Source: Candidatus Sysuiplasma jiujiangense
GTDB lineage: Archaea; Thermoplasmatota; Thermoplasmata; Sysuiplasmatales; Sysuiplasmataceae
Assembly: GCA_019721075.1 (NCBI GenBank)
Contig: JAHEAD010000001.1
Location: 1 to 64,000, forward strand
DNA: 64,000 bases
Direction of reading: 5' to 3'
Shown: one piece after another, positions 1 to 64,000 of the stretch
Position numbering within the stretch: the first letter of the stretch is position 1
Layout: the number at the start of each line of letters is the position of its first letter
The notes under the pieces: model-generated
The model's database searches: none
What the model was told of the DNA's origin: nothing
What the model saw: the letters and a program-made list of their open reading frames with translations, nothing else
Made by a program: the position numbers and the translations under genes

Positions 1-808
1 GCGGCAAACTGATACAAAACGCCGGGTTAAGAATTCCTGAAAGTCCGGATGGTGGAAGAGCATAAGGGTTCCCCACATTCCGATCGTATGCACCTATTAT
101 AATCAGATCCAAAAGCTCCTCTGTTTCTATATATCTCAATCTGCAGCCAAATATTTCAATCGAATCTATGCCAACCATATCAAAATTTCTCAGTACAACA
201 GCGCTCCTTCTGTTTCCATTAGGATTGCTGACATGACTCTTCAGCTCTTCAAACACTTTCGAAAAATTACCTTGGTTGAATTCGAACTTAAAATTCATAA
301 TGTAATCTGCGACGAAATTGCGGAAGATCCTGTGCAGAAGAAATGCCTCTTTGCTCATGTCCCGCTTTGACTCCTCAGGAAATTGCACAGGCAGTGGAAG
401 CTCAATCCAGCCAAAGCGCTCAGCAAAACCTGCAGAAGACATGAATTCGACACACTTTTTCACTTGTGGAAATTCAGCCATCTTAATGATCTCCTCTGCA
501 AAACCACTCGACATCAGGGGCGATAGTCTTTGAATTTCCTTCATTTTCCACGTTCTGGCTTCATAGTTAATCTCTACTGCCGTGATTTCTTCATTAATTG
601 CAACTTGATTGGCTTTATTTGCAAGTTGACTCAAAACAAATTCTGTTGCCCTTTCGAGAATGGCACTGAGTCTGTCAAGGTTCTCCGACAATTCGTTGTC
701 TTGCAATGCCACCACTGGTGTAATAGAATGCTGGTGATTTAAGCGCTTCAGATACGCCTCACTGAGGGCTGACAGGGGTGACGGGAAATCCAGGACTCTG
801 GAATTCAT
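1..808 (-). CDS. Unrecognised protein, C-terminus cut by window edge
   Basis: The minus-strand frame is open from an ATG at 808 to the window edge without a stop, giving at least 269 residues, so the gene is truncated here at its 3' end. The N-terminal 150 residues look helical and acidic (ENLDRLSAILERATEFVLSQ, then EEITAVEINYEARTWKMKEI). No signal peptide, membrane segment or catalytic motif is visible. I do not recognise the family. It is transcribed away from the HTH_10 regulator at 997, with an intergenic stretch of about 190 bp between the two starts that probably holds both promoters. The small plus-strand frames inside it look like shadows, because the long minus frame is uninterrupted. 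Confidence 0.7.
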   Translation of the reverse strand, partial: MNSRVLDFPSPLSALSEAYLKRLNHQHSITPVVALQDNELSENLDRLSAILERATEFVLSQLANKANQVAINEEITAVEINYEARTWKMKEIQRLSPLMSSGFAEEIIKMAEFPQVKKCVEFMSSAGFAERFGWIELPLPVQFPEESKRDMSKEAFLLHRIFRNFVADYIMNFKFEFNQGNFSKVFEELKSHVSNPNGNRRSAVVLRNFDMVGIDSIEIFGCRLRYIETEELLDLIIIGAYDRNVGNPYALPPSGLSGILNPAFCISLP

Positions 809-996
809 CGAATCTCACTTTTCTGCGGGAAGAGTAATCCGCGCTTTGTTTCAATTAATCATATTCGACTGCTCTAAGCCTTCAAAACTGCGATACAGTC
901 AAATAATAACACGCTTATAGTAGACGTCGGCGCGGGTGTAACGCGAAGAGCTTGACAGCATATAATTCCGGCCAAGGCAGGGGGACTACTAAATCC

Positions 997-1698
997 ATGG
1001 AAGAGCAGTTGCTCTCCTTTTCATTCAGGCACGGAAGAGACTGGACCAGGCTGACAAACAGGCTACGTTGCCGTATGGAGAGCCTTTCCTGGCATCCGAA
1101 CGGCACCGACTTCAACTATGAAATTATACTGGCAAAATGGGATGACAAAAGGACAACAATCGATTCATTCTTCAGGAGACAGGAGACAATCGGGCTGATC
1201 AATGAACTAATCAACTGTGAGCGTATTTTCCGCAATATTTACATGGTATCGTTCACTGGACCATTTCACAATACGGTCAGGGAAAATCTCCTGAAGTACA
1301 ACTTGACAACATACAGTTCAAGTGTGGAAGAGGGCGTTCAGAAATGGAATGTTTTGATACAACCGAGGAGTCAATTCAGATTTATACGCAGTTTGATGGA
1401 TATCGGAAACTTTACTGTAAATCCCGCCTTGTCGGCGGTCAGTTCAATTGACATGTCCAGAATCATGTGGGCAAATCAGCTCCTCTCTAAACTTTCCAAG
1501 CTGGTCCTTACTGACAAGGAAATAGAATATCTCATGGCTGCAGGCAGACTGGGTTACTTCAACGAAAGGCGAAGCCTCAGCGTAACAGACATGGCCGCTC
1601 TTCTTTCCAGAAACAAATCAACAGTTGACAGATCACTGAAATCTGCGATCGGTAAACTCCTCAGTTGCATTATCGCTTCCATGAATGAGGCCAATTAA
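997..1698 (+). CDS. Bacterio-opsin activator-type HTH (HTH_10) regulator
   Basis: A 233-residue protein with a C-terminal helix-turn-helix of the HTH_10 class. Roughly residues 165-228 read LVLTDKEIEYL, then GRLGYFNERRSLSVTDMA and SRNKSTVDRSL, the usual layout of this archaeal family (LT..E...L..A..LGY...PR..S...LA). The N-terminal part (MEEQLLSFSFRHGRDWTRL) resembles the ligand or sensor half of archaeal homologues, which argues for the ATG at 997. An in-frame TTG at 952 would add 15 residues that do not look conserved. The family acts as cytoplasmic DNA-binding regulators. It sits upstream of the D-glutamate-cyclase-like gene and the permease operon, so control of those genes is possible but is inference. 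Confidence 0.75.
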   Translation: MEEQLLSFSFRHGRDWTRLTNRLRCRMESLSWHPNGTDFNYEIILAKWDDKRTTIDSFFRRQETIGLINELINCERIFRNIYMVSFTGPFHNTVRENLLKYNLTTYSSSVEEGVQKWNVLIQPRSQFRFIRSLMDIGNFTVNPALSAVSSIDMSRIMWANQLLSKLSKLVLTDKEIEYLMAAGRLGYFNERRSLSVTDMAALLSRNKSTVDRSLKSAIGKLLSCIIASMNEAN

Positions 1699-1708
1699 TG
1701 CGAAAGCA

Positions 1709-2686
1709 TCAATAAAACCGGGGATAGTGCGGATTTACTTTTTCCCAAATCATCCTCCGTATACCTTCCCACACGAGTCCCTCCAGTTCAAAGGGAATGC
1801 CATCTGAGCCGGGATCAAGCCATTTCGGGGGACCATTGTGAAGACCGGCGGTTGCCGCACTTTTGAGGGCGGATATTAGTGTCTGTTTGTCCGGAAGCGC
1901 ATAAAAGTCTCCCGAAATTGCAGCCAGTGCCCCTGCAATTCCGTAAGCACCGAAATTTGAAACTGAGGAAAAGACCAGTGCGTCTGTTCCAACAGCCGAT
2001 GCAATGATTCTGCCATTAGGATGGAATTTAATGACTTCTTTCTCGATGAGGCCGCATCCGGCCTCATTGCCTCCGTCTCCCACGCCAACTGTTGGTATGC
2101 CTCTTTTTGGAGCTTCGTTTAAAATGTCATCTAGCCTCGCCACTTTGGAAGAAATGTCCATTCCCTTCATTGACATATATCTGCCTGAGGAATTCTTTGA
2201 TGGCCTTTCAATGGCTACAATTGCTGACGGAGAAAACTCATCAAATACGGAGCTAAAATCAATCTCTGTATTTTCCTTGAATCCTCTGACCACGACCTGG
2301 TGTTCCTCCCCCAATCTGCCAGCCAAACTGAAACCGCAGCCCATGAAGCACTTCTCAACCATCCATGCCTGGCTTGCATCTGTAAGCACCACGGGTCTCA
2401 CCCTCAGCAGCTCCGAAAGAACCCTTGACAGCATGGATGCTCCGACCGGACCATCCTGCTCGGCAACGAAGTCGCCGTAAGTCGGGAAACCGGTAATGAA
2501 CAAGACGCATGAATCAGGCCTAACCTTCTCATTTATCAACGAAGCTGCCCTGTAAGTCAATGGAATATTTCCGGACTGTCTGCGTGCAGCGTCGTAAAGG
2601 TCAATTATGAACTTCCTGGAATGAAAGTCCGTTGATACAAGTCTGTCAATGTGTTCGGATATCTCCATTGCTGCGGAACCATTCAT
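1709..2686 (-). CDS. D-glutamate cyclase-like protein (DUF4392 family)
   Basis: A 325-residue soluble protein matching the C-terminal domain family of vertebrate D-glutamate cyclase (DUF4392). Visible signatures are FITGFPTYGDF and DGPVGASMLSRVL (about residues 63-90), AIERPSKNSSGRYMSMKGMD (about 157-177) and GVGDGGNEAGCG (about 201-213). D-glutamate cyclase converts D-glutamate to 5-oxo-D-proline; many prokaryotic members stand alone, and their substrate is unproven. It converges with the HTH_10 gene, with only about 10 bp between their stops. It is divergent from the permease operon that starts at 3199. A role in D-amino-acid or lactam metabolism is suggested by family membership only. Confidence 0.7.
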   Translation of the reverse strand: MNGSAAMEISEHIDRLVSTDFHSRKFIIDLYDAARRQSGNIPLTYRAASLINEKVRPDSCVLFITGFPTYGDFVAEQDGPVGASMLSRVLSELLRVRPVVLTDASQAWMVEKCFMGCGFSLAGRLGEEHQVVVRGFKENTEIDFSSVFDEFSPSAIVAIERPSKNSSGRYMSMKGMDISSKVARLDDILNEAPKRGIPTVGVGDGGNEAGCGLIEKEVIKFHPNGRIIASAVGTDALVFSSVSNFGAYGIAGALAAISGDFYALPDKQTLISALKSAATAGLHNGPPKWLDPGSDGIPFELEGLVWEGIRRMIWEKVNPHYPRFY

Positions 2687-3198
2687 TCAGCGATCGGACA
2701 TTGATGGCAATTTGCATATATTTAGTCACCTAAATCAATTTTCATTTGAGCTGGTAAGCTTCACAGGGTTCCGGCTGGAGATTGATGCAGACACAAGATT
2801 TCAGCGCAAAAGCCTGGCATAAGATTATGCCCTCAATGCGACAGGCATGATATGCTTAGATCGCCCGGGCTTTTGGAGATTGCCTGATGAAATTACTACG
2901 GTGACCTGTTCGCAGGAAGCCATGAGCAAACTGTCAGGTTGGGTCGCGCCCGGCATGGCCTTCCGATTAATTCAATGATTGATGGAAAATTTTTGAGCTG
3001 CAGGACCTCATATGTGGACTCAAGGTTCCGGATTTGCGCTGGATGCAACATGTTGCATACCAGGTTTATCTCTTTCCGGGAATTTAGTGGTTGTTGCCGG
3101 CAGGATGGTCTCTGTTCGTTCAGTACTTTGCTTACCAACATTGAAAAAGACTGTAGACCAACCACGGATGCTCCATAAGTTAAGAAAGGGGACTCGAA
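2687..3198. other. Intergenic region between divergent genes
   Basis: About 510 bp without a convincing gene. Small frames on both strands overlap each other and have no family resemblance. A purine-rich stretch (GAAAGGGGAC, about 3184-3193) lies just before the ATG at 3199 and looks like a ribosome-binding site. The length suggests that the promoters of both the D-glutamate-cyclase-like gene and the permease operon lie here. I see no riboswitch-like structure that I can name. Confidence 0.5.
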
Positions 3199-4656
3199 AT
3201 GTCGTCGGGAACGGTTAATGAGAAGGTGGGAGTGGCTAAGCATGCGAGCGCAACTGGCCTTGTTCCGAATCAGGTCGGATTCTGGGGACTGGTCTTCCAG
3301 GGTCTCGGCGGCATTGCTCCGATCGGCATATTTTTTGCACTGATCGGAACAGCAGAATTCGTGCAGGGCGCAATGGCGCTGGTCTTTCTGGTAGGATTCG
3401 TGGGTGTGTTGATGTCCGCAAACACGTTATTCTGGTATTCGAGAAAAATTGCCAACGCCCGAGGCTACTATGGCTATGTGAAAGACGGCCTTGGAAGACA
3501 TGCGGCAACATTTACAGCCTACAGTTATGTCCTATACGCGGCAAGCAATGCAGCTGGACTGATTCTCTTTTATCTTGTGGGTTTCAGCGGCTCAATTAAT
3601 CTGGTGTTTCATACAAATTTCCCGTGGTGGGCAGGCATAATATTTGCAGGCTCAGGTCTTGCTGTTGTCTTCTATGGTATGTGGTCTGGTCTGAAGCCGA
3701 GTATCAAGGCGATGATTGCGCTTGGTGTTCTCCAGATGATAGTCCTGACAGTAATATCTCTCATCTTCATAGCGAAGGCACCTGACAACAGCGTCAAGCC
3801 CTTTACACCGTATACAGGAGTTTCAGGATTATTCCTTGGTTTTGTAACAGGAGGATACCTTGCTTACGGCGGATATGGCTCCATCGTTTCTCTGGGTGAA
3901 GAAACGAAGGCTCCAAACAAGACCGTTGGAAAGGCACTCATTACAATCCTTGTGATAGGCGCATTTGCATGGGTCATTGCCTCCTACGCGACTGCAGTAG
4001 CCTGGGGTCTTGGAAATATGAAGTCTTTCGTTACAGCAGAGGTTCCCGCAGCAATCCTCACCAACCGATATATCGGTGTCGGGGCAACTGCCATAATGAC
4101 TCTGCTTTATGACCTGGTCATATACACACTGCTCAACAACTTCCTTACGTCAGGGAGCAGGGTGGTCTTTGCGATGGGAAGGGATCGCCTGCTGCCCGCA
4201 TCACTTGCCAAGGTGAATCCGAAAAGAGGAGTACCTGTTGCAGGTATAGCCGTCATTACGGGTATAACCATCCTTCTTGCTGCAGTCTCGACCGCTGTCC
4301 TGGTTGCAATGTACGGCGTGCCCAACGGCATAATAGATTCATACATAGTGCTTGGAATACTCACGACACTGCTCGCATTACTCGTCCACGGAATGGCCAG
4401 CCTTTCTATAATATGGTCAGGTCTAAGAAAGAGGTTTGGTCAGCTCAATGCAAAGAGGATTTTGCTGCTTGTTTTGATTCCCATCGCATCCATAATCCTG
4501 ACCGTAGCTGCCATCTACTACGCCGTACTCGGAATTACGTTTCCATTTGAAGCCGCTCCGATAGTGTTTGTATTGTTTTGCATCGTTCTCATCGTTGTTC
4601 TGGCGCTGCGAAGAGACAGAATTCCTGCGCTGGAGGCGATAGGTGAAACAGAGTGA
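3199..4656 (+). CDS. APC-superfamily amino-acid permease
   Basis: A 485-residue polytopic membrane protein with about 12 hydrophobic helices. The N-terminal segment GFWGLVFQGLGGIAPIGIFF carries the glycine-rich unwound TM1 typical of the amino acid-polyamine-organocation superfamily. A second family feature is the loop VSLGEETKAPNKTVGKAL near residue 232, the conserved EE..NP.R-like region after TM6. It should import an amino acid, amine or related solute by proton or cation coupling. It is the first gene of an apparent operon with the PLP-RidA fusion (32 bp gap) and the PIG-L deacetylase (6 bp gap), which points to uptake of the substrate of those enzymes. Substrate identity cannot be read from the sequence. 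Confidence 0.85.
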   Translation: MSSGTVNEKVGVAKHASATGLVPNQVGFWGLVFQGLGGIAPIGIFFALIGTAEFVQGAMALVFLVGFVGVLMSANTLFWYSRKIANARGYYGYVKDGLGRHAATFTAYSYVLYAASNAAGLILFYLVGFSGSINLVFHTNFPWWAGIIFAGSGLAVVFYGMWSGLKPSIKAMIALGVLQMIVLTVISLIFIAKAPDNSVKPFTPYTGVSGLFLGFVTGGYLAYGGYGSIVSLGEETKAPNKTVGKALITILVIGAFAWVIASYATAVAWGLGNMKSFVTAEVPAAILTNRYIGVGATAIMTLLYDLVIYTLLNNFLTSGSRVVFAMGRDRLLPASLAKVNPKRGVPVAGIAVITGITILLAAVSTAVLVAMYGVPNGIIDSYIVLGILTTLLALLVHGMASLSIIWSGLRKRFGQLNAKRILLLVLIPIASIILTVAAIYYAVLGITFPFEAAPIVFVLFCIVLIVVLALRRDRIPALEAIGETE

Positions 4657-4688
4657 TGAGAATAGTGTGATCCCCCTGACTTGCTTGG

Positions 4689-6227
4689 ATGGAAGTGGAC
4701 GGTTTGCTTGAACGGCTGGGTGTAAGGAAAGTCATTAACGCAAGCGGAACCCTAACGCGACTCGGCGGATCAAGGGTCTTGCCTGAAGCAATGGGTGCCA
4801 TGCTTGAGGTCGCTTATGATTTCGTAGACATGAATGAGCTCATGGAAAAGGCAGGCTCATTCGTTGCAAAACTCGTGGGTGCCGAAGCCGCATTCATAAC
4901 TTCTGGAGCGGCTGCCGGGATCGTTCTGTCAGTTGCATCCTGTATGACTGAAGGTGATCCAGACAAAATGGCCGCGCTTCCGAATACTGATGGTATGAAA
5001 AATGAGGTACTGATGCAATCGGCTCACTGGAAGGATAACCCTTATGCAGTCCTTTCCACGATAGCCGGTGCTAAGATAAAATTGATCAGCAACGAAGCGC
5101 CAGACATTGAGAGCGAACTGGAAAGGGAAATCTCAGTCAGAACAGCTGCAATAATCCATACAGAATACTCTCCGGACGATTCACTGCCTCTCACAAATGT
5201 GGTCAGGATAGCAAGATCACATGGAGTTAAAGTGATAGTCGATGCTGCCGCCGAACTTCCGCCTGCGGAAGCACTGACAGAATTTCTAGAGGCGGGTGCC
5301 GACGCCGTGATCTTCAGCGGCGGAAAGGACATTTCCGCACCCAATGATACTGGCGTCATCCTGGGAAGGAAGGACATCATCGACCATGCCAGGCTTTTGG
5401 GACCATTGAGCTATCTCAACGTTGGCGGACAGATGAGAACTTTTATCGGCAGACCCATGAAGACAAGCAAGGAGGACATTGTCGCGTTTGTCACAGCATT
5501 TGAGAAATATCTGAGCTTGGACCATGCTCAAAGAATCAGGAGATGGAACGACATCTGTGATCGGCTTGTAAAATCGGTAAGAGCTGCAACGGACGACAGG
5601 ATCAGCATAGAGAAGGTCATTCCCGGAAAGGGAGAGCGCATCAGACCTGTCGTTGCACCTAGGATAAAATTCAACATTTCGGGAATAGAACCGGAGATTA
5701 TATCTGAAAGACTGAAAAGGTATGAACCGCCTGTCTATGTTATTTGCCGCGACGACGGAATCTACATCAATCCGCAGTGTCTGAGAGATGACGAAGTCGC
5801 AATCGTGGAGAGTGCCCTCCTTTCTGTTTCGGGAGTCAAATCCAACAGGAGCACCGGCGATGTCCCAGGACTGGGAAAAGGAGGAATATACAGCCACTTC
5901 ACCTCAGCGGGTGGGCTTGTGTTCGTATCCGGTGTCAGCGGTCAGGACAGTCAGACCGAAACGACATTTGCGGATCAACTGAGCACGACAATGATGAAGC
6001 TTGAAAGAATCCTGCAGGAAGCTGGCTCCTCTCTCCAGGACGTGTTGAAGTTTACAGTCTATCTTTCGAGCAAGGAATTTTTCAGCGAGCTTAACGAAGT
6101 GTTTGCAAAAAGGTTTCCGTCAAATCCGCCCTCTAGGACGACCATCGTCTGCGATTTCGTTGCGCCTTTTATGAAAGTTGAGATTGACGCTGTTGCGATC
6201 AAAACACACCATACAAAAGAAGGTTGA
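4689..6227 (+). CDS. SelA-fold PLP ammonia-lyase fused to RidA
   Basis: A 512-residue two-domain protein. Residues 1 to about 385 match the SelA/DgaE-like fold-type-I PLP family: VRKVINASGTLTRLGGS, FVDMNELMEKAGSFVAKL, then FITSGAAAGI. The PLP lysine should be K213 in FSGGKDIS. Related enzymes include D-glucosaminate-6-phosphate ammonia-lyase. Residues about 392-508 are a complete RidA/YjgF domain (GLVFVSGVSGQ, DVLKFTVYLSS, PSRTTIV, KVEIDAVA), with the RidA arginine in SRTT near residue 483. RidA hydrolyses reactive enamine/imine products of PLP eliminases, so the fusion would quench the lyase's own intermediate; this is inference from known chemistry. It lies between the permease and the deacetylase and is probably co-transcribed with them. 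The ATG at 4689 begins at the conserved N-terminus. Confidence 0.85.
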   Translation: MEVDGLLERLGVRKVINASGTLTRLGGSRVLPEAMGAMLEVAYDFVDMNELMEKAGSFVAKLVGAEAAFITSGAAAGIVLSVASCMTEGDPDKMAALPNTDGMKNEVLMQSAHWKDNPYAVLSTIAGAKIKLISNEAPDIESELEREISVRTAAIIHTEYSPDDSLPLTNVVRIARSHGVKVIVDAAAELPPAEALTEFLEAGADAVIFSGGKDISAPNDTGVILGRKDIIDHARLLGPLSYLNVGGQMRTFIGRPMKTSKEDIVAFVTAFEKYLSLDHAQRIRRWNDICDRLVKSVRAATDDRISIEKVIPGKGERIRPVVAPRIKFNISGIEPEIISERLKRYEPPVYVICRDDGIYINPQCLRDDEVAIVESALLSVSGVKSNRSTGDVPGLGKGGIYSHFTSAGGLVFVSGVSGQDSQTETTFADQLSTTMMKLERILQEAGSSLQDVLKFTVYLSSKEFFSELNEVFAKRFPSNPPSRTTIVCDFVAPFMKVEIDAVAIKTHHTKEG

Positions 6228-6233
6228 AATTCG

Positions 6234-7031
6234 ATGAAAACAGTCCTTGTTGTAGAACCACATCCTGATGACACTGCGATAATGGCAGGAGGAACAGTCG
6301 CCAAGCTGACAGCTGAAGGAAGCAGGGTCATAATAGTGACCGTCACTGACGGTGAAAGAGGAACGATGGACAGAAGCATAAAATCGGCAGATGATCTCAG
6401 AAGGATCACCAGGACAGAGGCAGCCAGAGCTTCCGAAATACTTGGTGTCGAACAGCAAATATTCCTGGGTTATCTCAATCACGACGTAATGTTTGAGAAG
6501 GAATTGGAACTCAAAAACAGGATCATGGGCCTCATCAGAAAATTCAAGCCGCATATAGTGATGACTTACGATCCTTATGGTAAGTACGAGCCAAACCCCG
6601 ACCACCGCACCGTCTCGTTTGCAACATATGATGCAGCCACCTTTTCGCATTACCACCTCGAGTGCCCCGAACAGATAGAGAAGGAGGGTCTTGATACGCA
6701 CATAGTTGATGAAGTCTGGTTCTACAATTCACCGGAGCCAAATGCAAGTTTTGATGTGACCGATTACCTCCCAAAGAAAGTGGAAGCAATGTCTGCTTAT
6801 TCAAGCCAGCTGGAATCCATGATCGAGGAGGTTAGACAGAGACTGCGTTCTGCAGGCTACCGGGCAAAGTTTCTTGAGAGCGGTTCGAAGAAGGAAAAGA
6901 TACTCAACCTGTGGGTATACCCGTCGCTGAGCGGCGGCCGCCTCGTCGAGAAGTTCAGAATAATCAGGCCATTCATAACAGAGCGCGTCGGCTATCTGCT
7001 GTCCAGCAACCTCGTGGAACCGGCTGTCTGA
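6234..7031 (+). CDS. PIG-L/LmbE-family zinc deacetylase
   Basis: A 265-residue protein with the zinc-binding PHPDD motif at residues 9-13 (VVEPHPDDTAIMAGGTVAKL), followed by ITVTDGE-like VTVTDGERG and the later NPDHRTVSFATYDA that supplies the third ligand histidine. The family removes acetyl or other acyl groups from amino sugars and related N-acyl compounds (GlcNAc-PI, GlcNAc-malate, diacetylchitobiose). The start lies 6 bp after the stop of the PLP-RidA gene, so the two are almost certainly translated from one message. In this context it could free the amine that the PLP domain then eliminates. No signal peptide is visible, so it acts in the cytoplasm. Confidence 0.85.
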   Translation: MKTVLVVEPHPDDTAIMAGGTVAKLTAEGSRVIIVTVTDGERGTMDRSIKSADDLRRITRTEAARASEILGVEQQIFLGYLNHDVMFEKELELKNRIMGLIRKFKPHIVMTYDPYGKYEPNPDHRTVSFATYDAATFSHYHLECPEQIEKEGLDTHIVDEVWFYNSPEPNASFDVTDYLPKKVEAMSAYSSQLESMIEEVRQRLRSAGYRAKFLESGSKKEKILNLWVYPSLSGGRLVEKFRIIRPFITERVGYLLSSNLVEPAV

Positions 7032-7439
7032 ACCTCTTCAGGACGTGGATTCGTATTTCATCCTGCCTGTAGCCGGAGCTGCTTAATAGAGGATTTGTTC
7101 ATTTGAATTATCTCTTTTCTCGTGCAAACTCCCTTTTCTCCCAACAACTCCTCAGTGTCTGAATTTCCAATCTGCGAGCTGATCTCACCTTCCTTCGCAT
7201 TCTGAGTCCGACGTTTATGAGATTCTGAGTGTGGACATAGCTGCAGATGCTGGCACAATGTAATCGTCTTCCAGAGCCGCCAATAGAGTGGCTGGATGCG
7301 GTGAACTGCTTTAGAAGCGATAGAGTGTGGGATCCGGATGAAAGACCGGTCAGCCTCCATTCCCTATCAGGTTTAAAAGCCAAATAAGATTGCTTGGTGA
7401 TGGGTTTTATTAGATATGCTATCAGTGATTTTTTAGCTA
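7032..7439. other. Gene-poor stretch after deacetylase operon
   Basis: About 400 bp with only short overlapping minus-strand frames rich in Arg, Ser and Cys, which have no recognisable family and look non-coding. I see no RNA gene or clear terminator beyond scattered T-rich stretches. It may be eroded DNA between the deacetylase operon and the VOC gene. Confidence 0.4.
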
Positions 7440-7856
7440 TTACTGTCCCGTAAATACGGTTTCCTCCTGAACGAAACAAATTTTATTCCCAAACGGGTCC
7501 TTCAGGTAGAATGATGTTTCTCCCCAGGGTCTTGTCCCAATCTCATCTAAAATTACAGCTCCCAATACCTGCGCTCTTCTGAAGACAGCATTGAGATTCC
7601 TGACTGAGAAATATATGTGATCTGGATTTGGGGGGAGATCGAAATTGTCACCATCTTTCCTTGGGTCAAAACATGCAAGTATTGTGCCGCCGCACTGGAA
7701 ATAATGCCTTCCGGGAGAGACCCTACTTCCCTCCATGTTAAGCAATGAGGAGTAAAATTTCTGAGCCTTTTCTATGTCGCTTACAGGAAGTATGACCCTG
7801 AAGAGTCTCGGAATACAAGTATCCGGATCTGTAACAGGCATTGAGATACAGATCAA
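7440..7856 (-). CDS. VOC-superfamily protein (glyoxalase/dioxygenase fold)
   Basis: A 138-residue single-domain protein with the beta-alpha-beta-beta-beta layout of the vicinal oxygen chelate superfamily. RLFRVILPVSDIEKAQKFYS opens the first module, and HIYFSVRNLNAVFRRAQ followed by FYLKDPFGNKICFVQEE forms the second. Members include glyoxalase I, fosfomycin and bleomycin resistance proteins and methylmalonyl-CoA epimerase, so the function stays open. The pattern is closest to generic glyoxalase/bleomycin-resistance-like entries. The methylmalonyl-CoA mutase genes are 23 kb away, so epimerase activity cannot be argued from context. An internal ATG (MPVTDPD) could be the true start. Confidence 0.75.
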   Translation of the reverse strand: MICISMPVTDPDTCIPRLFRVILPVSDIEKAQKFYSSLLNMEGSRVSPGRHYFQCGGTILACFDPRKDGDNFDLPPNPDHIYFSVRNLNAVFRRAQVLGAVILDEIGTRPWGETSFYLKDPFGNKICFVQEETVFTGQ

Positions 7857-7899
7857 CAGATCATTTTATGCCTATAAGGTTTTCCGGTTACTGGCGTTG

Positions 7900-8142
7900 T
7901 TACATTCCTGCTGATAAGCAGCGGTGAGTTAGTAAGATGTTCGCAGGAGTGGAACGGACCCATGTTTTTGGAATCACCTTCCGCTCTTTGGACTTGATGT
8001 AACCGCCTAAGGCAAAGGCTGTTCCCTGTATTTCATGTAGAACTCTATAGGTGTTGAATAACCTCTTGCCGGACTCCACAGGCCATATGTATTCAGTCTT
8101 CAGCGTGCTGTGGAACGACTCTATGTACTCCTGCTGTTCAGG
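7900..8142 (-). pseudogene. Remnant of DDE (rve-type) transposase, C-terminal end
   Basis: On the minus strand, an open stretch without its own start reads PEQQEYIESFHSTLKTEY and then ends in a TAA at 7900-7902. EYIESFHSTLK is the hallmark around the third catalytic acidic residue of rve-core transposases of the IS3/IS481 type. The expected ending (a conserved arginine-histidine block) is present only in garbled form. Upstream DNA to about 8240 contains a further short piece in another frame (RRRIHQYTG) that resembles the same kind of tail. No full transposase and no inverted repeats are visible, so this is a decayed insertion next to the CRISPR locus. Confidence 0.6.
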
Positions 8143-8457
8143 AGTTCATTCCCTGTATATTGATGAATCCTCCTTCTGTTTCCAAATCGATCCATTTCTC
8201 TGTTCGCTCTTTCACTTTTACCTCTTTCTTTGGTAATTAATCTCCCGAGACGATTCTGTTTTCAATGGGTCCGGACCACGCTTCGATCCTAAAGGCAGGA
8301 AATGAATAGTCTCTTCATTGTGTGAATACTCAATTTTCCATATTCCACAGAATGAGCCGTGAGAGTCTTCACCTTTCCTAATTCAAGTCACAATTGCAGT
8401 GCACAATCCTCTTTACCTAATACCTCAAAAGTGAATACTTCTAATCTGCAACTATTC

Positions 8458-8567
8458 CTTAAGTCGCACTATGAGAGTATTTGCTGAGAAATACTCTGCT
8501 CCGTCAAGGCATATGCGCATACGGTGGGATTACTGCTACTGTTCGTTCTTAAGTGCGATAATTGAGA
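8458..8567. promoter_or_regulatory. Hairpin and palindrome upstream of cas4-cas1
   Basis: Between the transposase remnant and cas4-cas1 there is a perfect 9-bp inverted repeat (AGAGTATTT at 8474-8482, AAATACTCT at 8489-8497, 6-nt loop) and a 10-bp palindrome TATGCGCATA at 8512-8521. Both are flanked by two similar copies of CTTAAGT-like sequence at 8458 and 8548. An AT-rich TATATAT tract follows at about 8585. These could be regulator sites for the adaptation operon or leftovers of the insertion sequence; the sequence alone cannot decide. The rest of 8143-8662 shows no gene. Confidence 0.4.
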
Positions 8568-8662
8568 TTCATAACGGCTGACAAATATATATTCATTGTA
8601 AATGAGTGCTCATCAGGTAAGAGGAACGAAAGAGAAAGAATAAAAATCATGGGTGGTTCGAG

Positions 8663-10342
8663 ATGATGAACAACAAATCACCTCCACTGCTTCCTGTAAG
8701 GATGCTAAATGAATTCTCCTACTGCCCTCGTCTATTCTATCTTGAGTGGGTGCAGGGAGAGTTTGCGCACAACGACGACACTCTTGAAGGAGAATTTGTT
8801 CATCACAGAGTTGACAAAGAAAGCGGAAATATCGGGGTGGCAGATGGGATTGAAGAGACAGAGAATATACACGCAAGGTCAGTTTCATTATCCAGCGACA
8901 AGCTAGGAATAGTCGCCAAACTTGACATTATAGAAGGCAATAATGATGAATTGTGCCCTGTTGATTACAAGAAGGGAGAAGTCCCAAATAATGAATATAG
9001 AAGTTTTGAGCCTGAGAGGATCCAGGTTTGTGCGCAAGCGATAATTCTGAGAGAAAACGGATATCGCTGCAATGAAGCATCGATATACTATGCAGGTTCC
9101 AAGATTCGAATTCCTGTACCAATAACAGACGAATTGGTAAGCAGAACGCTGAAATTAGTTGAACAGGCAAAGGTTACTGCAGATTGCCCTGCCATTCCGC
9201 CTCCGCTTGTTGACAGCCCCAAATGCCCGCGTTGCTCCCTTGTTGGCATTTGTCTTCCTGATGAGGTTATTGCTCTTTCACGTGTGAAATTGAACAATAT
9301 TGACAAAGAAGAAGTAAGAAGCCTTCTACCAGCTAGAGACGATGCTCTGCCCCTCTACGTCCAGGAACAAGGGGCAATGGTTGCTAAAAGGGGGGAAGAA
9401 CTGGAAATCAGAAGCAAAGGCGATGTGATAGCAACGGCAAAGCTATTCGAAACTTCGACCCTGGCGTTATTTGGTAATGTTCAGGTCACCACTCAAGCGA
9501 TTCGCGAGCTGTGTATACGTGGTATTTCCTTATGCTATTTCTCATTTGGCGGATGGTTTTACGGCATTACAAACGGGATGACTCACAAGAACATTATGCT
9601 GCGACAGTGCCAGTTCAAAACCGCATCCGAAGAACAGTTGTCGCTTCACATAGCGAGGCGAATAATATGTGGTAAGATCCGAAACTGCAGGACCATGTTG
9701 AGAAGAAATTGCGAAACTTCTCCTGATGCAGCCCTGGAAGAACTTGCCAGGCTGGCAGAAAGTGCATTGCAGATAGATTCTGCCGGTGAACTGTTTGGAA
9801 TTGAAGGGGCAGCTGGAAGAGTGTATTTTTCCCACTTCGCTGAAATGATCAAAGCCAACGGACAGACAATCAAATTCGATTTTCACGCCAGGAACCGGAG
9901 ACCGCCAAGAGACGCGGTTAACGCGCTTTTGTCATTCACATACGCACTACTTGTAAGCACAACAACTACAGTACTTATGAGTGTGGGTTTCGATCCATAC
10001 CTAGGTTTTTTTCACCAGCCCAGATACGGGCGTCCATCTTTGTCATTGGACCTAATGGAGGAGTTCAGGCCCTTAATTGCAGATTCAACCGTCATCAGTC
10101 TTATCAATAATGGAGAGATCACAGCAGAAGACTTTGTCGAACGCGCCGGATCTGTCGCGCTAAAGCCAGATGCCCGAAAGAAGGTCATGCGTTCATACGA
10201 GCGCAGACTTGAAACTCAAATCACCCATCCGGTATTTGGTTATTCAATAAGTTATAGACGAGTGCTGGAAGTGCAGGCTAGATTGCTTGGCAGAACACTT
10301 ACGGGAGAGATCAATGAATATCCAATGTTCCTGACGAGGTAG
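8663..10342 (+). CDS. cas4-cas1: Cas4-Cas1 fusion, CRISPR adaptation nuclease/integrase
   Basis: A 559-residue fusion. Residues 1 to about 205 are Cas4: C21 (YCPRLFYLEW), the RecB-nuclease residues D88 and the VDYKKGE motif at 100-106, and the distal cysteines C188, C191 and C197 (CPRCSLVGIC) that complete a 4Fe-4S site. Residues from about 215 are Cas1, with the catalytic glutamate in GIEGAAGRVYF, the histidine in GFFHQPRYGR and the acidic residue in DLMEEFRP. Cas1 integrates new spacers, and the Cas4 part trims and selects PAM-bearing prespacers. Such fusions characterise type I-G (former I-U) systems. Two ATG codons in tandem mark the start. cas2 follows after 8 bp. Confidence 0.95.
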   Translation: MMNNKSPPLLPVRMLNEFSYCPRLFYLEWVQGEFAHNDDTLEGEFVHHRVDKESGNIGVADGIEETENIHARSVSLSSDKLGIVAKLDIIEGNNDELCPVDYKKGEVPNNEYRSFEPERIQVCAQAIILRENGYRCNEASIYYAGSKIRIPVPITDELVSRTLKLVEQAKVTADCPAIPPPLVDSPKCPRCSLVGICLPDEVIALSRVKLNNIDKEEVRSLLPARDDALPLYVQEQGAMVAKRGEELEIRSKGDVIATAKLFETSTLALFGNVQVTTQAIRELCIRGISLCYFSFGGWFYGITNGMTHKNIMLRQCQFKTASEEQLSLHIARRIICGKIRNCRTMLRRNCETSPDAALEELARLAESALQIDSAGELFGIEGAAGRVYFSHFAEMIKANGQTIKFDFHARNRRPPRDAVNALLSFTYALLVSTTTTVLMSVGFDPYLGFFHQPRYGRPSLSLDLMEEFRPLIADSTVISLINNGEITAEDFVERAGSVALKPDARKKVMRSYERRLETQITHPVFGYSISYRRVLEVQARLLGRTLTGEINEYPMFLTR

Positions 10343-10350
10343 CATATCAC

Positions 10351-10641
10351 ATGAGAAACTTGTACCTGGTGTCTTACGACATCAGAGATCAGAAGAGGTG
10401 GCGAAAAGTTTTTAGGATAGCAAAAGGGTACGGAACACAGTTGCAGTATTCTGTCTTTTACTGTTACCTATCATCACGGGAAAAGGTGCTGCTTACCAGT
10501 GATATTGAGAAGGTCATAGACCACCTCACTGATAGGGTACTTGTCGTGAATATTGGCGGACAGAGCGTTGGTTTAGAGCAAAGGGTAGAATTTTTAGGTC
10601 AGAAAACAGATATAGAAGACCATCAAGCAGTCATTGTCTGA
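10351..10641 (+). CDS. cas2: Cas2, CRISPR adaptation protein
   Basis: A 96-residue protein of normal Cas2 length. It opens with NLYLVSYDIRDQKRWRKVF, the beta1 strand with the conserved aspartate, and continues with the ferredoxin-like pattern GYGTQLQYSVFYCYL. Cas2 dimers bridge two Cas1 dimers in the spacer-integration complex. It starts 8 bp after the cas4-cas1 stop and ends about 250 bp before the first CRISPR repeat, so the adaptation operon reads toward the array. Confidence 0.95.
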   Translation: MRNLYLVSYDIRDQKRWRKVFRIAKGYGTQLQYSVFYCYLSSREKVLLTSDIEKVIDHLTDRVLVVNIGGQSVGLEQRVEFLGQKTDIEDHQAVIV

Positions 10642-10891
10642 CGGTTCAGGTGTAGAGCAACAGACGGGCGTGAACGTTCTCCATCCCGGAGATGGAAAGC
10701 ATCTGAATCGACAATAGTCGCCCAGACCTTTCGAGTGGAGGTGTGATGAAATGATTACGAAGAGGCGCTCGCAAACATATACTTTCCCTCAAAACAAACA
10801 AATAATTCCTGAAAATGAACGAAAATCGATCCACATGACCTATAGAAAGCAATAATCGCTCGAGATTTACTTGGTGAGAGTATTTAAGGCC
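10642..10891 (+). promoter_or_regulatory. Probable CRISPR leader
   Basis: A 250-bp gap between cas2 and the first repeat. It ends in an AT-rich stretch with TATTTAA at 10881-10887, immediately before the first repeat, and is A-rich from about 10790 (AAAACAAACAAATAATTCC). The 3' end of the plus-strand repeat (ATTGAAGC) has the form of a crRNA 5' handle, which also puts the leader on this side. At the opposite end only 32 bp separate the last repeat from the csb2 stop, leaving little room for a leader. Direction is therefore inferred, not proven. Confidence 0.6.
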
Positions 10892-12032
10892 ATCTCCACA
10901 ACTGAAAAGTTGTGGCCCCATTGAAGCATGTAGTTGAATTTTGAACAAATATTGGTGGTACCCCACGATCTCCACAACTGAAAAGTTGTGGCCCCATTGA
11001 AGCCTGTACCGTGGATTGACTACAGTCGTCACTGCCCGTGCATCTCCACAACTGAAAAGTTGTGGCCCCATTGAAGCGTGTTGAACGATTTTGCGTCCAC
11101 CAGATATGAAATGATCTCCACAACTGAAAAGTTGTGGCCCCATTGAAGCTATCCCAGGAGCTTCCTCTTATGCAGCTGCCTGCTCAGCGATCTCCACAAC
11201 TGAAAAGTTGTGGCCCCATTGAAGCCACTATGCTGTAACGACTGGATGCGTATGCATAGACTTATCTCCACAACTGAAAAGTTGTGGCCCCATTGAAGCG
11301 GCAACCGGAAGCGGTTCAATCACGGGCAGTGCAGGCATCTCCACAACTGAAAAGTTGTGGCCCCATTGAAGCCTGGTTTATCGACCTCATATTCTCGCAT
11401 ATAATAACCAATCTCCACAACTGAAAAGTTGTGGCCCCATTGAAGCTAGTTAGAGCAGTGTGTTCAGAACGCAGATGGCCACATCTCCACAACTGAAAAG
11501 TTGTGGCCCCATTGAAGCAAGACATTTTCCCAAAGTGCTTTGTCAGCTTCTGATAAATCTCCACAACTGAAAAGTTGTGGCCCCATTGAAGCAACTACTA
11601 ATTCTTCCATTCAATCACTCCATTTAAAGATCTCCACAACTGAAAAGTTGTGGCCCCATTGAAGCGTATTTTCTGCCTTTCCTGACTGGCATCAGAGTTC
11701 ACCTATCTCTACAACTGAAAAGTTGTGGCCCCATTGAAGCATGAGTTCTCCCTCCCATAAAGTTGTCCGCTTCCCTATCTCCACAACTGAAAAGTTGTGG
11801 CCCCATTGAAGCATGGTTGTAGCTCTCGTGCTATCAGTAGCGATAACTATCTCCACAACTGAAAAGTTGTGGCCCCATTGAAGCCTTTCCGGCAAACGCA
11901 AACTCACAACAAAAGTTCCTACATATCTCCACAACTGAAAAGTTGTGGCCCCATTGAAGCACGGAGACTCGGATTACAGCTAAGGGTGTTATAATAATCT
12001 CCACAACTGAAAAGTTGTGGCCCCATTGAAGC
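10892..12032 (+). CRISPR. CRISPR array, 16 repeats and 15 spacers
   Basis: Sixteen 36-bp repeats start at 10892, 10968, 11042, 11114, 11190, 11264, 11337, 11411, 11483, 11557, 11630, 11705, 11777, 11849, 11925 and 11997. The 15 spacers are 36-40 bp and all look different. Each repeat is ATCT, then stem CCACAACT, loop GAAA, stem AGTTGTGG, then CCCC and ATTGAAGC. Copy 12 (11705) has one substitution, CTCTAC for CTCCAC; the others appear identical, including the two terminal copies. A Cas6-type cut inside CCCC/ATTGAAGC would leave an 8-nt handle. Short ORFs predicted across the array are translations of the repeat and are not genes. Confidence 0.99.
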
Positions 12033-12064
12033 ATATTGGCATTGTTGTTGATACTACAATGACA

Positions 12065-13501
12065 TTAAATTCCACTTCCAGCAAAGACGCCAAGTCCTAT
12101 GTGACGTCCTGCGCCTATTGCAAGTGGGCCATGAAAAGGTTCACGGAAAGTGATGTTCACATGCCAGCCGGGCCATCCCTTTGTTCTGATGTAATCCGGC
12201 AGAAAGTACGAGCGTGGATGACAGGATCCAGGAAAAAAGGGGGCCTTGCGCATGCTAATATCCGATACACTTTCAACCGACAGTCCCGCCTGACGGACTG
12301 CAGTTAGGAATAATTTTTCTGCCTTCACTGCTGACCTCTCATCGTGTCCAGGCAGTATGACCGGAGTGACTGTAGACCAACTATAAGACTCGCCGGTATA
12401 GCGCCTGAACATAAAGGATGATGTTTGGCGCCATGGATTTAGGAGCCTGCCACACTGCCTGCCATCACGATCTTTCAGTACTGTGCCGATAAGGCGGCGC
12501 CTCGCCCACCCTGCATGTGTATCATCTCCTCCGAAGGGTTCGGCTATGATAATTCGGCGGATCATTCCGTCTGCATGTTCACCGCCAATTGACGGCAGCG
12601 GCATGTAAGAGAAACGAGGTGGAGTGGTGTCCTGTGTTCCTGCATGGCCAGCAACATAAGTTTCAACACCACCTGGGAACGTGTGTGTATCCACTTTGGC
12701 ATGATTGCAGGCCAAAGAGCGTGTCATTGCGGCAACTTTGACAACATCCTCCTGGCGAAAAGATATCCCGTCTGGAAGCTCGAATGCGGCAAAATAACGG
12801 GGGGGTGTGGAATCCTGACGCAGGTAGATTACACGATCAAACCGACTGGATTTGAGCGGTGGTCTGAAAAACGATGAGTCCAGTCTGTGGACAAATGAAT
12901 GATGCACACTTTCGAGATCTTTGAGCAAGCCGTCTTTCGGAGTGCGCAGTGCATGGGCTCCAGGCAAAAATACATTCTTCATCGGGCGCCACCGCCTTCC
13001 GGACAAAGCGATGGCTCCGGCATCATCTAGGATTATGCCGTTGCCAACTACCTGATCGATTCCCCAACCCAATGCAAGGATATGGCGAGCCTCTCGGCAA
13101 ATAATCTCAGCATGCTTCAAATCACTTTCCTCGCCGAGATGCCAAAGAAAGTATACCGTATCTCCATTCAAAAGATAATTAGCATGTACCACTTTGGTCA
13201 CGAGACGATCTGAACGCTCGAACTCTCTGTCGCTAACGTTGTCCGGGACAAAGATAAGATGGCCATTTGACTGCTCAACATCCGGGGCAAAAATTAGCGG
13301 AGGCTGGCGGCTTTCCAGCCAATTAAAAGCATCTGCCTTTTCGTCTGACCAACTGCCTGCATAGCTACCTGCTCGTGTTCCGGCAATTAAAGCCTGATAC
13401 AAGCGCATTGGGGAGGGTGGCCACTCCGGTTTGCCGTCATCGTTCTTGCCATGGAATACACGATTCAAAAACGTGACCGAAAGGCAGAGATACCTTGTCA
13501 T
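12065..13501 (-). CDS. csb2: Csb2, Cas5-Cas6 fusion of type I-G
   Basis: A 478-residue protein matching the GSU0054-type family. The N-terminus (LCLSVTFLNRVFHG, then EWPPSPMRLYQALIAG) is the Cas5-like RAMP part. The C-terminus (PGWHVNITFREPFHGPLAIG followed by AGRHIGLGVF) is the Cas6-like part with a glycine-rich loop. The protein is expected to cut the repeat hairpin, hold the crRNA 5' handle and cap the Cascade backbone. It is the last gene of the effector operon; its ATG at 13501 lies 2 bp after the csb1 stop. Its own stop is only 32 bp from the last CRISPR repeat. The length is normal for the family. Confidence 0.92.
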   Translation of the reverse strand: MTRYLCLSVTFLNRVFHGKNDDGKPEWPPSPMRLYQALIAGTRAGSYAGSWSDEKADAFNWLESRQPPLIFAPDVEQSNGHLIFVPDNVSDREFERSDRLVTKVVHANYLLNGDTVYFLWHLGEESDLKHAEIICREARHILALGWGIDQVVGNGIILDDAGAIALSGRRWRPMKNVFLPGAHALRTPKDGLLKDLESVHHSFVHRLDSSFFRPPLKSSRFDRVIYLRQDSTPPRYFAAFELPDGISFRQEDVVKVAAMTRSLACNHAKVDTHTFPGGVETYVAGHAGTQDTTPPRFSYMPLPSIGGEHADGMIRRIIIAEPFGGDDTHAGWARRRLIGTVLKDRDGRQCGRLLNPWRQTSSFMFRRYTGESYSWSTVTPVILPGHDERSAVKAEKLFLTAVRQAGLSVESVSDISMRKAPFFPGSCHPRSYFLPDYIRTKGWPGWHVNITFREPFHGPLAIGAGRHIGLGVFAGSGI

Positions 13502-13503
13502 CT

Positions 13504-14607
13504 CTATCCTTCATTTGCTTGTTCTTCCGGGATCTGACGGCTGGTCTTTCTTTTCTTTGAGTTTGAATCGTCTATCGCCTTCTTTGCCGCCTTAGAGTCG
13601 AAAGTCCCCGTCCTGCTGGACCCCACACCAAATTCTGCAGAGGCCATCTGAGCAAAATTTATGGCTTCCGAATGCTGCAGGCTGAAAGCTTCGCGGCTTC
13701 CGTCGTTTCGGACCACCTGCCACTCAACCGGATGCTTTTGATCCGGGACGAGCTGGCAACCTTCTCGCAGGAATGTTTCCTGTGGCCAGGTAATTGCCAC
13801 AAGAGCCAAACCTAGAATGTACCGGCGAAGCTTCAAGGTCATTCCGCCGTCCAAACCCTTCAGAGCACGGATCGCTGCAAGATTCAAAGTGGCGTCTCGC
13901 CTGATGTCCCCTCTAACCCTGATACCGCCATGTTTTCGAACTGCCGGAACGTGCGCCAACCCAAGTTCTGCCTTGGGTCCGGATTCTATAACTTCTGCCT
14001 CACCCCCTTCTATGATTTCCCCTGCGATGGTCGAGTATTGCGCAGAACGATGTAGCACATCAACATCGTAAGCACGGATCACTGAACCGACAATTCTGGG
14101 CAATTTTGCCTGAGTGCCGCGTGAGTCCCATGAACCGAACACGATAGAGGTTGGTGCAATTTTCGCAAGCGCGTCAGCATTTCCGCCGTTTTGATACTTG
14201 CTGAAAGCATCTTTCAACTCGTCGGAAAGTGTTGAGAAACGCACTATTGCGTCGGCGGCACGATGACCCGCGTCCAGCAGATTAACTTCACGATCGCCAG
14301 CCTTGATGATAACCTGGGGGATCAACTTGCTGCATTCCCCTTTCTTGAAAATAGGCTCCATGCGGTTAGCCTGGGAGCCAACACTGTCTATCTGACAGAC
14401 ACTGTGTCCGTCATTAAACCGGTCAATATTATAGCCTGTCCATTCTTCATCCTTCTTCCCGGGAGGAGAAGCGTAAGTCGGCGGGAATATGACGGAATCT
14501 TTTCCACCTACAGGCTCAAGCAACTGCCTCATGACTATCGCGGCTGCATCGCTTTCATCTCTCAGCCATTCATCATAAATATTCAGACTAATCTGTCGGT
14601 CGCCCAT
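13504..14607 (-). CDS. csb1: Csb1, Cas7 backbone subunit of type I-G
   Basis: A 367-residue protein resembling the GSU0053-type Cas7 family. Recognisable parts are GGKDSVIFPPTYA (about residues 33-45), NRMEPIF, LLDAGHRAADAIVRFS and FGSWDSRGTQAKLPRIVGS. Multiple copies should coat the crRNA spacer in the effector complex. The C-terminus (from about residue 345) is basic and probably disordered (SNSKKRKTSRQIP). The start is supported by GGAGG about 9 bp before the ATG at 14607. The gene is 71 bp downstream of csb3 and directly abuts csb2. Confidence 0.92.
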   Translation of the reverse strand: MGDRQISLNIYDEWLRDESDAAAIVMRQLLEPVGGKDSVIFPPTYASPPGKKDEEWTGYNIDRFNDGHSVCQIDSVGSQANRMEPIFKKGECSKLIPQVIIKAGDREVNLLDAGHRAADAIVRFSTLSDELKDAFSKYQNGGNADALAKIAPTSIVFGSWDSRGTQAKLPRIVGSVIRAYDVDVLHRSAQYSTIAGEIIEGGEAEVIESGPKAELGLAHVPAVRKHGGIRVRGDIRRDATLNLAAIRALKGLDGGMTLKLRRYILGLALVAITWPQETFLREGCQLVPDQKHPVEWQVVRNDGSREAFSLQHSEAINFAQMASAEFGVGSSRTGTFDSKAAKKAIDDSNSKKRKTSRQIPEEQANEG

Positions 14608-14678
14608 AACTATCCTCCAATCGTGATTAAGCTTCGAAAGGGTGAACCATTTCCAGATATGTAATTATTGTGATAATA

Positions 14679-15599
14679 TCATGTTCTGTCTATAACGGGG
14701 ATTGCCTTACTGAAGGCCTTGTACCGTTTCTGATCATCCCGAGAGCGTAATGAAAATCTGTAATGACTTGAGCCTGCTGCCTGTATCGCTCCGCAGGCCG
14801 CCGCTCTGCCGACTGTTACCCCAAGCGGCCTTGTCCATACCCAATAATCGAAGCTTCTGGTCTGTCCTGTTGTTGGCGATGGACGGAATCTCTGCAGTCC
14901 AATCAGGCACAAAAGCTCAACGGCAGGGTAGGACACAGACTCCAATTTCAGTGCATCAAGAGAAAAACCGGCATCAAGCCGATGCGCAAAACGCCTATCG
15001 TCAAAATAAAACGCTTCAACCTTTCCTTCACTGCGCGCCTTCATGCCATCCTCCTTCGGCTTCCGTATTATGCAATTATAATCAAGCATCATTTGAAGAT
15101 CTTTATCTTGTATTCCGGAAAGGGCGTTCTGAAGGGCAACTGCCATTTTCTCGATTTCTTGTCTTCCTGCCCAAGTTTTGGGGACGGCCACATCATCTCC
15201 CTCGTCGTCTTCTGCGTTCCACCAATCCAGAAGAAGTCCGAAAGGTTTTCCAATAGTGAGACTTCCCTTACGTGCCTTTTTACCTAGTTTGGACAGTTTT
15301 TCTTCCTCCTCCGGCGAAAGATGCCCAGTCTTCTTCCGGCTTTCAAGGGATTTCAAAGTGTCACGATCGGAAGCCGATAATCCGGAGATTTTACATTTGA
15401 GGATTTCTGTGAAGAGACTTCTGATATCTGCCCTCTCAGTATTTCCTAACGCATGAACCGCGAACTGCGTTTCCTGGAAATAACCCTCTGCACCGGGCCA
15501 CAGGCAGTGCGACAGTTCCAGCAATCCGCAACAGGCGAAGAACTGACCTGGGTTGGTCACATCGACATTGACCTTGAAATCTGGCGCCTCAGGGGTCAA
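14679..15599 (-). CDS. csb3: Csb3/Cas8-type subunit of type I-G effector
   Basis: A 306-residue protein whose N-terminus, VDVTNPGQFFACCGLLELSH, is the clear signature of the Csb3 (GSU0052-like, Cas8u2) family, followed by LWPGAEGYF. It fills the large-subunit role that recognises the PAM in the Cascade complex, although it is short for a Cas8. No separate small subunit (Cas11) gene is present; an internal translation product of this gene could supply it, as in some other type I systems, but that is inference. The start is a TTG at 15599 that overlaps the cas3 stop (TTGA), so translation is coupled. Confidence 0.88.
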   Translation of the reverse strand: MTPEAPDFKVNVDVTNPGQFFACCGLLELSHCLWPGAEGYFQETQFAVHALGNTERADIRSLFTEILKCKISGLSASDRDTLKSLESRKKTGHLSPEEEEKLSKLGKKARKGSLTIGKPFGLLLDWWNAEDDEGDDVAVPKTWAGRQEIEKMAVALQNALSGIQDKDLQMMLDYNCIIRKPKEDGMKARSEGKVEAFYFDDRRFAHRLDAGFSLDALKLESVSYPAVELLCLIGLQRFRPSPTTGQTRSFDYWVWTRPLGVTVGRAAACGAIQAAGSSHYRFSLRSRDDQKRYKAFSKAIPVIDRT

Positions 15600-18340
15600 G
15601 TCCGCACCTCATCTGGCATTGCCATATCCGGCCTCTCTTCAATTTTAGTGGATGAGATTGCGTCGGCACAGCGCATCAGAGATTCGAGCCATGTAAGACC
15701 CCACCTGCCGAAGCGTTGCTGCAATATTTCGAAACGTCGCATCACCCTGGCTGATGCCGCTTCGTTTTCATCAGTGGTGTAGGTGACATCCCAGGCACTT
15801 GTTTCAAAGTGCGGTCTGGCCCTGCCATGGTGAGAGGCTATGAGATGCAGTATTAAATCTGCTTCGGGATGAGTTCGTATTCGGTATTCTTTCTCTGCTT
15901 CAAGCAGTGAACCGAACTCATGGCGGTACCCGCCAAGATCTCTTCCGTCTCTGTATCGGATAGATTTCGCTAGAGGAATAGCTTCGCCTTTGTTGTTTGC
16001 ATACCACTGCCAGATGGGACGGTTCTTTCCACGATCATGCCACTCGGCTGCAATTATGAAGGCCTCTTTCAATGATTTATCCAGCTGAAGGTTGTCGCAG
16101 ATGCGGCCCATTTCACCAGTTATGGCAGATAGATGAAATGCCAGAGACTGACGAATTCTGGTCATCTCAGCCTGCTCTTCTCGTTCAGCGAAAAGGATCA
16201 GATAACGTCCCCCTTCTGAGCTTTCTTCCTCTGGCTCTTTCAGCGTTATCCGGCAAACCTCACGAAGACCATTCATCAGTACTTCAGAATTGTCCGACTC
16301 GACGGCGCTTCTATAGACTTTGCCATTTTCATCCTCGGTCATCACTCGCCTCTGCCGTCTCTTACTTGTTCCAGTGATTTTATCCGCAACGTCTACGGTG
16401 GTTGTGCTCTTTGCATCTAATGTCCCGCTATCCCCCAGACCGCCTGCTTCGAAAGGCAATATAACAATTGAATAGTTGAGATTCAGATCTTTTCCGGCTA
16501 TTTCAGACAAATTATACCACTGGTTTTCATTTTTCTCTTTGAGCCGTGCTTCTCCCCTCGGATCCAGCAATATTACAGGGAAATCCAACATCTGATTATT
16601 GTTTTGTTTCCTACGCTCTTTCAGCAGAGAAGTGAGCTTATCTTTCACACGATCTGTCCGATCGTGGAGACGCTCCTGCGTCAAGATTGGACATGCCTCA
16701 AACCACTCATTCAAAGCAGCTTTGTCCACCTTTGCATCGGCAAGTAATTTAACTTCACTTCTCCAAACAACGTAGGTCTCAGGCAACTCCCTACCGGAGC
16801 CATGAAGATACGAGGCAACAGGGGGGCATCCCGGTAAATCAGTGTTTACAGAAGTTAATGACCACGAGTCCAGCAAAATATCTGTCAGCTCAGGCGCAGG
16901 GGCCCTGGGAGCAAACGCTCCTTCTCTCTGTTCCGGGCTCATCCTTCCGACCAATTCATGCAGACGCCGCGGACTGCCGTCAATCTCGCCGGAATTCATG
17001 TCTGCCCATTCTTTCAAAACACGGAAAGTGGCATTCATTGCTTCCCTGATTTCGGAGCTGCGAAATTCCGATCTCGAAGTCACGGACTGCGCAACGACAT
17101 CTATTTGAGCTGTTTTGTCCCTCCCACCGCGCCTGTTGACCCGTCCAAGCCGCTGAATGAACGAGTCGAGTGGGGTGAGGTCACAGACCATATGGTCGGC
17201 ATCGATATCGATTCCCACCTCACCAGCAGACGTACTCACAAGGTATACAGTGCGTTCAACCGAAGAGCCTGAATTCAAGAACTTTAGGAACAGCGGTTTT
17301 TGCACTAGTTTGTCTCGTTCATAACCTCGCATTGTGCCTGTGAGAATCTCGACGCGCTCACCGCCGACAGCCTTGCGAAGCTGATTGAATATATCGAGAG
17401 CATCTTCAGGCGATTGTACATAAATTAAGATTTTGTCTTTGCCATCTCTGTATCCGAGGCTGATATCAACGATCTTTTCCCTGACTTTTCTCATAATGTC
17501 TCTGTCTTTTTCCGTCTGACCCGTGTTAAGCACGTGCAGATGCACACGTTTTATTGCGCAGATGCGTTCCTCCACAATCTGGTCCTCTTTTTCCTCGTTT
17601 GCCAATAGCGTGAAAGCGGAATCAAATCCGCTTCTTAACGTAGCGGATAATTCCAATATCTTCACGGGTCTGGTTTCGCCTGACTTTTGCTGTATTTTTG
17701 TCAATTGTCTAAGCAGCTCACTGAATGCAGGAGTAAGATGAGCTTCGTCATGAACAATAATAGAATCCTGACCAATCAGTCCCGCATGTTGTGAACGCCC
17801 ATAACGCCTATCACCATAGCCATTGAAGAGCAGTTTGCTTCCAATCATGTCGATTGTGCCTATAATGATAGCTGGTTTTGTCGGATCTGCCTCCCATTCT
17901 TTATTATCTGCGAGTTCACCGCGAAGTGTGCTTACGGCGATGACAGGATCTTCGGTCACCGATATGCGTTTCAATTCAGTGGAGAGCAGTTGTAAAGCCA
18001 CACTATGAACCTGCCATCGTGCATCATTCGGTGTGGAGAGTCTTTCCCTCATCTGTTCTGCGACTGATGTGGCCTGATCAACCACCGTTCTTCTGTCTAC
18101 TATGTAGACAAGGCGTGCCGGAATCGTCCTCTTTCCGCCAAGCTCATGAATTTGATGTACCAAAGCTACCAACCATATGGGAATAACAGACGTCTTCCCC
18201 AATCCTGTTGGTATGTCACATACCGCAGGTATGTCTCCCTTGACCATATTATTGTAAAGTCGTCTTTGCCAGCTGAATGGCGAAAAATCTGTCAAAGCCT
18301 TGAAATCTTCATCCAGCGCCATGTTTTTCTTGTGATGCAT
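15596..18340 (-). CDS. cas3: Cas3 helicase-nuclease, HD domain at C-terminus
   Basis: A 914-residue protein. The helicase comes first: Walker A PTGLGKT at residues 44-50, DEAH-type VHDEAHLTPAF near 195, LELSATLR near 230, and a C-terminal helicase lobe with DSFIQRLGRVNRRG. The HD nuclease follows at the C-terminus with EWHDRGKNRPIW near 766, YRHEFGSLLEAE near 800 and LIASHHGRARPHF near 833. This order, helicase then HD, is typical of type I-G/I-U and opposite to most Cas3. It degrades target DNA after Cascade recruitment. It is the first gene of the effector operon; AAAATAAGATAC just upstream of the start may be its TATA region. A second ATG six codons in could be the start. Confidence 0.94.
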   Translation of the reverse strand: MHHKKNMALDEDFKALTDFSPFSWQRRLYNNMVKGDIPAVCDIPTGLGKTSVIPIWLVALVHQIHELGGKRTIPARLVYIVDRRTVVDQATSVAEQMRERLSTPNDARWQVHSVALQLLSTELKRISVTEDPVIAVSTLRGELADNKEWEADPTKPAIIIGTIDMIGSKLLFNGYGDRRYGRSQHAGLIGQDSIIVHDEAHLTPAFSELLRQLTKIQQKSGETRPVKILELSATLRSGFDSAFTLLANEEKEDQIVEERICAIKRVHLHVLNTGQTEKDRDIMRKVREKIVDISLGYRDGKDKILIYVQSPEDALDIFNQLRKAVGGERVEILTGTMRGYERDKLVQKPLFLKFLNSGSSVERTVYLVSTSAGEVGIDIDADHMVCDLTPLDSFIQRLGRVNRRGGRDKTAQIDVVAQSVTSRSEFRSSEIREAMNATFRVLKEWADMNSGEIDGSPRRLHELVGRMSPEQREGAFAPRAPAPELTDILLDSWSLTSVNTDLPGCPPVASYLHGSGRELPETYVVWRSEVKLLADAKVDKAALNEWFEACPILTQERLHDRTDRVKDKLTSLLKERRKQNNNQMLDFPVILLDPRGEARLKEKNENQWYNLSEIAGKDLNLNYSIVILPFEAGGLGDSGTLDAKSTTTVDVADKITGTSKRRQRRVMTEDENGKVYRSAVESDNSEVLMNGLREVCRITLKEPEEESSEGGRYLILFAEREEQAEMTRIRQSLAFHLSAITGEMGRICDNLQLDKSLKEAFIIAAEWHDRGKNRPIWQWYANNKGEAIPLAKSIRYRDGRDLGGYRHEFGSLLEAEKEYRIRTHPEADLILHLIASHHGRARPHFETSAWDVTYTTDENEAASARVMRRFEILQQRFGRWGLTWLESLMRCADAISSTKIEERPDMAMPDEVRT

Positions 18341-18553
18341 GCCTTCATTGTATCTTATTTTTTGTTATTACTCAGCTTTTCTGTAAATGAGGAAATTACA
18401 GCAGATCCGGTACATTGTCCTTCACACTGAATTATGTACCAGATTACTGAATGCAACTGGTCTCTGTTACAAAAGCCGATGAACTCGGAGTGAGATGTTC
18501 ATGCTCATACCCATTCCGCAATTCGTGAGTTTACAATCGTCCTACCACCGATT

Positions 18554-18970
18554 TCATGAAGGGCCTGTTCCCCCCTTCACATTGTCGCTTTCCTGGACGG
18601 GCAAGACGTCACGCTTTTGTTCCATGATTGAATTTGTGAATCTGTTCATAAACTTGAGATACCTGGTTATCTCATTTTCTCCTTTCTCAGTGATTTTCAC
18701 GATGGTTCTGGGTCCGCCCATCCTGATGAATCCATGTTCAATATTCACGTAACCATTTCTTTCAAGTATGTTCAAACTGGAATTGAGGGAACTTTTCGAT
18801 ATTTTGACCGCCATAAGAAGATCCGTGAATGTCGCACGTCTGAGGGCAAGCAGCACGACCATTATTCCCACCCTGGTCGGATTGGTGAACGGGCCCATAC
18901 TGGCAAGCTCTTCTACAAGATTCATTCCCTGCTCTCTCCCTGTGTCCTCTTCATCCGCCTTCATACTCAA
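18554..18970 (-). CDS. Winged-helix transcriptional regulator
   Basis: A 138-residue protein with a winged-helix domain over about residues 25-110: NPTRVGIMVVLLALRRATFT, then MAVKISKSSLNSSLNILERN and a wing GFIRMGGPRTIVKITEKGE. The pattern fits the MarR/ArsR-like 'transcriptional regulator' families common in Thermoplasmata. It overlaps the end of the upstream membrane-protein gene by 20 bp, so the two form an operon. The TTG at 18970 has a GGAGGAG sequence 7 bp upstream; an ATG two codons later is the alternative. Regulation of the adjacent exporter genes is plausible but unproven. Confidence 0.8.
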   Translation of the reverse strand: MSMKADEEDTGREQGMNLVEELASMGPFTNPTRVGIMVVLLALRRATFTDLLMAVKISKSSLNSSLNILERNGYVNIEHGFIRMGGPRTIVKITEKGENEITRYLKFMNRFTNSIMEQKRDVLPVQESDNVKGGTGPS

Positions 18971-19781
18971 ACAGGAACTCCTCCGGAGCGCTGTAGAGAG
19001 ATTTTAAGCTCGCAAATGTGAAAAATGGCAGAGCGAATACAAAACCCTCAAGACCTATTCCGGGAAAAATGACGAGAAATGCAGCGATCGCGAGGCTTGC
19101 TGAAAAAACCCAGTCCTCCGTCTTGAACTCAACTATTATGCTTCCCTTCTTACTGAAACCGCGGTGCCATTTTACAAGAATCAGAATGACCCAAATCAGC
19201 GGGAACCAGACAGCGATATCTACATAACCAAAACCAAGCAGGATGATGAAAACCAGCCATGGCCATATCCTGTTGGAGTACGTTCTGATGATCGCAACTC
19301 TCCCTTTCCGTTCTCTTTCCGTCTCCCTATCTTCGAGTAGAGACATAGTGTATTCCATTCTGCCGAACGCGACGAAACCTGAAATCCTGGATAAGTACCA
19401 TACAGCAAAACCGCCCGCAATCCAGACTATTCCGAGCAGGACAAGTGAGTTAAACAATAAATCAAGTAAAAATGACGCCATCACTAGAATTGAGAAGGAA
19501 CCGTAAAAAACTCCTATTCCCCTCCTGGCCCTGAATCTGAAGATTCTGATGGCCATTTCACCGGCATCATGCCTGTATCTTTCAAATTCGGTTCTCTCCG
19601 CATGCTTCCGATACACTGCATCATCTGTCAACAGACCTGTCCTTCCTGCTGTTTCGAGTCTATCATTCGCCAGTACCTCAAGTACAGTATGACCCCTATT
19701 AATCCCGCTGTCAATGTTCGTGAGATGAACTCTGCTTTCCCATCTTATATCACCCCCAATACTGTCCCTCACGGATAACAT
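18951..19781 (-). CDS. Integral membrane protein, unknown function
   Basis: A roughly 276-residue protein with a polar N-terminal 110 residues and about six hydrophobic helices in two groups: FYGSFSILVMASFLLDLLF with IVWIAGGFAVWYLS, then the segments around WLVFIILLGFGYVDIAVWF and the C-terminal AFLVIFPGIGLEGFVFALPF. I do not recognise the family. The frame is open to 19835, but an ATG at 19781 is a likely start. Either start collides with the divergent ABC-permease gene, so one of the two gene starts must be wrong. Its last codons overlap the winged-helix gene, which suggests joint expression. Confidence 0.6.
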   Translation of the reverse strand: MLSVRDSIGGDIRWESRVHLTNIDSGINRGHTVLEVLANDRLETAGRTGLLTDDAVYRKHAERTEFERYRHDAGEMAIRIFRFRARRGIGVFYGSFSILVMASFLLDLLFNSLVLLGIVWIAGGFAVWYLSRISGFVAFGRMEYTMSLLEDRETERERKGRVAIIRTYSNRIWPWLVFIILLGFGYVDIAVWFPLIWVILILVKWHRGFSKKGSIIVEFKTEDWVFSASLAIAAFLVIFPGIGLEGFVFALPFFTFASLKSLYSAPEEFLFEYEGG

Positions 19782-20661
19782 GAAACCAAATGAAAACACC
19801 GGGAGGCGCTTCTCGTTGCGCAGGATGTGGAGCATCTCATGCTATGAAATGAAGTGGGATTTCAAAAAGAAGAAGGTACTCTTTGCAGTCTCATTTGTTG
19901 CAGTGGCTGCAATACTTGCAGGCATATTTTTCAAGTACGTTTTCAACTCCGAGATCGTGTCAGAACCCGGCTATCTATGGGACAATATCATCCTGTTCAT
20001 AACAAACGGGTTCGTATCAGGCATCTTTCCGATGATTATCGCGGGCGCCGTTTCGGTTGACTCCATAGCATGGGAATTTGACAGGAATACCATTCAGCCT
20101 CTGCTATCGCAACCCGTCACAAGGAGTGAAGTTTATTTCGGGAAGTTTTTTGAAAAATTCCTCTTACTCACTGCAATATCAATTCTTCTTGTCGTTCTGT
20201 CCGTCGTCATATCGGAGTTTGTTGCGGGAAGCCAGGGGCACCTGTTGTGGGTTGTGCCTGTTGCATTTGGATTTCTGCTCGAACTCATGCTCTTTGTTGC
20301 GCTCGCCTTCCTGCTCGGTGCACTCGTCAGGCAATCAGGTTTCATGATGATCATGGTAGCAGGAGTTTATTTTGTAGCCCTGATATCCGATCTATTCCTG
20401 GAAATCAAGGAGGGAGTTCGCCTCTGGATGAGCCTGCTTCCTTTGACATCCTCCAATATGATAATTCCGGCCATGCAGCATTTTTCACTTTCACCAACCG
20501 AAAACGTTTATCTTTCCGTCAACATAGGATCCATGACAGGAGGAGCTTATTTGCCGGTGGCCCCGCTCCTGGCATATTCTGTTGCGGCTACACTGCTTAC
20601 TGTTTTGGCCCTTCTGTTGTCTGGTTTTCTTGTATTTTCAAGGTTGGAGATAAAGGGGTGA
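19780..20661 (+). CDS. ABC-2 type exporter permease
   Basis: A 293-residue membrane protein with six hydrophobic helices in the ABC-2 arrangement, starting with a basic cytoplasmic segment (CYEMKWDFKKKKVLFAVSF). FMMIMVAGVYFVALISDLF and the C-terminal LLSGFLVFSRLEIKG complete the permease. The conserved ABC-2 loop (EFDRNTIQPLLSQPVTRSEV followed by YFGKFF) is clear. It is followed after 4 bp by its ATPase, so the pair forms an exporter. An internal ATG at 19825 (MWSISCYEMKWDF) fits the family better and would remove the start overlap with the divergent gene. Substrate unknown. Confidence 0.85.
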   Translation: MKPNENTGRRFSLRRMWSISCYEMKWDFKKKKVLFAVSFVAVAAILAGIFFKYVFNSEIVSEPGYLWDNIILFITNGFVSGIFPMIIAGAVSVDSIAWEFDRNTIQPLLSQPVTRSEVYFGKFFEKFLLLTAISILLVVLSVVISEFVAGSQGHLLWVVPVAFGFLLELMLFVALAFLLGALVRQSGFMMIMVAGVYFVALISDLFLEIKEGVRLWMSLLPLTSSNMIIPAMQHFSLSPTENVYLSVNIGSMTGGAYLPVAPLLAYSVAATLLTVLALLLSGFLVFSRLEIKG

Positions 20662-20665
20662 CTGC

Positions 20666-21598
20666 TTGGCGGAAATAATGAAAATCTCCAACCTTTGCAA
20701 GATGTATACCTCCGGTTCCGGCATTACCGATGTGAACATGAACCTCTTAGATGGGACAATTCACGGCTTCCTTGGACTCAACGGTTCGGGCAAAACGACC
20801 ACCATGAAGTGTGTCATGGGCCTGCTGAAGAAAGATGGTGGAACAATAGAGTATGAGGGAAAACTGTTCGATCCAATGAATGTTGCCGATAGATCGCATA
20901 TCGGTTTCTCTTCAGATTTGCCATTTTACCTTCCCTACCTGACAGGATTCGAGCTGATGTCGGTATACGGAAGAATCAGGGGAATCTCAAAGGAGCAGAG
21001 CAGGATGGACGCGCAGGAGTTCCTGAAACTAGTCGGCCTTCATGAGGAAGTCAACAAGCAGGTGGGAAGTTACAGCAGGGGCATGATGGCAAAACTAGGC
21101 ATTGGAGTTTCACTGCTGGGGGATCCTGATTTGCTCATTCTTGATGAACCGACCTCGGGAATGGATCCATTGGCCTCCGCGAACATTAGGAAACTTCTTT
21201 CCGAACTGAAGAAGAGAGGGAAGAGTATCCTGTTCTCTTCGCATCAGCTGGGCGAAGTCCAGGCTTTGTGTGATAATGTCACCATAATCGACAGGGGGAA
21301 GACAATACTGGAAGGATCTGTTCAGGACTTATCAAGGAGATTGGGGAAGAACTTCTGCTACATCGCCGAATTCAAGGATCTCCCTTTTGATCTGCTCATT
21401 GAAATAAGGAAACTGGATGGAGTGAAGGAATGCAATACAGTCGATGGAAAGCGCAACCTGGTCAAAATTACTCTTTCAGGTGAAATGGAGTTAAGGGAAG
21501 AATTGGCAAGGCTGGCATTCAAGCACGGAAGCGTTATGCTTTCATGCACCACATCATATACATCGCTAGAGGAGATGTTCCTCTCCCTGATTGGTTGA
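20666..21598 (+). CDS. ABC transporter ATPase (ABC-2 exporter)
   Basis: A 310-residue nucleotide-binding protein: Walker A GLNGSGKTTT, signature SYSRGMMAKLGIG, Walker B DLLILDEPTSGMDP and switch histidine SSHQLGEV. The C-terminal 90 residues form the extension typical of CcmA/DrrA-type exporter ATPases. It pairs with the permease just upstream. The TTG at 20666 and the ATG at 20678 (MKISNLCKMYTS) are both possible starts; the second begins nearer the usual N-terminal strand. Confidence 0.92.
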   Translation: MAEIMKISNLCKMYTSGSGITDVNMNLLDGTIHGFLGLNGSGKTTTMKCVMGLLKKDGGTIEYEGKLFDPMNVADRSHIGFSSDLPFYLPYLTGFELMSVYGRIRGISKEQSRMDAQEFLKLVGLHEEVNKQVGSYSRGMMAKLGIGVSLLGDPDLLILDEPTSGMDPLASANIRKLLSELKKRGKSILFSSHQLGEVQALCDNVTIIDRGKTILEGSVQDLSRRLGKNFCYIAEFKDLPFDLLIEIRKLDGVKECNTVDGKRNLVKITLSGEMELREELARLAFKHGSVMLSCTTSYTSLEEMFLSLIG

Positions 21599-22137
21599 CA
21601 TGGGTCGCCGGATTACATGCAAAAATACTGCAGAGATACTACAGCGCCACATTTTCACTGGCCCCTTTACTGAATTGCCATACATGCCTGTCACGCAATG
21701 CAGGCGATGCTGTCCGCTCATTTACCGCATCGGGTACTCTTCACTCCATGTTTTAGTGCCTGGAAGGGCAAAGGGTCAGAGTTGGAATTTTAACGCGAAA
21801 AATCCTGATTATTCACAGCCTCTCCACAAACGGGAAGAGCGGCAATCCCGAGAGGCCAGACTGCTTTGCCGGCGCTCTTGCTGTCCCCGGCCAGCCGGAT
21901 ATAATATCTTCTTTCAGCAGTTCATGCATTTTGCCTGAGGCTCCTATGTAATCGACAGCTTCAGACCATAACGTCTATTGAACGATTATCCGGTTCTGCA
22001 AATGGCACCTGGTTGGCATATTTAAGCATAACAATGGTATCACTCAAGTATACAAATAGTAATACCTGACCTTAATGCAGGAAGCGGCTATCCGTGAAGG
22101 ACGTAGTCGGAGTTGTGCGCGAGACAAGGGATGAGTA
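21599..22137. other. Gene-poor stretch with possible antitoxin fragment
   Basis: About 540 bp without a convincing gene; the plus-strand frames here are Arg- and Cys-rich and resemble nothing I know. Just before the PIN gene, a short frame reads RKRLSVKDVVGVVRETRDEY and ends in a TGA that overlaps the TTG of the PIN gene (TATTGACA). This is the coupling expected of an antitoxin, but an upstream stop (TAA near 22073) leaves only about 20 codons, so an eroded antitoxin is one reading. Confidence 0.35.
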
Positions 22138-22587
22138 TTGACACGTGATGCCCGGCCATCACGGAAGGGCCCAACTGCGGACGGCAGCCTGTTCGATGCA
22201 TCGGCGATTATCAATCTCCTGATTTCTCGCGGTAATCGCATTATAGACCTGCTGACAGGAAACTGGATTCTGGATCTGACTGTCTATGAAGTGGGTAATG
22301 AAATATGGAAGATGAATAAGATTCACCGGAAAATATCATCATCTGAAGCAGACATACTGCTTGAGAGTTTGCTCAGCATCGCAGCAGACAGAATGAAACT
22401 CGTCCCTTCAGCCGCGATCGACCATCTGTCCAGCCTGGGCTTAGCCAGGGAGGAAAGGCTGAGCTTCTGCGATGCCTCCTATCTTTCTGCGGCAATTGAA
22501 AGAGAACTGGTTCCTGTCACAGACGACAGGAGGCTCTTTGAGGCGGCAGGAAAACATGTGAAAGTTCGGGCATCAACGGAAGTCTGA
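22138..22587 (+). CDS. PIN-domain ribonuclease (VapC-like)
   Basis: A 149-residue frame with a PIN domain from about residue 18: LFDASAIINLL carries the first acidic residue, LTVYEVGNEIWK the conserved glutamate, and SFCDASYLSAAIE with PVTDDRRLFEAA the remaining acidic residues. PIN toxins cleave specific RNAs and normally sit next to an antitoxin. The first 17 residues (from a TTG) are Arg-rich and unusual for the family, so the true start may be later. No intact antitoxin gene is visible, only the 20-codon fragment directly upstream, so this may be an orphan or decaying module. Confidence 0.75.
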   Translation: MTRDARPSRKGPTADGSLFDASAIINLLISRGNRIIDLLTGNWILDLTVYEVGNEIWKMNKIHRKISSSEADILLESLLSIAADRMKLVPSAAIDHLSSLGLAREERLSFCDASYLSAAIERELVPVTDDRRLFEAAGKHVKVRASTEV

Positions 22588-22813
22588 ACCTGTGCCAGAG
22601 CAATGGAAGAGACAATCCGTATGACACGGAATATGGATGACCCAGTAGTCCCGCATAGGGAAATTACTGCACTGGCGCTGTTTTTTGATGTGAGAGTGCA
22701 ATCCGCTGTTTGGAGGCAATGGGATGCACTCCACTGAATATGTAAACGAAAGAAAGCTTGAGAGCTTTGTGCTCAAGCGGTTTGAACGCCATTTTCAGGT
22801 GCCTGCAGGCCAG

Positions 22814-23218
22814 TCATAGCCACAGCGTATCTTCCAGATCCTTGAAATGTTGATCGCCCGTCAGGACCCTGGCCTGATTTACACGGGCAAATGCCAGGAC
22901 TATACCGTCGAAAAGACCGGGTTTTGTAAGTGATTTCTCTTTTGCGTTCTTTTCAAGCAACAAATACATCTTGGCAGATTCAACCGCAGTTGCTGAATCA
23001 ATCCCCAAGATCTCTGACGTTTCGGAAATGGTCTCGAGCCTTTCCATGGCTTTATTCTCATCGGCTCCTTCTCTCATATATTTCCTGGCCACTTCGGATA
23101 GCACTATATCTGGTGTAAGGACTTCATCTGCCTCTTCGATTGCCGCCAGCGCTCTTCTTCCCTTTTGAGTGCCCGAAAAGATTTCAATCCACGCGTACGA
23201 GTCAATAACGATCTTCAC
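22814..23218 (-). CDS. vapC: VapC toxin, PIN-domain ribonuclease
   Basis: A 134-residue PIN protein of typical VapC length. VIDSYAWIEIFSGT gives the first aspartate, PDIVLSEVARKYM the glutamate, GLFDGIVLAFARV the third acidic residue and VLTGDQHFKDL the fourth. It should cleave RNA when freed from its antitoxin. Its start overlaps the end of the antitoxin gene by 17 bp, the normal vapBC arrangement with antitoxin first. Confidence 0.9.
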   Translation of the reverse strand: MKIVIDSYAWIEIFSGTQKGRRALAAIEEADEVLTPDIVLSEVARKYMREGADENKAMERLETISETSEILGIDSATAVESAKMYLLLEKNAKEKSLTKPGLFDGIVLAFARVNQARVLTGDQHFKDLEDTLWL

Positions 23219-23408
23219 CGCGATCAGTCTCGGCGAATTGCTTTATTTTTCCCTTGTCCAGGCTGAATGCCTCTGCCAAAAGTGCCTTTCTGCGTTGTTT
23301 GATAAGTTCCCTGACTGTGTCATCCAGCGTACGTTTTCCAAGAATGCGCTGCAACTGGCCAAGGCTCTTCAGGGTGTTTTTCGAAACCTTGATCGTAGTG
23401 CTGTCCAT
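23202..23408 (-). CDS. vapB: VapB antitoxin, ribbon-helix-helix-like
   Basis: A 68-residue protein. The N-terminus MDSTTIKVSKNTLKSLGQLQ has the short strand and helix of a ribbon-helix-helix DNA-binding antitoxin; the C-terminal half is charged and would wrap the toxin. I place the start at the ATG 23408 rather than the longer frame to 23465, because the upstream DNA is a TATA-rich promoter with a palindrome. It precedes vapC with a 17-bp overlap. Confidence 0.85.
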   Translation of the reverse strand: MDSTTIKVSKNTLKSLGQLQRILGKRTLDDTVRELIKQRRKALLAEAFSLDKGKIKQFAETDRGEDRY

Positions 23409-23414
23409 AGTTAG

Positions 23415-23427
23415 GTATACAATATAC
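23415..23427. promoter_or_regulatory. Palindrome in the vapBC promoter
   Basis: GTATACAATATAC is a perfect inverted repeat (GTATA, 3-nt centre, TATAC) lying 6 bp upstream of the vapB ATG. TATATTT-rich DNA that could be the TATA box lies beyond it, at about 23428-23440. A position between the promoter and the start suits autoregulation by the VapBC complex. Confidence 0.5.
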
Positions 23428-23673
23428 AAATATATCACATTATTGATGTACGATATTGTGGCCATAAAGGGTTAGGCAATGGGTGCCGCGGATACGTCTA
23501 TTTCTGAAACATGACCGACATTCCGTTTGACGGGAGCATCGTCAGCCGTGCTGTGCCGCCTGCGCCTGCCTCGCAGCCTGCGCCTCATCCCACAGTTTAT
23601 CCGTATCTCGGTCATATACGGACTGCTCAAATAGCCGCATTACTTTCGAGGAATGCTATAATATGACTTTCCT

Positions 23674-25284
23674 TCAGTCGCCTCTTGTGAACCTGACAAG
23701 CGCCAGGAGAAAGGGAATGACAATCCATGCCAGTCCAACAGCGACGACAGAAAATAGAGTGATGCCCAGCTGTGCTGCCGTATATGTGCCGCCAATGAAG
23801 AACAGCCCGCTTACGGTAGAACCCGAAAGATAATCTGTCAGGGAACTGAAGCCCGCAGGCGATATGTAATCGAGTTTTATTATCGAAGAAGCATACGCGA
23901 GAGTTCCAACCGGTTGTCTGATGATGACAGATGATATTATAAGCGGTATCAGCGGAAGAGGGAATACCCATAACAGCACGAGGACTACGAACAGTCCTAT
24001 AGCTACTCCGATTATCTGGCCAGAAGACTTCAGAAACATTGATGCAAGATACACAATCCCGACGAATGCTCCGGTCATCACGAGGAGAGACCAGAGCGCA
24101 AGGATAAGAGTGCTTGAAGGAATATAAATTCCAAGATAATGTTCGTATATCAGGGAAGTGACGCCAAGCGCAAGTGCGGATGCAATCGTAACAGAAACTA
24201 TATTGGAGACAAATCTCGATGTCATCAGTGCCCTGCGCGATATCGGTCTTACAATCACGGAAGCAAGAGCACCTGTCGCCCTGTCTTTTCCAAAAGTCTG
24301 ATATGCGGATACAGTTGCTATCAGAGGAACAAAGAAGCTGAGAATCGGCAGATCTGAAAGGAAGAATATCTGATTCACACCTGCAACGGAATAAGTGTTA
24401 AGCAGTTGAGTTTCCACCCAAGCAAGTTCCGTGCCGTTTGAGTCGAAGAGTTCGAACACATAGGATGTCGTGTTTGTGTGTTTTGTGAGATTGTAGGGCA
24501 CTATATCAATAAGTGGGGAACTCGTATAAACCGAATAAAGTTTCATCTGGCTTTCATTGTAGTTTGCAGGAAATCCCGGTCCGGTTTTCTGCTGCCCGTT
24601 TGTGTATATAACCGTACCGGTACCCGTGAACTGGGAAGTTGAATTAGGCATCGCCCTGTAATAAAGGTAAACAGGAGGAGCATTTTTCACATCAGCAGCA
24701 TTGTAAAACAGGAGAAGACCGTTGAGTTGTGGCGAATTCTGGACACTGAAAGTGCTGAATGAATATCTGGAATAGGAGAATGTAAGATTTGTGGAGCCGG
24801 AAGGACCATACTCCTTGAGGCTGGTGTTTGTGAAGTAAGGGTCGGTCTGGTTCTGGTAAACCTGGATCTTAAAGTAACCGCCACCATATCCTGGCGAATT
24901 CTGGCCGCTATAGCTGTAAGTTATACCGCCTTCCGTTTGGTTTGGCGACGTGATGCCCAGTTCCTGGTCTGTAACCCGGCTGAAGGTGGTGTTGGCAAAT
25001 CCGAGGCTGTTGGTTTCGACACTAGTATTGTTGTTTCCGATAAAGTATGTAACTTTGGATCCTGAAACAGGGAAACCGTAGTTGTTGTAGAGGAGTACGG
25101 TTACATTATATGTCCCGTTGCTCCCCCAGCCGTAAGCCTCGCTGCTTACAAACACACTCACGTTGGAGTTTCCGCTTGCGGCAGACACAGCGATGAGTGC
25201 AGGTATGACAATCATCAGAGATAGCACGATAAGTGCGGATTTGCTTGTGAGCACCCTCCTGATCTCATAGATTATCGGTTTCAC
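23674..25284 (-). CDS. ABC-2 exporter permease with large external domain
   Basis: A 536-residue protein. One N-terminal helix (residues about 15-35, ALIVLSLMIVIPALIAVSAA) is followed by about 280 extracytoplasmic residues rich in Asn, Ser, Thr and Tyr, including NVTVLLYNNYGFPVSGSKVT, which looks like an Ig-like or CARDB-type beta fold. The remaining helices then follow, with the ABC-2 loop FGKDRATGALASVIVRPISR. Many N-x-S/T sequons occur in the external part, fitting the N-glycosylation implied by AglB in this window. It begins at a GTG overlapping the ATPase stop by 4 bp. Confidence 0.82.
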   Translation of the reverse strand: MKPIIYEIRRVLTSKSALIVLSLMIVIPALIAVSAASGNSNVSVFVSSEAYGWGSNGTYNVTVLLYNNYGFPVSGSKVTYFIGNNNTSVETNSLGFANTTFSRVTDQELGITSPNQTEGGITYSYSGQNSPGYGGGYFKIQVYQNQTDPYFTNTSLKEYGPSGSTNLTFSYSRYSFSTFSVQNSPQLNGLLLFYNAADVKNAPPVYLYYRAMPNSTSQFTGTGTVIYTNGQQKTGPGFPANYNESQMKLYSVYTSSPLIDIVPYNLTKHTNTTSYVFELFDSNGTELAWVETQLLNTYSVAGVNQIFFLSDLPILSFFVPLIATVSAYQTFGKDRATGALASVIVRPISRRALMTSRFVSNIVSVTIASALALGVTSLIYEHYLGIYIPSSTLILALWSLLVMTGAFVGIVYLASMFLKSSGQIIGVAIGLFVVLVLLWVFPLPLIPLIISSVIIRQPVGTLAYASSIIKLDYISPAGFSSLTDYLSGSTVSGLFFIGGTYTAAQLGITLFSVVAVGLAWIVIPFLLALVRFTRGD

Positions 25285-26198
25285 GATGCCTCCCTCGTGA
25301 GCTGAAGGAAATACTCTTCAAGGCTCTCCCTCTCTATACCGAAATGAGACAGCCTGTAACCGCCCGCGATCAATGCAGCGCTAACCTCTTCGGTTGCCGC
25401 CTGCGAATCATCGATACCTGAAACTACGACTTCGCCACCAACAACAACAGGAGCTCCGAATTTTGACAGCAGTCCCAAAAGATTGGCATCAACTTTATCT
25501 ACCTTTAACCTCAGCAATGGCCTGCCAAGTTTCTTCATCGAATCCCTGGTCAGTGTCCGGAGCACTTTACCTCTGTGAAGTATGATCACCCTGTCAGCCA
25601 GATCCTGGAGGACGCTAAGTATGTGTGTTGAAAGCAGTATTGCCTTTCCCTCATTCCTGAATCGAATGAGCAGATTCCTGACATAGCTTATTCCTTCCGG
25701 GTCCAGCCCGTTAAGCATCTCATCCAGCAGATAATTTCCAGGATCGGAAAGCATTGCAGAGGCCAGCCCAAAACGTTTCTTCATTCCCTGGGAATATGTT
25801 CTGATTTTCATATCAAGCGCACGTTCCAGGCCGACAGCCTTCAGCACTTCGGTTATCCTCTGACCCGCTTCCCCGGAGGGCATATCGTAGAAACCGGCGA
25901 AATACTGCATGAGCAACACAGGTTTGGCGTTCTGCTCGAAACTTGGATACTCTGAGACCCAGCCCACAGTTCTGGATGCGCGCGCCTTCTCTCTAACTAT
26001 GTCAAAACCGTCCACTAGAATCCTGCCGGCTGATGGCAGAACGATACCTGTAATAGCGTTTATTGTTGTCGTCTTGCCGGCACCATTGAGACCGGCAAGC
26101 CCGACTATCTCGCCGTCGTTCACCCTGAAGCTTATTTCGCTGACCGCCGGCTGACTGCGTCTCCCATACAGTTTGGAAAATCCTTCTACTTCTATCAA
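25281..26198 (-). CDS. ABC transporter ATPase (ABC-2 exporter)
   Basis: A 305-residue ATPase: Walker A GLNGAGKTTT, signature TYSQGMKKRFGLA, Walker B GNYLLDEMLNGLDP and switch STHILSVL. The residue after the Walker B glutamate is Met, not Pro (DEMLNG for DEPTNG), which is a mild variant. The C-terminal 90 residues are the usual exporter extension. It starts at a TTG and overlaps the permease gene by 4 bp, so translation is coupled. Confidence 0.9.
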   Translation of the reverse strand: MIEVEGFSKLYGRRSQPAVSEISFRVNDGEIVGLAGLNGAGKTTTINAITGIVLPSAGRILVDGFDIVREKARASRTVGWVSEYPSFEQNAKPVLLMQYFAGFYDMPSGEAGQRITEVLKAVGLERALDMKIRTYSQGMKKRFGLASAMLSDPGNYLLDEMLNGLDPEGISYVRNLLIRFRNEGKAILLSTHILSVLQDLADRVIILHRGKVLRTLTRDSMKKLGRPLLRLKVDKVDANLLGLLSKFGAPVVVGGEVVVSGIDDSQAATEEVSAALIAGGYRLSHFGIERESLEEYFLQLTREAS

Positions 26199-26931
26199 CG
26201 GTGACGCTTAACGGCCTCGAGCGTAAAAGAGTTTTCCATGGGGAGAGGTGCGACACATATTTCGCAAATATCTGGATAATATTGGAACAGCCATGCCAGC
26301 ACCTTACTTCCATCTTAAGAATTCTGCGGAAAGCGTAAGATCCGGGTAATTTGGTGTAACCCTCAGAAATGACTGGTGACTGTTTCAGGATCGTATCAAA
26401 GTCATTCAACAGACCTGCGAATATTTCCGTAGATAGCTTACACAACGAAAGTCAAGAACCTGCATTAGCTTAAACAGTCATAATCGGGCTCTTTCAACGC
26501 ACGGCATTCAGCGAGAGCTGGCAGCTTGCAATCACGCGTCATGCATTTGCTCAGGCCATTGCTCCGGATTCCGGGCGGAAACAGTTTCATGCAATATGGA
26601 TTGTGGCCCGTTGACTGTACGAAACCGACTTAGCATATCGGCGGTATAAAACCTGCCAAAATAGCCGCATCTTTCAAGGTTGGTCATAGAACACCCGGTC
26701 TATATTCGCACCGATCTGTCAACTCAGCATAGACGAGACCTTCTGTCACAATATTCTTTGCCGGCAGATGAGTTGAAACAAGACCGTCTGTCTTCTCGTG
26801 GCCGGCAGTGATGGTTCAAGCAGAATTCTGGTAATGCCCAGCCAGTTTTTTCCGTCGCGAATCTCCTGTTCGGTCTCAGGGGATAGAACAGAAGGAGGGG
26901 AAGAAGTTTGTAGTTCATGAGACGCCGGTCC
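26199..26931. other. Gene-poor stretch between two minus-strand genes
   Basis: About 730 bp without a convincing gene. The minus-strand frame directly after the stop of the 26932-29409 gene stays open for 61 further codons to a TGA at 26746-26748 and contains a helical-looking segment (ETEQEIRDGKNWLGITRILL). Other frames are short. The region could be eroded coding DNA. No RNA gene or inverted-repeat element was recognised. Confidence 0.4.
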
Positions 26932-29409
26932 CTATGTCTTTCCGGTTGTCTGCATTTCTTTTCTCATCCTTTTCCAATTCCTGAAGGAAACATATTCAGA
27001 ATAAACTGCGAGTCCCATAAAGAGCGTCAAAAGTGTATAGGTCACAAGAAGGATTTCCCCATAACCGGTTCGATCCGAAAAGTGACTTTCCAGGCCGTAA
27101 CCGGTCCCGGCCAGATAAACAGGGAACTGAGTGAAGAGCGACGTTTTGCTTATTGTCACCTGGCTCACAGCCGACTGCTGGGAGAAAAAGAGGCCGCCAG
27201 AATAGTACGAATATGTGATCCGCGGCACAACATATACACCCGGATTTGAAACATTCAGATTGAATGTAGCGTGGAAGGTCTGCCAGGCCTGGAGCAGACT
27301 AGTGTTCGCAAACGCACTACCCGCAGTTGCTAATGCAAGGCCGCTTGATTTTTCAATTCCGGGGAAAAATACGGATACGTCATTCAGCGTTGTATTGCCC
27401 AAATTTTTGACAGCCGCCTTTACCGTGATAACACCCTGACCGACCGCATCAGAGGTCAGAAGAGTGACTTCCGGAGAAAGAGGGGATGAGAATGTGATAT
27501 AGGAGGATGGATTGACCATGCTCCCTCTTGTTTCATTTATGAATACCCATCCGGATCCATTGGATACTGTGCCGTTTGGAGGATTACTTGTTGAGTAAAT
27601 GGTTGCATTGTATTCGCTGGAAATGGAGGTAAGCGAGAATGCGCTGCTGATTCTGGGGGTGAAAAGACCGATAATGGATGATGTAGCTGTAGGACTGAAA
27701 GAAATTGTCTTGTTACCTATGAGAGATGACAGTTGAAGCATGTGGATACCTGAACCGAAGGCAACCTCTGTTCTGTAGAAGAAACCGAGACAAAAGGAAA
27801 TGGCTCCCCCGGGGAAAGGAGTAAGTGCAGATATATTGGTGCTGTTCCAGAAGCTTGGCAGGATAGAGTGGCTGGAGTATCCAATTACCATGAGTGCGGA
27901 ATCCGAGCCATACAGGGTTGGCGTGAATAATGAATGCGCGGCCAGCAGGTCTGCAAAACCGCGGATAATGCCATCAGGATGGAGGGAGTAGAGATATGTG
28001 GATGCGATGTTTGCAGCGGCGTATCTGGCGGGCTGATTCCCTCCGTAAACGAAGACGTCGTTCAGTGAGGAAGTGGATGTGCTGGTAATAAAAGAGATGC
28101 CTGATAAAGACTGGTTGGGAAGAGAGGCCAGAAGCGTGAAACTCTCACCTGTTAGCTTGGAATAATAAGAGACCTGGCCTGATGCGACATTCTGAGGCGG
28201 GATGGAGCCGGGAATGACACCAATGATCAGGAGTTCCGGAGGTAGAAGCTCCAGAAAGGAGGACGCCGATGAATTCGTCAGAGAGAATGGACCGGATGGG
28301 TGTGACCCGCCGAATATCGTGCCGCTTGCATGAAGATCGATAAGATTCTGAACCAATACAAGAATGGAAAGGGACACCTGTCCATTGTCAGGAACTGAAT
28401 TCTGAGGGAATGAATAGTTTGAAACAAACGAATAAAAGGAATACATGTTCCCGTCAGGTGAGATGAGACCCAGCGCACCTTCATCATAGCCGTTCGATGC
28501 CAGGTGAGGAGTCAACCCGGTTGCGCCTGAAATATCGTGCCTGCTTCCGGGCACCAGGTTTGAGAGGTTGGACGAGGTGCCGGTTAAATTATACAGTAAT
28601 CCGAGAACTCCGTTTTCAAGTTTGCGGGTACCGGAATTGCTTATGTGGGCTATCATCTCCTTTTGATTCGCATTGCTCACGGAAACCGGCGGTATGCTGG
28701 GTATCGCACCCCACATGACGAGCATCATTGCAATGGATATCACAACTATCAATTGGACCTGCGCCATCGGCCTATAGTTCCCGCCCCTCCCCCTGCTCTC
28801 GGTTCCCGATAAGAACTTTCGAACATAATGTGCTACAAGAGAAGCGGTTACGACATTTATGATGAACAGGAGAACTGCAGAAATAATCAGTGGTCCGGCA
28901 AATCTGGCGAACAGTGCTAGAAGCGAGGATGAAGGTGAGGAACCCGAGAAGGCTGGTCCACTCAATAGTAAATTCAGCGCAGAGAGGTATATCTGATAAA
29001 TAACAGGTTCTGTCAGAAGTGTGAGAATATTGGTACCATATGGAGGAACTGGTATCGACGACAGGGATGAAAACGCACCAATTCCTGCGGTCGTACTTCC
29101 GTAAAGAAAACCGCTTCCGGGGATGAAGACGGAGAGCACATATCCTGCAATTCCAATCAGCAATATTACGACACATGCCAGATGGACAAATATGGAAGAG
29201 ACAATGGAACCAAGTACCCTTCTCGCCGAAAGACCGATTATCACGCCAACAACTATCCAGGCTGCGATCAGGACAGGATAGTCCAGTGGATTGCCGAGAA
29301 GCATGAAAAATAGGCCGAGAATGAGAGTCATATTGCCCCCCAGATAAGGAGAGAGCCAGTTTATGAGAGGTGAATAAGAATCCGAAAGAACATAATAGCC
29401 GATCAGCAC
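26932..29409 (-). CDS. Large membrane protein with external domain, unknown function
   Basis: An 825-residue protein. About five hydrophobic helices fill the first 200 residues (LILGLFFMLLGNPLDYPVLI, AAWIVVGVIIGLSARRVLG and others), and a further helix lies near 225. About 520 external residues rich in Ser, Asn and Pro follow, with many N-x-S/T sites, and one final helix (YGEILLVTYTLLTLFMGLAV) ends in a basic tail. The late external part (VKNLGNTTLNDVSVFFPG) resembles a CARDB/NEW3-type beta domain. I do not recognise the family. The annotated GTG start is doubtful: a strong TATA (29481-29493) and GGGGAGG (29455-29461) lie upstream, and the frame stays open and hydrophobic for 22 more codons without ATG, GTG or TTG. 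It may belong with the upstream ABC exporter region. Confidence 0.75.
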   Translation of the reverse strand: MLIGYYVLSDSYSPLINWLSPYLGGNMTLILGLFFMLLGNPLDYPVLIAAWIVVGVIIGLSARRVLGSIVSSIFVHLACVVILLIGIAGYVLSVFIPGSGFLYGSTTAGIGAFSSLSSIPVPPYGTNILTLLTEPVIYQIYLSALNLLLSGPAFSGSSPSSSLLALFARFAGPLIISAVLLFIINVVTASLVAHYVRKFLSGTESRGRGGNYRPMAQVQLIVVISIAMMLVMWGAIPSIPPVSVSNANQKEMIAHISNSGTRKLENGVLGLLYNLTGTSSNLSNLVPGSRHDISGATGLTPHLASNGYDEGALGLISPDGNMYSFYSFVSNYSFPQNSVPDNGQVSLSILVLVQNLIDLHASGTIFGGSHPSGPFSLTNSSASSFLELLPPELLIIGVIPGSIPPQNVASGQVSYYSKLTGESFTLLASLPNQSLSGISFITSTSTSSLNDVFVYGGNQPARYAAANIASTYLYSLHPDGIIRGFADLLAAHSLFTPTLYGSDSALMVIGYSSHSILPSFWNSTNISALTPFPGGAISFCLGFFYRTEVAFGSGIHMLQLSSLIGNKTISFSPTATSSIIGLFTPRISSAFSLTSISSEYNATIYSTSNPPNGTVSNGSGWVFINETRGSMVNPSSYITFSSPLSPEVTLLTSDAVGQGVITVKAAVKNLGNTTLNDVSVFFPGIEKSSGLALATAGSAFANTSLLQAWQTFHATFNLNVSNPGVYVVPRITYSYYSGGLFFSQQSAVSQVTISKTSLFTQFPVYLAGTGYGLESHFSDRTGYGEILLVTYTLLTLFMGLAVYSEYVSFRNWKRMRKEMQTTGKT

Positions 29410-29567
29410 TGCCGAAGTTGTTCCAAAAACGAAGCCGGAGAATTTTCCCAGTTTCCTCCCCGCTTTTCTGATTTTTTAATCTTATTTATAATTATTTCAG
29501 GTTCTTTGGTCATGTAGAGTACGGGAATCATTTCCGCCATAAGCCCTTCCATTTCTCTGTTCAGCAC

Positions 29568-30481
29568 TCACCGGCATTCAGCCACTTCCATGAACATGCC
29601 GAGAATTGATTCCGGCTGCAGCTTCCTGACGATTGCATCCGACGGCCTCTCGGCGATGGCCGTCCACAGTGCGCCGTGAATCCTGTTGTTATACCACACA
29701 ATGAATTCATGCATTGACAGGAAGCGCCGTCTGTGCCTGTCGTATTCATGCCAGAATCGTTCTACCTTTCCGTCTGTCTGCTGATTGTTCCGCCTTGACG
29801 GTATGTGCCTTATGCCTCTGTCCGGCAGGAACTGCTGGAACACCGATACACTGTCTGGATGGTTGCTGTAGAACTGCGAGCCCCTGTCTATGTTCACTTC
29901 CTTTATCGCCGAGTTGTAGCAGGAAGCAGCGGGCATCGCCTCACGGAGCGTCTCTATCGAATGTTCGGTTGTAGCCTCCGTGAATTCACCTGCTGAAAGG
30001 ATTATCCCGGATGTATCGTCCATCCATACTATTGCATATGGATGGTTTTCGCCTGTCCTGTGCCAGTCGCCATGCACGAGTGAGAGCGAGTGCTCACGTT
30101 CATAACGGCAGCGTGAGCGCTTCCTCTGCTTCCCCGGATTGGGCACCGTCCTGCCGTGTCGATAAGGTATTCGTTGAGCTTATGATGCGGTATGCGGTAT
30201 CCGCGCCTCCTCAGCTCCCTGAACAGGAGGCGTGCGCCCAGCCGTATTTCGTTCCAGACAGTGTCTGTTGCATTCCTCTCCTCTGCTGTGTGGGGTGCCG
30301 ATGCCTTCCTGCCAGGCTGTTTCAGCACAGGACAGATGCCTGTACTCCTGTACTGTGCAACCGGCTGCCTCACCCTCCTTGTGGTAACGCCATACTGTAT
30401 GGTGTCAGGTGAGACAGACCAGTCTTTCCTGTGAACGATATGATTGCAGATGAAACGGATTTGTGTTTCATTGAGTTTGAC
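29568..30481 (-). pseudogene. IS481-like DDE transposase, frameshifted
   Basis: Two minus-strand frames join into one transposase. The first (from about 30481) has an HTH-like N-terminus: RKDWSVSPDTIQYGVTTRRV, then LLFRELRRRGYRIPHHKLNE. The second begins VPNPGKQRKRSRCRYEREHS and holds the rve core, with catalytic D in LVHGDWHRT, D in NIDRGSQFYS and E in TDGKVERFW. The DDE triad is intact, but a one-base shift near 30150 splits the reading frame, and no ordinary start codon opens the first part. No terminal inverted repeats were found by eye. A programmed frameshift is possible but less likely, because the start is also missing. Confidence 0.75.
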
Positions 30482-30546
30482 CGAGAATCGTCATTGGAGT
30501 GGCGAATAATTGGTGTGATCGACGCCGCCACAGTCATTAGCAAAGG

Positions 30547-30555
30547 ATTTATTTA
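30547..30555 (+). promoter_or_regulatory. TATA box of methylmalonyl-CoA mutase operon
   Basis: ATTTATTTA lies 22-30 bp before the ATG at 30577, the usual archaeal distance for a leaderless transcript. Confidence 0.5.
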
Positions 30556-30576
30556 CTGACCACCTTTTGAATATAT

Positions 30577-32271
30577 ATGGCGTCGATTCTTTCTGAGGCA
30601 AAGGCTCAGTCAGAAAAGATTGAAATCACTGCTTCTCTGGATCAATGGAAAAGAGAACTGTACGACAGAGCCGTTCAGGAAAAGAATGAGAGAAGGAAGA
30701 GGTTTTACAACCTTTCATGGATTGAAATTGACCCGCTTTATACACCTGATCCTGATTTTAACTATGATGAAAAGCTGGGAGATCCGGGAAAGTATCCTTA
30801 CACAAGGGGGATACACGGAAACATGTACCTTGGCAAACTCTGGACGATGAGGCAGTTTGCGGGTTTTGGCAGCGCTTTTGAAACAAACAGGAGATTCAAA
30901 TACCTGCTGTCCCACGGCGAAACAGGCTTGAGTGTTGCTTTCGACTATCCGACACTGTACGGGTATGACACAGATGATGTTCATGCGGAGGGTGAATACG
31001 GAAAGTGCGGCGTCGCGGTTTCGTCACTCGAGAACATGAAGATGCTGTTCCGGGGCATACCGCTTGACAGGGTAAGCACCTCTATGACAATCAACGGTCC
31101 GGCTTCAATAATCTGGGCAATGTACATTGCTGCCGCAGAGGCACAGGGCGTGCCGAAGAAGAAGCTTCGCGGGACGATACAGAATGACGTACTCAAGGAA
31201 TACATTGCGCAGAAGAGTTTCATATTCCCGCCTGAGCCGTCAATGAGATTGGTTGTCGACACATTCGAATATGGCATGAAGGAAGTTCCTCTCTGGAATA
31301 CGATAAGCATAAGCGGCTACCACATAAGGGAGGCAGGTTCAACAGCAGTCCAGGAGCTGGCATTTACACTTGCAGACGGTTTCGAATATGTCAGGAGAGG
31401 CATAGACAGGGGGTTGGATCCAGATCTGTTTGTCCCTCGCCTGTCATTTTTCTTTAACGCGCACAACGATTTCTTCGAAGAAATAGCAAAATACAGAGCA
31501 GCCCGGCGCATATGGGCCAGAGAGATGAAGGAACGATTCGGCATATTGAATGAAAAAGCGCAGAAATTGCGTTTCCACACACAGACTGCAGGTTGCTCGC
31601 TCACCGCCGAACAGCCACAGAACAATGTGGTGCGAGTTGCAATCCAGGCAATGGCTGCAGTCTTCGGGGGAACACAATCGCTGCATACCAATTCGCTCGA
31701 TGAGGCTCTTGCCCTGCCGACAGAGAAGGCTGTAAGGATCGCACTCAGAACACAGCAGATAATAGCCTATGAAAGCGGCATTCCGAATGTTGTTGACCCG
31801 CTGGGGGGAGCGTACTATGTTGAATGGCTAACAGACAGACTCGAGGAGGAAGCATACCATATTTTTGATGAAATTGACAGTTATGGCGGTGTCGTCCCGG
31901 CCATCGAGATGGGCTATTTCCAGAAGGCTATAACAGAGTCATCATACAGATACCAGAAGGAAATTGAGAGAAAGGAGAGAATCGTGGTCGGAGTCAATGA
32001 ATACGTCATCGACGAACCTCTGACCGTCCCCACACTCAAGCTGGATCCTGCCGGAGAGGAAAAACAGATTGCAGGATTGAGAAAACTCAGGAAAAACAGA
32101 AACCAGCAGAAATACAGGGACGCGATGGATTACCTGAGAAAGATTGCGGAAGGGGATGGAAACACAATGCCGGCAATAATCGGAGCTGTAAAGGCAAAAG
32201 CAACGCTTGGGGAAATAGCCGGCCTTCTGAGAGAGGTATTCGGCGAATACAGGGAACAGCACATAATTTGA
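30577..32271 (+). CDS. mcmA1: Methylmalonyl-CoA mutase, catalytic (alpha) subunit
   Basis: A 564-residue protein holding the TIM-barrel catalytic domain without the B12 domain, the normal archaeal split arrangement. Diagnostic segments are [102 protein letters not shown] and [20 protein letters not shown]. It interconverts (R)-methylmalonyl-CoA and succinyl-CoA using adenosylcobalamin; a related acyl-CoA mutase specificity cannot be fully excluded. The cobalamin subunit gene follows after 10 bp and the MeaB chaperone gene after that. It serves propionate or odd-chain/branched-chain breakdown, or the reverse direction. Confidence 0.93.
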
Positions 32272-32281
32272 GGGTTATGGA

Positions 32282-32680
32282 ATGCCGAGGAAAATACGCG
32301 TGCTTATTGCCAAACCTGGCCTGGACGGCCATGACCGCGGGGCAAAGGTAGTTGCAAGGGCACTCAGGGATGCCGGAATGGAGGTGATATATACGGGCCT
32401 TCATCAGACGCCCGAGCAGATAGTTCAGACCGCGTTGCAGGAGGATGTGGACGCCATTGGGCTGAGCTGCCTGTCAGGTGCGCACGACGTACTTTTTCCA
32501 AGGGTGATGGAACTTGTGAAGGAAAACGGAATGGACGTTATTGTCACTGCAGGCGGTATCATACCTGAGGAGGATATTCCGATGCTGAAAAAATACGGTA
32601 TTGCGGCGGTGTTCGGACCAGGAACGCCAATTGAGGAAATCGTAAAGTTCCACAAAGAGCACCTAAAGAAGAGAAAGTGA
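32282..32680 (+). CDS. mcmA2: Methylmalonyl-CoA mutase, cobalamin-binding subunit
   Basis: A 132-residue B12-binding domain protein. [20 protein letters not shown] contains the DxHxxG-type motif (DGHDRG) whose histidine ligates cobalt; [19 protein letters not shown] and [17 protein letters not shown] are the other conserved strands. It pairs with the catalytic subunit encoded 10 bp upstream to form the holoenzyme. Length is normal for the stand-alone archaeal subunit. Confidence 0.95.
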
Positions 32681-32696
32681 AATGGAGTGAATTCTT

Positions 32697-33689
32697 TTGG
32701 ACTATTCCACACTCATAACAGGAGTGATCAACGGGGACAGAAAAGCTGCCGCAAGGCTGATCTCACTTGTAGAAGATGAGGAGAACGGTTACAGGGAAGC
32801 GCTTGAAAGGCTGTATGGGAATACCAGGGGTGTTCCTGTGCTTGGTATAACCGGCGCACCGGGCGTCGGGAAAAGCACGATAGCGCTGGAAATAACGAAG
32901 ATGCTCAGGGCTCAAGGCAGGAAGATAGGCATCGTTGCTGTCGATCCCACAAGTCCCGTTACCGGAGGAGCGATCCTGGGCGACAGGATCAGAATGACTG
33001 AACTGTTTGCGGATCCAGGTGTTTTCATAAGAAGCATGGGAAGCCGGGGAGGAAGCGGAGGGCTTTCGTCCCAGACGGGAAGCGTCGTTAGGATACTCGA
33101 CGCGATGGGGTGTGATGAAATAATTGTGGAAACAGTTGGAGCGGGACAGACGCAGGTCGACATAATGGGAATGGCGGACACGATAGTGGTTGTTACAATG
33201 CCAGGCTCAGGAGATGAGGTACAGTCTATAAAGGCCGGACTGCTGGAAATTGCCGACATATATGTGGTGAACAAGATTGACCTCGCAGGCGGAATGAGAA
33301 CAGTGAGCGATATTCAGTCCATGCTTGATCTGGTGGACGAATGGCATGGCTGGAAACCACCTGTCATACAGGCAAATGCCAGGGAGGGAAGGGGAATGGA
33401 TGAACTGGTCAGGAAGATAGAGGAACACAACAGATTTGCACTCGAGTCCGAGCATCTCTCGAGGAGGAAAAAGGAACAGTACCTCAGGGAAATACAGGAG
33501 CTTGTCACCAGAGAACTTTCGAGAAGAATATTTGAATCGATGGACGGCAGAGAAATTGAAGACATGCTGAAAATGATTTCAGAAAGAAAGGAAAATCTCT
33601 ATTCAGAGGCGGACAGTATAATAAAGGCATTCACTGCCGGAAAACTTGCAAAAAAGCATCATGACAGGAAACAGCGGCAGTCGGGCTGA
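32697..33689 (+). CDS. meaB: MeaB/ArgK-type GTPase, mutase chaperone
   Basis: A 330-residue G3E-family GTPase. Walker A is GITGAPGVGKSTIALEITKM, followed by VAVDPTSPVTGGAILGDRIR, VETVGAGQ and the guanine-specificity motif VVNKID. MeaB gates adenosylcobalamin loading and protects the mutase from inactivation. It is encoded 16 bp after the cobalamin subunit, so one operon makes enzyme and chaperone. Its start is a TTG at 32697. The C-terminal basic helices match the dimerisation region of the family. Confidence 0.94.
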   Translation: MDYSTLITGVINGDRKAAARLISLVEDEENGYREALERLYGNTRGVPVLGITGAPGVGKSTIALEITKMLRAQGRKIGIVAVDPTSPVTGGAILGDRIRMTELFADPGVFIRSMGSRGGSGGLSSQTGSVVRILDAMGCDEIIVETVGAGQTQVDIMGMADTIVVVTMPGSGDEVQSIKAGLLEIADIYVVNKIDLAGGMRTVSDIQSMLDLVDEWHGWKPPVIQANAREGRGMDELVRKIEEHNRFALESEHLSRRKKEQYLREIQELVTRELSRRIFESMDGREIEDMLKMISERKENLYSEADSIIKAFTAGKLAKKHHDRKQRQSG

Positions 33690-33748
33690 CCTTCCCCGGA
33701 CAGGACAATAAAATGTTATAAATGGGAAGCACATCGAACAGTGAAGCT

Positions 33749-33837
33749 GCCGGGATGACAGAGTGGCCATGTGGCAGACTGCAGAACTGAGCTGCCGTAA
33801 TCTGCAGACAGGAGTTCAAATCTCCTTCCCGGCTCCA
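33749..33837 (+). tRNA. tRNA-Cys (GCA) with a 15-nt intron
   Basis: The acceptor GCCGGGA (33749-33755) pairs with TCCCGGC, followed by U73 and an encoded CCA (to 33837). Anticodon stem GCAGA (33774-33778) pairs with TCTGC (33801-33805), and the anticodon is GCA at 33781-33783. The loop is 22 nt, so 15 nt (33785-33799) between positions 37 and 38 must be an intron at the canonical archaeal site. T-stem AGGAG/CTCCT and loop TTCAAAT are regular; U73 suits tRNA-Cys. A TATA box TTATAAAT lies at 33716-33723, about 30 bp upstream. Confidence 0.93.
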
Positions 33838-33947
33838 CACTTACTGAGAAACCGGGAACAGCCGCTGCTTGAAATGACTGAATCAACAATAGCAGCACAA
33901 ATGAAGCACGCATGCCGGGCAGCAAAGCGGAAATCTGCCAGGCAAAC

Positions 33948-34730
33948 TCATTTTTCATCGAACTTATCGGGCGTCATTATGGATGATACTGTATTTACCC
34001 TGCCATCAGGATCTGTTATCGGCGCGATAGAAATATGGCATTTCAGCGACCTGCCATCCTTTGTTATCCGTCTCGATTGATAGTTGACAGGCTTCTTATT
34101 TGAGACCATCTCGTTTATCTTTTCCTCTGTCCAGTTCAGCAGTTCCGGAGGTACCCATGGTATCCTCATGCCCCTGATTTCATCAAGCGTCCAACCGAAT
34201 GTCTTCTCGAATGACGGGTTGGCATAAAGCACATTGTAATTTAGATCCAGGAGAACAACAGCATCATGGGTGTTATTGAGCACTGCCTCCAGTCTCTGGT
34301 TTGTAACCCTCAGCTTCTCCTTTTCCATTCTTTCAGTGACTGCAGAAGTTATAACATGGAGCATGTCGGTAAAGAGCGACTTTGGATCCTGTCCCTTCAT
34401 AAGGTAGTAGTCCGCGCCGCTGTTTATCGCTTCAATGGCCACTTCCTCCCTGCTTCTTCCGGTGAAGATGACGAACGGAATATCGTTGCCTTCCGAACGG
34501 ATATGTTTCAGCAGTTCTATGCCGTCCATCGACGGCATCTGGTAATCTGATACAACTGCGCTGTATTCCCGCTCTGACAGTTTCGATATTGCCTCTGTTG
34601 CGGATGCGGCAGTATCCACGCTCGCGTTGCCGAGCATCTCGACATAGAGTTTGAATGGTTCGTGCAGATAACTCTCATCATCGACATACAGTATTTCGAG
34701 TTTTCCGCTGTCCGCTTCGGAACCGGTCAT
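33948..34730 (-). CDS. Response regulator with C-terminal PAS domain
   Basis: A 260-residue protein. The receiver domain covers about residues 10-130, with acidic pocket YVDDES, phospho-acceptor D62 in VVSDYQMPSMDG, threonine in VIFTGRS and lysine in YYLMKGQDP. A PAS domain follows (about 145-255): RLEAVLNNTHDAVVLLDLNY, then ANPSFEKTFGWTLDEIRG. There is no DNA-binding or kinase domain, so output is probably by protein contact. It lies 9 kb from the histidine kinase at 43421; partnership is only a possibility. No operon partner is adjacent. Two-component proteins of this receiver-PAS form are common in archaea. Confidence 0.88.
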   Translation of the reverse strand: MTGSEADSGKLEILYVDDESYLHEPFKLYVEMLGNASVDTAASATEAISKLSEREYSAVVSDYQMPSMDGIELLKHIRSEGNDIPFVIFTGRSREEVAIEAINSGADYYLMKGQDPKSLFTDMLHVITSAVTERMEKEKLRVTNQRLEAVLNNTHDAVVLLDLNYNVLYANPSFEKTFGWTLDEIRGMRIPWVPPELLNWTEEKINEMVSNKKPVNYQSRRITKDGRSLKCHISIAPITDPDGRVNTVSSIMTPDKFDEK

Positions 34731-35024
34731 TGCAAATCATCCAGGATATTTCAGGTAATTTTCAAGATAAAAAAACATTTAAGCTTAATAAACGCTCAGC
34801 GGCGGTTTTCAGAAATGATAACATGCATATCGAAAAAATAATTGTGCCTGTTCTTCCGGATGCCAGTTTGGTGAAGCTTTGGTTTAAGCGCCGGAAAATC
34901 ACGAAACAGATAGGGGCAGATAGAGTCCGTAACAGTTTCTGACATCCACAGTCAGATCACGCCGCCGGTTTTGCCTGCTGTTAGATGAATGCATGCTCCC
35001 GTCCGCAGGGAAAATGTGGAGAGA

Positions 35025-36194
35025 TCAGTTGAGTTTCACTACTTTACTCCTCACTGTTCTCCGCCTGATCTGCTTTTCATCAATTTCGATACCACTCCCG
35101 TAACCTGAGGGTACATTCATTCGCCCTGAAGCATCCATCTCAAAGGGTTCCGTAATTATATCCCTGGAAAAATAACGCGAACTTGGGGAAGTGTCGCCAG
35201 GAAAACGGACGTTGGGCAGTGTGTTGAGCGCAACATTGAAGGATCTGCCAACTCCAGTTTCGAGCATACCACCGATCCAGACCGGAATCCCATTTTTCAT
35301 TGCCGTGTCGTGAACAGCAAGCGAAGCGCCTATTCCGCCAACGCGCCCTGCTTTTATATTGACAATTCTGCCCGATTCAAGCCTGCTCATTACGTTTACG
35401 CTCTCCGGACCCTTTATGCTCTCATCAAGGCAGATGGGTGTTTCCAATCCGGCCTGGAGAATAGAATGTTCAAAAAGATCGTCGTAATCGAGAGGCTGTT
35501 CGAGCATTGTAAGATTGAAACGGTCAAATTTCTTCAAATGATCCATTGACTTGAGCTCGTAGGCTGCATTCGCATCTACCTGAAGCGGAAGTTCCGGATA
35601 CATTCTGCGTATCGCGCGCAGAACATCCACGTCCCAACCGGGTTTGACCTTCACCTTGATCCTTCTGTAGCCCTTCTTTATGCTATCGTCTATGACATTT
35701 AACAGGTCTGAAACAGATTTCTGTATGCCGATGCTGATGCCACATTCAATCCGCTTTCTGGCACCGCCTATCATCTGGCTAAGTGGGATGCGGGCCCTTC
35801 TGGCAAACAAATCCCATATCGCCATTTCCACGCATCCCTTCGACATGCTGTGGCCGCGAATTCTTCCAGCAGCCTTTGAAAAATCGCGGGGTGATCCCAG
35901 TTCAACTCCCTTCAGCGAGGGTATGATGAATTCGGATAGCACCTTCCATGACATTGCATTGAATTCATATGAATAAAAGGGCTCTGGTTCTGAAGTGCAT
36001 TCGCCATAAGCCACATCCCCCTCTGAATGGAGTTTGACTATTATCGCTTCTTTACTGCTGCTGCGGCCAAAACTGGTTTCGAACGGACTAAGCAGCGGCA
36101 ATCTGACCAGCAGGAGTTCCACCTTTTCAATGGTCAGCGGTTCAAGTTCAATGTTTTTCTCCTTTCTCGGTGCAGAAATCTGATTTTCATCCAC
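35025..36194 (-). CDS. Enolase-superfamily enzyme, NSAR/OSBS-like
   Basis: A 389-residue MLE-subgroup protein. The catalytic lysines lie in RRIKVKVKPGW (K180-K184); metal ligands are D207 (VDANAAYE), E232 (LEQPL) and D257 (CLDES), and K281 (NIKAGRVGG) is the opposing lysine. The segment GYRRIKVKVKPGWDVDVLRA and GMLETGVGRSFNVAL match N-succinylamino-acid racemase/o-succinylbenzoate synthase enzymes best. The true activity could be OSBS (menaquinone), racemisation of N-acyl amino acids, or another epimerisation; no men genes are in the window. It begins at a GTG 5 bp after the UDG stop, so the two are co-transcribed. Confidence 0.82.
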   Translation of the reverse strand: MDENQISAPRKEKNIELEPLTIEKVELLLVRLPLLSPFETSFGRSSSKEAIIVKLHSEGDVAYGECTSEPEPFYSYEFNAMSWKVLSEFIIPSLKGVELGSPRDFSKAAGRIRGHSMSKGCVEMAIWDLFARRARIPLSQMIGGARKRIECGISIGIQKSVSDLLNVIDDSIKKGYRRIKVKVKPGWDVDVLRAIRRMYPELPLQVDANAAYELKSMDHLKKFDRFNLTMLEQPLDYDDLFEHSILQAGLETPICLDESIKGPESVNVMSRLESGRIVNIKAGRVGGIGASLAVHDTAMKNGIPVWIGGMLETGVGRSFNVALNTLPNVRFPGDTSPSSRYFSRDIITEPFEMDASGRMNVPSGYGSGIEIDEKQIRRRTVRSKVVKLN

Positions 36195-36199
36195 TTAAA

Positions 36200-36856
36200 T
36201 CACCACTCTGATTTTATTCTTTCCAGCAGTTCAATAAACATAGACCTGGTTAATGTTCCTGTGTTTGTGTTTCTGGGACTTGGATGATACGAAACATAAA
36301 TATTCGGGCTTCCACTGACCGGGTACACTGCTCCGTGACTGAACTTCATTTGCCGGACATCGATATCAGTAGTTTCTTCCAGGAATCTAAGGTAGGAATC
36401 GAATGCAAATTTTCCAAGAACAAGTATCGCGCGTGCATTTTTCAGCAGGTTCAATTCCCTTCTGAGGAAGGGAAAACAATTTGCTGCCTCCTTCCTTGTG
36501 GGTATGTTGTTGGGCGGCACACACCTTACAGCTGCAAGCATGTATGAATTGATCATCTTCAGTCCATCTTCCGCACATTCAGAATTTGGCCGATTTGTGA
36601 AACCTGCCTGATGAAGGCAGCTTACGAGAAATTTCGCCGAAAGATCTCCCGTGAATACTCTTCCGGTCCTGTTTCCGCCGTGGGCCGCAGGCGCAAGACC
36701 GACTATTATGAGCTCTGCCGAAAAATCGCCAAAACCAGGCACAGGCCTGGACCAGTAAGTCCAGTCGGAATACCTTTTCGTCTTTTTCCGGCCAACCTCC
36801 TCCCTGAATTTGACCAGCCTGGGGCACTTCGAGCATGAGATAATATCGTGTCTCAA
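36200..36856 (-). CDS. Family-5 uracil-DNA glycosylase (UDGb)
   Basis: A 218-residue protein. Cysteines C8 and C11 (SCSKCPRLVKF) and two later ones (near VRCVPP and ANCFPF) should bind a 4Fe-4S cluster. Motif A is VGLAPAAHGGNRTGRVFTGD, typical of family 5, which has Ala where other UDGs have a catalytic polar residue, and motif B is VSYHPSPRNTNTG. It removes uracil and other deaminated bases from DNA in the first step of base excision repair. The start is a TTG at 36856, just before the first cysteine pair. It heads a two-gene operon with the enolase-family gene. Confidence 0.92.
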   Translation of the reverse strand: MRHDIISCSKCPRLVKFREEVGRKKTKRYSDWTYWSRPVPGFGDFSAELIIVGLAPAAHGGNRTGRVFTGDLSAKFLVSCLHQAGFTNRPNSECAEDGLKMINSYMLAAVRCVPPNNIPTRKEAANCFPFLRRELNLLKNARAILVLGKFAFDSYLRFLEETTDIDVRQMKFSHGAVYPVSGSPNIYVSYHPSPRNTNTGTLTRSMFIELLERIKSEW

Positions 36857-37133
36857 GAGATCGAAGCTGTCTTTACCGTTTATCCTGCTCTTCGTTCAAT
36901 CACCGGTAAAGTCCGGATTGAATGCAATACTAAATTATTTATTGCATGTTAATGAAATAACCGATGCCCGCCAAATCAAAAATGTAACAAAGGCGGGATC
37001 CCGCTCTTTGCAGTTTACTGAAACCGTTGCATAAGGGACAGGACATGCAAAAATGGCACATCGAATGGTTTTAGACTAAACTAATATATGATAAACAAAT
37101 TAATTCCTGTAAACTCGAACCGGTTTGATATAA

Positions 37134-38096
37134 TTGCCTGATGAAAATATATTTGTTGAAGTTGAAAATCTCAAAAAGGTTTTTCCAAGATCACTCGGAC
37201 TGCGCAGAAGAGGAAGGGGTGGCAGCGCGCTCAACGACATATCGTTCAATGCGAGACGTGGTGAAGTGGTGGCACTCCTCGGAGAGAATGGCGCAGGAAA
37301 GACGACGCTGCTCAAGATCATAGCTACGCTCATTACACCGACATCCGGACATGTCAGTGTAATGGGTTTCGACGCAGTGAGGGAAGACAACAAGGTAAGG
37401 TCCTGCATAACTTTTACGACAAACAGCGAGAGATCGTTCTATTACAGGCTGGACGGCTGGGCGAATCTCAGATTTTTCTGCGGACTCTACGGAATGAAGA
37501 TGGAAGAGGTAAAAAGCAATATCGAGCCCTATCTGGATGCGCTGTCGATGAGGAAGGCGATGAACATCAGTTACATGTATATGAGTACCGGCATGCGGAG
37601 GAAACTGGCTTTCCTGAGGACGGTCGCTCTTGACAGGCAGGTGATGCTGCTTGACGAACCGACAAGCAATATGGATCCAGCATCATCCGAAGAAGTTTCA
37701 TCAATAATCAGGGGCATCAGGAAGGAGAACAGAAAGACTATCCTCCTGAGCACGAACAACCTTGAGGATGCTGAAAAACTGGCAGACAGGGTACTGATCC
37801 TTTCCGGCGGAAACCTTGTATTTTCCGGAAGAGTCCCTTCGAAGTCAGCACTCAAGGGCGTTGTGGAAATTGTCCTGCAGGATGCAGTATATGCTGACAT
37901 GTCAAAAATACTTCCGGGAGCAGTCATATCCGCGGATGCAGACGGCATACACTATGTGAAGCAGTGCGACGACGCCGTTTCAGAGCTTAACGGCGCCGTG
38001 GATAAACTGAGATCTGCCGGCGTTCCATTGACGTCGGCAAGGATTGTCCAGCAGTCGCTGCAGGAACTTTTCGTCACTAAAACAAGGGGGAAGTGA
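37134..38096 (+). CDS. ABC transporter ATPase (ABC-2 exporter)
   Basis: A 320-residue ATPase: Walker A LLGENGAGKTTLLKIIATL, a signature region MYMSTGMRRKLAFLRTVALD (here STGMRRK rather than the usual SGGQ), Walker B VMLLDEPTSNMDP and switch STNNLEDA, where Asn replaces the usual switch His. Length and C-terminal extension match NatA/DrrA exporters. The start is a TTG at 37134. The permease gene follows with its ATG directly after the TGA, so they are coupled. Loss of the switch histidine is worth noting, as it usually lowers ATP hydrolysis. Confidence 0.9.
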   Translation: MPDENIFVEVENLKKVFPRSLGLRRRGRGGSALNDISFNARRGEVVALLGENGAGKTTLLKIIATLITPTSGHVSVMGFDAVREDNKVRSCITFTTNSERSFYYRLDGWANLRFFCGLYGMKMEEVKSNIEPYLDALSMRKAMNISYMYMSTGMRRKLAFLRTVALDRQVMLLDEPTSNMDPASSEEVSSIIRGIRKENRKTILLSTNNLEDAEKLADRVLILSGGNLVFSGRVPSKSALKGVVEIVLQDAVYADMSKILPGAVISADADGIHYVKQCDDAVSELNGAVDKLRSAGVPLTSARIVQQSLQELFVTKTRGK

Positions 38097-38921
38097 ATGG
38101 GCAGCTTCGAGACAATACTCAGGAAAGCCTATCTGTTCACATTCATTCGGGGACTGAGAATCTGGACTACCTACAAGTCACAGGCAGTATTCACGGTACT
38201 TCAATGGATACTGCCCGTTTTCCTGTACTTCTTTGTTGCCTCCTATCTGACAAGCCAGATATCGTCTTCCATCTCTGCGTTCGGCGGCTCGTATATTGCA
38301 TTCTTTGTAATAGGGCTTGCATTCCAGGGATATGTCAGCGCAATGGTGGCATCTCTTTCCCAGAGGATAAGGACTGAGGAAGAAATGGGGACGCTGGAAC
38401 ATCTGATGCTATCACCCACAAGACCGGGCGCCATATTGCTTTACACGCTTCTGTGGCCGATCCTGCTCAATTCGATGGAGGCGGCAATGGTCCTGTCAAT
38501 AGGAGTCTATCTCCTCGGAGTACACCTGCATGTGAACGCGTTTGCGACTGCACTGGCCATACTGCTGATACTTGCAAGCAACGGCGGAATAGGGATGATG
38601 GCTGCAGCCTATACGCTCTTCGCAAAACAGGGAAATCCAATATCGCTGTTTTTCAGCACATTCAGCATATTCATCTCCGGCGTTGTCTTCCCGGTAACAA
38701 TACTTCCTCCATCCATCAGGGTTATTGCCTACGCTCTTCCTCTGACCTACGGACTTGAAGCGCTGCGCTATACAATGCTTGACGGTGCCACAATTCAGTC
38801 GATTATGCCGCTGATAGAGTATCTTGGAGCAGCATGCGTTGTTACCATACCGCTTGGTCTGTACCTGTTCAGGAGGGCCTTCAACTTTGTTCGAAATGAG
38901 GGAACGCTTTCTGGTTACTGA
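38097..38921 (+). CDS. ABC-2 type exporter permease
   Basis: A 274-residue membrane protein with six helices and the ABC-2 loop RIRTEEEMGTLEHLMLSPTR near residues 89-108, followed by the permease core PISLFFSTFSIFISGVVFPV and ALPLTYGLEALRYTML. This matches the NodJ/DrrB-like permease family. It starts at the base after the ATPase stop. The pair exports an unknown substrate such as a lipid, polysaccharide or drug. Confidence 0.9.
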   Translation: MGSFETILRKAYLFTFIRGLRIWTTYKSQAVFTVLQWILPVFLYFFVASYLTSQISSSISAFGGSYIAFFVIGLAFQGYVSAMVASLSQRIRTEEEMGTLEHLMLSPTRPGAILLYTLLWPILLNSMEAAMVLSIGVYLLGVHLHVNAFATALAILLILASNGGIGMMAAAYTLFAKQGNPISLFFSTFSIFISGVVFPVTILPPSIRVIAYALPLTYGLEALRYTMLDGATIQSIMPLIEYLGAACVVTIPLGLYLFRRAFNFVRNEGTLSGY

Positions 38922-38950
38922 CAGAGCAGCGCATCAGATGCCAGGGGCGA

Positions 38951-39682
38951 TCAATCGTTGAAATTGAATGCGGATGGACACAGTTTGTTGAGAGCGCAGG
39001 ATGCGCAGAGCGGTTTCCTTGCCCTGCAGATCGTTCTTCCATGTGCAATCAGCAGCGTGGTGAAATCCCCCCAGTGCTTTGTGTCTACAATCTCCATAAG
39101 TTGCCTTTCAGCAGCGGTTGCGTTTTTAACCGTTACAAGGCCAAGTCTGACGGAAAGGCGGAGCACGTGTGTATCAACCGCTATGCCTTCGTTGATGCCG
39201 AAGGCGACAGAAAGGACAACGTTTGCTGTTTTTCTCGCTACACCGGGTAATTCAAGCAGGCCCTCCATTGTCCGTGGAACGCCGCCGTTGTAATTTCTGA
39301 CAATCAAACGGCACGCTTCCCTGATGTATCTGGATTTCTGCCTGTAATACCCGCAGGGTTTCACGATCTTCCTTATATCGGAAAGTTCTGCGCCTGCCAG
39401 GCCGGCGGGTACCGAATACGAGGAGAAGAGGTTCGCTGTCACCCTGTTGACAGCATTATCAGTGCACTGTGCAGAGAGTATAGTCGCAACAAGAAGCTCT
39501 TCCGGTGTGGAAAAATTCAAAGCGCAACGTGCATCAGGATATTTTCGCTTCAGCACCGATAAGATACTGCGTACACGCGATCTCAGCACATTTTCCGGAT
39601 TTCTCAGTTCGGAAACACTTCTGGCCGCCTTTGCGGTGGGGAAGGCAGGCTTTTGAAATTCAGACCTTGAATTTCTCTTCAT
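38951..39682 (-). CDS. nth: Endonuclease III, DNA glycosylase/AP lyase
   Basis: A 243-residue protein. The helix-hairpin-helix ELPGVARKTANVVL carries the catalytic lysine, the aspartate lies in GIAVDTHVLRLSVRLG, and the 4Fe-4S loop is C-x6-C-x2-C-x5-C (CRARKPLCASCALNKLC). It excises oxidised pyrimidines and nicks the abasic site. The N-terminal 30 residues are basic and extend beyond the bacterial enzyme. Its start overlaps the end of the thioesterase gene by 23 bp, so a three-gene minus-strand run with acnA is likely. Confidence 0.95.
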   Translation of the reverse strand: MKRNSRSEFQKPAFPTAKAARSVSELRNPENVLRSRVRSILSVLKRKYPDARCALNFSTPEELLVATILSAQCTDNAVNRVTANLFSSYSVPAGLAGAELSDIRKIVKPCGYYRQKSRYIREACRLIVRNYNGGVPRTMEGLLELPGVARKTANVVLSVAFGINEGIAVDTHVLRLSVRLGLVTVKNATAAERQLMEIVDTKHWGDFTTLLIAHGRTICRARKPLCASCALNKLCPSAFNFND

Positions 39683-40157
39683 AAAGTATCATCCAGGTGC
39701 CTATGCCTTTCGCGCACAGTTTGCCATTGCAGTCAAAAAGTTCCATATCACTGACAACTATATTGCGCCCGCCCCGGACGACTTTTGCAACGCATGTCAT
39801 CTCGCCCATCCTGACCGGCTCGAGAAAATTTATCTTGAGTTCAATTGTTACCTGATTCTTTCCCCTGTTTACGGTAGCTGTTGCTGTTCCGCCTGCAGCA
39901 TCAATCAGTGCGCTGATTGCACCCCCGTTCACTATTCCGCCATGCCTGAGGACAATACCGCTCTCTGGCATTTTCAATTTGGCATAACCGAAGTCAATCT
40001 CCACAACCTCGACACCAAGGTGACCAAGAAACGGATCACCCTTTATGATGGAGGAAAGTTGTGCAAGTATTTTGAAATCACCTTTGAAATCGCCTGAATC
40101 ATCAGACATACTGTGTGAAAACCTGCCATTGGTTAAATAATTGCTTGATTCGCTCAT
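39660..40157 (-). CDS. PaaI-family hotdog thioesterase
   Basis: A 165-residue protein with a hotdog fold over about residues 40-160. LRHGGIVNGGAISALIDAAG carries the family's H-G-G active-site pattern and the helix that follows; ATATVNRGKNQVTIELKINF and VRMGEMTCVAKVVRGGRNIV are core strands. It hydrolyses acyl-CoA or aryl-CoA thioesters. The first 30 residues look disordered, and a later start is possible. Its ATG overlaps the aconitase stop by 4 bp. Confidence 0.88.
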   Translation of the reverse strand: MSESSNYLTNGRFSHSMSDDSGDFKGDFKILAQLSSIIKGDPFLGHLGVEVVEIDFGYAKLKMPESGIVLRHGGIVNGGAISALIDAAGGTATATVNRGKNQVTIELKINFLEPVRMGEMTCVAKVVRGGRNIVVSDMELFDCNGKLCAKGIGTWMILYEEKFKV

Positions 40158-42949
40158 GCTGCTCTTAGGAGCCGCTTGAGAACAAAGGGCAGGATGCCGC
40201 CAGTTTTGAAGTACTCCACTTCCACTTCGGTATCAAGCCTTACAATGAGCTTTGCTTCCGAAGGAGAACCTGAGCGATTCGTATATGACAACATGGCATG
40301 GTCTCTTGGACCTATGTTCTGATCCAGGATAATTGAAAGAGTCCCGGAAAAGTCAATGGAAAGAGTCTCCGGGTCCTTGCCTTCCTCAAACTGAAGAGGC
40401 AGCACTCCCATGCCGATCAGGTTGCTCCTGTGTATTCGTTCAAAGCTCTTCGCAATTACCGCCTTTACGCCCAGGAGCATGGGTCCCTTCGCTGCCCAGT
40501 CCCTGGAGCTGCCTGAACCATATTCGCTGCCGGCTATGACAACAAGCGGCACACTTTCCTTGCCGTATTCCACTGCTGCATCGAAAATTGTCATCTTCCT
40601 CCTGTCAGGGAAGTGGAGTGTGAATCCGCCCTCGGTCCCCGGCAGCAGCAGGTTTTTGATCCTCTTGTTCGCAAATGTCCCTCTGGTCATTATTCTGTCA
40701 TTTCCGCGTCTTGAGCCGTAAGTATTGAATTCGGAAGGCTGGACTCCTTTTTCAATGAGATATTTTCCCGCAGGCGTATCAGGTGAGAATGCACCTGCAG
40801 GAGAGATGTGATCCGTCGTCACCGAATCTCCGAACACGCAGAGCACCCTTGCATCCTTGATCGATTTTACCGCACCGGACTCCGAGGGGTCAAAACCGCT
40901 GAAAAACGGTGGAAGCTGGATGTAGGTGCTGTTTTCATCCCATCTGTATAGCAGGCCCGACGGCGATTCAAGTCTGTTCCATTCCTCATTGGCGTTCTGG
41001 AAATTGGAATACCGCTCCCTGTACATTTCGGGAGTAATTGCATTGTTCATGACGTTCTGTATCTCGGCAGAAGAAGGCCAGATGTCCCTCAGGTAGACTT
41101 CCCTGCCGTCCTTTGTCATGGAGAGCGGTTGCGTTGTCATGTCGATGAGCACGGTGCCTGCAAGTGCGAAGGCAACAACGAGCGGAGGTGACATTAGATA
41201 ATTCGCCCTGACATCATTGTGTATTCTCGCCTCAAAATTCCTGTTGCCGGAAAGAACGCTGCATGCTGAAAGGTTATTGGCTGCAATGGCCTTTGAAATG
41301 GGCTCCGGCAGCGGGCCGCTGTTTCCGATGCAAGTGGTGCATCCGTAACCGACAAGGTAGAATCCAAGCTGCTCTAGCGGTTTCGAAAGCCCCGCCTTTC
41401 TGAGATAGTCTGTCACAACCCGTGAGCCTGGTGCCAGGCTCGTTTTTACCTTCCTCTGGACTGACAGTCCTTTCTCAACCGCCTTTTTTGCCAGGAGGCC
41501 GGCTGCTATCATGACGGCAGGATTGCTTGTATTCGTGCAGCTCGTGATCGCCGCAATGACTACGTCCCCGTCCGAAAGTTCTGTCTTGTTACCCGGAGGA
41601 TATTCGACAGCCACGGTTTTCCGTTCCGGATTCCTATGAACCTCTGTCTGGAGACCGGTTGTTGCATTTCCGCCCTCATAAAGCTGATTGGCCGCGCCAC
41701 CATGATTGGCCGCCGGGGGAGAGCTGTCAAAAAAATGTGAAACAAAATTATTCCTGATGCCTGAAAGCGAAACCCTTGACTGCGGAAGTTTTGGCCCTGC
41801 GACGCTGGGCTCAATTCCTGACAGATCAAGGTCGACCGTTTTGCTGAACTTCACCAGGGAATAGTCGATGCCAGAAAATTCCTGAGCTTTGTAATATCGT
41901 CTTATGACTTCAAGATGCTTAGAACTTCTTGCCGTCGCCTTAAGGTAAGACAGTGTTTCTTCGTCAATAGGAAACAGGGCAATTGTCGCACCGTACTCAG
42001 GACACATGTTTGACATTGTTGCCCTGTCAGGAATGCTAAGGCTCTTTATCCCGTCCCCGAAAAATTCGACGAATTTGCCAACGACATTTTCCTTTCTGAG
42101 CATTTGCGTCAGAGTGAGCGTCAGATCAGTCGCCGTGACACCTTCCGGGAGCCTGTTTCTGATGTTCACTCCGACGACCTCCGGTTGCGCAAAAGTCACA
42201 GGCTGATCCAGCATGGCTGCCTCAGCTTCGATTCCGCCGACCCCAAAACCGAGAACACCGATTCCATTGACCATGGTAGTATGGGAGTCCGTGCCAACGA
42301 GTGTGTCTGGATAAGCGAGTTTTCTGCCTTCAATCTCATTCACAGTGACGCAGGTGGCAAGATACTCCAAGTTTACCTGATGGACGATTCCAAGTGATGG
42401 CGGCATTACCCTGAAATTCCTGAATGCGCCGGACGCCCATTTCAGAAACGAGTAGCGTTCCGCGTTTCTTTCAAACTCTTTCTCCCTGTTTATCATAAAC
42501 GAGTCGGATGAGCCAAACGAGTCCACCTGAACAGAATGGTCTATTACAAGATCAACAGGAACCTGAGGCTGAACGATGTCAGGATTCGAGCCGCACTTCT
42601 TTACGGCCTCCCTCATTGCAGCAAGGTCCACAACAGCAGGCACACCTGTAAAATCCTGCATCAGCACCCTTGCAACTTTGAAAGGAACCTCCACATCGGC
42701 GGGGTGTGAAGCATTCCAGTTTGCGAGTGAAACTACATCATTCTCCCTAACCGAAACACCGTCAATATTCCTGAGAAGTGACTCCAGAACAATCCTGATT
42801 GAAAGAGGAAGTGTGTGTATTTTGCCTATGCCTTCTCTTTCGAGCGCGGGAAGGGAATAATAATGAATCTGCTCATCGTCATCCAGTTTGAATGCGTCAA
42901 GCGTATTCCAGCTGCTGTGAAGGCGGGAAACGCCGCTTTTTGCTGCCAT
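40154..42949 (-). CDS. acnA: Aconitate hydratase (AcnA type)
   Basis: A 931-residue monomeric aconitase of the AcnA/IRP class. Cluster cysteines lie in AAITSCTNTSNP and GYGCTTCIGNSGPL; PDTLVGTDSHTTMVNGIGVL, GVGGIEAEAAML and the swivel-domain segments FGDSVTTDHISPAG and GSEYGSGSSRDWAAKG are diagnostic. It isomerises citrate and isocitrate in the TCA cycle. The length is normal. The ATG at 42949 begins just before the conserved N-terminus. The thioesterase and nth genes follow with overlaps. The dual citrate-cycle and propionate genes in the window are compatible but not physically linked. Confidence 0.96.
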   Translation of the reverse strand: MAAKSGVSRLHSSWNTLDAFKLDDDEQIHYYSLPALEREGIGKIHTLPLSIRIVLESLLRNIDGVSVRENDVVSLANWNASHPADVEVPFKVARVLMQDFTGVPAVVDLAAMREAVKKCGSNPDIVQPQVPVDLVIDHSVQVDSFGSSDSFMINREKEFERNAERYSFLKWASGAFRNFRVMPPSLGIVHQVNLEYLATCVTVNEIEGRKLAYPDTLVGTDSHTTMVNGIGVLGFGVGGIEAEAAMLDQPVTFAQPEVVGVNIRNRLPEGVTATDLTLTLTQMLRKENVVGKFVEFFGDGIKSLSIPDRATMSNMCPEYGATIALFPIDEETLSYLKATARSSKHLEVIRRYYKAQEFSGIDYSLVKFSKTVDLDLSGIEPSVAGPKLPQSRVSLSGIRNNFVSHFFDSSPPAANHGGAANQLYEGGNATTGLQTEVHRNPERKTVAVEYPPGNKTELSDGDVVIAAITSCTNTSNPAVMIAAGLLAKKAVEKGLSVQRKVKTSLAPGSRVVTDYLRKAGLSKPLEQLGFYLVGYGCTTCIGNSGPLPEPISKAIAANNLSACSVLSGNRNFEARIHNDVRANYLMSPPLVVAFALAGTVLIDMTTQPLSMTKDGREVYLRDIWPSSAEIQNVMNNAITPEMYRERYSNFQNANEEWNRLESPSGLLYRWDENSTYIQLPPFFSGFDPSESGAVKSIKDARVLCVFGDSVTTDHISPAGAFSPDTPAGKYLIEKGVQPSEFNTYGSRRGNDRIMTRGTFANKRIKNLLLPGTEGGFTLHFPDRRKMTIFDAAVEYGKESVPLVVIAGSEYGSGSSRDWAAKGPMLLGVKAVIAKSFERIHRSNLIGMGVLPLQFEEGKDPETLSIDFSGTLSIILDQNIGPRDHAMLSYTNRSGSPSEAKLIVRLDTEVEVEYFKTGGILPFVLKRLLRAA

Positions 42950-43056
42950 GCGTCCAAATAAGGAACAATCCCAATTAATGCTTTTCGAAACACTGCCATA
43001 AACAATTCATGCGTCGTGCTTTCGCCTTTCAACCGGTGACAGGAACGGCCAGTAAA

Positions 43057-43142
43057 AGCCACCAGGGAGATTTGAACTCCCGACCTGCTGATTTCCAGTA
43101 ATCAATACAAGTCAGCCGCTCTACCGCCTGAGCTATGGTGGC
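43057..43142 (-). tRNA. tRNA-Thr (TGT) with a 13-nt intron
   Basis: On the minus strand GCCACCA pairs with TGGTGGC, with U73 at 43057 and no encoded CCA. Anticodon stem GCTGA (43116-43112) pairs with TCAGC (43091-43087). The loop between them is 20 nt with anticodon TGT at 43109-43107, so a 13-nt intron (43093-43105) sits between positions 37 and 38. D-loop TAGCTCAGGCGGTAGAGC and T-loop TTCAAAT are regular. TATAAAAA-like promoter DNA lies at about 43168-43176, at the expected distance. Confidence 0.93.
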
Positions 43143-43420
43143 ATTGACGGCCCAATTCACCTGAGTCATATAAAAACGATGCTCCGGATGAATCGCAACC
43201 GAAGTTTCAGGACATATCACGCATGTTCTCTGGCCATCCATTTCCTCTCACCCGGACACTGGAAAAAATAACGATCGGCGTTCTCGGTCATCCCCGTAAG
43301 GTCTTCATCTGTCAGAGCGACCGGATTCAGAATTGTTGGCGAATTCATTAAATACCATACAAAAGGGAATCTATTGAACGGCGGACCGGAACATGTTCGG
43401 TCACTCAACCGCCCGTTTGC

Positions 43421-45901
43421 GTGAAAGGGAGTGAACCATCATTGGCAGGCGCTCGTGAAAAAATAATCAGTTACTTTAAATTCTGGTATCCGCCCGTAAT
43501 TGCCGCTGCTGTGCCGATAGGCATTACCATAATTATGGCTGTACTGGGACTTTCCCTCGGTTCCAGTTCGATGGACATGGGTATTGACCTTGGTTCTGTC
43601 GTGTATCTGATCATAATGACGTCCGCAATATGCACGGCTTATCTGCTCAGGTACAAAGAGCTTGAACTCAGGTATGACTTAATCTCGGCAGCGGCATTTT
43701 TTCAGTTTCTTCTCATCTGTATTGTCATATCTGTTTATTTCCCCATGACAACATTGGACATCGCTTTGCCGATGACCGGCCTGGCAACCATCATTGTTCT
43801 GGCAGCCGGCATCCCGTGGAGTACCACGAGGGAAAAGTGGCCGCCGAGTCTAATGTCTTTATGGATGTTGGTGCCCACTGTAATGACGTTTGCTTTTCTT
43901 TATTCTCTTAAGAACGTGTCCGTGGACGTTTTCGAGTTTCTGTCCAACAATCTGAATGATACACTTGTCAATGTGCTAGTTATCACAATAGCGCTCATTC
44001 TCATCCTCAATCTCCGGCATCGCGCGTTCAAACCGTTTCGTTACAGTTTCCATGGCATCATCGCATTTTCGTTTCTGCTCATTGCTTCTACCGTGATTCA
44101 CTTCCTGTCGACCAGAAAACTCGATCTCGCATGGTGGATTTCCAGCCTACTTGTCTGGCAATCGCTGCTGTTCGTGTTGTGGGGTAATTTCAGGGATTAC
44201 ACGTGGTTTACAGAAGACGAAAAACACACTTATCAGCTGATGAATCAGGCGCAGAACAGTTTGAGGAGAGAGACGCCTGCGAGACTCTCGACAGGCATTG
44301 TCAATACCATTTCCTCTGAACTCAAGGGCGCAGGAAGTTTCAGCTACACATCAACGGATGGAAATGACTGGGAGCTTGAAGATGAGGTTGTGCCGTCCGG
44401 CACAGAGGCCGGATCCATGCCTCCGAGACTCAATTTCAGAACAAGGGAACTGATGCTGGATGAGCCAGACGTTTTCATCAGTTCTTCTGACATCACGGAG
44501 ACAGGCAGAAGATTGAAGGAAGTATCGGTAGTTCCGTGTGGCGGGGCCGTCTTCAGAGCGCCAAACGGCAGATTCCATTTTTTAGGTATCAGAGAAGCAG
44601 GACGGCAGTGGTGGGAAAGATATGAAATCATAATGCTCAAATCGATTGTCCTTGCACTGGGACTCGCAGCCTATCAGCGTGAAACGTCGGCAAAGCGCGC
44701 AAAAATGATAATGCAGCTCCTGTCAATCACACACGCGGTGGAGAGGATATTCTCGGCATCCGATCCGGAGGAACTCCGCTCGAACGTAATCAGGCTTATT
44801 TCGGATGATCTGGGATTCGATAATGTCTCGCTTTGGAGCGCCGAAGAAAATGACATCCTTGTGCCACGCAATTTCGTTTGGAGAGGACGGAAAGAGAGAG
44901 AACTGAATTCAAACGATATTCTGCGATTCGGCGTTGGTATTATAGGGACCGTTGCCGGCACCGGCAAACCGCTGCTCGCGAATGATGTAACTGCTGAACC
45001 GGTGTATGTGAATCCGATCGGTTCCGACACCCGGAGCGAATATGCAGTGCCTGTAATGCAGGATGACAGGGTTATTGCCGTCCTCGATGTCCAATCAAAT
45101 CAGAAAAATTCGTTTGACTCAATGGATACCGAAGTGATAGACACAATTGCAATGTTGATTGCAGCGGGATTTGACTTTTACCGCCTTAGATCTGACCTGA
45201 ACGAGGGCAAAAAGCTTGCCGAGGTGCGTGCCGGACTTGTTTCGCATGACCTGCGGAATATGTTTCAAGCCATGCGCGTTTTTCTTCAATTGCTTCGCTC
45301 GGATCTGTCAGCCAACAGGAGTGTTCCGGCCAAAGATCTGGATTACATCGCGAATATCGACAGTTCGATAGACGCTTCCCTTGAATTTCTTGGAAATGTG
45401 CTGAAGATCTTCAAGACAGAGAGCGGAACGCTGGAACTGACATCCTTCGACCTTCGGGAGGTTCTGGAGAAATCTGCTTCAATAGTAAAGCTCAACTTTC
45501 CCTCCAGAGACATACGATTCATGTTCAGCATTGATACCAGCCCGACGATTCTGGTCGGAAACAGTCTGATCGGTGAAGTGTTTTCAAACCTGTTCTCCAA
45601 CTCCGCAAAATATTGCGACAAGGCACAGGTAATTGTGGAAGTCACAGCGCAAAAATGCAGTCGCAAAGGAAGAGAAACAGTAAGCGTCAGGGTCACAGAC
45701 AATGGCAGAGGCATACCACGCAATCGTTTTGCATCAGTATTTAACAGATTTCATACTGCCACAGGGGGAGCGGGTCTTGGTCTCTCGCTGGTAAAGAAAA
45801 TCATGGACAGCATCAGTGCGGAAATAGAACTGGTGGAGAATGTCCCTGGCGATATCAACGGCGGAACTTCGTTCATACTGTATTTCATGCCATTCACGTG
45901 A
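43421..45901 (+). CDS. Membrane histidine kinase with GAF domain
   Basis: An 826-residue protein. About eight hydrophobic helices fill residues 15-265. A cytoplasmic linker follows, then a GAF domain (about 435-590: AVERIFSASDPEELRSNVIR, with FGVGIIGTVAGTGKPLLAND). The kinase has phospho-acceptor H609 in LVSHDLRNMFQAMR, N-box FSNLFSNSAKYCDKAQ, G1 VTDNGRGIP, F-box FNRFHT and G2 GAGLGLSLVKK. It senses an unknown signal through the membrane or GAF part and phosphorylates a response regulator; none is adjacent. The start is a GTG at 43421. It stands alone, downstream of the tRNA-Thr locus and convergent with the ZPR1 gene. Confidence 0.9.
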   Translation: MKGSEPSLAGAREKIISYFKFWYPPVIAAAVPIGITIIMAVLGLSLGSSSMDMGIDLGSVVYLIIMTSAICTAYLLRYKELELRYDLISAAAFFQFLLICIVISVYFPMTTLDIALPMTGLATIIVLAAGIPWSTTREKWPPSLMSLWMLVPTVMTFAFLYSLKNVSVDVFEFLSNNLNDTLVNVLVITIALILILNLRHRAFKPFRYSFHGIIAFSFLLIASTVIHFLSTRKLDLAWWISSLLVWQSLLFVLWGNFRDYTWFTEDEKHTYQLMNQAQNSLRRETPARLSTGIVNTISSELKGAGSFSYTSTDGNDWELEDEVVPSGTEAGSMPPRLNFRTRELMLDEPDVFISSSDITETGRRLKEVSVVPCGGAVFRAPNGRFHFLGIREAGRQWWERYEIIMLKSIVLALGLAAYQRETSAKRAKMIMQLLSITHAVERIFSASDPEELRSNVIRLISDDLGFDNVSLWSAEENDILVPRNFVWRGRKERELNSNDILRFGVGIIGTVAGTGKPLLANDVTAEPVYVNPIGSDTRSEYAVPVMQDDRVIAVLDVQSNQKNSFDSMDTEVIDTIAMLIAAGFDFYRLRSDLNEGKKLAEVRAGLVSHDLRNMFQAMRVFLQLLRSDLSANRSVPAKDLDYIANIDSSIDASLEFLGNVLKIFKTESGTLELTSFDLREVLEKSASIVKLNFPSRDIRFMFSIDTSPTILVGNSLIGEVFSNLFSNSAKYCDKAQVIVEVTAQKCSRKGRETVSVRVTDNGRGIPRNRFASVFNRFHTATGGAGLGLSLVKKIMDSISAEIELVENVPGDINGGTSFILYFMPFT

Positions 45902-46002
45902 AACAGGCAGGGATGTTGCACAGTGACAGAGGAGCAGTCCGCATACAGCGCCTGCCAGACAGTACTGAAAGAGGAGCTGGGAGTTGAAAATTGCCCATTA
46001 GT

Positions 46003-46686
46003 TTATCGTTTTTCCGGGCTGGTGTTCATAAAATCGTCAGGACCGCCGGAACTGATGTCAAAGGTTGTTTCACCGGTCTGCAGGAAGCGGGCTTGATTCT
46101 CATCCAGCTCTGTTACAGAGACGCCGTCGCCTATTATGGCGCTGTTGCCGTAGGGGTCCTCCACAACAAGATGGAACGGCTCATTACCGTCCTTCATCCG
46201 CGCCATCCTCTCAAGAAGTGATTCGCATTTCTCGAATATATCAAGTTCAGCGTCCCTTTTCACAATCGTGACGACCTCCAAAACGCGGTCAAGCACTCCC
46301 TCAACATTTGATACAAAACTTTCCGAGGCCGTTCCAGGTTCAACACACACACCGATTTCAGGAATACGGATCGTGCCTGAATTTGAACGCACGACCCTGG
46401 AGTTCAGCGCCCCGATGGAATCCACGAGCAGTTCGAATCTTCTGGGTCCCCTGTTTTCTAGTATAATTATATCTGAGTGCTTGAAACCACAGGAAGTGCA
46501 TACGAACGTGGTCTGCATCGCCTTTCCGATAAACGGCAGTGAAAGTGAAATTAGAGTGTTAACCACTTTCTTTTCCGTGCACGCAATGCACGGCAGATCG
46601 ACAAAGACTTTTACAGGTTCACCGTCGACGATGTCCTGGCTTTCACCGTTGGAGGCCGGCGACGCTGTTTCTTTATCCTTATCCAT
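46003..46686 (-). CDS. ZPR1 zinc-finger domain protein
   Basis: About 227 residues. The zinc finger reads [16 protein letters not shown] and then [14 protein letters not shown] (C-x2-C ... C-x2-C), followed by the ZPR1 core [20 protein letters not shown] and GVLDRVLEV. Archaeal members have a single ZPR1 module; eukaryotic ZPR1 has two and binds or folds elongation factor 1A. I place the start at ATG 46686 rather than the TTG at 46707, because a TATA-like TTTAAG sits about 40 bp upstream, so the TTG would fall at or before the transcript start. It converges with the histidine kinase gene. Confidence 0.9.
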
Positions 46687-46759
46687 ACACAGTCCGTATG
46701 AATTCAAATCTGAAACAACTACTTAAACCTGAGAGTGGCTGGCACGAAAAATTATGCCC

Positions 46760-47845
46760 TCAGCACTCGATGAGCTGCCTGTCTGCATCTGTGAGTATCC
46801 TCGGAGAGGATGAAGTCACAACCACGTCGTCTTCTATACGCACACCGCCGAAACCCTGCAGATATGCACCGGGCTCAACCGTCACGACCATTCCACTTTC
46901 GAGTTTTCCCTTTGACGAAGGGGAAAGCGACGGCAGCCCGTCATGCACCTGAAGGCCTAGGCCATGCCCCAGACTGTGAATGAAAGTTCCCTTGAATTCA
47001 CTGCTGTCGATGACATTTCGGGCCGCCGCATCGACGTCCTTCCCCGTTGCGCCAGGGCTTATCTCCGACATGGCGGCAGACTGGGCCCTGAGGACCGTTT
47101 CATAGAGATTCTTCTGCCTGCTGCTTGCCTTTCCGAAGACAAAAGTTCTGGTGATATCCGAGCAATACCTTTTGTATGTTCCGCCAAAGTCTGCAAGAAC
47201 AAGATTGCCTCTTTTCAGCTTCAAATCACCAGGAGAGTAGTGTGGTATGGCGCTTGTCCTGCCGAACGAAACGATGGGAGCGAAGGAAGGGGATTCGCTT
47301 CCCTGCTCATAAAGAGCCTTCGATATCAGGGAGGAAAGCTTCCTTTCGGTCATGCCTTCCTTCAGAAAACCGGGTATCATGTCGGCAACCCTGGATGCAA
47401 TCCTGCATGATCTGGCTATGTCCGATATTTCCCCTTCATCCTTTACTGCCCTACAGTCTGCCAACTGGCCGGAACAGTCCACTATTTTGCCCTTGAAAGC
47501 CTTCCTTATGCTCCTGAATGATTCATGCGTTACTGCCGGAAAATTCATTCCTATTGTGCTGAATCCGTGTAGACTCTTCCTCAGAAGATTACCCATGTCG
47601 TTCTTCGTCCTGATGACATCGAATTGAACGTCAAGGCCGTCAAGTGCAGGAGCCTCAAGCGGAGAAGTGATGACATGAATACCGCGCTTTGTTATTATCG
47701 CAACAGATCCTTCAAAAATCCCCGAGTTCGGCCTCACAAAATACCTGAAATTATGATCTACATGGTTGTCGCTTCCGTTGGCAATGACAACTGCATCTGT
47801 CGAGCCGTTCAGTATTTTAAAAAGTCTTTCGTATCTCTGCTGCAT
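46760..47845 (-). CDS. M24-family Xaa-Pro dipeptidase/aminopeptidase
   Basis: A 361-residue protein. The N-terminal creatinase-like domain covers about residues 1-125, and the pita-bread domain follows with the five metal ligands: D in [13 protein letters not shown] in [11 protein letters not shown] in [14 protein letters not shown] in [10 protein letters not shown] and E in [10 protein letters not shown]. It removes N-terminal residues before proline or splits X-Pro dipeptides in the cytoplasm. The length matches archaeal PepQ-like proteins. It is divergent from the archease gene. Confidence 0.93.
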
Positions 47846-47899
47846 ATACTGTTGAATATGCTAATGGTAATAAATTGTTGCAAAGAAACCATAGGATAG

Positions 47900-47913
47900 C
47901 TTAATCTTTAAAG
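47900..47913 (+). promoter_or_regulatory. TATA region of archease gene
   Basis: CTTAATCTTTAAAG lies with its centre about 25 bp before the GTG at 47931. This places the transcript start at or near that GTG and argues against the earlier GTG at 47913, which would sit inside the promoter. Confidence 0.5.
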
Positions 47914-47930
47914 TGCGGATAACCGGCAAT

Positions 47931-48335
47931 GTGAAATACAAGCTTCTGGACCACACGGCTGATATAAGAATTCAGGCATTCGGTACAGACCTTAACGAAA
48001 TATTCGAAAACTCGGCATATGCACTGTTTGACCAGATTGTTGATCTGAGTACCGTGGTGCCAAAGGGTGAGGAAAAGATCGAGATCGAGGCACGTTCGGC
48101 CGACAGCCTGCTTGTTGATTACCTGAATGAGCTCATCTTCATTGAGAGTGCGATGGGAATCCTCTTCTCATCGTTTTCGGTAAACGTCAGTGGGACACGC
48201 CTCAGATCCTCGGTCAGGGGAGAAAAGATTGACAGGAAACGACACCTGCTTAAGGATGACGTCAAAGCTGTCACATACCACATGCTTGAATTAAATATTG
48301 AAAAAGGTTATGCAAAATTCATAATTGATGTTTGA
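47931..48335 (+). CDS. Archease, RtcB ligase activator
   Basis: About 134 residues from the GTG at 47931. It opens VKYKLLDHTADIRIQAFG, which is the archease N-terminus, and continues with SADSLLVDYLNELIF, RHLLKDDVKAVTYHMLEL and GYAKFIIDV. Archease speeds up RtcB in tRNA splicing, so it would help join the halves of the intron-bearing tRNA-Cys and tRNA-Thr in this window. The metal-binding aspartates of the DHTAD motif are intact. The next gene starts 9 bp after it, so the two are co-transcribed. Confidence 0.95.
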   Translation: MKYKLLDHTADIRIQAFGTDLNEIFENSAYALFDQIVDLSTVVPKGEEKIEIEARSADSLLVDYLNELIFIESAMGILFSSFSVNVSGTRLRSSVRGEKIDRKRHLLKDDVKAVTYHMLELNIEKGYAKFIIDV

Positions 48336-48344
48336 GGTGCACAA

Positions 48345-49313
48345 TTGTCGTCAAAAGCAACAGCCGTAGCACACCCGATGCAGGGTCTGATAAAATACCA
48401 CGGTCTGAGGGATGAAAGGCTGCGCCTTCCCTATCATGATTCGATTTCAGTTGCAACGGCTCCGCTTACGACAACAACGACTGTCGAATTCGGTGATTTT
48501 GCTGCAAACGATGTCAGCATCGACGGCAGGAAGGTTTCCGGCAGGCCTCTTGAAAGGGTCGAAAACGTCATGGAAAGGGTCATGTCGATTGCGTCCGTCA
48601 GTGGAAAATACAGAATAGTCTCCAGGAGCGATTTTACCTCGGGTATCGGGCTCGGAGCCTCGGCATCGGGTTTTGCAGCGCTTGCGACTGCTGCATGTGA
48701 AGCTGCAGGCCTTAAAATCGGCGTTCAGGAGCTTTCTGCAATAGCAAGACTGGGAGCCGGTTCAGCAACACGATCCGTGGTGGGCGGCTTTGCCAGATGG
48801 CAGGCCGGAGCGGGAGACCATGACAGCGTCGCCTATTCCATTGCCGGACCCGAAGAACTGCAGATGGGCATCATTGTCGGCATCGTCAAAACGGTAAAGC
48901 AAACGGAGGATGCTCACAGAGAGGTTCTCACATCACCGCTTTTCCAGGGAAGACTGTCCTATCTCCATACGGCACTTGCTGACATGACCCTGGCCATAAA
49001 GTCCGGGGATGTGCCGAAGATCGGCGAACTGGCAGAGAAGGACACCCTGATGCTGCATGCCATAACGATGACAGGGAACAGCGGCATGATTCTGTGGAAG
49101 CCCGATACACTCCTGATTATTGAGGCAGTTCGGCAGATGAGGAAAGAAGGTTTGCATTCCTATTTCTCCATAGATACGGGTGCAACAGTTTACATAAACT
49201 GCCCGGATGATGAAATAAGGGAAGTTGAAAACAGAATAGGCTCACTCGGAATCGAAACGCTGAGATGCAGTGTTGGCGGCGCGAGCCGCATTGTGAAGAA
49301 ACATTTATTCTGA
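48345..49313 (+). CDS. Phosphomevalonate/bisphosphomevalonate decarboxylase (GHMP)
   Basis: A 322-residue GHMP-superfamily protein related to diphosphomevalonate decarboxylase. The N-terminus (AHPMQGLIKYHGLRDERL, then LPYHDSISVATAP) closely resembles the archaeal phosphomevalonate decarboxylase group, and SGIGLGASASGFAALATAA is the phosphate-binding loop. The later SVVGGFARWQAG segment is also in the family. In archaea this group decarboxylates phosphomevalonate, or mevalonate 3,5-bisphosphate in Thermoplasma, to isopentenyl phosphate for isoprenoid lipids. Which substrate is used cannot be read by eye. It starts at a TTG with GAGGTG 5 bp upstream and overlaps the convergent gene by 9 bp. Confidence 0.85.
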   Translation: MSSKATAVAHPMQGLIKYHGLRDERLRLPYHDSISVATAPLTTTTTVEFGDFAANDVSIDGRKVSGRPLERVENVMERVMSIASVSGKYRIVSRSDFTSGIGLGASASGFAALATAACEAAGLKIGVQELSAIARLGAGSATRSVVGGFARWQAGAGDHDSVAYSIAGPEELQMGIIVGIVKTVKQTEDAHREVLTSPLFQGRLSYLHTALADMTLAIKSGDVPKIGELAEKDTLMLHAITMTGNSGMILWKPDTLLIIEAVRQMRKEGLHSYFSIDTGATVYINCPDDEIREVENRIGSLGIETLRCSVGGASRIVKKHLF

Positions 49314-50057
49314 ATTTTCATTCTTCTCTGCAGATCGTTGAGCGAGTATCGCCTCTTCCATAGTCCGCTTCCCGGTAGCCACAGACTGTGCCAGCCTTCT
49401 GGAAATCGTTGTATCACCACCGCTTTTCAATCTGCTCCTCCTCTGTATATCCTTTAGCTCTCCGTCAGATGGTCTGACGACAGGCTTCTCCTTCATCCTC
49501 ACACCCGGCGTGACGCAGATGATGGCTGCCGCCTCGCTGTCTGATCTTGCGATCCTGCTGGTTTTCCTCTCATCCACTATTTCGACGTAACTGCTTGAAG
49601 ACCAGACAGAACGTACGATTCTATCCCTGTTTGTTGGATCGCCGTGTCCGACTCTTACGATTACGTTCTCCTTTCCGATTATTGAAGATAACACCTGCGT
49701 GAATTTTGAAACAGCCTCGGGAGAGGATGCACTCGTCACCATAATCCGCCTTCCGGCCGAGTATATAGCTATTCCAGGTCTTTCACCAGGATCTACACCG
49801 ACATATGCAACCGATTTCCAGTCTACAAGACCGTTCTGAATGAGCCATGCCTTTCTTGCCGTCTCCTCCGCATTCCCGTAAATCGTGAACCTGCTTCCCT
49901 GAAGTATGACCCTCGGCTGTCCCTTTTTCACCACTATTGTATTCCCCTGGGGAACCTCCCTCTCGCTCAGCGGCTGGGAATAACGTACATTCAGCGAGCG
50001 AAAAATTTTTGAAACGTCATAGGAGAATTTGAAATCGTCTGAAACAATGTATATCAT
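49305..50057 (-). CDS. Conserved archaeal protein, RNase H-like fold suspected
   Basis: A 250-residue protein I cannot name. A short N-terminal domain (MIYIVSDDFKFSYDVSKIFR) is followed by a middle region with VAYVGVDPGERPGIAIYSAG, a strand-DPG-strand motif like RuvC/RNase H-fold nucleases, and then a further strand VIVRVGHGDPTNRDRIVRS and acidic residues in EIVDERK and SDSEAAAIICV. The last 60 residues are charged and basic. The arrangement suggests a Holliday-junction-resolvase-like or nucleic-acid-binding protein, but this is pattern inference. It lies between the mevalonate gene and gfcR, on the same strand as gfcR. Confidence 0.7.
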   Translation of the reverse strand: MIYIVSDDFKFSYDVSKIFRSLNVRYSQPLSEREVPQGNTIVVKKGQPRVILQGSRFTIYGNAEETARKAWLIQNGLVDWKSVAYVGVDPGERPGIAIYSAGRRIMVTSASSPEAVSKFTQVLSSIIGKENVIVRVGHGDPTNRDRIVRSVWSSSSYVEIVDERKTSRIARSDSEAAAIICVTPGVRMKEKPVVRPSDGELKDIQRRSRLKSGGDTTISRRLAQSVATGKRTMEEAILAQRSAEKNENSE

Positions 50058-50189
50058 CTGGCGGCCACCCCGCCGATCCGGAGAAAGAACAGAAAAGTAC
50101 AGCGGAATGAGCGAATTCTCAAATTCAGGATTTCAGGGCAGGGATGAACCACGCTCCTCTTTTTGATGAATGAATATCACACTATTTCA

Positions 50190-50834
50190 CTATTTATATG
50201 CATATGACCTGAGCGCCCCTCCGCCCAGGATTGTTCCTCCAATTGATCTTGCCCTGATCATGCCCCTCAGAGGGACACCGGCGATTTCGTTGAGGCTGCT
50301 CTTATTCACCATAACAGCCGCGGCTACGGGTTTGCCGCCTGCGTCTTTTATATCTCTTATTGAACATTCCATCGCATGGCCCGTTGACAGAACATCGTCA
50401 ACTATGACTAGATTCTTACCCTTTATTCCCGCATAGTTCGAACTGAACGCACCAACCGCAGAATTGCCCCTCTCCGAGGGCGGTCTGTATACAATCAGCT
50501 CCTTTCCCAGTATTTCAGCGACGGAGTATGCAAAGAGCACGCCGTTTATCGCAATTCCGACTATTCCATCGGCACTTGTATCGTGATTCCTCAATTCTTC
50601 GGTCGTTATATCTGCCAGAACCTCGGAAACAAGCCTTATCCGCCTGGGATTTATGCCGATGGATCGCCATCCTATCTTTACATCCGAAGGAGGCAGGGTA
50701 CCTTCCATCCCCTCTTCAAGAAGGTAACTGACGGTATCGGGGCTGAGATGCAGTTCGTCTCCGATTTCCACCGGCTTGAGCCCCTTCCTGTGCAGCTCAA
50801 TTGCTCTTGAGGCAAGTTCCTTTACGTCCACCAT
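50190..50834 (-). CDS. gfcR: GfcR, HTH-phosphoribosyltransferase-type regulator
   Basis: About 214 residues. The N-terminal HTH (residues 3-35) reads KELASRAIELHRKGLKPVEI, then LHLSPDTVSYLLE. It is followed by a type I phosphoribosyltransferase domain with PRPP motif LVIVDDVLSTGHAM and IAINGVLFAYSVAEILGKEL. In haloarchaea GfcR activates sugar-catabolism genes; its role here is unknown. I use the ATG at 50834, because a TTAAATATAG box lies about 30-40 bp upstream and the 18 extra residues of the longer frame are unlike the family. Confidence 0.88.
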   Translation of the reverse strand: MVDVKELASRAIELHRKGLKPVEIGDELHLSPDTVSYLLEEGMEGTLPPSDVKIGWRSIGINPRRIRLVSEVLADITTEELRNHDTSADGIVGIAINGVLFAYSVAEILGKELIVYRPPSERGNSAVGAFSSNYAGIKGKNLVIVDDVLSTGHAMECSIRDIKDAGGKPVAAAVMVNKSSLNEIAGVPLRGMIRARSIGGTILGGGALRSYAYK

Positions 50835-51154
50835 GGATAACGCCGACTGAATATTCCTGGTTACTATATTTAACTGTAGCGCGATCATTCAACCTCAGGC
50901 TGCCGCTGATTGGAAGCATAAACTGATTTGAGTGCGCTTCCGGATACTCCAGCCTTTCAGCCTGCCCCGAACCGTCGTGACAGTCATACCTGTTGTCCTT
51001 CGCGCCCGATCACAGACCGTTTCCGCCACCCGGCAAGATCCCGTTTACAAACTTCGACAAACACAGGGCATATCAGAGAACAGAACGGAAATCCGGATTA
51101 CCATGTTGATTCATCATGGTTTTAAATAATACGCCCCATTCATCACCAGATGAT

Positions 51155-51226
51155 GGCCGGGGTGGGGTAGCGGCATCCTGTGGGACTGTGGATCCCTAGA
51201 CCCGGGTTCAACTCCCGGTCCCGGCC
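51155..51226 (+). tRNA. tRNA-His (GTG)
   Basis: G-1 is encoded at 51155 opposite C73 (51226), the tRNA-His identity pair. The acceptor GCCGGGG (51156-51162) pairs with TCCCGGC with one G-U; anticodon loop CTGTGGA holds GTG, and T-stem CCGGG/CCCGG closes TTCAACT. No intron is present, unlike the other two tRNAs. The full CCA is not encoded. A TATA box (TTTTAAATAAT) lies at about 51119-51130, 25-35 bp upstream. Confidence 0.93.
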
Positions 51227-51255
51227 CATTCGGAAGCGGTGTGTTGCCGTGCTTC

Positions 51256-52041
51256 TCATTTTCTGGGTTTCGGTCTTCTGAAAAATATCAGAACGGAGAA
51301 CGCTGCTGCCACGATTATGCCGGATATCAGCACATCATCGATTTCAGTGAACGTATTTCCGGGCAGGTATATTGTAATGCTTGTCGTCCTTGCACCGTTT
51401 GAGAAAAGGAGCGTGTTGTTTGCATCAATGACCACAGTCAATGTATGCGAGCCAGGTGCATAAGAATAAGAGATCCAGTCGAATGTGACGTTCACGGTCT
51501 GGTGGGCACCGACTGAAACTGTCTGGGTCTGGATAAAGTGTCCGTCCACATACAGGGATACCGGCGCGTTGCGTATGCCTGAAGCGCCTTCGTTGTAAAT
51601 TGGTATTGTTATTACAACAGGATGGACGACATTGATGAGAAATGACTCCGTCTTGTTGACTGTGATCCCTGACGAAGTAAATGAAGCGTTAATAACGACA
51701 GTCATTATGCCGGAAGGCGACATTGAAGTGATGTTGACCTGAAATGATCCTGAAGGGCTCTTGCCCGTCGAGGGCTGTATGCTTGAGCCGGTGGTGTTCC
51801 TTGCCTGGATGCTCGCGGAATAGCTGTAATTGGAGCCTGCCGAAACTGCCGGCCCTCCGGTTATATTGAGGTAGTAAGAATTCGTGGAGCCGTTGGCAAC
51901 GATGTCCGGCCCTGAGAAATATACATCAAGCGGTGCATAGGATGCAGAGGCCACGGCCGATGGACTCCGGCCCATCGGGGCGATGAATGCCGACAGCACA
52001 ATAAGGACAATTAACGAGATGGAAAATATACGGCCGCTCAC
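51256..52041 (-). CDS. Membrane-anchored CARDB-type surface protein
   Basis: A 261-residue protein with an N-terminal signal or anchor helix (IFSISLIVLIVLSAFIAPMG), an extracellular beta-rich region and a C-terminal helix (DDVLISGIIVAAAFSVLIFF) ending in basic RRPKPRK. Residues about 145-225 resemble a CARDB adhesion-like repeat: IPIYNEGASGIRNAPVSLYV, then VGAHQTVNVTFDW and GSHTLTVVIDANN. Several N-x-S/T sites are present. It starts at a GTG overlapping the aglB stop (GTGA), so it is translated with the oligosaccharyltransferase and may be a partner or substrate of it. No catalytic motif is visible. Confidence 0.8.
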   Translation of the reverse strand: MSGRIFSISLIVLIVLSAFIAPMGRSPSAVASASYAPLDVYFSGPDIVANGSTNSYYLNITGGPAVSAGSNYSYSASIQARNTTGSSIQPSTGKSPSGSFQVNITSMSPSGIMTVVINASFTSSGITVNKTESFLINVVHPVVITIPIYNEGASGIRNAPVSLYVDGHFIQTQTVSVGAHQTVNVTFDWISYSYAPGSHTLTVVIDANNTLLFSNGARTTSITIYLPGNTFTEIDDVLISGIIVAAAFSVLIFFRRPKPRK

Positions 52042-55000
52042 CTGATCAGCCTCTTTTTCTTTGCAAGATAAACGTCAAAGATGACGAACGCTGCAAACAG
52101 GAAGATTATTACACCTCTCCTTTCAGTGAACAGAGGCAGAGGTGTCGGGGAGGCGCCATGCCCGCTGACCTTAATCCCGCTTAGCGTCACCACAGGGCTT
52201 GGCAGGCTTATCGGGACCGCCATGGAAGCTGACTTATTCGTGTTCGAATTTGTTACGGTGAATGATATAGGGACCATATCGGGGGTCGTTGAGCTGCTGG
52301 CGGTAAGCGAGATGGTAATGGACTGGTTCTGCCCGGCCGGAACGGAGAATGTGACGGAGCCGGAATTAAACGGCCCGGATTCGGCGGTTGATATGCCTCC
52401 TGTCCAGCCTTCCTGACTGAGTTCGGCAAAGTTGCTGATGCTCGCCGTGAAGTTGGCGGCTGCATTTCCAGTGTTGAAGACCAGAAGGTTGACTGCAAAA
52501 ACCCTTCCCTGCTGTTCATACTGGTAAAAATCGAATTTGCTGTAGAATGTGTAGACAGAGGGTACCGATATCTGCACTGAAGCCGTCGATATCGTATCCG
52601 TTGCGGTGGAATATGCCTGCAGGTATACGGTTGAGTTTCCCCCTCCGACCCCGCTCGTGGGATAAAGAGAAGCGGTAACTATCGCTGTGGAATTATTGCC
52701 TGTGCCAAGCGTTCCCGCGAGCGGGCTGAAAGTTCCTGCCCAGCCGTTGGAGGCAATCCTCATCGCAAATGATGACGGAACATCACCGTCATTTTTCAGC
52801 TGCAGAGTTACCTGAGAAAAACCTGTCGTGTCAGGCGTCCTGCTGACCGACAGCAGCTTCAGCTTAAGCGAGTGGTATGGCTGGATGTTGAGTGTTACAG
52901 GGTTGTACAGGGAAGATGAAACGGTCATATTGCCCTCATACGCATAGCGGTATACAGTGCCCTGGGAACTGAAACTGTAATTCGATGTAACAGAATAGTT
53001 TCCTGCAGGGAGTACCACCGAATAGGAGCCGCTAAAAGACGGCACGCTGATGCTCGTTCCCCCTCTGCTGAAAACGATTACAGGATTAACGCTCCGCGCA
53101 CCCGCGACTGTCACAGGGCCCGTAATATTGTAAGATTCTGCAAGAGTCAGATTCAGGTTAGCAGACTGGCCCACCGTAACCGAGATTGTTGTATAGTTTG
53201 AGCCAAGAGGACTGCCTGATACAGCTGAAACAAGATACTTTCCAGGCTGCAGAGACACAAAATAGCTGCCCTGCGACGTCGTCACAGCTGTTTGATTCCG
53301 ACCCATACCGTTTATGGCCGTGAATGTCACAGACGCTTTCGCGGCGCTTCCATAATACCATGAAACTGTGCCGCTTACGGAGGCGTTGTCGTCAAATCTG
53401 AGCGTGTTTATTGAAGTAAAGACGGAAGAGGCAAGTGAAATGGTTTTGTTACCGTAGTACACCACGTATACCGTAGTGCCGTTGAGCTGCATCGTTGTCG
53501 GAAAAGTGACATTTACAGAGTAGGTTGACGGCGGGAGCGAAACACTGAACGTGCCGTTCGACTGTACGGCCGCAGTAACAGATGCTCCTGTGTTGAGCAT
53601 CGTTACTGTGACCGATTCAGAGGATGAAAGTGTGCTGCCGCCATAGGTTGCCTTTCCACTGAGGTTGTATGCATAAGACAGCTGGAAAGAAAGAGCTACA
53701 GGCGATGAGACATTGAATCTGGAAAGATAGGCAAAAATGCTGCCTGAAACTGCAGAATAAGCGTATATGGTATAGACACCTGACGGCACATACACTGCCC
53801 TCCCAGAACTGTAACCGTCGATTGCAATAGGCTGAGGCAGCGACGAACTGAACAAATCGAGTCTGGTCAGAGCCTGACTGCTGCTGATTCCGGAGCCTGA
53901 CGGGTACGCAAAACTGACCGTAAGATTATATAAGGTATTTACTGAAATGTTAAAGGTCGTCAGACCGCTGCCGATGCCCACGTTCAGCGTTGATGCACCG
54001 CCCACTGTAAATTCCACCGTGCTGCTGCTGTAATTGGTAATAGTCGCATCGTATACGCCGGGATTCAACGTTGCCGTGTAGCGCCCCTGCGAAACAGGAA
54101 AACTCTGATTGATTGAGGAATTGGACACCGAAGCAAAGGTTATTTCGGAACCCGCCGGAAGCGCCTGCGATGCATGTACACTGCCTGTAACTGTAACTGC
54201 AACGGGTATCATCGAAATATCGCTGGTAAGCGGAGTTGAGGGAAGAAGCGTGTAATTGACCTGATGCATTCCAAATGCTGAAAGGTTGAGTCCGAATGAG
54301 AAACCATCAGGAAGGTAGAATGAATAGTTACCGAGAATCCCCGAGTAGTATGAATACTTGAGGCCGTTGTAGTCGATAACCATGTGCGAGCCGGCAATGT
54401 AATGAGCTGAGCCGCCGCTGTTGAAATTGACATCGCCCTGGTAAAGTCTCGAATTTTGAAGGGTAAAATCCATAGCCATTCCGCTACCGGAAATTGTCAC
54501 CTGGCCGAGCGCCGACCCGATCTTCGCTGAAATCCATACCGAATAGGTACCGGCCGGAAGAAGAGCAGAGTAATTTCCTTTGCTGTCTGAATAGACAGAC
54601 AGCGATGCATTACCGTTCTGCAGGTAAATTCTGGCAAACGAGGCTGGAACCCCACTGGCCATATAGACAGTCCCGGACAGGGGAATCGCCCGGGAGAAAG
54701 TGAAATTGAGCAGTGAATGCACACCGGGCAGCACTTGCAGCGATTCCATGAGAACGTACTTTACAGAATTCAGATAATAAATAGAGTAGACTGTATAGTT
54801 GCCTGACCCGATGGTTGAGTTGTAATATCCGCCTGCACCCGTTCTGATGATGTAAGGCCTTATGCCCTGTTCGTTGCTGTAAAAGTATATCGTTGCAAAG
54901 GAGGCGGACGAGCCGGCTGCAAAAGCCCTACCGTAAATGCTGGAAGGCGTCTGGGCAATTATGTTTACAGATGTTGTATTGAAGGAACGCACGAATGCAC

Positions 55001-58000
55001 CGTATACGGCGGATGTGCTTCCGCCGGAAAGCGTCAGAGTGTAATTCCCGGGGAGAACCCGCTCAAATGAGAAACTGCCATTCGATGCGGATTCGACCAC
55101 GGAGGAAATGCCGTTGTGGACGCCTGCCAGCGTCACATAAGCACCCGTCAGCGGAGAGCCGTCAGGGAACATCACCTGACCGGAAACTGTTCCAGGGTAA
55201 ACTGGAATGTTCTGTGTGGTATTCGTGGAATAAGAAATTGTGGTGACATTCTGTGTTTGAATAACGGAGTTTCCCTTCACCAGGTAGAACTGATATTCGC
55301 CGGGAAGGATTGAATTGAACTCGTAGTGGCCATCTGCAGCACTTGTGTTATACGACTGGCCGGTCGTAGTATTTACAATCCTGACTGTTACGTTGCCGAG
55401 AAGAGAGCTCTGGCCGGGGACATAAGTTCCTGACCTGCTGCTGTCGAAGAACACGTAGCCGCTTACTGAAGTGGCATTCAGCTGCATTGGACTGGCTTGT
55501 ATGTTGAATGCAGGGAGGCCTGTTGTGGCATTGATGACATTATAGCGCATGGCTTCTGAGTTGCTGACGTTGTATGTCTGCTCCCCGATGACCTGCCCGA
55601 TGCCTGCAACAACCGATTGCGGGGAACTCAGCGGACCGGTTGAAAAGACCACAGTATCGTTCCCCGGGGGTGCAATGAGGGAATACTGGCCTCTCTTATT
55701 GGTGTAAGCTATATCGTGTGGTATTCCCCACTGGTCCAGCACCGTGGCGCGGACACCTGATGCCGGCTGGCCGTCTCTAAACAGCACGGTGCCGTTTATG
55801 AAAGCGCCTGGGTAATATTGCATTATAACTATACCGTTGCCGTAGTCGCTCTGGGGACTCAGGTCAACAGTATAGTTCTGGTTGTTCGGATCCTGCTTGA
55901 AAAGCTTGAGTGCGGTGGCAACGTCGATTGCCTGCCAGGCATTTGGATGGTCCTTGACATACTGTATCGGATACGGGTTGTAATACGCCGTCCTGTACGC
56001 CATGAAGAAATGCGACATCATCCATCCGGGAAGCGGCTGCAGATTCTGGAGAGACGGAACAGACAGGAAACTGCCTGACAGAGCGGGGATTCCCTGAAGA
56101 TTCTGATGCGTCAGATCGTACGCACTGTATCCCATGAAAAACCTGTACAGTGTCATGTTATAGAACATCGGCTGATAATTGATTGAATAATTGACAATCT
56201 GTGTATTCGGCGGAATGCTCTGCAGCGGGTAGTTTACACCTGTGGTCGAAGTTGCATTCAAAGTGTAGTAGTTGTAAGGTATATTGTAAACGGTCGGTCC
56301 TGCCATCGGCCTTCCACCGAGAAGTGCAGGTGCATAGAAAACACCCGTGTCGGTTGCGCTGAAGGGGAAGAGCCTGGTGTCGACAGAGAAATAGCCAATG
56401 TAATAATGGGTTATACTTGAAAGCTGCTGGTAAAGGGTAACGGTATTGTTCAGACCGATCTTTGAAATTGTCGCCATCAGAACCGCCCACATTATATTCT
56501 GCGGGGCGGCATTGGATGCGAAGGGGCCGTATACAGTGGGATTCGCCAGGACCGTACTTGTGAACTGGCCGGGATTCCTGTAAACTGAGAGAATGAAGCT
56601 GCTGTTCAATCCGTAGCTGCTCAGCACAGTGGTGATATTCTGCGGAAGATAGCCGTATTTCACGTAGTAGCCGTACGCCACCCTTGCGGAAAGCAGAGCA
56701 ATAAGCTGGGTTTCATTCTGGCTGAACAGGACTGCGGACGCAAAATGATATCCCTGCTGGAAGTCGTCTGCAACAGCCGGCAGGCCAGCTTTGGTAATAG
56801 ATGCGCTTCCATAATCCCACCAGCTCAGATATGCAGGGCGCTGGGACGCTGGAGTGATATTTTCATTATGCTGATAGAGCCATTCCCATGCGGCAGGGAA
56901 GTAATCATTGAGTGTGGAAAGGCTGTAGCCGAATGCACCGAAGTAGTAGACTGAACTGCCGTTGTTTGTGTAACCCGATGGTCTCAGGAAGCCTGGGACT
57001 ATATTGTAAACTTCCGTGTTCAGCTGTTGCTTCATTGTCTCCGGTGTCCCTGCATCGATGCCGGACCAGATGAGTGGAAGTATGACAATACTTACCACCA
57101 GGAACAAAACAATGACATGCTTCATTTTGACACTTTTTCTCGTGCCGCTGACCGAAAAGCCGTAGGTCTGGTATCCTTTCTTCACCTCTCCGAAATCGGC
57201 CCATCTGATCAGGGAAACAAGTCCCCTGCCGCCCAGAACAACGAATACTGTTGTAGCATCGAGTACGAAACGTACCGTGGAAACAGCCATGAAGACAGCG
57301 ATTATCGACCACACCACAAACAGCGTCATTGAATCTGAGATTTTTCTCCTTGAAAGGTAGAATATATACGCCAGTTCGGCAAAAGCAATGAAGAAAATTG
57401 AACCGCCAAGGGAAAGCGCAAGAAGGCTGAAAGGCGGAGCGAGCGCTTCAGCAATTGTTGTGTAGACGGTCGTTTTTATGAAATAGCTCTGTGCGAGAAG
57501 TATGTCCCCTACGAGGGTGTGTATCAGAGGCTTGTCCAGAAGTTCCGCAGCCGCGACAACAACCAGGACGGATATGACAAGACCCGTGAGTAGTGACAGC
57601 CATGGCACGTCTCTCGCAACCGTGTAAATAGCACCAAAAACAAGAGTTCCGAAGAAGAATGCGACAGCAACGATGTACCAGGGATAAATGTGGCCACCGA
57701 GGAAATAAATCGGAAGGGAAAACACAAGGAGCGACAGACCGACGACCGTCCAGGTTGCGGTGAGCGCGAGTGTATCCCTGTTCTTGAACTTATAGATGAA
57801 TGACTGCACAAGGTAGAAGAGTGAAACAATTACCAGGAGATATGAATAGCCTTCCCAGGCGTTGGCTATAGATGCGAGCACGATTCCGGCCATCAATGCA
57901 TATATCAGTGATTTCCTGTTGGTCGAGGCATAGCCTGCAATCCCTGTCCTGATTGACGCGAAATCCGGCCTGAATGATTGTTTCTTAGTCCATCTCTCCA

Positions 58001-58685
58001 CCCATCTGTTGCCGGCTATCGTGTTAAGCGAACGGAAGTAAAAGAAGAAGAAAAAGCCGGCCATCATTAGAATGAACGGATCATGGACGCCGAAACCAAC
58101 CGTGCTCTCTGAAACAATTGACGGCATGAATGCCATCAGACCCGCAGCAAGGAGACCTGTATGCCTGTCGAACAGCTCCTTTCCAATGTAATAAGCGACT
58201 ATAATTGAAATGATGCCGGATAATGCAGACATCAGGACGTATGCGACCACGCCAGCAGAGAGCTTTGTCGAATAGATTGATGTTATCAGAGGCAGGTGGA
58301 ACAGGAAGGAGATTATCCAGGCGGCAAGCACCGTGGTCCAGACATAAAACGGCAGAAACGGATTCTTTGATCCCAACGGATAATTCAGCAGCGGATCAAA
58401 TTCGAGCTGATGGCCAGTAACAAGGGCGTACCTGAGAACCCGGAAGTAGTAATCGGCATCAGATCCGCCGGACAGTCCTGGATATCCAGAAACGATGGCC
58501 TGCGAAAAGTCGAAATAGATGCGGAGATATGCGCCCAGCAGAACGAAAAGAGCGAGCGCTGAAACGATGCGCCAGTCAACGCCCGACATCGCCTGGTAGA
58601 ACCTGCGGAATCTCCGGGATGATCCACTGGGCGCCTCAGTTCCAGTGACATCTTTCTTTTTAACAGTGTTTTCATTATTTGACAT
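52038..58685 (-). CDS. aglB: AglB/STT3 oligosaccharyltransferase with giant extension
   Basis: About 2,215 residues. Residues about 35-545 hold some 13 membrane helices; SGGSDADYYFR near residue 85 is the first DxD-like metal site and VGFGVHDPFI a later acidic loop. The WWDYG catalytic-site motif is at 622-626 (AYLSWWDYGSASI), followed by the globular external domain to about 970. It transfers lipid-linked glycans to Asn-X-Ser/Thr. The remaining 1,200 residues are a long run of Ser/Thr/Asn-rich beta modules of carboxypeptidase-regulatory/CnaB type (repeated G-x-Y...PG-x-Y patterns), closed by one helix and a basic tail. Ordinary AglB proteins are 600-1,000 residues. The ATG 58685 is preferred over the upstream TTG, because a TATA-like CTTAAATAGC lies at about 58733-58742. 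Confidence 0.9.
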   Translation of the reverse strand: MSNNENTVKKKDVTGTEAPSGSSRRFRRFYQAMSGVDWRIVSALALFVLLGAYLRIYFDFSQAIVSGYPGLSGGSDADYYFRVLRYALVTGHQLEFDPLLNYPLGSKNPFLPFYVWTTVLAAWIISFLFHLPLITSIYSTKLSAGVVAYVLMSALSGIISIIVAYYIGKELFDRHTGLLAAGLMAFMPSIVSESTVGFGVHDPFILMMAGFFFFFYFRSLNTIAGNRWVERWTKKQSFRPDFASIRTGIAGYASTNRKSLIYALMAGIVLASIANAWEGYSYLLVIVSLFYLVQSFIYKFKNRDTLALTATWTVVGLSLLVFSLPIYFLGGHIYPWYIVAVAFFFGTLVFGAIYTVARDVPWLSLLTGLVISVLVVVAAAELLDKPLIHTLVGDILLAQSYFIKTTVYTTIAEALAPPFSLLALSLGGSIFFIAFAELAYIFYLSRRKISDSMTLFVVWSIIAVFMAVSTVRFVLDATTVFVVLGGRGLVSLIRWADFGEVKKGYQTYGFSVSGTRKSVKMKHVIVLFLVVSIVILPLIWSGIDAGTPETMKQQLNTEVYNIVPGFLRPSGYTNNGSSVYYFGAFGYSLSTLNDYFPAAWEWLYQHNENITPASQRPAYLSWWDYGSASITKAGLPAVADDFQQGYHFASAVLFSQNETQLIALLSARVAYGYYVKYGYLPQNITTVLSSYGLNSSFILSVYRNPGQFTSTVLANPTVYGPFASNAAPQNIMWAVLMATISKIGLNNTVTLYQQLSSITHYYIGYFSVDTRLFPFSATDTGVFYAPALLGGRPMAGPTVYNIPYNYYTLNATSTTGVNYPLQSIPPNTQIVNYSINYQPMFYNMTLYRFFMGYSAYDLTHQNLQGIPALSGSFLSVPSLQNLQPLPGWMMSHFFMAYRTAYYNPYPIQYVKDHPNAWQAIDVATALKLFKQDPNNQNYTVDLSPQSDYGNGIVIMQYYPGAFINGTVLFRDGQPASGVRATVLDQWGIPHDIAYTNKRGQYSLIAPPGNDTVVFSTGPLSSPQSVVAGIGQVIGEQTYNVSNSEAMRYNVINATTGLPAFNIQASPMQLNATSVSGYVFFDSSRSGTYVPGQSSLLGNVTVRIVNTTTGQSYNTSAADGHYEFNSILPGEYQFYLVKGNSVIQTQNVTTISYSTNTTQNIPVYPGTVSGQVMFPDGSPLTGAYVTLAGVHNGISSVVESASNGSFSFERVLPGNYTLTLSGGSTSAVYGAFVRSFNTTSVNIIAQTPSSIYGRAFAAGSSASFATIYFYSNEQGIRPYIIRTGAGGYYNSTIGSGNYTVYSIYYLNSVKYVLMESLQVLPGVHSLLNFTFSRAIPLSGTVYMASGVPASFARIYLQNGNASLSVYSDSKGNYSALLPAGTYSVWISAKIGSALGQVTISGSGMAMDFTLQNSRLYQGDVNFNSGGSAHYIAGSHMVIDYNGLKYSYYSGILGNYSFYLPDGFSFGLNLSAFGMHQVNYTLLPSTPLTSDISMIPVAVTVTGSVHASQALPAGSEITFASVSNSSINQSFPVSQGRYTATLNPGVYDATITNYSSSTVEFTVGGASTLNVGIGSGLTTFNISVNTLYNLTVSFAYPSGSGISSSQALTRLDLFSSSLPQPIAIDGYSSGRAVYVPSGVYTIYAYSAVSGSIFAYLSRFNVSSPVALSFQLSYAYNLSGKATYGGSTLSSSESVTVTMLNTGASVTAAVQSNGTFSVSLPPSTYSVNVTFPTTMQLNGTTVYVVYYGNKTISLASSVFTSINTLRFDDNASVSGTVSWYYGSAAKASVTFTAINGMGRNQTAVTTSQGSYFVSLQPGKYLVSAVSGSPLGSNYTTISVTVGQSANLNLTLAESYNITGPVTVAGARSVNPVIVFSRGGTSISVPSFSGSYSVVLPAGNYSVTSNYSFSSQGTVYRYAYEGNMTVSSSLYNPVTLNIQPYHSLKLKLLSVSRTPDTTGFSQVTLQLKNDGDVPSSFAMRIASNGWAGTFSPLAGTLGTGNNSTAIVTASLYPTSGVGGGNSTVYLQAYSTATDTISTASVQISVPSVYTFYSKFDFYQYEQQGRVFAVNLLVFNTGNAAANFTASISNFAELSQEGWTGGISTAESGPFNSGSVTFSVPAGQNQSITISLTASSSTTPDMVPISFTVTNSNTNKSASMAVPISLPSPVVTLSGIKVSGHGASPTPLPLFTERRGVIIFLFAAFVIFDVYLAKKKRLIR

Positions 58686-58818
58686 CTGTGGGAGCACAAC
58701 CGAACGATTATTTTTGCTCAGTAGTATCAATTGCTATTTAAGCGTTATATGTTTTTTCATAAAAGGAAGAACGATACCAGGAAGCGGCAAATGACTGATC
58801 CGCGTAGCGTCCGCACAA

Positions 58819-59490
58819 CTAGTTTTTAGCGATGGCTTCCCTCCCCGACTGTATCTCTGAAAGATAAGTATTTACAACATCCAGCGGTTCTGACGATCCG
58901 TAAATGCTCCTTCCCACTATAAGTGCGTCAGCTCCATTTGTTATAGCCTCCCGCGCATCACCGCCCTGCGCTCCAACGCCGGGAGCAAGTATGGGCATCT
59001 TCCCCAGAAGGCTCCTGAAATGCTTTATGCGTTCCGGTCTGGTTGCAGGGGCGACTACACCGTCAACCCTGAGCTGGACGGCCATACCGGCGAGTTCATC
59101 CGCGAAGCGCTGGCCAAAATCTGCTGATCCGGGATTTGACATTTCAACAACGAGGAATACAGACGCACCATGCGCACTGTTTATGCATGCCTCCACCGCA
59201 TCAATGCCTGTGAAACCGTGAACAATAATGCCGGACGCCCCGAGTTTTACGGCAGCCGATGTCACCATAGAATTTGTATGCGGGACATCAGATACTTTGA
59301 AATCGCAGATTACGCGGAAATGGTTGGATATTTCAGTGATTATCTGTGGTCCGTTGGCCAGAATTATAGGCCAGTTGAGCTTGATTGCATCAACGTATTT
59401 CCCAACAGTATTGACAATATTCATGGCCTTCCTGTAATCCGTTTCATCCAGCGCAAGTATCAGGCCCCTATTGAAATTGACCTTCGGCAT
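58819..59490 (-). CDS. pyrF: Orotidine 5'-phosphate decarboxylase
   Basis: A 223-residue TIM-barrel protein. LILALDETDYRKA starts the barrel, the catalytic D-K-x-x-D array lies in VICDFKVSDVPHTNS, and the phosphate loop is APGVGAQGGDAREAI with GADALIVGRSIY. It makes UMP from OMP in pyrimidine synthesis. The length is normal for archaea. No other pyrimidine genes are adjacent. Confidence 0.95.
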   Translation of the reverse strand: MPKVNFNRGLILALDETDYRKAMNIVNTVGKYVDAIKLNWPIILANGPQIITEISNHFRVICDFKVSDVPHTNSMVTSAAVKLGASGIIVHGFTGIDAVEACINSAHGASVFLVVEMSNPGSADFGQRFADELAGMAVQLRVDGVVAPATRPERIKHFRSLLGKMPILAPGVGAQGGDAREAITNGADALIVGRSIYGSSEPLDVVNTYLSEIQSGREAIAKN

Positions 59491-59644
59491 GAGAGTACAC
59501 CATTATTCATCAAGAAATTCTATCAACAATATATTCGCAGTGCATAAACCTTTTGCCGTTCTGTGAGCCTGGTGGTCAGTACCTCAAGACTGCAGATGCG
59601 GTTCCGCATCTGAGGAAGCAAAATTTATATTTCCCGGGGAGGAC

Positions 59645-60178
59645 CTATTTCAGTGACAAGTACATTCTCTCCTCATCGTAATATCTTTGGTTTCGTTTCA
59701 CTGCATTAGGCAGAACGCCCATGCTTCTGAAACCCAACCTTGAGTAAAGGCGCCTCGCTGTTACATTGGTGGTAAATACGTCAAGAATGATCATTTCAAA
59801 ACGATCCCGGGAGGAATCTATCGTCCTTTTCAATAGCCTCTCACCTATTCCTATTCCCCTGCTGTCCCTGTGGATGGCTATTCCAAGAGTTCCGATGTGC
59901 GATACACATTCCCTCACAGTCATCGCCCGAATCTCACACAGCCCGACAACCTTTCCATTTCTTTCTGCGACCGATGCGAAACCGTCCCGTTTGATTATGT
60001 CAGAGTAGAGGGCCGAGAACCATTTTATCTCATCCTCATAGGTGGGTTTCGAATTGAACAGGGTGAGACCTAAATCAGGACTGTGCTCCAGTTCATCATA
60101 ATAAGAATAGTAGTTTTCCACAATGTCATCCATGTCGTTCCAGTTCAGCTCCCTTATCACGCAGTCTGCCTTTTCCAT
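59645..60178 (-). CDS. GNAT-family N-acetyltransferase
   Basis: About 177 residues from the ATG at 60178. The acetyl-CoA-binding motif A is GTLGIAIHRDSRGIGIGERL, followed by LDVFTTNVTARRLYSRLGF. The N-terminal part (VIRELNWNDMDDIVENYYSY) is a typical GNAT start. It could acetylate a protein N-terminus, an amino acid or a small molecule. The longer frame to 60313 runs into the promoter space of the divergent asparagine-synthase gene and is unlikely to be coding. Confidence 0.85.
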   Translation of the reverse strand: MEKADCVIRELNWNDMDDIVENYYSYYDELEHSPDLGLTLFNSKPTYEDEIKWFSALYSDIIKRDGFASVAERNGKVVGLCEIRAMTVRECVSHIGTLGIAIHRDSRGIGIGERLLKRTIDSSRDRFEMIILDVFTTNVTARRLYSRLGFRSMGVLPNAVKRNQRYYDEERMYLSLK

Positions 60179-60315
60179 TTGAACACCGCATTTGGCCGAT
60201 CCTGTTTTATCGGCAATGAAAGTTTCTGCGTATAAAGCACATATGCTCTGCAGGCTGACACTGCTCATGCCGGGAAAGGCAGATGATGCAACTGTTTTTA
60301 TCCCCGGGAGCATAA

Positions 60316-61095
60316 TTGCAGGATTGGATGAGATTCGAACAAATCGATGTTTCAGAGGAGCTCAGGAAAAGACTCAGACTGTCTATTGAGCAGGATGTGG
60401 CGGGAGAGAGAAGGTTTGGAATTCTATTTTCCGGTGGACTTGACAGCAGCATACTCGCCTGCATGGGTGCCGAGCTCGGCGAAGTCGTTCTCTATGCAGT
60501 AGGGACAAGAGGATGTTTTGATCTCAAAGCTGCAGAGATCCGTGCTGCCAAACTGGGACTCCCTCTGAGACAGATTGTTGCACTAGAAAATGATGTTATT
60601 TCAAGCTGCGATGAACTGGTCACAATTTTCAACAGATATCTGAAAAGGATGCCTACCAGGCTCGAGCTTTCAATCTTTTCCCCGATGGTTATGGCCATGA
60701 GGAACATTGAAGAGGGAACTGTTCTCTCCGGTCAGGGAGCCGATGAGGAATTCGGCGGATATAACAGATATATGAGCATGAAAGCAGGAGAACGCCGACA
60801 TGCAATGGAAGAAGATCTCAGAATGCTCCTTGACGAAGGGAGGAAGAGAGACAGCGCAGTGGCGGCTGCATACGGAAAGAGGCTCTTGATGCCATTCCTT
60901 GGAAATGAAGTTGTTGAATTTTCACGTCAGGTTAGGGACTGTGAAAAAGTAAGCAATGGAGAGAGAAAAATCGTTCTCAGAAGAGTTGCCTTCTCGCTGT
61001 GTCTGGATGCCTGGGATGCACCGAAGAAGGCGATGCAGTATGGTTCCGGATTTGAGAAGGTAATAAAGAAGCGGTATGAGTGGAATGGCGGCTGA
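60316..61095 (+). CDS. Stand-alone asparagine-synthase-type PP-loop protein
   Basis: A 259-residue ATP-pyrophosphatase with PP-loop FSGGLDSSILA (S39-S45), followed by VLYAVGTRGCFDLKAAEIRA and GQGADEEFGGYNRYMSM, the aspartate-binding region of asparagine synthase B. The glutaminase domain is absent, so ammonia would have to come from elsewhere or the enzyme has another amidation or adenylation role. The TTG at 60316 and the ATG at 60328 are both possible starts. It ends one base before the stop of the convergent gene. Confidence 0.88.
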   Translation: MQDWMRFEQIDVSEELRKRLRLSIEQDVAGERRFGILFSGGLDSSILACMGAELGEVVLYAVGTRGCFDLKAAEIRAAKLGLPLRQIVALENDVISSCDELVTIFNRYLKRMPTRLELSIFSPMVMAMRNIEEGTVLSGQGADEEFGGYNRYMSMKAGERRHAMEEDLRMLLDEGRKRDSAVAAAYGKRLLMPFLGNEVVEFSRQVRDCEKVSNGERKIVLRRVAFSLCLDAWDAPKKAMQYGSGFEKVIKKRYEWNGG

Positions 61096-61548
61096 CTACA
61101 TGGTTCGCCTGTACTCCACCTGCAGTGTTTCGACTGCGGAAGTGCCTTCCTTCGGAAGCTGCTCCATTGTTATGAAGTGCATCATATCAATGCGCCTTAT
61201 CGTTCTGTAGTCTATGGATGTTGGCATCTCAAGCAAATTGAAGAGGAATTCATCTCTCTCTTCCTCGTATTCACATACATATTTGCCAGTCTTCTCTCCA
61301 TCCAGTTCCCAGTTTCCGCAGACATTATTTCCCTCCATCCATATTTCGAAGGATCTGTTCCCTATCTCCTCATCATTGTGGAACATCCTGGATTTGCAGT
61401 AAATCCTGCCCTCATCATCGATCGAGCATAGCAGCCTGTCCTCGTACCTGCTTCTCGAATCCCTGTTACCTATCTCACCAATCCATTCTCCTTCAAGGAA
61501 ACTGAGTCTCCTCAGGACCCGTTGAGTCTCCCTGTTACTGCCGGCCAT
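61096..61548 (-). CDS. Small beta-barrel-like protein, unknown function
   Basis: A 150-residue protein without a signal peptide or membrane segment. RRLSFLEGEWIGEIG is the 'L-x-G-x-W-x-G' opening of lipocalin/nitrobindin/DUF1579-like beta barrels, followed by alternating strands (RIYCKSRMFHNDEEIGNRSF, EIWMEGNNVCGNWELDG). Such proteins bind heme, lipids or other small ligands, but no ligand residue is certain. It abuts the convergent asparagine-synthase gene with no spacer. It is divergent from sodA, with which it may share a promoter region. Confidence 0.7.
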   Translation of the reverse strand: MAGSNRETQRVLRRLSFLEGEWIGEIGNRDSRSRYEDRLLCSIDDEGRIYCKSRMFHNDEEIGNRSFEIWMEGNNVCGNWELDGEKTGKYVCEYEEERDEFLFNLLEMPTSIDYRTIRRIDMMHFITMEQLPKEGTSAVETLQVEYRRTM

Positions 61549-61667
61549 TCATCAACCACCCGTATTCACACGCTGCATTCCACGTGAGCTGCTGTCAGTG
61601 TATTTAATAAATTAGTAAACCTAAAACTTATATTACATTAACTGGTATGGCAGACACGGTGAGCTAA

Positions 61668-62291
61668 TTGGCAAGACAGAAATATGCAGCAGTGCCTCTG
61701 AAATACAAGGAAGTAGAAGGCATTTCGGCAAAAACATTCGCGGAACATTTCAAACTGTACGAAGGATACGTGAACAAGACAAACGAGATTTATGAAAAGA
61801 TAGCAGGAAATTTTGCAGACCCGTCAAAATCTGCAGGCACATACAGTGAGTATGGAGAGGCAAAGAGGCAGCTTTCATTCACCCTCGGCGGAATGTGGAA
61901 TCACAAGCTTTATTTTGGAGACTTTGAAGACGGAAGGGGTACAAAACCCTCTGACGGGCTGCAGATGGCGATGACAGAGGATTTCGGTTCATTTGACAAG
62001 TGGAAGGAAGACTTTGTAGCTACCGGAATGGCAGCAAGAGGATGGGCAATGCTTTGCTATGGCCTTGATGATGGGCACCTTCACAATGTTGTTCTTGATG
62101 CTCAGAATGCCGGCTTTCCGGCAACAGTCGTACCCGTGATCCTTATGGATGTTTACGAGCATGCTTATTTCATAGACTACGGTACAGCGAGAAAGCCGTA
62201 TGTAGAGGCGTTCTTCAAGAACATAAACTGGAACAGGATTTCAAAAAGATTTGAAAAGTGTGTCAGAATGCACAAGGTATGGAGCGAGTGA
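61668..62291 (+). CDS. Fe/Mn superoxide dismutase family protein
   Basis: A 207-residue protein of the Fe/Mn SOD fold. TLGGMWNHKLYFGD gives the second histidine ligand and PVILMDVYEHAYFIDYGTA the aspartate and last histidine (DVYEH in place of the usual DVWEH). The first helix reads AEHFKLYEGYVNKTNEI; its His is one residue closer to the conserved YV than in classical SODs, so the first ligand needs checking. Normal members dismutate superoxide in the cytoplasm. The start is a TTG at 61668, with GGTGAGC 4 bp before it; TTATATTAC about 40 bp upstream may be the TATA box. Confidence 0.88.
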   Translation: MARQKYAAVPLKYKEVEGISAKTFAEHFKLYEGYVNKTNEIYEKIAGNFADPSKSAGTYSEYGEAKRQLSFTLGGMWNHKLYFGDFEDGRGTKPSDGLQMAMTEDFGSFDKWKEDFVATGMAARGWAMLCYGLDDGHLHNVVLDAQNAGFPATVVPVILMDVYEHAYFIDYGTARKPYVEAFFKNINWNRISKRFEKCVRMHKVWSE

Positions 62292-62368
62292 TTCACGCAA
62301 CTGACAAGTGACTGTGCAGCCGGAAAACCTTTTACCTGTTTTCACTTGTCTTAGGCAGCGGAAACATC

Positions 62369-62725
62369 TCATTTGATCCTCTCAAATATATCTGCCTCCT
62401 GCTCCCTTGGCGGTTTTTCCTGCTCCTTCTTCCAGAATCTTCTGTAAACTAAGAAGTAGTTGAGCAAGATGGAAAGCAACGTAATACCGGAAATCAGGAA
62501 GGGATTGAACTGTGAAATGCCCGTTGCATATGCTATAATGCCAATCAGAATGAGCGCTTCGAACAGCGCCAGTGTCCAGATGAAATAACGGAGGAAATCG
62601 CGGTATACCCATTCGCGCCAGGTTTTTCCGGTGGCATCCAGCGCGTTCACTTTCTGTATTTCCTCGGGTTCCTCATACTGCCCGATTGTGCCATTTTTTC
62701 CTGATCCTGCAGCAGGGCTGGTCAC
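62369..62725 (-). CDS. Small two-helix membrane protein
   Basis: A 118-residue protein. A polar N-terminus of about 45 residues is followed by two helices (FIWTLALFEALILIGIIAYA and PFLISGITLLSILLNYFLVY) and a charged tail RRFWKKEQEKPPREQEADIF. I do not recognise the family. It starts at a GTG and lies 43 bp after the stop of the next gene upstream, on the same strand, so the two may share a transcript. Confidence 0.7.
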   Translation of the reverse strand: MTSPAAGSGKNGTIGQYEEPEEIQKVNALDATGKTWREWVYRDFLRYFIWTLALFEALILIGIIAYATGISQFNPFLISGITLLSILLNYFLVYRRFWKKEQEKPPREQEADIFERIK

Positions 62726-62768
62726 CCGTCTCTCCTCTCATTCAGATGATTGCAAAGAACGGGGCCCC

Positions 62769-64000
62769 TCACTGACTGCGCCTCCTGAATACCCTGAAAT
62801 TCCGGATAAGAGCGATTGTGCCCTGATTATAGAGCGGTATGACGATCAGAGCGAGCAGCAGAAGAATCAGACCCGATCCTGAAACAATGTATCCGATTGT
62901 GAGCACCTGGAAGGGTGAGAAATAGACTGAAACGGCGGACGGGCCTCCTCCGCTTATCTCATACATCAGGTCACCTATGGAGCGGTAGGACATGCTTGTA
63001 TTGCTGGCCGCATATGATACAAGGTCCGGAGCCGTTTGCCATCCTGAATTAGAGCCTGATGGCGGAACGAAAATCAGGTAGTTCTGATAGCCGAAGTCCA
63101 GCATTCCAGGCAAATAGATGCGATAGTCTGCATCGCTGATCTTTTTTGTGCTGAGGAGCACATATGAACCATTGCCGTATGACGCATTGGTGGCAGCAGT
63201 ATGGCCCGGGGCAATACCCCAGCCGTAATCGAGCATGTTAAGCCTTGCAGACAGGTTTATCAGTTGTTCATATCCTGTTACGATCTGAATGGTGTGGACA
63301 ACGTAAGCCCTTGATACGGGATGCATGTTCTCAAACAGCGCGGAGGATGAACTGTTTTCAACAAGCCTGAGATCCTTCTGCCCGTAGAGGAATGAGTAAT
63401 TCCAGTAATCTGCACTTTTGCTCAGAAAGACATATTTGACGTCCATGAGAGACAGTAAGTTCCCAAGATGTGTGATGCTGTTTCTCTCATTAAGAATTGA
63501 GGACATCAGCGACGAGAAGAGACCGCTTTCTCCCTGACCCGAGAGATAGGTGTCCTGACCACCGTAGATCAGATTCTGGCTGAAAAATTGATTGAAAGGA
63601 GATGCAAATTTGGTGCCGCTCCAGTTATAGTACATGTAGCCGTGCCATGGAAGGACCAGCACTGAGTAGTCGGAAGTGTTCTGATTCATCATATCTTCCG
63701 CCTTATACCATGATGCGGGATACTGGACAGACGTCAGCTGCCCGTCAAAGGAGCCGACCTCCATGTACGAATAAATGAAAGGTGAAATGAGTATCATGAC
63801 AATCACGAGGACGATGATCGCCCGTGCCGGGCCCCTGATTCCGCTCGCATTGAAGTGAAGATGCTTTCCTTCCAGTAATGACTGAAGCTGCAGAACGCTA
63901 AGGCCGCCAAGAAAAGAGTAGGCAAACACCAGCAGTGCGACAAATTTCTGAGGCTCCCTGAAGCCGTTGAAGAGGGGGACGTTATCATAGAGGAAAGTGT
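62769..64000 (-). CDS. Large membrane protein, N-terminus cut by window edge
   Basis: The frame is open from the window edge at 64000 to the stop at 62769, giving at least 410 residues of the C-terminal part. The first visible residues are YDNVPLFNGFREPQKFVALL, a membrane-protein loop and helix. Two helices (AYSFLGGLSVLQL, IIVLVIVMILISPFIYSYME) are followed by about 280 external residues with many N-x-S/T sites and a final helix (LTIGYIVSGSGLILLLLALI) with a basic tail. The 'FREPQKF' loop and the layout recall polytopic YfhO-like or GT-C-type surface-glycan proteins, but that is a weak match. It lies 5.4 kb from pyrF and near aglB, so a surface role is plausible. Confidence 0.7.
   Translation of the reverse strand, partial: TFLYDNVPLFNGFREPQKFVALLVFAYSFLGGLSVLQLQSLLEGKHLHFNASGIRGPARAIIVLVIVMILISPFIYSYMEVGSFDGQLTSVQYPASWYKAEDMMNQNTSDYSVLVLPWHGYMYYNWSGTKFASPFNQFFSQNLIYGGQDTYLSGQGESGLFSSLMSSILNERNSITHLGNLLSLMDVKYVFLSKSADYWNYSFLYGQKDLRLVENSSSSALFENMHPVSRAYVVHTIQIVTGYEQLINLSARLNMLDYGWGIAPGHTAATNASYGNGSYVLLSTKKISDADYRIYLPGMLDFGYQNYLIFVPPSGSNSGWQTAPDLVSYAASNTSMSYRSIGDLMYEISGGGPSAVSVYFSPFQVLTIGYIVSGSGLILLLLALIVIPLYNQGTIALIRNFRVFRRRSQ

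Follow-up and report, generated by a model that had tools for sequence, protein, structure and literature searches.

A giant AglB of Candidatus Sysuiplasma with a fused membrane-anchored rod and an adjoining CARDB membrane protein, and its counterparts in Thermoplasmatota

Results

The aglB locus and its neighbours

The window (the whole stretch of 64,000 nucleotides that was analysed) belongs to Candidatus Sysuiplasma, an acid-living archaeon, in which AglB attaches sugars to surface proteins. It contains a giant aglB gene and, directly downstream on the same strand, a gene for a membrane protein with a CARDB ectodomain, called the partner below; their features are collected in Table 1. A first-pass annotation made from this sequence had described a giant AglB here, and the gene is indeed one intact fused ORF with zero internal stops, in a frame that stays open over 52038-58730.

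The gene pyrF (OMP decarboxylase) adjoins aglB upstream (window 58819-59490, minus strand); homologues of it turned up in 17 of the retrieved loci, so the gene order pyrF-aglB-partner may be an old one. Elsewhere the window encodes a protein similar to MVD or mevalonate-3-kinase (48345-49313, plus strand), which is expected for the Thermoplasma-type mevalonate pathway, and a fragment of a larger membrane protein (62769-63929, minus strand). The fragment, which the window edge probably truncates, contains many sequons and matches no Pfam family. The counterpart of this fragment in locus L037 has about 850 aa.

Table 1. Features of the giant aglB gene and the partner gene (window coordinates)
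Feature	Position	Strand	Basis or remark
Partner gene, 261 aa, GTG start	51256..52041	-	signal peptide, Ig/CARDB ectodomain, C-terminal membrane helix, basic tail RRPKPRK
GTGA, partner start codon overlapping the aglB TGA stop by 4 bp	52038..52041	-	
Giant aglB, 2,215 aa, ATG start at 58685	52038..58685	-	ORF, Pfam, alignment
Multi-pass membrane part, STT3 (PF02516), approx. residues 40-545	57051..58568	-	Pfam STT3 76-364; hydropathy
First DXD-type motif GGSDAD, residues 73-78	58452..58469	-	
TIXE motif, as TIAE, residues 410-413	57447..57458	-	
WWDYG motif, residues 622-626	56808..56822	-	
Extracellular catalytic globular part, approx. residues 546-956	55818..57050	-	conservation profile; A2 profile against AfAglB
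T0, first TTR/CarboxypepD_reg-like domain, residues 957-1062	55500..55817	-	also in canonical-size AglBs of the phylum
T1-T10, ten TTR/CarboxypepD_reg-like repeats, residues 1063-1932	52890..55499	-	Pfam, hhalign
I1 and I2, two Ig-like domains (FixG_C/NEW3-type), residues 1933-2172	52170..52889	-	hhalign; Pfam on relatives
C-terminal membrane helix, residues 2190-2211	52053..52118	-	prediction
Basic tail KKKRLIR, predicted cytosolic	52041..52061	-	

Catalytic part

The STT3 domain scores 59.7 bits with PF02516, the curated cut-off being 24.5. The motifs of the AglB/STT3 family (GT66) are present: in addition to GGSDAD and TIAE, the second metal motif reads GVHD, in which the second Asp is kept and the first replaced, and WWDYG stands where the first-pass annotation had located it, as alignment and motif search agree. 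The latter motif is invariant in all 32 intact AglBs of our alignment A2, and the A2 profile matches the A. fulgidus AglB structures 3waj/5gmy with E about 2e-36 over profile positions 9-621. With the NCBIfam model archaeo_STT3 (TIGR04154, archaeosortase-associated) the protein reaches 148 bits, below the curated 450. By domain and motifs we consider it an oligosaccharyltransferase (OST), with transfer of a lipid-linked glycan to N-x-S/T as its putative reaction.

The end of the globular AglB part had been expected near residue 970. In the conservation profile of the alignment, T0 reaches about the same level as the catalytic part, so we count AglB proper to about residue 1060.

Rod

What follows is a membrane-anchored rod of ~1,150 residues. 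The A. fulgidus AglB has 868 aa (PMC8342417) and lacks the tail, and the canonical-size AglBs of the phylum have 1,135-1,358 aa, in agreement with the about 1,200 extra residues reported earlier. The beta modules proposed for the extension can now be specified: all-against-all hhalign profiles place T0-T10 in one family of 11 TTR/CarboxypepD_reg-like repeats, and I1 and I2 in another (99% for I1 against I2, about 0-5% for either against the T domains). Pfam CarboxypepD_reg matches the protein with E=2e-37, and matches of this type occur in 30 of 32 relatives. The proposed membrane helix at the end is also predicted by us, as the last helix of the protein, followed by a basic tail; in the giant AglBs the last 12 aa carry a mean net charge of +4.2.

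Across 39 species, the region past residue 960 comprises 1,139-1,360 aa and is aligned colinearly and nearly without gaps, at a mean identity of 23% in the rod and 40% in the N part. By this alignment the rod is a constant part rather than a variable repeat array. It is single-copy in its own genome, with weak partial matches elsewhere there. AlphaFold2 with 3 sequences gave no confident structure (mean pLDDT 29.8 and 40.3).

The many N-x-S/T sites noted earlier in the extension exceed chance: 42 are observed and 18.4 expected from shuffling (z = 7.2), while the reversed motif [ST]xN occurs 21 times. The class mean is 2.04 times expectation; by group, the value is highest in the Thermoplasmataceae sampled (2.30), followed by the Sysuiplasma family (2.07), the intact methanogen orders (1.77) and the clade without catalytic motifs described below (1.28). 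Some intact lineages (L041, L047, L072, L078) have no enrichment, and most sequon positions are not conserved. The pattern fits a rod that would normally be glycosylated, with relaxation in the clade whose OST is apparently dead. From the sequon counts it is plausible that the rod is glycosylated; that the enzyme glycosylates itself is a further, putative step.

Partner gene

In each of 44 class loci examined, the start of a partner-like gene lies no more than about 60 bp from the aglB stop, and 33 of them show the exact 4-bp overlap of start and stop; these counts include L065, as well as L061, where the partner encodes only 179 aa. The gene is present in every class locus with readable downstream DNA, in 16 further loci of family f6 (GTDB families are meant throughout), and, outside the class, in family f37. 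It was not found downstream of the giant aglB genes of the Poseidoniales-like loci and of families f36, f56 and f61, nor downstream of canonical-size ones. In its own genome it is single-copy, other matches being weak and partial, and profile searches of PDB and Pfam return CARDB and generic Ig matches. Most likely, the partner serves AglB as an accessory subunit within one complex.

Distribution and origin of the tail

The comparison of AglB lengths suggested by the first-pass annotation identifies the giant form as the norm of the class Thermoplasmata. S. superficiale has the gene over its full length (69% identity in the best segment). In the Sysuiplasma family, an STT3 match is present in 6 of 8 genomes, five of them in ORFs of about 2,230 aa and one, on a short contig, in a frame that is shorter. 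In the class it is present in 233 of 300 genomes, and most full-length frames have 2,000-2,400 aa, in about 30 families.

Profile scans were extended to the phylum Thermoplasmatota (390 genomes). The AglB profile matches in 379 and the rod profile in 388, the weak rod matches being perhaps other proteins with the same repeats. By the AglB profile, lengths are mostly 2,000-2,400 aa in the class, 2,080-2,744 aa in several other families, and about 3,100-3,280 aa in a group that we take to be Poseidoniales. Judged by alignment and profile, the usual AglB in the class is a colinear protein of 1,900-2,400 aa, and larger ones occur elsewhere in the phylum. ORFs of 2,085, 2,079 and 2,088 aa are presumably the AglBs of Thermoplasma acidophilum, T. 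volcanium and Aciduliprofundum boonei, respectively. The T. acidophilum protein has no Pfam STT3 match at E<0.01, which may explain its being overlooked. In two Thermoplasma loci (L057, L094) the second DXD is unrecognisable, with DGRMHT instead of ADHDA.

Three loci of families f47 and f55, probably Poseidoniales (L083, L084, L088), have AglB ORFs of about 3,200 aa with a longer tail and no partner downstream. The gene in L088 is split by a frameshift; in L083 the STT3 domain begins only at residue 437, i.e., there is an extra N-terminal part of about 400 aa.

Canonical-size AglBs (1,135-1,358 aa) occur in the deep families f45, f51, f59 and f60. There the core continues into two or three TTR-like domains with homology to T0/T1, and a C-terminal membrane helix is absent. 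All giant AglBs form one group in our tree, the root of which was placed arbitrarily on the canonical-size forms. Considering that the short proteins end in the same repeats and the giant ones group together, the tail probably grew by repeat duplication and gain of the anchor, a direction that hinges on the chosen root. In the Thermoplasma family, the AglB of one genus is shortened to 1,433-1,454 aa and retains the membrane anchor; to judge from its sequences, most rod repeats can be lost.

Methanogen clade without catalytic motifs

Family f6, which we take to be Methanomethylophilaceae (one genome is presumably Methanoplasma termitum), consists of gut methanogens, with mcrA present. In the species examined other than genus g59, the first metal motif, WWDYG, TIXE and the second DXD are degraded to varying degrees: GGSD is changed to GGSS, GGTG or GGSE, WWDYG to WIDYV, WFGNS and others, and TIXE is lost in all of them. 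Degradation is mildest in a few AglBs, including those of G207, G145 and G130, which keep the first Asp. Genus g59 retains all motifs and is sister to the remaining f6, which form one clade with support 1.0.

The genomes without motifs each have a single AglB locus by profile search, besides a 286-aa frame in G207 that matches weakly. Their full-length AglBs are ORFs of 1,831-2,555 aa with the C-terminal helix kept, and rod and partner are retained in some 17 such species examined. The rods match the class rod in hhalign at 100% (E=9e-43, 896 columns). In the partner of this clade, the cytosolic tail RKPVKNxGKPKxRR is 79% identical and the ectodomain 33%.

From their motifs, these AglBs are apparently enzymatically dead. 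Considering that ORF, rod and partner are kept nonetheless, something besides glycan transfer is probably preserved, and the rod probably has a function in its own right. The loci concerned (L045, L046, L132-L147) thus appear to encode pseudo-oligosaccharyltransferases with an intact giant ORF; the conserved partner tail in them is a candidate motif for the docking of a cytosolic component, for instance the ribosome.

Discussion

Comparison with known systems

The giant AglB has the membrane part and the DXD, TIXE and WWDYG motifs in common with the A. fulgidus AglB-L (PDB 3waj/5gmy/7e9s). The latter protein stops about where T0 starts and has neither rod nor C-terminal membrane helix. The canonical-size AglBs of Thermoplasmatota share the core and the T0/T1-like domains but have no C-terminal helix and no CARDB partner; they are the probable starting form of the rod. 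We know of no accessory subunit of a euryarchaeal AglB, the OST being regarded as a one-protein enzyme.

The best PDB match of the rod profile is NOMO2 (9c7v), with E=2.5e-36 summed over several repeats and an i-E of 3e-11 for the best single stretch; the next distinct protein is SdrD (6e-9). NOMO, of the BOS complex in the multipass translocon, has about a dozen prealbumin-like domains and one membrane helix and works at the translocon (PMC11169918, PMC11186639). The layout of the giant AglB agrees with this (11 TTR-like and two Ig-like domains and a C-terminal helix), with the difference that NOMO is a stand-alone protein and the rod is fused to an OST. Orthology is not supported by the matches, which are strong in sum but lack colinearity: T1-T3 align with two separate stretches of NOMO. 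This is expected within one repeat superfamily, and we describe the rod as NOMO-like in layout and not as a NOMO. A search for Nicalin and TMEM147 (PF09767, PF05450) was silent in 21 genomes, as were the controls.

The partner shares its plan with TRAP (SSR) subunits, namely an Ig-like ectodomain behind a signal peptide, a single membrane helix and a basic tail in the cytosol. At the translocon, TRAP is in contact with OST-A (PMC11186639). Membership of the partner in TRAP was rejected; it is a CARDB protein with no sequence match to TRAP alpha/beta in PDB or Pfam, and the likeness is an analogy of layout only.

Possible role of the rod

We are inclined to believe that the protein is a single-chain OST fused to its own membrane-tethered extracellular scaffold, with the CARDB protein as accessory subunit, acting where surface proteins emerge. 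The catalytic body would sit in the membrane with the globular AglB part facing outside; the chain would run on outside as a rod of 11 TTR-like and two Ig-like domains and re-enter the membrane by the final helix, which would leave the rod held at both ends near the enzyme. Under the positive-inside rule, the basic C-terminal end is predicted to be cytosolic. The co-translated partner, with its basic cytosolic tail, would join the complex, and together with the rod it would probably hold, fold or assemble new surface proteins, while the attached OST would glycosylate these proteins and the rod. It is the doubly tethered rod near an OST, along with a co-translated partner with a basic tail, that suggests a scaffold where new surface proteins appear. 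Docking to the ribosome or SecY is hypothesised here by analogy with TRAP and NOMO (PMC11186639, PMC11169918). Against the scaffold reading, one genus has shortened the tail to a whole protein of 1,433-1,454 aa, and the Poseidoniales-like group, f36, f56 and f61 have giant AglBs and no partner downstream.

The simplest objection, a missed stop, a chimeric assembly or an annotation error, can be dismissed with near certainty. Nothing pointing to it was found here, and for it speak at most the frameshifts in two relatives; the same fused ORF recurs in many independent assemblies, including single-contig genomes; the fused ORFs of relatives thus refute it. Separate aglB and beta-repeat genes in relatives had been named as what would betray such an error; among the 390 genomes, the two apparent splits examined (G161, G313) proved to be single genes with a frameshift, read as two ORFs that overlap in different frames. 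The first-pass annotation had also left a choice between a fused adhesin and a scaffold for acceptor proteins. The idea of a surface adhesin or a stalk of the glycocalyx, fused to AglB by chance, would suit a long extracellular beta-repeat array with many sequons and with related modules in adhesins (the SdrD_B matches). We nevertheless find it improbable, since domain number and length are nearly constant, the rod is colinear, nearly free of indels in 39 species and single-copy, with weak partial matches elsewhere in the genome, and the same membrane-partner gene follows it across the families of the class. Species-variable repeat number, which is usual in surface adhesins though not strictly required, is absent in these 39 species of near-constant length. 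The scaffold fits best, given the fixed domain number, the few gaps, the uniqueness in the genome and the retention after motif loss.

The remaining readings concern glycosylation. We regard as quite improbable a rod that is a self-glycosylated protective sheath round the enzyme, with the carrying of glycans as its job: the roughly twofold sequon enrichment (z = 7.2 in this protein), its maximum in the Thermoplasmataceae sampled and its drop where the catalytic motifs are lost speak for it, but the intact lineages without enrichment, the low conservation of most sequon positions and the retention of the rod in the clade without motifs do not. A rod that serves glycosylation only, by capturing acceptor proteins and delivering them to the active site, and that lacks any function independent of this, would agree with the physical fusion to the OST and with the coupled partner gene. 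It is put in doubt by the persistence of rod and partner, with full-length ORFs, in the some 17 species without motifs, and we hold it to be rather unlikely. A broader version of the scaffold reading, to which we give limited credence, is a surface-biogenesis platform of Thermoplasmatota in which the OST is one module: rod and CARDB partner would act on secreted and membrane proteins at the SecY exit independently of glycosylation, as the functional counterpart of the eukaryotic NOMO/TRAP/OST round Sec61, and the Methanomethylophilaceae OST would be a dead scaffold, a natural separation of functions.

Conclusions

We are unaware of a description of the giant tail, the partner or the dead AglBs in the open-access literature, in which none was found; the T. 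acidophilum genome was released long ago, so the length of its AglB may have been remarked on before. The rod fused to AglB throughout the class and the translationally coupled membrane protein would be candidates for accessory parts of the euryarchaeal OST. The clade with an apparently dead OST that keeps rod and partner would provide a natural test of the scaffold role apart from glycosylation. The layout is similar to the NOMO/TRAP/OST surroundings of the translocon in eukaryotes and is therefore relevant to the question of how assemblies of this kind come about.
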